Under the pieces are notes generated by a model that was given only the letters and a program-made list of their open reading frames with translations, was not told the origin of the DNA and ran no database searches. From IMG/VR virus record IMGVR_UViG_3300018062_000003, positions 1 through 20,811 of that record: 20,811 nt of DNA, one strand, 5' to 3'. The stretch comes from a virus. Made by a program: the position numbers and the translations under genes. Below are positions 1 through 20,811 of the stretch, in pieces; position 1 is the first letter of the stretch; each line of letters begins with the position of its first letter.

Positions 1-644
1 CCATAGAGCCCTGCGCCAATGCCGCCCGCCACGGTGCCGGTGATCAGGCGTGCCGGCAGTGTGCCTGCGCTCGTGGCTCCAAATCCCGGCGTCAAGGCAC
101 CGCCGACGAATTGTCCGGCCAGGAAAGCGCCAGGATGCTGTTCCTGCGCCAGCCGCTGATCGTCGAGGACTGATTGGCGACCGCGCTCGAAAGCGGCGCG
201 CGCTTCGGGATCGGGATGATCTCCGAACAGTCGAGCCAAGCCTTCGCCGATCGATTGTAGCCCCGGCGCTTCCTGCGGCATGGCCCGGAGTGCTGTTTCT
301 TCCTCAAGCTGTTGCGGGCTCTTGCCAGCGTTCCCGGCTTCATTCAGGCCCGCAAGGGTCGGCGTCAGTCCGAAAGTCGCGGCATCGATAGCACCGCGCC
401 CTGCCGCTTCGGCTGTGCCGATATCGCGCGTCGGCGCTTTTGGTGCCGGCGGCTGATAATCCGGCAGCGCGTCCCAGGCATTCTTATAAGCCGACTGCGG
501 CCGCACCGTGATGGTCAAGTGCCCGCTGGGATCAACCGTTACATCCGGCGATGAAGGTGCGCCTACGCTACTATCCGGGGACGATACGGGCGCCGGTGGC
601 GCATAGTCGGGAAGGCTGTCCCATGCGTTCACGGCTTGCGGCAT
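1..644 (-). CDS. internal virion / DNA ejection protein, N-terminal part (runs off left edge)
   Basis: The frame is open from an ATG at 644 to the window edge, giving about 214 residues of a longer protein. The start is supported by a strong Shine-Dalgarno, GAGGAAGG, seven bases upstream. The N-terminus carries a 14-residue motif twice: NAWDSLPDYAPPAP at residues 6-19 and NAWDALPDYQPPAP at 55-68. A helical Ala/Glu-rich region follows, then a glycine-rich stretch (about 175-214) after HPGAFLAGQ. Gene order (last in the tail/ejection block, 12 nt after the preceding gene) and the composition fit the large internal proteins that podoviruses eject with their DNA. No enzymatic domain is visible in this part; a transglycosylase or other domain could lie beyond the edge. 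The ejection role is inferred from position and composition. Confidence 0.75.
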   Translation of the reverse strand, partial: MPQAVNAWDSLPDYAPPAPVSSPDSSVGAPSSPDVTVDPSGHLTITVRPQSAYKNAWDALPDYQPPAPKAPTRDIGTAEAAGRGAIDAATFGLTPTLAGLNEAGNAGKSPQQLEEETALRAMPQEAPGLQSIGEGLARLFGDHPDPEARAAFERGRQSVLDDQRLAQEQHPGAFLAGQFVGGALTPGFGATSAGTLPARLITGTVAGGIGAGLY

Positions 645-656
645 GACAGACCTTCC

Positions 657-2399
657 TCATTGAACAGGAACGGCGGGAGGTGTGTTCGGTATCATCTTGT
701 AGCGGCCGTCCGGTGCACGCATGGCATCTCCGGGTTTCAGTCCCATGGCTTTCGTCCACGCCATGATCTTTTCGGGGCTATTGAGGGCCGGCGGAATGGA
801 TGGCGCACCCAACAATTCCGGGTGGCTCATTTCATCTTTGGTGAATAGCGGATTGGCCTTCATCCAATTCGCGAGCTGCCTATCAAACTTCGGATCGAGA
901 TGGCCGTGCGTGGTAATGTAGTCGCGCGCCATTTCGGCCACCCGCGACGAGAGATTACCCATGCGCGAGGAGACTTCGACGAGGAAACGATTGCCACCAA
1001 GCGTATTGGCAAGCGCCGGCGCAGCCTTCTCCACCAAAGCGATCTGTTGCGCGAAGATGCGGTTCGATGCGCCGCCGGCCTCTATGAGCTGATCGCGTTG
1101 CGTGTTGATCTGACCGAGCACGCTGGAGGCGGTCACCTTCTGCAACGCTTCCTGCAACATGGCAGCGCGCTGGTCACCGAACATCGCACGAATGCGATTG
1201 AAGTTTAGCGCCAAGTTCGCGCCGGTGCCGGTATACATGCTCGGATCGTTGAGCACCGAGCGCGAGATATCGAGATAAGGCCTCAGATCGCGCTCGTACT
1301 GCGTCGCCGCTGCCTGAATTCCGTTATAGGTCTTTTGCGATTGCGTGACTTCGTTCTTGAGTTCTTCGCCGCGCTGCGTTGCGCCACTCGCGAGGTTTTT
1401 CTGCTCCGGCGTCGGCGACAGCACTTGCTGGTATTCATCGAATAGCTGCTTGCGGCGCGCGTCGTAACTGTCCGCCTGTTTTTCGTATTGTTGCGCCATG
1501 GACGGATTGAAACCGGCGATGGACGCGGCCGCGGCGCGCGCATTGGTCGATGCCTGCGACAACCGCTGCATCATACCAGGATACTGCGCATAAGGAATGC
1601 CAGCAGCGCCGGTACCTGTCGGCGCGCCTTGCGGCTGCGCAACGGGGCCTTGCGGTACGATCCCCGCTGATGGAGAAGCCGTCTCGGTTCCGCCAGGACC
1701 GGCCGGTGCCGGTGCGCCCGAATTGCCGGTGGCGGGCAACGTCTTGACACCCCCGCCGCTGTCGTCTGCGGGAGACGCCTGCGCAGTGCGCGCCATAAAC
1801 CGTCGCGCCTGCGTCACCTGTTGCGGCGTCAACGGATCATCAGCGCGTACGCCCAATGCTGCGGCATAGCGCGGGATCATAGCCGAAACGTCGCGGCCGC
1901 CGAAGGTCTCGGTCGCCACGCTGCGCAGCGTATCCGCACCATTGTTGTCAGTGCCAGCGGATGATAGGACCGGCTGTTGCGGCGCTGCGCCCGGCCCGCG
2001 AATATTGGATGGCCCCGACGCGCCAGGTACCGCTGTCGCGCTGCCCGAAGGCGCATTTCCCGACGGCGCTCCGCTGATGCCTTGATCGATCGCCTCGATA
2101 TTGCGACCGGCCTGCGTACCGGCGTCGCGCGCCATTAGGAATTTGAGCAAGTCTTGCGCATAAGGCGCGCCGCCCAAACGAACCAGCGTATCGGTCGTGG
2201 CATTCACATCGACACTGCCGTCCTGATTGCGCGGCAGGCCGTTCGGAAACGCATTCTGCAATGCCAGCGTGCGCTGACTTTGCTGTCCCTCAAAATATGT
2301 CTTCGGCATGTTCGCCAGCGGCGCGAAGTTCAAGAGCGGCGCGGCAAAGGAAGCCGGGGCTGGCGCATTGCCGACCATGAAGGACGAAGCGGAATCCAT
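657..2399 (-). CDS. large internal virion protein, probable DNA ejection protein (580 aa)
   Basis: The ATG at 2399 follows the previous stop after a single base (TGA-A-ATG), so translation is probably coupled. The protein has three parts: an N-terminal segment (about 15-90) with the motif APLLNF and a short conserved-looking helical region; a long Pro/Gly/Ala/Ser-rich linker (about 105-270); and a predicted helical C-terminal half rich in Gln, Ala and charged residues (about 275-580). There is no signal peptide and no catalytic motif I recognise. The position between small tail genes and another large Ala/Gly-rich protein matches the ejection-protein cluster of P22-like phages. I infer an internal virion protein from position and composition, not from a diagnostic motif. 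Confidence 0.75.
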   Translation of the reverse strand: MDSASSFMVGNAPAPASFAAPLLNFAPLANMPKTYFEGQQSQRTLALQNAFPNGLPRNQDGSVDVNATTDTLVRLGGAPYAQDLLKFLMARDAGTQAGRNIEAIDQGISGAPSGNAPSGSATAVPGASGPSNIRGPGAAPQQPVLSSAGTDNNGADTLRSVATETFGGRDVSAMIPRYAAALGVRADDPLTPQQVTQARRFMARTAQASPADDSGGGVKTLPATGNSGAPAPAGPGGTETASPSAGIVPQGPVAQPQGAPTGTGAAGIPYAQYPGMMQRLSQASTNARAAAASIAGFNPSMAQQYEKQADSYDARRKQLFDEYQQVLSPTPEQKNLASGATQRGEELKNEVTQSQKTYNGIQAAATQYERDLRPYLDISRSVLNDPSMYTGTGANLALNFNRIRAMFGDQRAAMLQEALQKVTASSVLGQINTQRDQLIEAGGASNRIFAQQIALVEKAAPALANTLGGNRFLVEVSSRMGNLSSRVAEMARDYITTHGHLDPKFDRQLANWMKANPLFTKDEMSHPELLGAPSIPPALNSPEKIMAWTKAMGLKPGDAMRAPDGRYKMIPNTPPAVPVQ

Positions 2400-2400
2400 T

Positions 2401-2706
2401 TCAATATAACCCGGAGGTCAGATTATTGGCGCCGGCGAGAGTGCCAGACGTGAGATCGAGCGGTCCGGGCGTGGTCTGATAGTTTGATGGAGAGGACGCT
2501 GGCCCGGATGTGCCAGATAGCCAACGGCGTAGGCCTTGGCCGAAATTGAAGACGGCATTTGGTTGCTGCTGTTGCAGCGGAATGTTGTTATTCGGTGCGG
2601 GTGCAGGCTGCGTGGGCTTCTTTTGGTTGCCCGATAGAACAGAAAAATCCAAAAGTGGAGCGCCGTAACTTGGTGTGCCGACAACAACGAACGGATTATC
2701 CGCCAT
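2401..2706 (-). CDS. small Pro/Asn/Gln-rich protein of the ejection block (101 aa)
   Basis: An ORF of 101 residues that overlaps the preceding gene by 11 nt and ends one base before the next ATG, as expected inside a compact phage operon. The sequence is low in complexity: a Pro/Gln/Asn-rich middle (about 30-50) and a Ser/Thr/Gly-rich tail. Residues 13-24 contain GAPLLDFSV, which resembles AAPLLNFAPL at the start of the downstream 580-aa protein. This suggests a shared targeting or interaction segment or an old partial duplication. Function unknown; probably a minor virion component given its neighbours. Confidence 0.65.
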   Translation of the reverse strand: MADNPFVVVGTPSYGAPLLDFSVLSGNQKKPTQPAPAPNNNIPLQQQQPNAVFNFGQGLRRWLSGTSGPASSPSNYQTTPGPLDLTSGTLAGANNLTSGLY

Positions 2707-2992
2707 TGGCGCTTCCGGATTTCGCGGGCGACTTCCGCATCGTCAATGCTTTGTCGATCGCGTCGGCAAGCGACGCCATCGCATCGTCGCTGCCGCGCAA
2801 ATGCGCGGTGATGACGTTGCGCGAGATGACTTGTTCCTTATCGCCACTGATAGCGGGTACGCGGCAATTGGCGGCCAGTTCGATCTGCACGACGCCGCCG
2901 ATCAGGCCGAAGGTCACGACGCCATCGAAATAGACGAAGGGTGCCTGATCGGAGCCCTGAACGCTTACGGCCGTTTTGGTTTTCTCGTTCAT
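2696..2992 (-). CDS. uncharacterised protein of the ejection block (98 aa)
   Basis: The start codon overlaps the stop of the peptidase-S74 gene by ATGA (2989-2992), a typical coupled start. The protein has an N-terminal beta-like segment (about 18-45, containing YFDGVVTFG and GVVQIELAA) and a C-terminal helix ending in a basic tail. The pattern resembles small proteins found in tail regions of alphaproteobacterial prophages, but I cannot name the family. It has no signal peptide and no membrane segment. A soluble virion-assembly or structural accessory is the best guess from context. Confidence 0.7.
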   Translation of the reverse strand: MNEKTKTAVSVQGSDQAPFVYFDGVVTFGLIGGVVQIELAANCRVPAISGDKEQVISRNVITAHLRGSDDAMASLADAIDKALTMRKSPAKSGSANGG

Positions 2993-3921
2993 GCGGCGAA
3001 TCTCTCCAATCCTTCGGCATATCCATTACGCCGCGATGGAACTGACGAGGGAGAAAACTTGCGCAGCGCGGCGGCGCGGTCCGTCGCCTTACGGTAGTCG
3101 ACGGTTTTGAGCGTGCCATTCTGATGCACCGCTTCGGGCGTCCGCTTTTCGACTTCTTGGGCAAGTAGCCCGATTTGATGGCGCGGGTCGCCTTTGTAGC
3201 GATAACGATAGACGGCTTGGCCGTCATGCAATTCGCCAATTTTCTTGATGTCTTCTTTGGCGCGACGGTCGGAAACGAAACCGAGGAGCCCACTGCCAAG
3301 GTTCATGCCGGCGTTCCAGATATTCGCCGAAGCGTTCAGTGCGGCAAGATCGGCATTGGCGTTGGCGTTGCCGATGGAGGTCTGCGCACCATAGGCGGCA
3401 TTCCCCTGCCCCATAAAGCTATTGTTCAGCGCCGTGCCGAGCCCACTGTAGAGGTTTCCGACGCCACCTGCGGAATTCGTCGAATAGCCGAGATAAGGCT
3501 GCAATTGGCTGACGTAATTGTTGTACGTCGTTCCGGCAAGACCTTGGTTGAACTGCGAAAGAGCGAGTGCCTGATTGCCAGAATTCAGCGTGCCATTGGC
3601 TGCCGCCGCCGCGTTGATCGCGTTGTTGCCCTGCTGTTGTTGGAATTGATAGCCCGGCGTGTTTTGCAGCGTCTGCAGCGCCGTCTGCGAGCCATTTGGG
3701 CCATTTAGGCCGAGCACGTTGCCAAGCTGCGTCGTGCCGGCTTGCGATCCGGAGTAGTTTTGCAGAAACGGCGCCAGGCCGGCCGTAAAATTGGTCGTGA
3801 GCGCATTTTGGCCTTGGCCGTAGAGCTGCGAAAGCTGGCCATAGCCGGCATTAATGCCCGCGATCTGCGCATTCGCGGCGTTCTGTTGCGCGTTGGTATC
3901 GAAAATATCGAACAGACTCAT
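2989..3921 (-). CDS. virion protein with C-terminal peptidase S74 (intramolecular chaperone) domain (310 aa)
   Basis: Residues 1-210 are rich in Ala, Asn, Gln, Gly and Leu and look like a helical internal virion protein. From residue 217 the sequence SDRRAKEDIKKI begins a peptidase S74 domain, and GLLAQEVEK followed by VDYRKA near 251-278 are its usual further motifs. In this family the Ser-Asp pair (here S217, D218) performs self-cleavage just before the Ser, releasing the chaperone after the upstream part has folded and trimerised. Both residues are present, so processing is expected. The chaperone part is only about 94 residues, shorter than in typical tailspikes, and its end lacks the usual long coiled coil. 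The start overlaps the previous stop by ATGA. The neighbours are tail and ejection genes. Confidence 0.85.
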   Translation of the reverse strand: MSLFDIFDTNAQQNAANAQIAGINAGYGQLSQLYGQGQNALTTNFTAGLAPFLQNYSGSQAGTTQLGNVLGLNGPNGSQTALQTLQNTPGYQFQQQQGNNAINAAAAANGTLNSGNQALALSQFNQGLAGTTYNNYVSQLQPYLGYSTNSAGGVGNLYSGLGTALNNSFMGQGNAAYGAQTSIGNANANADLAALNASANIWNAGMNLGSGLLGFVSDRRAKEDIKKIGELHDGQAVYRYRYKGDPRHQIGLLAQEVEKRTPEAVHQNGTLKTVDYRKATDRAAALRKFSPSSVPSRRNGYAEGLERFAA

Positions 3922-4154
3922 GAGACGCGCACCATCACCTGTGAACCGTTTCTGTAGAGTTGCCCGATATTGACGCCTGCGGTCGCAGCCGCCGCGTCAT
4001 TGGCGGCGTTCGTCAGTGTGCTGACGTTGCCGCCCGCGAGCGCGGCCACGAGCGCATCAAATTTGGCCAAATAAAGCGCGAGCGCTTGCTGTCCTTCGTT
4101 GGTAAGCCATACAAGGCTCGGCTGCGGGAGCGGCCCTTTGTTCGGCAAGCTCAT
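3918..4154 (-). CDS. small tail-region protein (78 aa)
   Basis: Coupled by ATGA overlaps to both the gp10-like gene upstream (4151-4154) and the S74 gene downstream (3918-3921). The sequence begins with MSLPNKGPLPQPSLVWLT, continues with a helical Ala/Leu-rich segment, and ends with LYRNGSQVMVRVS. I recall proteins of this shape next to tail hub or tail fibre genes of many phages, often uncharacterised. The basic hydrophobic C-terminus could be a beta strand that packs against a partner. A minor tail component is the likely role; the evidence is position and general resemblance only. Confidence 0.7.
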   Translation of the reverse strand: MSLPNKGPLPQPSLVWLTNEGQQALALYLAKFDALVAALAGGNVSTLTNAANDAAAATAGVNIGQLYRNGSQVMVRVS

Positions 4155-6244
4155 GCGCCGACCTCGCGCGGATTACTTGATTGCGTACCGCCCAAAAGGC
4201 CGACATAGACCGGATCAGTCACGTCAAGCCGCCAACGATCCCCCATCGGACCGGACAGTCCCATGTGCTTGACGGAAGCGCGCATGCGCCTTCCCTTCCC
4301 TTGCAAGCCAAGCGCGCGAACGAGCGGCATGCCCCAGCTCACGCCCCCATTTTTGCTGGAAGAAATCGCGACTTGCGGATTGATTGCATTCGGCGGCGAC
4401 GTGACATCGATCGCAGTGCCGCCGCTCACATAGGCGTTCTTGAACTGCGTGCCCTGCAGCTCGATATGAGTGGCGTCAATGACGGTAATCGGGAACGTGC
4501 CGTTGGCTTCCGTCGTACCGGTGACGCCGGCAACGATCGCGGTATCGTTGGTTTTGGCTTGGACCGTGGAGTTGACGGTGAGCCGCACCACACCGTTGTT
4601 GCCGGATGCGGCGCTCAAAACGATCATCTGAAAATTGCCGACTGCGATCCCGACGCCCATATCGAAATCGAAGTCTGCGCGCGCGATCTTGATGCGACCG
4701 GGGAAATTCTTCACCGGGCCGCTCTCGATTCTGAACAATTGCACCGTGCCGTTTTCGGTGTAGTTCTGATCATCGAGGAACAGAAGATTGCCGCTCTGTT
4801 CGTCCCCTACGAGCCATTTGTTGAAGGCCGGATGACCGCCGGTCGCGCGCCAGCGGCCGTAGATGCCCGCGCTGGAGAGTGAATAGCGTTCGTTCCATCG
4901 CTTGGACGAGAGATTGAACTCCCAACTCCACGCTGGAGACGACAGATGCCAGAATTTTTTGCCGGCGAAGGCATAACAGCCCGCTTCCAAAAGATTGCCG
5001 GCGCGCACTTGTGCTTCAATCGCGCGGTCAACATCGGGAGACGAGACTTTGATCGGCGCAAGCGATCCGGCTGTCATCCAATAGACGCCGTAGTCTTGCG
5101 CGACCCATAGAAGTTCGGAAAAGCCGGTTTCCCATCCGGCGATGGCGGCCGGTTGAATGAGACCCTTTTCCAGGACGACGAGCCGTGCGTAAGGAAAGGC
5201 CGGTGCCGGATTAGCCGCGTCCTGCCATACCTCGCAAGAGCCGGTCGTGAACAACAACAAAAGGCCGGAGAACGGAATGCCACGCAGCAACGTAACATCG
5301 CTTTTGGCTTGGCACGTGATGAAAGTGAGCGTGTTCTGTGTCAACAGATTAAGCGATGACGCATAACATTGGCCCGAGGCGATAGTGAAGAAGAAATAGC
5401 CATCCTGAAAGCACACGGAGTTCGGTTGCGGCAGATTGCCGCCGCCGTTGTAGGCCGTCGGAGTGCCATTCCAGACGCCGACGACGCCGGTGCCACCGCT
5501 CAATTGCCCCGTGGAAGGATTGAACGTTACCGTTTCATTGCCGGTGCCCCCCACCGCTTCTTGCAACGTCGTAGAATTGCCGATGACGCCTTGATGACTG
5601 ATTGTGATCACGGCACTTGCGACAGCGGCCGAAATGTTCGCGGCCGAGAGTGTAGCATTACCATTGATGAGTACGGCCAGCCCAGCGGCGACTGTTGCCG
5701 CGGAGGCGCCGGCACCTAACGTGTATTCCACCGTCACCGGCAATCCGGTGACATTGACATTGGTGAAGGTCAGCGAAACCGTGTCACCTGAATTGAATGT
5801 TGTGCCGCCGATCGTGACAGTAGCTGTCGCCGGCTCGACCGTGATCGCCTGCAACACGAAGGCACCGTTATCGACATCGACAGCCACGACGTTCGGCGTT
5901 GGCGCTGCTTGGTCGCGGGCGATCGATATTTTCTTGGTACCGGCAAGATTGCCGAGGCTCGTCACACTGCCATTGATGTCGATTGTCGAGGCGTTGTTCT
6001 GCCATGCCTCGAAAGACAGATTGTTGACGATCAAGCCGCCGCGATAACCGCTTTGTTGAGTAGCGGCATGCTGCGACAGGCCGGGCGAGCGCCGCCAAAC
6101 CTGCAATGCCGGCCCCGTGGGCTTTTGCAGCTCACCCAATGGTTCGGCGTAGCAGTTTATCAGTCGGCCGGCGCTTTCTTGCGGATTGGCGCCGGGGAAG
6201 GACGACAGCGGAAAAGGAATTGGCGCGGGTGGCAGCATGGCCAT
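4151..6244 (-). CDS. P22 gp10-like tail hub / packaged-DNA stabilisation protein with two inserted beta domains (697 aa)
   Basis: In P22, gp10 is the hub factor that follows gp4 onto the portal and seals packaged DNA. Here the N-terminal part (NCYAEP near 30-35, RRSPGL near 51-56, YRGG near 67-70) and the long beta-propeller-like body (about 255-535, then 620-690) fit that family, and the gene follows a gp4-like gene as expected. At 697 residues it is much longer than P22 gp10 (about 470). The extra length is largely explained by two compact beta segments. Residues about 135-255 resemble repeat domains of phage tail proteins. Residues about 540-613 (VAGVTGTTEANGTF ... IELQG) resemble small FCCH-like beta domains of tail proteins. 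The start is not decided by a good ribosome site: an ATG two codons downstream is also possible. Confidence 0.82.
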   Translation of the reverse strand: MAMLPPAPIPFPLSSFPGANPQESAGRLINCYAEPLGELQKPTGPALQVWRRSPGLSQHAATQQSGYRGGLIVNNLSFEAWQNNASTIDINGSVTSLGNLAGTKKISIARDQAAPTPNVVAVDVDNGAFVLQAITVEPATATVTIGGTTFNSGDTVSLTFTNVNVTGLPVTVEYTLGAGASAATVAAGLAVLINGNATLSAANISAAVASAVITISHQGVIGNSTTLQEAVGGTGNETVTFNPSTGQLSGGTGVVGVWNGTPTAYNGGGNLPQPNSVCFQDGYFFFTIASGQCYASSLNLLTQNTLTFITCQAKSDVTLLRGIPFSGLLLLFTTGSCEVWQDAANPAPAFPYARLVVLEKGLIQPAAIAGWETGFSELLWVAQDYGVYWMTAGSLAPIKVSSPDVDRAIEAQVRAGNLLEAGCYAFAGKKFWHLSSPAWSWEFNLSSKRWNERYSLSSAGIYGRWRATGGHPAFNKWLVGDEQSGNLLFLDDQNYTENGTVQLFRIESGPVKNFPGRIKIARADFDFDMGVGIAVGNFQMIVLSAASGNNGVVRLTVNSTVQAKTNDTAIVAGVTGTTEANGTFPITVIDATHIELQGTQFKNAYVSGGTAIDVTSPPNAINPQVAISSSKNGGVSWGMPLVRALGLQGKGRRMRASVKHMGLSGPMGDRWRLDVTDPVYVGLLGGTQSSNPREVGA

Positions 6245-6246
6245 TG

Positions 6247-6642
6247 TCAGAAATATTCCGTAACCGCGGGCTGTCCTGTTGGGCGCCCGCGCATCATCGC
6301 CCGCAATGACTTTGCGGCGGCACCGTAGCCGACATCGATGCCATTCACGCCGCCCAAGCCCTTATTGATGAGCCTGACATAATCGTCGGCCGTGACGCCG
6401 AATTTCGTGGCGCACTCCCCGGTAACGATATCGGCAAGATCGGAGAACCATGCACCGGGAATATTGTTCGGGTCCGCGACGTAGACGATTTCGAGCGCAG
6501 CGATCTTGCGGAAGATGCTGTCGAGCTTTTCGCTGACGTAGTTGAAATCTTCCGGGTCGATTGGTTGGCCGGCGTCGAGCACGCCCAGGTTGGCAAGCGC
6601 CTCCGTGACAAGATCAGTCGAGGTGCGGTAGGCGCCAGTCAT
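6247..6642 (-). CDS. P22 gp4-like tail accessory factor / head-completion adaptor (131 aa)
   Basis: A short, helical protein starting with TDLVTEALANLGVLDAGQ and continuing with FNYVSEKLDSIFRKIAALEI, a pattern of P22 gp4-type adaptors that bind the bottom of the portal ring after packaging. It lies directly before the gp10-like hub (2-nt gap), the same order as in P22. It is somewhat shorter than P22 gp4 (about 166 residues), and no muramidase-like active site is evident. A ribosome site TAAGGCG lies about seven bases before the ATG. The assignment rests on gene order plus the N-terminal pattern. Confidence 0.75.
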   Translation of the reverse strand: MTGAYRTSTDLVTEALANLGVLDAGQPIDPEDFNYVSEKLDSIFRKIAALEIVYVADPNNIPGAWFSDLADIVTGECATKFGVTADDYVRLINKGLGGVNGIDVGYGAAAKSLRAMMRGRPTGQPAVTEYF

Positions 6643-6668
6643 GACTTCGCCTTACGAGAGCGCGCCGG

Positions 6669-7226
6669 TTAAGCCGCAGCCGGCGTTACTTGCTCGCGGC
6701 GCGCTTCGAAGAATGGCCGCAGATAGGCGATATCGGTATCCTCGACGCCGCATTTTTCGCGCAAGGTTTCTTCGGCCTCCCAGCGCGCGTCCATCGCGGA
6801 AGCCGCCGTGGAGGCCGCAATCCAAGAAATCGCATAGCCGCGATATTCGTCCGGTGTGGTGGGAACGCGCGCCGCGCCCATCTTGTGCATGAACGGCGCC
6901 TCGCCGTTGACGGAGAACTTATGGTTCTGCCGCGCCAATTCGAGCATCGGAATGCGGCGCTCGACCGCGCGGGTGATGATCGAGCCGTCCGGCTGCTTGA
7001 TCTCTTCACGGATTGGTACAGCGACGGTGTGCTTGGCGCTCACTTTGACCGGTACATAAGCTTTGAACTCAAGGCCATTCCATTTAGTGCGCGCGGGATC
7101 GCCTTCGCCGGGATGATAGGTGATCTCGTCGACGGTCTCGGCAGCTTTTGCCTGCGTCTGTAGCTGCGCTGCCGTCGGCTTGTCGCCGGCACCCGTCTTG
7201 GCCGTCGGCTTATCGTTCTCTGCCAT
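6669..7226 (-). CDS. uncharacterised late-region protein (185 aa)
   Basis: I use the ATG at 7226 because AAGGA lies nine bases upstream. The longer frame starting at 7298 would run through the terminator hairpin at 7260-7289. Residues 1-40 are a Lys/Thr/Ala-rich, probably disordered segment. The rest mixes beta strands (about 50-90) with helices (about 105-180), including RGYAISWIAASTAASAMDARWEAEE. No signal peptide, membrane helix or catalytic motif is seen. It lies between the O-antigen-ligase cassette and the gp4-like adaptor, a place often taken by head-tail or decoration proteins. Function unknown. Confidence 0.75.
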   Translation of the reverse strand: MAENDKPTAKTGAGDKPTAAQLQTQAKAAETVDEITYHPGEGDPARTKWNGLEFKAYVPVKVSAKHTVAVPIREEIKQPDGSIITRAVERRIPMLELARQNHKFSVNGEAPFMHKMGAARVPTTPDEYRGYAISWIAASTAASAMDARWEAEETLREKCGVEDTDIAYLRPFFEARREQVTPAAA

Positions 7227-7248
7227 GGGATCGATCCTTATTGAGAAG

Positions 7249-7289
7249 GGAAGAAAAAAGCGCCAGTCACAGAGGAAGCGAACTGGCGC
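7249..7289 (-). terminator. intrinsic terminator after the O-antigen ligase-like gene
   Basis: Read on the minus strand, a perfect 8-bp stem (GCGCCAGT at 7289-7282 with ACTGGCGC at 7267-7260) encloses a 14-nt loop and is followed at once by TTTTTTCTTCCC. This is a textbook Rho-independent terminator. It lies 40 nt past the apparent end of the O-antigen-ligase reading frame and before the next gene, so it closes the cassette that contains that enzyme. Confidence 0.85.
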
Positions 7290-7329
7290 ACGGCGCAAGC
7301 GGCGCGTGTCGCCACGCCGGGCGCCGATC

Positions 7330-7540
7330 TCACAACGGGCGCAAGCGCCCTAAAAACCGCTGGGTTTGGCCGTCACGAAAGCGATGGTCAAAGGGGTAGA
7401 AGTCGGCGGCTTGCCCGAGCCGATCCATGGAATACAAAAACCGCTCGGCGTGACGCCAACCATCGGCATAAAGCCATTCGGCCGCGAGCAAACGCCCCGC
7501 CAAAATCAGGCAGGTTGCGAGCAACGTGGCCCGCGCACAA
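7330..7540 (-). other. displaced C-terminal coding continuation of the O-antigen ligase-like gene (+1 frame)
   Basis: In the +1 frame relative to 7388-8575, the minus strand from about 7540 encodes a hydrophobic helix (ATLLATCLILAGRLLAAEW), then an amphipathic segment and AADFYPFDHRFRDGQTQRF, ending at 7330. This reads as a last membrane helix plus a short C-terminal tail and has more G/C at third codon positions than the competing frame. The main frame over the same bases gives an Arg-rich, patternless tail. The simplest reading is a single extra base, or two lost bases, around 7525-7540. A sequencing error, a decayed gene or programmed frameshifting cannot be separated from sequence alone. 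Confidence 0.55.
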
Positions 7541-8575
7541 TAGCCCCATCGCCGCGGTGCATGGTTCGTGTAGGGGAAAGGCAAAAAGACACTCCACGAT
7601 CAACGCGATCAGCATGAGAGCTGCCGTTGTGCCTGCTGCGGCACGCATAAGGATGGCCGTGAAGGCAACGAGCAAACCGGTGCCGACGATGCCGCATTCG
7701 AACGCCGTCTCGAGGAGTTCGTTGTGCGCGTGCTCGAAGTGAATGCCGGCTACCGGCTGCGGGGCTGCCATCCAATAAGAGCCGAGCCCATAGCCGCGCA
7801 CGCTCAGATGTGCGAGTACCGCGCGCCAAATCTCAAGGCGCTGTTGCGCGCTCGCAAACGCATCGGGCCGAAAGTAATAAAGCACCGTGATAGCGACGGC
7901 AGCGCTCAGCGCCAATCCCAGCGCGAGTGGCAGGTTCTTGCGCGTTTGCCGCAACATGAAAGGAACGATAAGCGCCAGCACGGCACTTCGGCTTTCGCCG
8001 ATGACGACGCCGGGCAACGCCAGCGGTAGTAGCCACCATAATCGTTCCCCGATCAGGCCAACGCTTATCAGCGCGGCAGCTTCTGCAAAAAGCAACGGGT
8101 TGACGAAGAGACCAGGCATGCGTGTGCCAAAGGCAAGATCGGGCACCACGGCAACGCCGCGAAGCTGGAACGTCGCGATGATGCTGGACATGCTCAAGCC
8201 CAATGCCGCTCCGATCAGCAATGGCCGCATGTTCACAATGTGAACACCGACGCAGAAAGCTGCGCTCAGCACGATCAGCTTGAAACCCGCTCCCATGGTA
8301 TCGGGAGGCGAATAAGACCACGCGTAAGTGGCAAGAGCCCACAGCCCGAACGCGCCGCCGACGCCGTGTGCCAGTGTGATCCGTTGCGCTGGCAAGAACC
8401 ACAAGGCGAGCGGCAAGACCGTGGCCAAGAGAGCCCAACGCGGCGACGTAGCCGGTCCGGAAATACCGGGCCAGTAGCAAACCATGAGCGCTGCGCCAAA
8501 AGCGCACAAAAAAGACCGGGTGACACGACCTGCGCTATTCTCGCTCGTCATGTGACGAACGGCACTTGGTGCCAT
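7388..8575 (-). CDS. O-antigen ligase / Wzy_C-type polysaccharide membrane protein (395 aa frame, apparently frameshifted near C-terminus)
   Basis: A very hydrophobic protein with about ten predicted membrane helices. A soluble loop before the final helices contains RLEIWR (about 246-251) and FEHAHNELLETAFECGIVG (about 280-298), the signature region of the Wzy_C / WaaL superfamily. GESRSA (about 193-198) and a preceding GLFVNP segment are also typical. Such enzymes act at the periplasmic face of the inner membrane, polymerising O-antigen or ligating it to lipid A core. The start at 8575 lies just after the upstream stop; 8551 is an alternative and neither has a strong ribosome site. From about 7540 this frame loses its membrane-protein character, while another frame continues it to 7330. 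The gene is flanked by intrinsic terminators and is foreign to virion assembly, so I infer a surface-modifying moron. Confidence 0.82.
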   Translation of the reverse strand: MAPSAVRHMTSENSAGRVTRSFLCAFGAALMVCYWPGISGPATSPRWALLATVLPLALWFLPAQRITLAHGVGGAFGLWALATYAWSYSPPDTMGAGFKLIVLSAAFCVGVHIVNMRPLLIGAALGLSMSSIIATFQLRGVAVVPDLAFGTRMPGLFVNPLLFAEAAALISVGLIGERLWWLLPLALPGVVIGESRSAVLALIVPFMLRQTRKNLPLALGLALSAAVAITVLYYFRPDAFASAQQRLEIWRAVLAHLSVRGYGLGSYWMAAPQPVAGIHFEHAHNELLETAFECGIVGTGLLVAFTAILMRAAAGTTAALMLIALIVECLFAFPLHEPCTAAMGLLCAGHVARNLPDFGGAFARGRMALCRWLASRRAVFVFHGSARASRRLLPL

Positions 8576-8583
8576 CCCGGAAT

Positions 8584-8955
8584 TCACGCGATGGCGGCGG
8601 CACGCCAATCGGTGGTACCGCCAGCCTCGTTCGGAACGGGAATGAAAATTGCGCTTTCGCCAGTGGGGATCGAAAGCGAAGCATTGGCGCTCCCGTTCAA
8701 ATTCTCGCCCGCTGCGCAATAGACTTTGATGGTCTGTCCGCTGTCGTTGATGACAAAGCAGTAGTTGGGCGCTTCTTCAGACAAGATGGATTTGAGCACC
8801 AAGCTGCCGTTGGCGACGGCTTCTTTGACGCGCACGGCGCGCCAAAGCATTGGTTGTGCGATCAATTGAGCACTCGCCGGGCCAGCGGATACGTCCATCA
8901 CCGGCATGCGCTCATTGCCGAGAGCGAACAAAAGCGCGACATTGATCGTAGTCAC
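8584..8955 (-). CDS. uncharacterised protein in the terminator-bounded cassette (123 aa)
   Basis: The start is a GTG at 8955 with an excellent ribosome site, GGGAGG, eight bases upstream. Upstream in-frame codons would run through the terminator at 8974-9007 and are not needed. The protein begins with a short hydrophobic segment (VALLFALGN), then looks all-beta: VANGSLVLKSILS, PNYCFVINDSGQTIKVYC, SAIFIPVPN. The general look resembles small capsid-associated or secreted beta proteins; I cannot name the family. It ends eight bases before the O-antigen-ligase-like start, so the two are probably co-transcribed. It could be a virion protein or a partner of the envelope enzyme. Confidence 0.72.
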   Translation of the reverse strand: MTTINVALLFALGNERMPVMDVSAGPASAQLIAQPMLWRAVRVKEAVANGSLVLKSILSEEAPNYCFVINDSGQTIKVYCAAGENLNGSANASLSIPTGESAIFIPVPNEAGGTTDWRAAAIA

Positions 8956-8973
8956 GGCGCTAACCTCCCAGGC

Positions 8974-9007
8974 AAAAATGAAGAAGCGGGGTGCTACAGC
9001 CCGCTTC
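8974..9007 (-). terminator. intrinsic terminator between the signal-peptide protein and the O-antigen cassette
   Basis: On the minus strand GAAGCGGG (9007-9000) pairs with CCCGCTTC (8990-8983) in a perfect 8-bp stem with a 9-nt loop, followed by TTCATTTTT. It lies 18 nt past the preceding stop at 9026 and only about 20 nt before the GTG at 8955, leaving no room for a promoter between terminator and gene. The downstream pair must rely on readthrough, antitermination or an internal promoter. Confidence 0.75.
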
Positions 9008-9025
9008 CTTTGGCGACGATGTGCG

Positions 9026-9619
9026 TTAGCATGCGCCCGCAGTGGACCCGAGCGGAACCTGCGTGCAGGTGCCATCGTTAGGCGGCGTGTAGTCGAGGAT
9101 GACGATGGCCTGCCCTTGGGTCGCCACGGCGCCGGTTTGCGCGTAGGTGGCCCACAGGTCGAAGCCGCCATCCGTTCCAGTCGGCGTCGCGCTGTTGCCG
9201 GTTACGCCAAGTCCAAAGCCGGCGAGAGCGGTCGTGGTGACGCTGGCGGACGCGCTCGTATGGATGCTTGTCGCCGCCATAATGTTGCCGGTGCTGCCCG
9301 ACGCATTGTTGGTACCAAGCGCAATGGTATCGGTGGTGCCGGAATTGAACGTCGTAACTGGATAGACGACGACGCTGCGAACGAAAGAATTGTAGGGCAA
9401 CGCGCCGACTTTGACCGAGCACGTTCCGGACGCGAGCACGCAGCCTTGGCCGTTGATGGAGCCGAGGGCGACGTTGATCCGGAAGAAATGGGTCACCTGT
9501 TCGCCGAACAGGCGCGGAGCGAAGGTCGGTGGAATGGTGAGGGCGAAGGCAACGGTCGTCGCGACGAGCACGCTGACAAGCCCCAGCACGATTACGCGCA
9601 TATTACGCAGATTGCGCAT
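9026..9619 (-). CDS. beta-rich protein with Sec-type signal peptide, next to the major capsid gene (197 aa)
   Basis: The ATG at 9619 is set by AAAGGA six bases upstream; an upstream extension of the frame would cross the 9649-9675 hairpin. Residues 1-26 form a clear signal peptide: positive start (MRNLRNMR), hydrophobic core (VIVLGLVSVLVATTVAFA), then a likely cleavage site after VAFA. The mature part is Gly/Thr/Ser-rich and beta-like and contains four Cys (C60, C67, C185, C197) that could form disulfides in the periplasm. Its place after the coat gene suggests a capsid decoration protein, and I recall similar proteins beside capsid genes, but a secreted protein is odd for a cytoplasmically assembled head. 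The alternative is an envelope or exported factor. Confidence 0.75.
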   Translation of the reverse strand: MRNLRNMRVIVLGLVSVLVATTVAFALTIPPTFAPRLFGEQVTHFFRINVALGSINGQGCVLASGTCSVKVGALPYNSFVRSVVVYPVTTFNSGTTDTIALGTNNASGSTGNIMAATSIHTSASASVTTTALAGFGLGVTGNSATPTGTDGGFDLWATYAQTGAVATQGQAIVILDYTPPNDGTCTQVPLGSTAGAC

Positions 9620-9625
9620 GACTGA

Positions 9626-9635
9626 TCCTTTCAGG
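9626..9635 (-). promoter_or_regulatory. ribosome binding site identical to that of the coat gene
   Basis: CCTGAAAGGA lies six bases before the ATG at 9619. The same ten bases at the same distance precede the major capsid start at 10841. This decides the start of the signal-peptide protein and suggests both genes are translated at high level. Confidence 0.7.
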
Positions 9636-9648
9636 ATGGAGGGATGAA

Positions 9649-9675
9649 GACAGCGAAGCGCGAAGCTTCGCTGTC
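9649..9675 (-). terminator. strong hairpin after the major capsid gene (weak terminator or processing site)
   Basis: GACAGCGAAGC (9675-9665 on the minus strand) and GCTTCGCTGTC (9659-9649) form a perfect 11-bp stem with a 5-nt loop. The bases that follow on the minus strand (TTCATCCC) are only weakly U-rich, so termination would be partial. Placed 17 nt after the coat stop, it could lower expression of downstream genes or protect the 3' end of coat mRNA. Confidence 0.6.
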
Positions 9676-9692
9676 TCGGTTTGTCAGGGTGC

Positions 9693-10841
9693 TTAGCTGT
9701 CGTTCGCCGAAGCGAAGAAGCCGGTGAAGACGCCCCACTCCTTGTAATTCCCCGCGGGGTTGAGTTTGGCGATCTTCTTGAGCCCATAGGCCATCATCAC
9801 GCCGACGCCGCGGTAGAACTGGTAGTCGTCTTCCTTGAGGAAGGTCGGCACCGGCATGCGGCCCCAGCACCATGCCATGGCAGACTGGCCGCACATGAAC
9901 ACTGGAGCGATCTGGATGTTGCTGGAGCCCGCCGTCTGATAAGTGACCGGCAGCCGAACATCCATCTCGGGAATTTCCCGGATGATGATGCCGTTATAGA
10001 GAAGGTCGCCGTCTTGAAAGAGCGGATTTTTGTCGAGCCCATCGCCTTCGCGCGGCCGCGCTTGCGTATTGGCCGTAATGATGGTGGAATCGGCTTGCAG
10101 ATCGCGGAAGCAATTCGGTCCTACGAACACCACGAAATATTCGCGGCTGTTCTTGAGCTTATAGGGACGAATGCGGGGGTTGGCCTTTTTGGCAAGACGC
10201 TTCATTTTCAGAAGCGCGGTCGCCGACAGTGTCATGGCCGACGTGATGTTGGCGCAAGAGCCAGAGAAATTGCCGGCGACCAGGTTGCCTTGGGCACCCC
10301 CAAACAACACGCGATCGGCGTTGTCGGTCGTCCAGGTATTGCGCTGCGCCGCGGTGGCGGCGTCGAACAGAGCGCCGTTGACGCGTTGACCATTGACGGT
10401 GCCCAAGCCAGCGGGTGCCGTCGAGGCAAGCGGAATGGCGTAGAACGCGTCGATGATCTCGTCGCGTTGCAGCTCCTTGCCCCAATCTTCCAAAAGCGGC
10501 CGCGCTTGGCCGAAAAGGTCGATCGAGCTTTTTTGCTCTTCCGACTTCGGCAGTTTGACGGCGTTGCGCGCCCAATCGATCCAGGCTCGATCGCCGTAGT
10601 TATCGATCGATTCCTCGTTACCAACGAGGGTACCAGTCGCGATCGGTTGTCCCTTGAGGCGTGCGATCAGCGGAATGTTGATCTGTTCGCCGCCGTTTTT
10701 CAGATCGTTGATGACGCGGATGATCGCAGTCATCTCCGAACCGATATACGGCGAGAACAAGTTCTGGCGGATGTATTCCCGCGCGACTTCCTTGCGGAAG
10801 ACGATCAGCTTGTTGTTGACTTGTACGGTAGTGACGGCCAT
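9693..10841 (-). CDS. major capsid (coat) protein (382 aa)
   Basis: It follows terminase, portal and scaffold in the expected order and has one of the strongest ribosome sites here (AAAGGA, six bases before the ATG). The protein opens with MAVTTVQVNNKLIVFRKEV and continues with FSPYIGSEMTAIIRVI, GGEQINIPL and, near the end, LLYNGIIIREIPEM and a final FTGFFASANDS. These match my recollection of the DUF4043 / N4-gp56-like group of HK97-fold capsid proteins that occur in podoviruses with P22-type portals. There is no N-terminal protease-cleaved region because the scaffold is a separate gene. Length is normal for this fold. The exact Pfam label is less certain than the role. Confidence 0.88.
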   Translation of the reverse strand: MAVTTVQVNNKLIVFRKEVAREYIRQNLFSPYIGSEMTAIIRVINDLKNGGEQINIPLIARLKGQPIATGTLVGNEESIDNYGDRAWIDWARNAVKLPKSEEQKSSIDLFGQARPLLEDWGKELQRDEIIDAFYAIPLASTAPAGLGTVNGQRVNGALFDAATAAQRNTWTTDNADRVLFGGAQGNLVAGNFSGSCANITSAMTLSATALLKMKRLAKKANPRIRPYKLKNSREYFVVFVGPNCFRDLQADSTIITANTQARPREGDGLDKNPLFQDGDLLYNGIIIREIPEMDVRLPVTYQTAGSSNIQIAPVFMCGQSAMAWCWGRMPVPTFLKEDDYQFYRGVGVMMAYGLKKIAKLNPAGNYKEWGVFTGFFASANDS

Positions 10842-10847
10842 GGCCTG

Positions 10848-10857
10848 TCCTTTCAGG
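10848..10857 (-). promoter_or_regulatory. strong ribosome binding site of the coat gene
   Basis: CCTGAAAGGA with six bases to the ATG at 10841. The identical ten-base block with the same spacing occurs before the ATG at 9619. Such a shared leader is consistent with high-level translation of both products. Confidence 0.7.
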
Positions 10858-10911
10858 TCACGGCTGAGCCGAGCTTAGCGACAATCGGCGACGGTCAGGC
10901 CGGGAAGCGCC

Positions 10912-11979
10912 TTAGCGGCGCGTGGCGAAGCGGAAAACGCCCTCATCGGTATCGTCCATCATCTCCGGATCGCTCGCCTGTTGGCGTTGACCGCCGCGGG
11001 TGGCGTTCAGAGAAGGTGGTTGAGGCCGGCGAAGTTGTTCGGGAAGCCGCGTTTCATGGCGCGCGGGGAGCCGTTCACGGGATTGCGGACGCGCAGCATT
11101 GCGCGAAGGCAATAAGCCGAGCGAACGAGCGATGTTTGTGCGGAAATCCTCGGCGCCGTTGTCCTCGAACCAATCGAGGATCGCTTGTCCGGTGTCTGCC
11201 GCATTGATCAGTCGTTGCACGGTAGTTTGGTTGGCCGGATCGCGCGGATCGAGCGCCATGATGGCGTCGTAAGCCGCACGAAACTCAAATCCCCGTTCAC
11301 CGCTGGCGGCGCGCTGGAGATTGTCGTTCAGACGGTCTTCGCGTTCCTGCCGCTGTTGCTCGCGGAAGTCAGTGAACCGCTGCTCGATCTTGGCGTCGGC
11401 CTTTTTCTCGGCCTCCTCCATGACCCAACGTTCGTAGCCTTCCGGATCAGCGAACATATCCGGCTTTTGCTTCTTCTCGACGGTCTCAGGCTTTGGCACC
11501 GGCGCATTGACGCGGGCGGAAATCTCGGTCAAGCGACCGTTCATTTCTGCCATCTGTCGCCGCAGGTCGGCATTCTCGCTTTCCACGGCCCGCCGACGCT
11601 CGCGCTCTTGACGCAAGGGTATGTGACGGCGGTCCTGCGTAGGCTGGAAACCTTTGCCGCGCTCGAAATGACCGAGGTTTTCGGACCGATCGTCGCCGTC
11701 GGCGTCTTCCGCATCTTCGCCCTCTTCGGGCGTCTCTGCATCTTCGCCTGCGTCGTTTTCAGCGCCTTCTTCCTCGTCGCCGTCCTCTTCAGCGCCTTCC
11801 TCTTCGTCGAGGTCGTCGCCTTCGAGCCCTTCACCCATCTCTTCGAGCGAAGTATCGGCGTCGTTGTCGAGCGGTTCGTCGCCAAGAGCATCACCGAAGA
11901 TTTCGCTCTCGGTGTTGGCGACGGCCTGATTGACGTCGAGTTGAAATTCCCGTTCGGTTCTCTCGTTAGAACTGGCCAT
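10912..11979 (-). CDS. scaffolding protein, acidic and coiled-coil-rich (355 aa)
   Basis: I take the ATG at 11979 (MASSNERTE) because AGGAAG lies eight bases upstream. The longer frame to 12102 would add an Arg-rich stretch unlike the rest and remove the leader. Residues about 27-102 are extremely acidic, mostly Glu, Asp, Gly and Ala. Next come a predicted coiled coil (about 120-155, RRAVESENADLRRQMAEMN) and a helical Gln/Arg/Glu-rich region (about 175-240). The end is basic and Arg/Pro-rich, where scaffold proteins typically bind coat. The position between portal and coat is classic for a P22-like scaffold, which guides procapsid assembly and then leaves. No protease motif is seen. Confidence 0.85.
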   Translation of the reverse strand: MASSNERTEREFQLDVNQAVANTESEIFGDALGDEPLDNDADTSLEEMGEGLEGDDLDEEEGAEEDGDEEEGAENDAGEDAETPEEGEDAEDADGDDRSENLGHFERGKGFQPTQDRRHIPLRQERERRRAVESENADLRRQMAEMNGRLTEISARVNAPVPKPETVEKKQKPDMFADPEGYERWVMEEAEKKADAKIEQRFTDFREQQRQEREDRLNDNLQRAASGERGFEFRAAYDAIMALDPRDPANQTTVQRLINAADTGQAILDWFEDNGAEDFRTNIARSLGLLPSRNAARPQSRERLPARHETRLPEQLRRPQPPSLNATRGGQRQQASDPEMMDDTDEGVFRFATRR

Positions 11980-12144
11980 GAATGATGCTTCCTGTTTCTC
12001 GGTATCGTCGAGAAAGACGAAACGCCCGTTGAACCGCCGGCGGCGCAGTAAGGCCCGTGTCGTGGGCCGAACGAAGCGTGCGCAAAGGAACGCCGCACGC
12101 AAATGCGTCGCATCGTGTCGTGATGCTGACGAATTAGAGGCTCT
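11980..12144 (-). promoter_or_regulatory. 165-nt intergenic leader with hairpins between portal and scaffold
   Basis: No gene is visible here. On the minus strand a 7-bp stem GCGTGCG/CGCACGC (12100-12076) lies mid-way, and a second perfect 7-bp stem TTTCTCG/CGAGAAA (12015-11995) ends one base from the scaffold ribosome site (11988-11993). The other virion genes here are tightly packed, so this gap is unusual. It could hold a promoter or a structure that tunes scaffold translation. I see no convincing -35/-10 pair. Confidence 0.4.
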
Positions 12145-14079
12145 TTAAATCGGAGCGACCGGTGCCGACGGAGTGGCTATGGACACGTCCGGCTTGCCGG
12201 GGGACACACCAGGCGATGCACGATCCGGCTGTGGTGCGTTGGTATTGCCTTGGACCGTCAAATAATCGTCGCGTACGATATCGGCGAGCGTGGCATGCGC
12301 TTCGGCGGCCGTCTTTTGTGCTTGCGCCATGCGATGGATGGCACCGGCCTTGCGTTCGATCGTACCAGCGTGCTTTTCCTCGACTTCGGCCGCAAGGCGC
12401 TGCGTCGCCAGTGCTTTGGTTTGCATCGCCATCGGGTCCGCCGGCGGCTGCATCATCGCCAGCACCCGCTGCTTGACGCGCGAAGATAGAGGGGAAAGTT
12501 CGATCAAGACTTGGGGCGGAATGGCACCCGGTGGATATTGTCGCAGCACGTCGTAGGCGTCCTGCATTAAGTTCGCTTCATCCGGCCCTTCATCGAGCGT
12601 GATCTCGACGTTGAGATTGCCGATCGCATTGACGATGATCGGGCGTCCGAACTCGTCGAGATCAAGGCCGTTGATTTGGATGAAGTGGGCGAGCCCCTCA
12701 TTGTCGGTTATCCGAATGAAGCGTTCGGCCTGCCACGTACGCTGAATGATGTTCCAGATCGAGCGATAGACGCGCTTCTTCCAATTCTTGTAATTGCGCA
12801 GATAGGAGCCGAGTTCGGCGATACCGGCTTTCTGTAGCAAATTGATGGCGACGCCGGAATGGTCGCCGGGGACATCACGCGTGATCAGATCGGGCGTTAC
12901 GTTGGCGAAGCTATCCATCTCCGCGCGTGAGTCCTGCATCAATGCAAGTTGATGCGACAGATCGGCAGTCTTGTCCTTTTCCTTCGGTTCTTCAAATCCG
13001 GGGTTGACTTCAACCCAGCCGTCGGGCCGCACCATCTCCCGGCGCGCCCTCTCTACGTCATCCACCGCGCCTTTTTGCGCGGTGACGCGGGTGACGTTCG
13101 ACATATGGAGCGCTTTTGAACGGCGCTGATTGAGTTCGTCCTGCGGACCTTTAAGATTGCGGATGAAGCCGTAGCGGTCGCCATCATGATCGACGTTGGC
13201 TGACCACATGACGAAGCGGTTCATGGGTTTGTTGCGCTCGTCGAGGAACGGCGAGACGCCCTGATCGAGCATCAGCATCGAACAGAAAAACGCCCAGTAC
13301 CATTTGCCGCGATTGCGATACCACATCTCGACGAGACGCAGCCGCTTTTCGTTGACGTAAATCCACTTATATTCGCGATCTGCGTGCGTGGTGAGGTCGA
13401 AACCCGTTTCGACCATGAGGCTGCGCAGTTCGACTTCTTTATCGGGAAAGAGTTCAACTGCGGCCTCGACATCGAGCCATTTGGCAATGCCCAAATAGCG
13501 CGCGTCGGAAAAATCCGGCTTGAAAGAACGCGGATCATAAAAGAAATCATCGCCGAACACGAAATCCATGCCGACATCGGGATCGGCATGATCGCCCTCG
13601 ACGAGCTTTAATTCGACGCCAGCGATGCCTTCGATTGCCGCTTGGCCAGCGCAATAGGGATCGATGAACTCCCAATCGGCGCCGTCGAGTATCGCGCGCA
13701 CGCATTGCGTGGCGATATCGGCGCCATCGGCATTGCGCGGGTTGCGCGGGAACGCCTTCGGGTCCTGGCGTAAGCGCTGAACGATGCCGACGATCTGGTC
13801 GACTTTGCGGCCGACGCGATTGAACGTGACGATCGGCTGACGGCGCGCCCGCAAAATGCGGATTTCTTCCGGCGTCCATTGCGCGCCATGATAATAGTGC
13901 CTGGCCTGCCGCTGTTCTTCATATTCGAGAACCTTGGCAGAGAGATAATCGATGTAGCCTTGCCGCAGCCGTGAAACGGGCCAGAAGCCGGTTTCTTCGC
14001 CGGACCAATCGAAATCATCCGGCGCATTCGTCGACCATGATCCTAACGTGCCGGTTTGAGAGGTGAAGTTTTCGAGCAT
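12145..14079 (-). CDS. P22-like portal protein (644 aa)
   Basis: The portal is the dodecameric ring at one capsid vertex through which the terminase pumps DNA. Length, composition and order (after terminase, before scaffold and coat) fit the P22-type portal family. Visible landmarks are YYHGAQW (62-68) followed by RRQPIVTFNRV (79-89), a helical and aromatic middle (KWYWAFFCSML), the stem-like stretch around LGSYLRNYKNWKKRVYRSIW, and an Ala/Gln-rich helical tail from about 545 that may form a barrel as in P22. It ends in a Pro/Ser-rich tail. The ribosome site is weak. The preceding gene ends 54 nt upstream. Confidence 0.9.
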   Translation of the reverse strand: MLENFTSQTGTLGSWSTNAPDDFDWSGEETGFWPVSRLRQGYIDYLSAKVLEYEEQRQARHYYHGAQWTPEEIRILRARRQPIVTFNRVGRKVDQIVGIVQRLRQDPKAFPRNPRNADGADIATQCVRAILDGADWEFIDPYCAGQAAIEGIAGVELKLVEGDHADPDVGMDFVFGDDFFYDPRSFKPDFSDARYLGIAKWLDVEAAVELFPDKEVELRSLMVETGFDLTTHADREYKWIYVNEKRLRLVEMWYRNRGKWYWAFFCSMLMLDQGVSPFLDERNKPMNRFVMWSANVDHDGDRYGFIRNLKGPQDELNQRRSKALHMSNVTRVTAQKGAVDDVERARREMVRPDGWVEVNPGFEEPKEKDKTADLSHQLALMQDSRAEMDSFANVTPDLITRDVPGDHSGVAINLLQKAGIAELGSYLRNYKNWKKRVYRSIWNIIQRTWQAERFIRITDNEGLAHFIQINGLDLDEFGRPIIVNAIGNLNVEITLDEGPDEANLMQDAYDVLRQYPPGAIPPQVLIELSPLSSRVKQRVLAMMQPPADPMAMQTKALATQRLAAEVEEKHAGTIERKAGAIHRMAQAQKTAAEAHATLADIVRDDYLTVQGNTNAPQPDRASPGVSPGKPDVSIATPSAPVAPI

Positions 14080-14133
14080 CGGCGCGCGTTGTTCCCGGCG
14101 ACTGTTGCAGGCCGCGTGTTGAGATGCGCGCGA

Positions 14134-14352
14134 CTACTGGCGCGTACGTGGAAAAAAATCGGTCTTAAGCAACTCTTCCTGTCGGCGATGGCGCCAAGTG
14201 TTCAGCACATCTCGCAGCTCGTTCGCATTGGCATAGCCTTCGCCGATCATGCGCGAGACGATGACAGCGCCGAATTCATGAACGAGAGCGCGGAACGGCG
14301 GCGTCATCGCGTCGATTGCCGCCATGACCTTAACCGAATCTGGATCGCTCAT
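14134..14352 (-). CDS. uncharacterised small protein before portal (72 aa)
   Basis: The ATG at 14352 overlaps the upstream stop by ATGA (14349-14352), so translation is coupled. The protein is mostly helical: AIDAMTPPFRALVHEFGAVIV, then NELRDVLNTWRHRRQEELL and a basic end. I recall similar small helical proteins in packaging regions of alphaproteobacterial phages but no assigned function. No membrane segment or metal-binding motif is visible. Confidence 0.7.
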   Translation of the reverse strand: MSDPDSVKVMAAIDAMTPPFRALVHEFGAVIVSRMIGEGYANANELRDVLNTWRHRRQEELLKTDFFPRTRQ

Positions 14353-14606
14353 TGCCGCTGGGCAGCAACGTCCGCGAAATACTCGTTGATCTCGTGCATG
14401 AGCGCGTCGATCTTGGACAGATCGGCTTCGCTGGGCTCGTCGCCCTCATCAAGGGCGGCGTCATAGACCAGCGTGTCAATGACGTGTTTGCCCCCAGCAT
14501 AGAAGAAGCGCTTGAAAGTCTTAACGAGATCGGGATGCGTTTCTGGCGGGATCAACTGTTCCAGGATAGCGGCCCACCCGGTCTTCATGATCTTGCTGGT
14601 CAGCAT
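14349..14606 (-). CDS. uncharacterised small protein whose 5' end is interrupted by a miniature element (85 aa)
   Basis: The current frame starts at an ATG at 14606 that lies inside the left copy of an 8-bp target duplication. Only a distant AAGG within the inserted element could act as ribosome site. If the element and one duplication copy (14608-14699) are removed in silico, the frame joins an upstream ATG at 14710 with an ideal GGGGGAG site six bases before it, giving an N-terminus MPREMLTSKIM. The protein is helical and acidic (FKRFFYAGGKHVIDTLVYDA, then DLSKIDALMHEINEYF). Function unknown. It is coupled by ATGA to the next gene. Expression is probably altered by the insertion. Confidence 0.72.
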   Translation of the reverse strand: MLTSKIMKTGWAAILEQLIPPETHPDLVKTFKRFFYAGGKHVIDTLVYDAALDEGDEPSEADLSKIDALMHEINEYFADVAAQRQ

Positions 14607-14607
14607 T
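14600..14607. repeat. left copy of 8-bp target-site duplication (TCAGCATT)
   Basis: TCAGCATT here is repeated exactly at 14692-14699, one on each side of the 84-bp inverted-repeat element and at symmetrical distance (one base) from its repeats. On the minus strand this copy contains the ATG now used as the start at 14606. Confidence 0.75.
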
Positions 14608-14608
14608 C

Positions 14609-14623
14609 GGGATTATAACCTTG
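14609..14623 (+). repeat. left terminal inverted repeat, 15 bp
   Basis: GGGATTATAACCTTG, the exact reverse complement of 14676-14690. Its minus-strand reading contains TATAAT, eight bases before the ATG at 14606. Confidence 0.85.
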
Positions 14624-14675
14624 CGCCATCCCCTTGCGGGGCACCGGCTTTTACCATTCCTAGCTGGTGCTTTGT

Positions 14676-14690
14676 CAAGGTTATAATCCC
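14676..14690 (-). repeat. right terminal inverted repeat, 15 bp
   Basis: CAAGGTTATAATCCC, the exact reverse complement of 14609-14623. On the minus strand it supplies the in-frame TAA at 14683-14681 that stops the original reading frame from 14710 after nine codons. Confidence 0.85.
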
Positions 14691-14691
14691 C

Positions 14692-14699
14692 TCAGCATT
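14692..14699. repeat. right copy of 8-bp target-site duplication (TCAGCATT)
   Basis: Identical to 14600-14607. It lies inside the original 5' end of the interrupted gene, at its fifth and sixth codons. Confidence 0.75.
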
Positions 14700-14711
14700 T
14701 CGCGCGGCATT

Positions 14712-14870
14712 TCAAGCTCCCCCGAATGGCCGAATGAAGCCAAGCTTAAGGCCGGTACGCAGCACGATCGTTTGATAAGACAGATCGTGGAAGGGCGGCA
14801 GCATGCAGCCAATGGCGAGCCAGGACGAGCATTGCAACGCGTTGCTGCGCGCAAGCTTCAAACGCTTCAC
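14712..14870 (-). CDS. small uncharacterised protein, GTG start (52 aa)
   Basis: A GTG at 14870 overlaps the previous stop by GTGA, and AAAGGA lies about eight bases before it, a strong coupled start. The frame encodes VKRLKLARSNALQCSS, then a mildly hydrophobic stretch (WLAIGCMLPPFHDL) and a basic end with GFIRPFGGA. It ends one base before the reconstructed ancestral ATG at 14710 of the next gene, so it fills the otherwise empty 14712-14866 stretch neatly. Function unknown. It is short, so the call rests on start signals and packing rather than homology. Confidence 0.5.
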   Translation of the reverse strand: MKRLKLARSNALQCSSWLAIGCMLPPFHDLSYQTIVLRTGLKLGFIRPFGGA

Positions 14871-15445
14871 GAAATATATTCCTTTGCGATCTTCGGATAT
14901 TTCGGCGCGCTGCGGGAGGGACGCAACGACTGCGCTGGCTCAGCATGATGCTCGACAGCGCCGTGATGCAAGCGCAGTGTCGCCGAATGGCGCTCGCCCT
15001 CGTCTGTGGAGCGGCTTTCCGAGCGCTCGACCACGCCGCGACCGTGAAAGGCAACCGGATGGCCGGACTTGAGCCGGCCGACGATCGGCTTGCCGTCGGC
15101 GCCTTTGAGCTTCATTAGATGGTGATGCTCAAGATACACAGCGACGCCTTTTTCGTCGGGATCGGGTTCGAGCTTTCGCTTTGACTTTGGCTTGCGCAGA
15201 TCAACCGACAGATAGTCGCGTGCGATCTTTGGGTATTTCGGGGTGAAACTCTTCTGCTTGATCGAAGGGTATTTGCGCGCGACTTTCTTGCGCACCCGCG
15301 CCTTGAGCGCTGGTGTGCCATTGGCGGAAACGCGCGAGAGGGCGTCGCGCGCATGGCTCTCATTTTCGATCGGATAGGAACGATCGGGACCGGCGAAATC
15401 TCTGACGGGAAGTGCGTTGCGTCTTTTCGCGGTGAGTTTGCTCAT
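14867..15445 (-). CDS. protein with LTAKxRNALP/DUF6582-like N-terminal domain (192 aa)
   Basis: I choose the ATG at 15445 (MSKLTAKRRNALP) because it overlaps the preceding stop by ATGA; the longer frame from 15490 is unnecessary. Residues 1-61 match a small domain that recurs in phage proteins: an ALPxxDFAxPxRxYPI-like core, then SHARDALSRVS and KVARKYPSI. Residues 69-80 (PKYPKIARDYLS) recur at the very C-terminus, 181-192 (PKYPKIAKEYIS). The centre contains a basic linker and a His-rich segment (YLEHHHLMKL, LHHGAVEHH). The role is unknown; the gene lies in the packaging module between terminase and portal. Confidence 0.75.
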   Translation of the reverse strand: MSKLTAKRRNALPVRDFAGPDRSYPIENESHARDALSRVSANGTPALKARVRKKVARKYPSIKQKSFTPKYPKIARDYLSVDLRKPKSKRKLEPDPDEKGVAVYLEHHHLMKLKGADGKPIVGRLKSGHPVAFHGRGVVERSESRSTDEGERHSATLRLHHGAVEHHAEPAQSLRPSRSAPKYPKIAKEYIS

Positions 15446-15711
15446 GGCGTCAATCCCCAACGGCGGCCGCCTTGTAATCCTGTAATCCAACGGCGCACAT
15501 CGGCAACCACTTCGTCGGCGTCATAGAACGGCACGCTGTTCGTTATTGTGTGCCGCGCGCACCCGTATTCGAAGACGATGCCGTAACGGGTCACCTGGTT
15601 TTCATCCTCGGTGCGAAAGCACGTGACTTTTGCTTCTGCGGGCAGCTTGGCGTTGATTTCGTGCGCCAAGCTGCGTTGCTGCGCATCGGAAACCAGCAAT
15701 TTGATCGCCAT
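15442..15711 (-). CDS. uncharacterised small protein after large terminase (89 aa)
   Basis: Its ATG at 15711 shares a base with the terminase stop, and its own stop overlaps the next start by ATGA, so it is translationally coupled on both sides. The sequence appears alpha/beta: IKLLVSDAQQRSLAHEIN, then VTCFRTEDENQVTRYGIVFEYG, then a C-terminal helix (ADEVVADVRRWITGL). No family is recognised. The compact coupling argues for a real gene of the packaging module. Confidence 0.75.
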   Translation of the reverse strand: MAIKLLVSDAQQRSLAHEINAKLPAEAKVTCFRTEDENQVTRYGIVFEYGCARHTITNSVPFYDADEVVADVRRWITGLQGGRRWGLTP

Positions 15712-17378
15712 CAGAGCGTCTTGAAGCTGTCCTGGGGGATTTCCTCTTCCGGCATGCGATAGCCGTCATGCGGCGTTTTCTTTTCCGGCTTCTCCTTGAG
15801 CCACGGCCGGCTCATGGCGGCATAGCGCCAGTCGTCCGCGGCGTGATCCTCGGAATTGGTGTCCAAGTCCTCAGCGCGGTGCGGATCGTGCTGCAGCACT
15901 GGGATCGTGCGGATCGAAGCGGGGCATGTGGAAAAGCAATAAATCATCGGGACGCCGCCTTCGCCGATCATGCGGGCGCGAAGCTGATCCCAGCCGCCCA
16001 TCGGGCCGCCGCGATCGCTACCTTGCGCGCGGGCAACACGTGCGTTGTCCGCTTCGCGAAACGGCGGAAGACCAGCTTTCAGCAAAATCGCATTGATGCG
16101 TTCGGCAATCGAGGGGCCGCCATCTTCCTTGAACGTGGAAGGGTCAAGGACGCCGTACGCAAGTTTCGGATCGCCTTTTTCTCGCTCGACGATGCGGGCA
16201 GCCACCTGTTCGGCCGTGAGCTTTAAGCCTTTGCCTGGAACACTGGCGCCGTAGTCCTCACGGTAGCGAACAAGTGCTCCGCGCGGAAGAACACACGTGC
16301 TTGTGTTCCAGTCAGGCGAAACGTTATTCCCAAATCGCCTGTTTTCTTGATCTGCGCCATCCTGATGTTTTCGATCTTTCCAGTCACCCAAGCTTTCTGA
16401 AGCCATGTCGGCAAACGGCGCAGAAGGGACGGCTGCTGAGCCCATTCCACATAAGGGGAAATCATCTTGGACGACGGCCCACCATCCGATGCTAAACGGA
16501 GAAGCGGAGCCCCAGTCGCCAGAGCGAAAACGGAGCCAATGCCGCGGAATAGCGAACGGCGCGATAACATGCTTGCTCTCGCTCCAGCAATCGAAGAAAG
16601 CGCCTTCGATCGCGGTCCAATCGCCCTGTAGCCACGCTTTGACGAGCTGTGTCGAGCCGACGAGGTGCAACCGTCCGACATAGCCCGGATCGCGGGCCAT
16701 CAAAATCAGGTTGTCTCTTAGCCGAGATGGAATGACCGCGACAAGGTGCGTCTCGCCGGTTGGTAGATCACGCTTGAGCACTTTCGGCCGCGATGGGAAC
16801 GGCGCCAGTCCATAGCGATGACGCAACCAATGTTGACCAGCGCCACCCGGATTGGCGGTCAGGATCAGTTGAACTGGGATGCCGTGCGCGGAGCGCAGCA
16901 CGCCGAACAGCCGATCGATCGGCGTCGAGTCGGGATAATGGCCCGCTTCTTCGACCCAACCATCAGTAACGTTGCGGCCCTGGTATTCGTTGGCGTCCTT
17001 GACGTTCTCAAGATAGGCGAAGCTGACGCGGCCGCCGTTCGGCATTCGCCAGCGTAACTTTTGCTCATTGAAGCGGCCGCCCAATGGACCGTAAATCTCT
17101 TTGGAGCGCTCAATGGCGTCTTCCGCCGATACCGTCGTGCGGCGAAACATGATGGCATTGAAGCTATGACCGTAAATGCGCTCTTTGATAGCCCATTTGC
17201 CGAGCACACCATCGGTCTTGCCGCCGCCGCGCGCGCCGCCAAAGAAGATTTCTGGCAGCGGGCAGTCAATCAGCGCCTTCTGCGGTCCGGGCTGCGGACT
17301 CCACAGGTTGATCCGTATCTTCTCCGGCGTGCTGCTTGAGCCATTCTTCCGGACTGAGAGGTTTGTCGCTGATGTCAT
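15711..17378 (-). CDS. terminase large subunit, ATPase-nuclease packaging motor (555 aa)
   Basis: The Walker A motif GGARGGGKT is at 47-55, the Walker B-like DGWVEEAG at about 139-146, and the coupling motif LTANPG at 173-178. The nuclease part follows: FRSGDWGSASPF with the first acidic residue D288, YGVLDPSTF with D412, and EDHAADDWRYA with D511/D515. These are the metal-binding acids expected of the RNase H-like terminase nuclease. It pumps DNA into the procapsid and cuts concatemers. About 55 residues between WWAVVQDDF (299-307) and LPRGALVRYRE (364-374) are extra compared with relatives I recall, where these motifs are close together. The ATG at 17378 lacks a clear ribosome site and overlaps the upstream gene by 113 nt, so the true start is uncertain. 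Confidence 0.93.
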   Translation of the reverse strand: MTSATNLSVRKNGSSSTPEKIRINLWSPQPGPQKALIDCPLPEIFFGGARGGGKTDGVLGKWAIKERIYGHSFNAIMFRRTTVSAEDAIERSKEIYGPLGGRFNEQKLRWRMPNGGRVSFAYLENVKDANEYQGRNVTDGWVEEAGHYPDSTPIDRLFGVLRSAHGIPVQLILTANPGGAGQHWLRHRYGLAPFPSRPKVLKRDLPTGETHLVAVIPSRLRDNLILMARDPGYVGRLHLVGSTQLVKAWLQGDWTAIEGAFFDCWSESKHVIAPFAIPRHWLRFRSGDWGSASPFSIGWWAVVQDDFPLCGMGSAAVPSAPFADMASESLGDWKDRKHQDGADQENRRFGNNVSPDWNTSTCVLPRGALVRYREDYGASVPGKGLKLTAEQVAARIVEREKGDPKLAYGVLDPSTFKEDGGPSIAERINAILLKAGLPPFREADNARVARAQGSDRGGPMGGWDQLRARMIGEGGVPMIYCFSTCPASIRTIPVLQHDPHRAEDLDTNSEDHAADDWRYAAMSRPWLKEKPEKKTPHDGYRMPEEEIPQDSFKTL

Positions 17379-17685
17379 AGGTGACGTTCAGCGCCCCTTC
17401 GATCGGCTGCGTCGGCTTGCCAAATCCGCGATCGAGCATCGCCCCCGCAGCGCCGGCGCGTCCGCTCGCCGAAGCGCGCTTGTCGCGCATGATCTTAACC
17501 AGCGTTTCGATCGCTTCGCCGGCATAACTGCGGGCGAGCTCACGAACGCCGTTCAAATCTTTCGGCCGCCCTCCAGGATTGCCCGACTGGCCTTTTTGGA
17601 ACGGGCGGCCGCGAACCTTCTTGACTGTTCCACCGCTGTTTTCAGCGGCTTGCGGCGTCGATGGGTTGCTGGTCTTTGCCGCCAT
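17266..17685 (-). CDS. DUF5681 protein, candidate terminase small subunit (139 aa)
   Basis: Residues 29-42 read FQKGQSGNPGGRPK, the hallmark of DUF5681, a family often encoded just before a large terminase. A helical region with LARSYAGEAIETLVKIM and AGAMLDRGFGKPTQ follows, and an acidic C-terminus. The position and the DNA-binding-like basic N-terminus support a small-subunit role: recognising phage DNA and loading it on the large subunit. This role is inferred for the family rather than shown. It overlaps the upstream gene by 44 nt and the large terminase by 113 nt, in different frames. Confidence 0.8.
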   Translation of the reverse strand: MAAKTSNPSTPQAAENSGGTVKKVRGRPFQKGQSGNPGGRPKDLNGVRELARSYAGEAIETLVKIMRDKRASASGRAGAAGAMLDRGFGKPTQPIEGALNVTYDISDKPLSPEEWLKQHAGEDTDQPVESAARTAEGAD

Positions 17686-17896
17686 ACTTGTCCGCGAGAT
17701 GGCGCGTATGCGCCCGATCCGAAATCACGCCGCGCTTGCGCAGCTTGTTAATGCGCTTGTTGGCGGTTGCGATCGCGATGCCTTCATCCACGCCGGACCG
17801 CAACATTGCATTCGCTTGCCGGGCCGCACTTGTCGCCTCTTCCCGTGACAGCGAATGATTATGCCGCACCGCGAATTCCTTGCCGGTCCAAGGCAT
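17642..17896 (-). CDS. small basic protein of the packaging module (84 aa)
   Basis: Start and preceding stop overlap as TGATG at 17894-17898. The sequence MPWTGKEFAVRHNHSLS followed by a helix with AARQANAMLRSGVDEGIAIATANKR has the pattern of a small domain that recurs in phage proteins and prophage fragments (PWTAxxFxxxHN...LS...A...AN..L..G..EG.AI..AN). It is basic and helical, so nucleic-acid contact is possible, but no function is known to me. The last 44 nt overlap the DUF5681 gene. Confidence 0.75.
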   Translation of the reverse strand: MPWTGKEFAVRHNHSLSREEATSAARQANAMLRSGVDEGIAIATANKRINKLRKRGVISDRAHTRHLADKYGGKDQQPIDAASR

Positions 17897-18321
17897 CAGC
17901 CATAACGCCGCGAACTGGGACCGCCGTAAATGGGACCGCTCGGTTGCACGGGCCCGCGCGCGCGTCTCGGCGTATCGAGCTTCTGCTTGGAGGGTTTGGT
18001 GCCGGCCGGAAAGTCAGGCTCTTGGAATTCTCGATCATCGATCTCGTCGGCACGGGGCTGGCCCTTGACGCCCTTGCGCTTCATGAACGGCTTGAGTGGA
18101 TTACGTTCTTTACGGGGCCGCGCAAAAGGATCGCGCTCATTGATCGCGTTGGTGCTCACTGCACCTTGCGCCGTACCCGCGCCTTCATCGCGTTCCTCTT
18201 TGCTTCCTGGCATGCGCGAAGGCTGCGCCTTGGCGCCGCGCTGCGCTTTCAAGCCCATGCGTTCGGCTTGACGCGAAGAGATCATGCCGCGCCGAACTAA
18301 ACTCTCCACCGATTCAGCCAT
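17896..18321 (-). CDS. uncharacterised basic, low-complexity protein (141 aa)
   Basis: The ATG at 18321 has AAGGA about eight bases upstream. Residues 1-27 (MAESVESLVRRGMISSRQ...) could form a short helix-turn-helix-like unit. The remainder is rich in Arg, Lys, Pro, Gly, Ser, Glu and Asp with no hydrophobic core, so it is likely disordered. It could act as an assembly or DNA-binding accessory of packaging; this is inference from position. Coupled to the next gene by TGATG. Confidence 0.65.
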   Translation of the reverse strand: MAESVESLVRRGMISSRQAERMGLKAQRGAKAQPSRMPGSKEERDEGAGTAQGAVSTNAINERDPFARPRKERNPLKPFMKRKGVKGQPRADEIDDREFQEPDFPAGTKPSKQKLDTPRRARGPVQPSGPIYGGPSSRRYG

Positions 18322-18344
18322 GAGGTGTTTCCTTCGATGCGATG

Positions 18345-18518
18345 CTAACGATCACGCGTAAACTGTCCTCCCTGGATGGCAGCAGCAAGCGCCGTCAGAT
18401 CGCAGGTGATCTCGGATTTCTCTTCGTGGAACGCTTCCGGCCGATGATGCCGCGGAACGTTGTTGCGGACCCGATCACGGATGCGCTCGATTTCTGCCAC
18501 CACATCGGCCACGTTCAT
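18345..18518 (-). CDS. small helical protein, first gene of the late block (57 aa)
   Basis: From the ATG at 18518 the frame encodes MNVADVVAEIERIRDRV, then VPRHHRPEAFHEEKSEI, and ends with IQGGQFTRDR at a TAG (18347-18345), 23 nt before the next gene. The PRxxRPEAFHEEKSEI pattern resembles short proteins I recall from rhizobial phages and prophages. It is helical, charged and without hydrophobic segments. The ribosome site is weak. It lies immediately downstream of the 18541-18577 terminator, making it the first gene of the packaging operon. Confidence 0.65.
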   Translation of the reverse strand: MNVADVVAEIERIRDRVRNNVPRHHRPEAFHEEKSEITCDLTALAAAIQGGQFTRDR

Positions 18519-18540
18519 GGCGCATATACGTCCACGACAG

Positions 18541-18577
18541 AAAATAAAACCCGCCGCGGCGAGTAACGCCGGGCGGG
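18541..18577 (-). terminator. strong intrinsic terminator just before the late (packaging) genes
   Basis: On the minus strand CCCGCC and CGGCG pair with CGCCG and GGCGGG (18577-18550), an 11-bp GC-rich stem with one bulged base and a 5-nt loop. TTTTATTTT follows at once (18549-18541). It lies only 23 nt before the ATG at 18518, so transcripts from upstream must pass it to express the late genes. Confidence 0.88.
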
Positions 18578-18608
18578 CTCAAAACCTTTTTCAGGCCTCG
18601 CGAGCATG

Positions 18609-19514
18609 TCAAGAAAGCGCCCCCTTGGCAAGGGGCGCTGATGTCTCTTTGTTTTTTCTTGATTTTTTTAGCAGCGCACCGGCGCGCCCGCGCTGCGGCT
18701 TGAGCGGCAAAGGCCGTGATGTTCCAATAGCTTGCGACCTAAAAACGCGGGTTGGAGGCGGCGTTTCAATCCATGGCGTCGCCGGCGCCGCAGGCGGCAA
18801 CGCATGATGTTCCGTTAATCTCAGTGTCCCCGCGAGCGCGCGCAACGCTTGGTGCCATAGCAAATAATCCGCACGCGCCAGCACCACTTCGATCGGCGAT
18901 GGCGCCCATCGCAATGGACAGTAAGACCCTGTCGTATAAAGGTTCTTGCCTTTGCATTTACCGATGATCTTGGCGAGATTACTCCGCTCGGCGAGCGTCG
19001 GCACCGGCCGCATCTGTTCGGTGCGCCAATCCGGGCGCGTGGCTTTGATTGCATGCGTGACGACAAGAGCCGCAACGTTCACAGTGTTGATGAGCAATAC
19101 ATCGCGTTGCACTTGCCTGTCCACGCGTGCCGAAACGCCGCGACCATCCTCGGAAACGCTGATCTTCGCATTTGTCGGTCTGTCGCTCTGAGAGTGAAAT
19201 CCCATGCGCACGTCATTGACGGCAACCAACGCTGCTAAATCATTGGCGACCAGGCGAAAATTCGCGCGCCAGTCAAAAGCCATGCGGCCGAGCTGACCGA
19301 CGGCGATCTCGATCAACTCGGCGTCACGATGGGGAAGTCCAAAATGAGGATAGCGTTGTGCCGCGCCATGACCAGGATCGGGATTGACGCCGCCCAGCGA
19401 GCCATATTGCGCCAGGCGATCCCATATGCCCTCCGCCGACGATATCTTTCGTTTAGAAAGCTCGTCCAGATAAGCCCACTGTAATAACTTTTCGATCTCG
19501 ACGGTTTTTTTCAC
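18609..19514 (-). CDS. conserved-type phage protein of unknown function, upstream of the late terminator (301 aa)
   Basis: The start is a GTG at 19514 overlapping the previous stop (GTGA), with AGAGAGGG a few bases upstream. The N-terminus (EIEKLLQWAYLDELSKRK) and the segment GKCKGKNLYTTGSYCPLRWAP, with Cys at 187 and 199, followed by ARADYLLWHQALRAL and TEHHALPPAAPATPW, look like a protein I recall from prophages of Rhizobiales, never with a known function. The last 60 residues are basic and Lys/Arg-rich. It sits exactly where lambdoid phages place their late antiterminator, directly before a terminator and the late operon, so a late-gene regulator is a reasonable hypothesis. The sequence itself does not prove it. 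Confidence 0.75.
   Translation of the reverse strand: MKKTVEIEKLLQWAYLDELSKRKISSAEGIWDRLAQYGSLGGVNPDPGHGAAQRYPHFGLPHRDAELIEIAVGQLGRMAFDWRANFRLVANDLAALVAVNDVRMGFHSQSDRPTNAKISVSEDGRGVSARVDRQVQRDVLLINTVNVAALVVTHAIKATRPDWRTEQMRPVPTLAERSNLAKIIGKCKGKNLYTTGSYCPLRWAPSPIEVVLARADYLLWHQALRALAGTLRLTEHHALPPAAPATPWIETPPPTRVFRSQAIGTSRPLPLKPQRGRAGALLKKSRKNKETSAPLAKGALS
18613..18638 (-). terminator. second hairpin, at the end of the 301-aa gene
   Basis: AGCGCCCC/GGGGCGCT form a perfect 8-bp stem around CTTGGCAA (18615-18638), extendable with one bulge. On the minus strand TTTCTT follows and the hairpin covers the last codons of the 301-aa gene. On the plus strand a longer T-rich run follows (18645-18669), so it could work in both directions. 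It stands in tandem with the stronger terminator at 18541-18577. Confidence 0.6.
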
Positions 19515-19978
19515 AAGCCCTCTCTTGGTTCATAGACCTTCGGCGGCACGACGCCGCTCGAAACGTAGAGCGTGCCCCGCGAAACGGTGAGATGACGTCC
19601 GTAGTGTTCGCCCGGCCGAGAGAGCGAGATGATGCTGGCGGTGACGGTGAAGGCTGCTCGATCACGGGCGATGATGCCCAAAAAATCGCAGGCGCGTTGA
19701 AAGCACTCGTCCGCCGACGAATGTGAGACTTGCACGAAATCCTTGGTGACGGTGACACCGCTGCCATGCGGACCGGAAGCAACGAATCCGCAGAGCGTGC
19801 GCGGCAGGAGAAAGCCGACACGGACTTCCCAGCCCGATGGCGCACGCCGGGCCTGCCGCTCATTGATTTCATGCAGGCGATCGAGAAGCGGTCGCTTTGG
19901 CGATTGGCGCCGCAAGGTTTTGCGAAAACCGGTTACACGCCGGCCGTCAGCCAGAATGACAGGCGTGCGCCCGCTCAT
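19511..19978 (-). CDS. uncharacterised protein (155 aa)
   Basis: I prefer the ATG at 19978 (MSGRTPVILADG), with AGAGGGG seven bases upstream. A GTG at 20044 with AGGAG about eleven bases upstream is a possible longer start and would add 22 residues. The N-terminal third is basic (RRVTGFRKTLRRQSPKR). The C-terminal two thirds look alpha/beta with several beta strands (WEVRVGFLL, GVTVTKDFVQV, HLTVSRGTLYVS). No family is recognised. It is translationally coupled (GTGA) to the 301-aa gene, so the two probably share regulation. Confidence 0.65.
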   Translation of the reverse strand: MSGRTPVILADGRRVTGFRKTLRRQSPKRPLLDRLHEINERQARRAPSGWEVRVGFLLPRTLCGFVASGPHGSGVTVTKDFVQVSHSSADECFQRACDFLGIIARDRAAFTVTASIISLSRPGEHYGRHLTVSRGTLYVSSGVVPPKVYEPREGL

Positions 19979-20089
19979 GCAGCCCCTCTTTGGGCATGCG
20001 GCCCAGCCCGCAACGCTAAACTGATGAACTCCGCCAGGCCGCACCCCGCGCGCGGCTCCTCGTATGAGCTTTAAATTCTTATTGATATA

Positions 20090-20287
20090 TTAAGATGTTG
20101 CCGGCGCATCTTGCGCTTTCGGAAGAGCTCGCAAAAGGGCGGTAGGGACCCAAAAGCGAGTCGAGCCGCCGCAGTCTGCGACCATAACGTTTGTGGCATC
20201 GCTGCAAGGAAAATCTACGATCGTGACCTCAAGATAGGCGCGATCCCCTGGCCTCAAAAGCAGCGCGTGACTGTCGGCAGTTGCCAT
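20090..20287 (-). CDS. small uncharacterised protein (65 aa)
   Basis: ATG at 20287 preceded by AGAGGGAAGG, a strong ribosome site, and by a candidate promoter about 60 nt upstream. The protein appears mostly beta (HALLLRPGDRAYLEVTIVDF, then STRFWVPTALL) and could be a small barrel-like domain. It has two Cys (DFPCSD and VADCGG) without a metal-binding spacing that I recognise. Its stop lies in an AT-rich stretch (20071-20098), which separates it from the next gene. Confidence 0.65.
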   Translation of the reverse strand: MATADSHALLLRPGDRAYLEVTIVDFPCSDATNVMVADCGGSTRFWVPTALLRALPKAQDAPATS

Positions 20288-20343
20288 GCCCTTCCCTCTC
20301 GGGACGAGCCCTATACGCCATTTTTTTGGAAAAATCCAGTCTC

Positions 20344-20372
20344 TCTATAGGCTTGCATCAACATGCTATCAA
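20344..20372 (-). promoter_or_regulatory. candidate sigma-70 promoter
   Basis: On the minus strand TTGATA (20372-20367), a 17-base spacer and TATAGA (20349-20344) give a good -35 and a fair -10 for a housekeeping promoter. Transcription would begin near 20337, about 50 nt before the ATG at 20287. The surrounding 160-nt gap (20288-20447) holds no gene I can support; it also has a small GC hairpin, AGCGC/GCGCT, at 20426-20438 after the upstream gene, without a U-run. Confidence 0.5.
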
Positions 20373-20447
20373 AATAGATAAGCGAGCGACATTCGATGTT
20401 ATTCAAAGAGCGTTGCCTTGTTCTCAGCGCCGCGCGCTTGTCGACGC

Positions 20448-20811
20448 CTAAGGCTTGACCTTCGCCGACAGAATCGCATCGATCTCGACGAGCTGCCTGC
20501 GATATGGCGTCACCGCGGCATTCACCAATTCGTTCAGCAACTCCTCCACCGTTTGCCCAGGCTTGATGAGCTTGCTGCGCTGCCGTCGAATCGTCATGCA
20601 CGTGATCTTGATCGCCCATTCCGGCTGGCCGGCGACGGTTTCGAGATATTGAGCCGCAAGTCCCATGCTCGTTTCTTCGTCGTACTCAAGCGGCAGGATC
20701 GCGAGTAACACATCAATCAGCGCGTCACGGGATGACTTCGGCGCCGGCTCTACCGCGCTACGTAGTTCGGCACCGCGATGTTCCAGCGCCGATCGTTCGG
20801 TTTCCGTCAAC
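20448..20811 (-). CDS. uncharacterised protein, probably truncated by the right edge (at least 120 aa)
   Basis: The frame is open to the window edge, and the only in-window start is a TTG at 20810 with no room to see a ribosome site, so the gene very likely begins outside. The visible part is helical: SRDALIDVLLAILPLEYDEE, then AAQYLETVAGQPEWAIKITC and a final helix (AVTPYRRQLVEIDAILSAK). The segment with GQPEWAIKITC..IRR..SK loosely recalls phage replication-loader or helicase-loader proteins, in which such a helix precedes a Pro-rich motif. This is too weak to name a function. It belongs to the early/middle side of the genome. Confidence 0.6.
   Translation of the reverse strand, partial: LTETERSALEHRGAELRSAVEPAPKSSRDALIDVLLAILPLEYDEETSMGLAAQYLETVAGQPEWAIKITCMTIRRQRSKLIKPGQTVEELLNELVNAAVTPYRRQLVEIDAILSAKVKP

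Follow-up and report, generated by a model that had tools for sequence, protein, structure and literature searches.

An 84-bp derivative of an IS1595-family transposon, very probably a recent single insertion, at the start of a conserved gene in a phage packaging operon

The locus and its 84-bp insert

The window, by which we mean the whole stretch of DNA analysed (a virus record of 20,811 bases), carries a phage head and packaging operon on its minus strand, with genes for the terminase large subunit, the portal, the major head protein and a head closure protein. The contig is a metagenomic assembly. Two small open reading frames precede the portal gene (14134-14352 and 14349-14606), neither with a PHROG match; the product of the second, a conserved phage protein of 85 aa, was likewise without a match in Pfam and NCBIfam. 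Homologues of this protein were found in other IMG/VR viral contigs, at identities of 62% (L002/L087), 55% (L006), 53% (L003) and 50% (L085).

An inverted repeat of 15 bp lies at the 5' end of the 85-aa gene (Table 1), and its arms, GGGATTATAACCTTG and CAAGGTTATAATCCC at 14609-14623 and 14676-14690, are 100% complementary. The spacing to the flanking direct repeat is symmetric, with one extra base on each side of the inverted repeat, which delimits an element of 84 bp. Among 500 first-order Markov resamplings of the window, only 5 contained any perfect inverted repeat of 15 bp with a 20-200 nt loop, and an exact 8-bp repeat abutting both element ends contributes, by simple arithmetic, a further factor of about 4^-8. 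A chance origin is therefore negligible, given that an exact 8-bp repeat flanks a perfect inverted repeat.

Table 1. Coordinates of the insert and of the features around it (window positions).
Feature	Position	Strand	Remarks
Target-site duplication, copy 1 (8 bp)	14600..14607	.	TCAGCATT; coding strand AATGCTGA; exact repeat of 14692-14699
Target-site duplication, copy 2 (8 bp)	14692..14699	.	TCAGCATT; exact repeat of 14600-14607
Non-autonomous element of 84 bp, very probably an internal-deletion derivative of the IS1595 family	14608..14691	-	Right end first on the minus strand
Left (transposase-proximal) terminal inverted repeat (TIR), CGGGATTATAACCTTG	14608..14623	+	15/15 match to the other end
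Right-end transposon segment, 69 bp including TIR, GGGGATTATAACCTTG	14623..14691	-	BLAST to genomic right ends
TTGACA, perfect -35-like hexamer at the inner TIR edge	14671..14676	-	Directed into the element, towards the 85-aa gene
CCCC-GCAA-GGGG hairpin kept from the transposon right end, then ATGGCGC	14630..14641	-	Right-end comparison, folding
Ancestral start region, now a 9-codon leader ORF (MPREMLRGL, stop)	14681..14710	-	Strong GGGGGAG site; in-frame TAA inside the element
85-aa conserved phage protein gene	14349..14606	-	Flanked by the portal gene and a small conserved ORF; its first codon is ancestral codon 5

The insert is absent from L002/L087, L003, L006 and L085. In L006-type contigs the ATG of the homologue comes immediately after the end of a small ORF (...ILRTGLRFGFI...), and the window shows the same arrangement once the element is removed, with ...VLRTGLKLGFI... 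ending directly before the ATG; the site joined by removing the element and one repeat copy translates as MPREMLTSKIMKTGW. A formal empty site at the DNA level would be an uninterrupted ...GAAATGCTGACC... with a single AATGCTGA. The insert-free relatives are distant (50-62% aa identity) and offer no exact empty site at the DNA level.

Full-length relatives and the composition of the insert

On the minus strand, the first 24 bases of the element read GGGGATTATAACCTTGACAAAGCA. Scanning viral contigs with the 15-base repeat returned 49 stretches, many of them single-TIR matches attributable to chance 15-mers, and only those reading on as ACAAAGC beyond the repeat were kept. Past the repeat this subset reads ACAAAGCA, identical to the minus-strand end of the element, and identity over the terminal bases is 24/24 with the ends of L021 (both), L028, L036R, L044, L064 and L067 (both). 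These identical ends come from full IS1595-family transposons of Bradyrhizobium, other Hyphomicrobiales and phage contigs. A transposase is encoded in four viral contigs with the extended end (L021, L028, L031 and L036). That of L021 (315 aa) matches DDE_Tnp_IS1595 (PF12762, E 4e-33) and Zn_ribbon_IS1595 (PF12760, E 2e-10), and scores 196 bits against NCBIfam transpos_IS1595 (NF033547; cut-off 75), an assignment to IS1595 at the family level only; it has relatives in L028, L031, L036, L067, L100, L101 and L103. When genomes were scanned with 20 bases of this extended end, six records matched, four of which have elements with a transposase relative (Bradyrhizobium sp. Arg816, B. diversitatis and two Hyphomicrobiales MAGs). 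The same scan found the identical 24-bp end in a Xanthobacteraceae MAG, as well as a match in Foetidibacter, which was without a transposase relative and is probably due to chance.

Six complete relatives of 2.3-3.7 kb, with transposase and both ends, are each flanked by a perfect 8-bp target duplication: L021 (3125 bp, GATTTGAT), L036 (2271 bp, CTTTCCAG), L067 in B. diversitatis (3698 bp, GGGCGAAT), and L100, L101 and L103 (2348, 2324 and 2718 bp). Duplications of 8 bp are characteristic of the IS1595 family, all subgroups of which, except IS1016, have an N-terminal zinc finger in the transposase (PMC8101967). L031 (2909 bp) has both ends and no matching duplication; both of its ends start with C, as does the left TIR of the 84-bp element. 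No relative of the transposase was found in the window, so that the element lacks the transposase of its own which would mark an autonomous IS1595 member.

The body of the element was traced by a BLAST comparison of the 84-bp sequence in minus orientation with 392 genomes from a single family centred on a Hyphomicrobiales MAG. Matches were obtained in G070 (81% over element positions 5-69), G008 (78% over 1-69) and G336 (74% over 5-69), and all three end at position 69, the deletion junction. The matched segments in G070 and G336 are right ends, opposite the transposase start, and the G008 sequence suggests that its match is a right end too. Aligned right ends share the TIR, ACAAAGCA, a variable stretch, the CCCC-GCAA-GGGG hairpin and TGGCGC; beyond this shared part the full elements read GCCCGAA or similar, while the 84-bp element goes directly to the other TIR, AAGGTTATAATCCCG. 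The body reached z values of up to 12 against right ends and stayed at shuffle level (z -1.4 to 1.7) against left ends, of which the element retains only the TIR itself. Right-end homology that stops at position 69, coupled with the absence of homology to left ends, thus resolves the element into 69 bp of right end and 15 bp of left end. By these comparisons, the ends (24/24), the 8-bp target duplication and the 69-bp body (74-81%) establish descent from a Bradyrhizobium/Hyphomicrobiales-type IS1595 element. Judged against full relatives, the internal deletion would have removed at least about 2.2 kb. The closest full-length right end shares only about 81% identity with the element, and no direct parent was found in the genomes searched.

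The full elements show several further features. TTGACA stands at the inner edge of nearly every TIR of the relatives, directed into the element, and a TAG(A/T)-type -10-like sequence follows about 16 bp later in many full elements, though it is not clear in the 84-bp element; there, a promoter scan returned no sigma-70-type promoter above threshold despite the TTGACA, and no convincing -10. Right-end hairpins of L031, L036, L044, L067, L068, L072 and L082 vary in stem sequence with pairing kept (CCCC-GCAA-GGGG, CCCC-GAAA-GGGG, GTCCC-TATT-GGGAC, GGGAC...GTCCC), and are followed by (T)GGCGCGCCCG or a near variant; their folding beats most shuffles for several elements, not all. Passenger ORFs of about 200 aa (L021 6803-7387, L031 3459-4064) are without a Pfam or NCBIfam match. 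At L021 3978-4424 the IS1595 insertion has given an upstream ORF a new end translated from the TIR (...MGIITLTKQFP); since GIITLTK is an open frame of the TIR, an insertion in this frame extends a protein instead of stopping it at once.

Searches for further copies of the deleted form were negative. An exact paired-TIR scan with short spacer found no second mini-element in IMG/VR viral or GTDB genome contigs, paired TIRs revealed none in the 392 family genomes, and no full-length BLAST match to the 84 bp occurred in these and 385 class genomes (about 770 alphaproteobacterial genomes in all). The 100-bp region, compared by blastn with phage and plasmid records, yielded chance pieces only, as did a scan with the junction of right end and left TIR, TGGCGCAAGGTTATAA, whose 11 viral matches never read on into the ATCCC end of the TIR. 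The element is accordingly MITE-like but known from one copy, and the mobility of its deleted form is read from its target duplication alone.

These results bear on much of what a sequence-only reading of this DNA had proposed. Non-autonomous transposition is borne out by full relatives with the same ends, an 8-bp duplication and an IS1595 transposase, the full-length element with the same 15-bp ends that it had called for having been found. The search for the 84 bp in alphaproteobacterial genomes and phages, which it had proposed, gave right-end matches only; the label of a miniature element suits a short, TIR-bounded, IS-derived sequence and fails as regards a multi-copy family. Related phages all carrying the same 84 bp, which it had named as contrary evidence, were not seen, and the empty site that it had asked for is found in part, as insert-free relatives of the 85-aa gene.

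Translation of the 85-aa gene and alternative readings

The ancestral ATG of the gene, at 14710 on the minus strand, has GGGGGAG six bases upstream and follows the preceding TGA by one base. In the same ancestral frame the ATG at 14606 forms codon 5 (ATG CCG CGC GAA ATG CTG ...; MPRE-MLTSK...), and was kept rather than recreated because it lies inside the duplicated 8 bp. As far as the sequence-only reading described the site (a perfect inverted repeat, a symmetric exact duplication, the ATG at 14710 with its ribosome site and adjacent stop, a TAA inside the element after nine codons, a phage late operon), it was exact. Its further proposal, that the duplication supplied a new ATG and so repaired the start codon, is not supported: the downstream ATG pre-existed, any 8-bp duplication keeps the target sequence on both sides, and the anti-Shine-Dalgarno match is much weaker at the present ATG than at the ancestral one (-3.3 vs -8.6 kcal/mol), with all bases from about -17 to -3 of the former predicted to pair within the TIR stem. 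On sequence grounds, the strong site now serves the 9-codon leader rather than the 85-aa gene. Expression of the gene is probably reduced or dependent on reinitiation, since the site of its present ATG is weak and folded into the stem; the leader's TAA falls in the 5' arm of that stem, a position that would allow reinitiation. Shine-Dalgarno matches of the other genes in the window are also weak (most -0.7 to -6.6), so the gene may still be expressed from the present ATG.

Our favoured reading (probability about 0.95) is that the 84 bp arrived here once and recently, as an IS1595-family transposon with an internal deletion. The mini-element would have arisen by an abortive or internal deletion in a full IS1595 element. 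A host-encoded IS1595 transposase, acting in trans, may have moved it into the phage or prophage by a cut within codons 4-7 of the 85-aa gene, staggered by 8 bases. The conserved protein core (from ...LTS on) would then stay open from ancestral codon 5, with translation from there probably weak and perhaps requiring ribosomes that read the leader, open the stem and reinitiate. The perfection of both TIR and duplication is consistent with a recent event.

That the hairpin might instead be the phage's own, a conserved RNA or regulatory element controlling translation of the 85-aa gene with no insertion involved, is suggested by its strong fold (-41.5 kcal/mol, z -4.7) and its position exactly in the 5' region of the gene. 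However, the inverted repeats account for the fold; an exact 8-bp duplication flanks the element, and an Rfam search gave no family at gathering score, only sub-threshold chance matches to CRISPR repeats (E 0.99 and 6.5). We rejected this explanation, to which we attach very little probability, because the phage relatives are without the sequence while transposon ends in bacterial genomes have it.

Two further readings accept the insertion and differ in its consequences. A simple knock-down or inactivation of the 85-aa gene, in a decaying prophage or a tolerated minority variant, is possible, though less likely than not: the ribosome site at the present ATG is weak and occluded, and four codons are lost. 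Against this, reading frames elsewhere in the packaging operon are open (terminase, portal, major head protein), weak Shine-Dalgarno matches recur at other genes of the window, and the N-terminal residues ahead of the conserved ...TS(R/K)(V/I)... core differ from one relative to another, the window losing only four (MPRE). Domestication of the insert as a translational switch, in which translation of the leader would open the TIR stem and the 85-aa gene be reinitiated at its old codon 5, seems to us improbable, both as a general proposal and in this detailed form. The strong Shine-Dalgarno match (-8.6 kcal/mol) of the leader, and its stop in the 5' arm of the very stem in which the bases ahead of the present ATG are sequestered, are what such a switch would need, but there is no sign of conservation, only one copy is known, the perfect duplication suggests a recent event, and similar geometry is expected by chance from many insertions at the same spot.

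Comparison with known mobile elements

While the kind of event described here is fairly ordinary, it is cleanly documented, as a fully traceable IS1595-derived mini-element in a phage structural operon for which source family, deletion junction and insert-free relatives have been identified. The case points to the acquisition of transposon relics by phages of Hyphomicrobiales-type hosts, and the analysis also describes an IS1595 group marked by a strongly conserved 24-bp end and, at the end away from the transposase, a hairpin.

The IS1595 family consists of insertion sequences with a Zn-ribbon and an ISXO2-like DDE transposase. The element resembles its full members in an identical terminal 24 bp, an 8-bp duplication and GG-type ends; it differs from them in having no transposase, in its length (84 bp vs 2.3-3.7 kb) and in that its two ends differ in one terminal base (C for G). 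Full IS1595 elements in phage contigs (L021, L031 and L036) have the same ends and are also IMG/VR viral records, but carry a transposase and further ORFs, and are inserted at other sites. With prokaryotic MITEs the element shares its shortness, its non-coding, TIR-bounded form, a target duplication, the lack of a transposase and an origin from an insertion sequence by internal deletion; unlike them, it is a single copy in a phage contig, with no family of multiple near-identical copies in the contigs, records and genomes searched.
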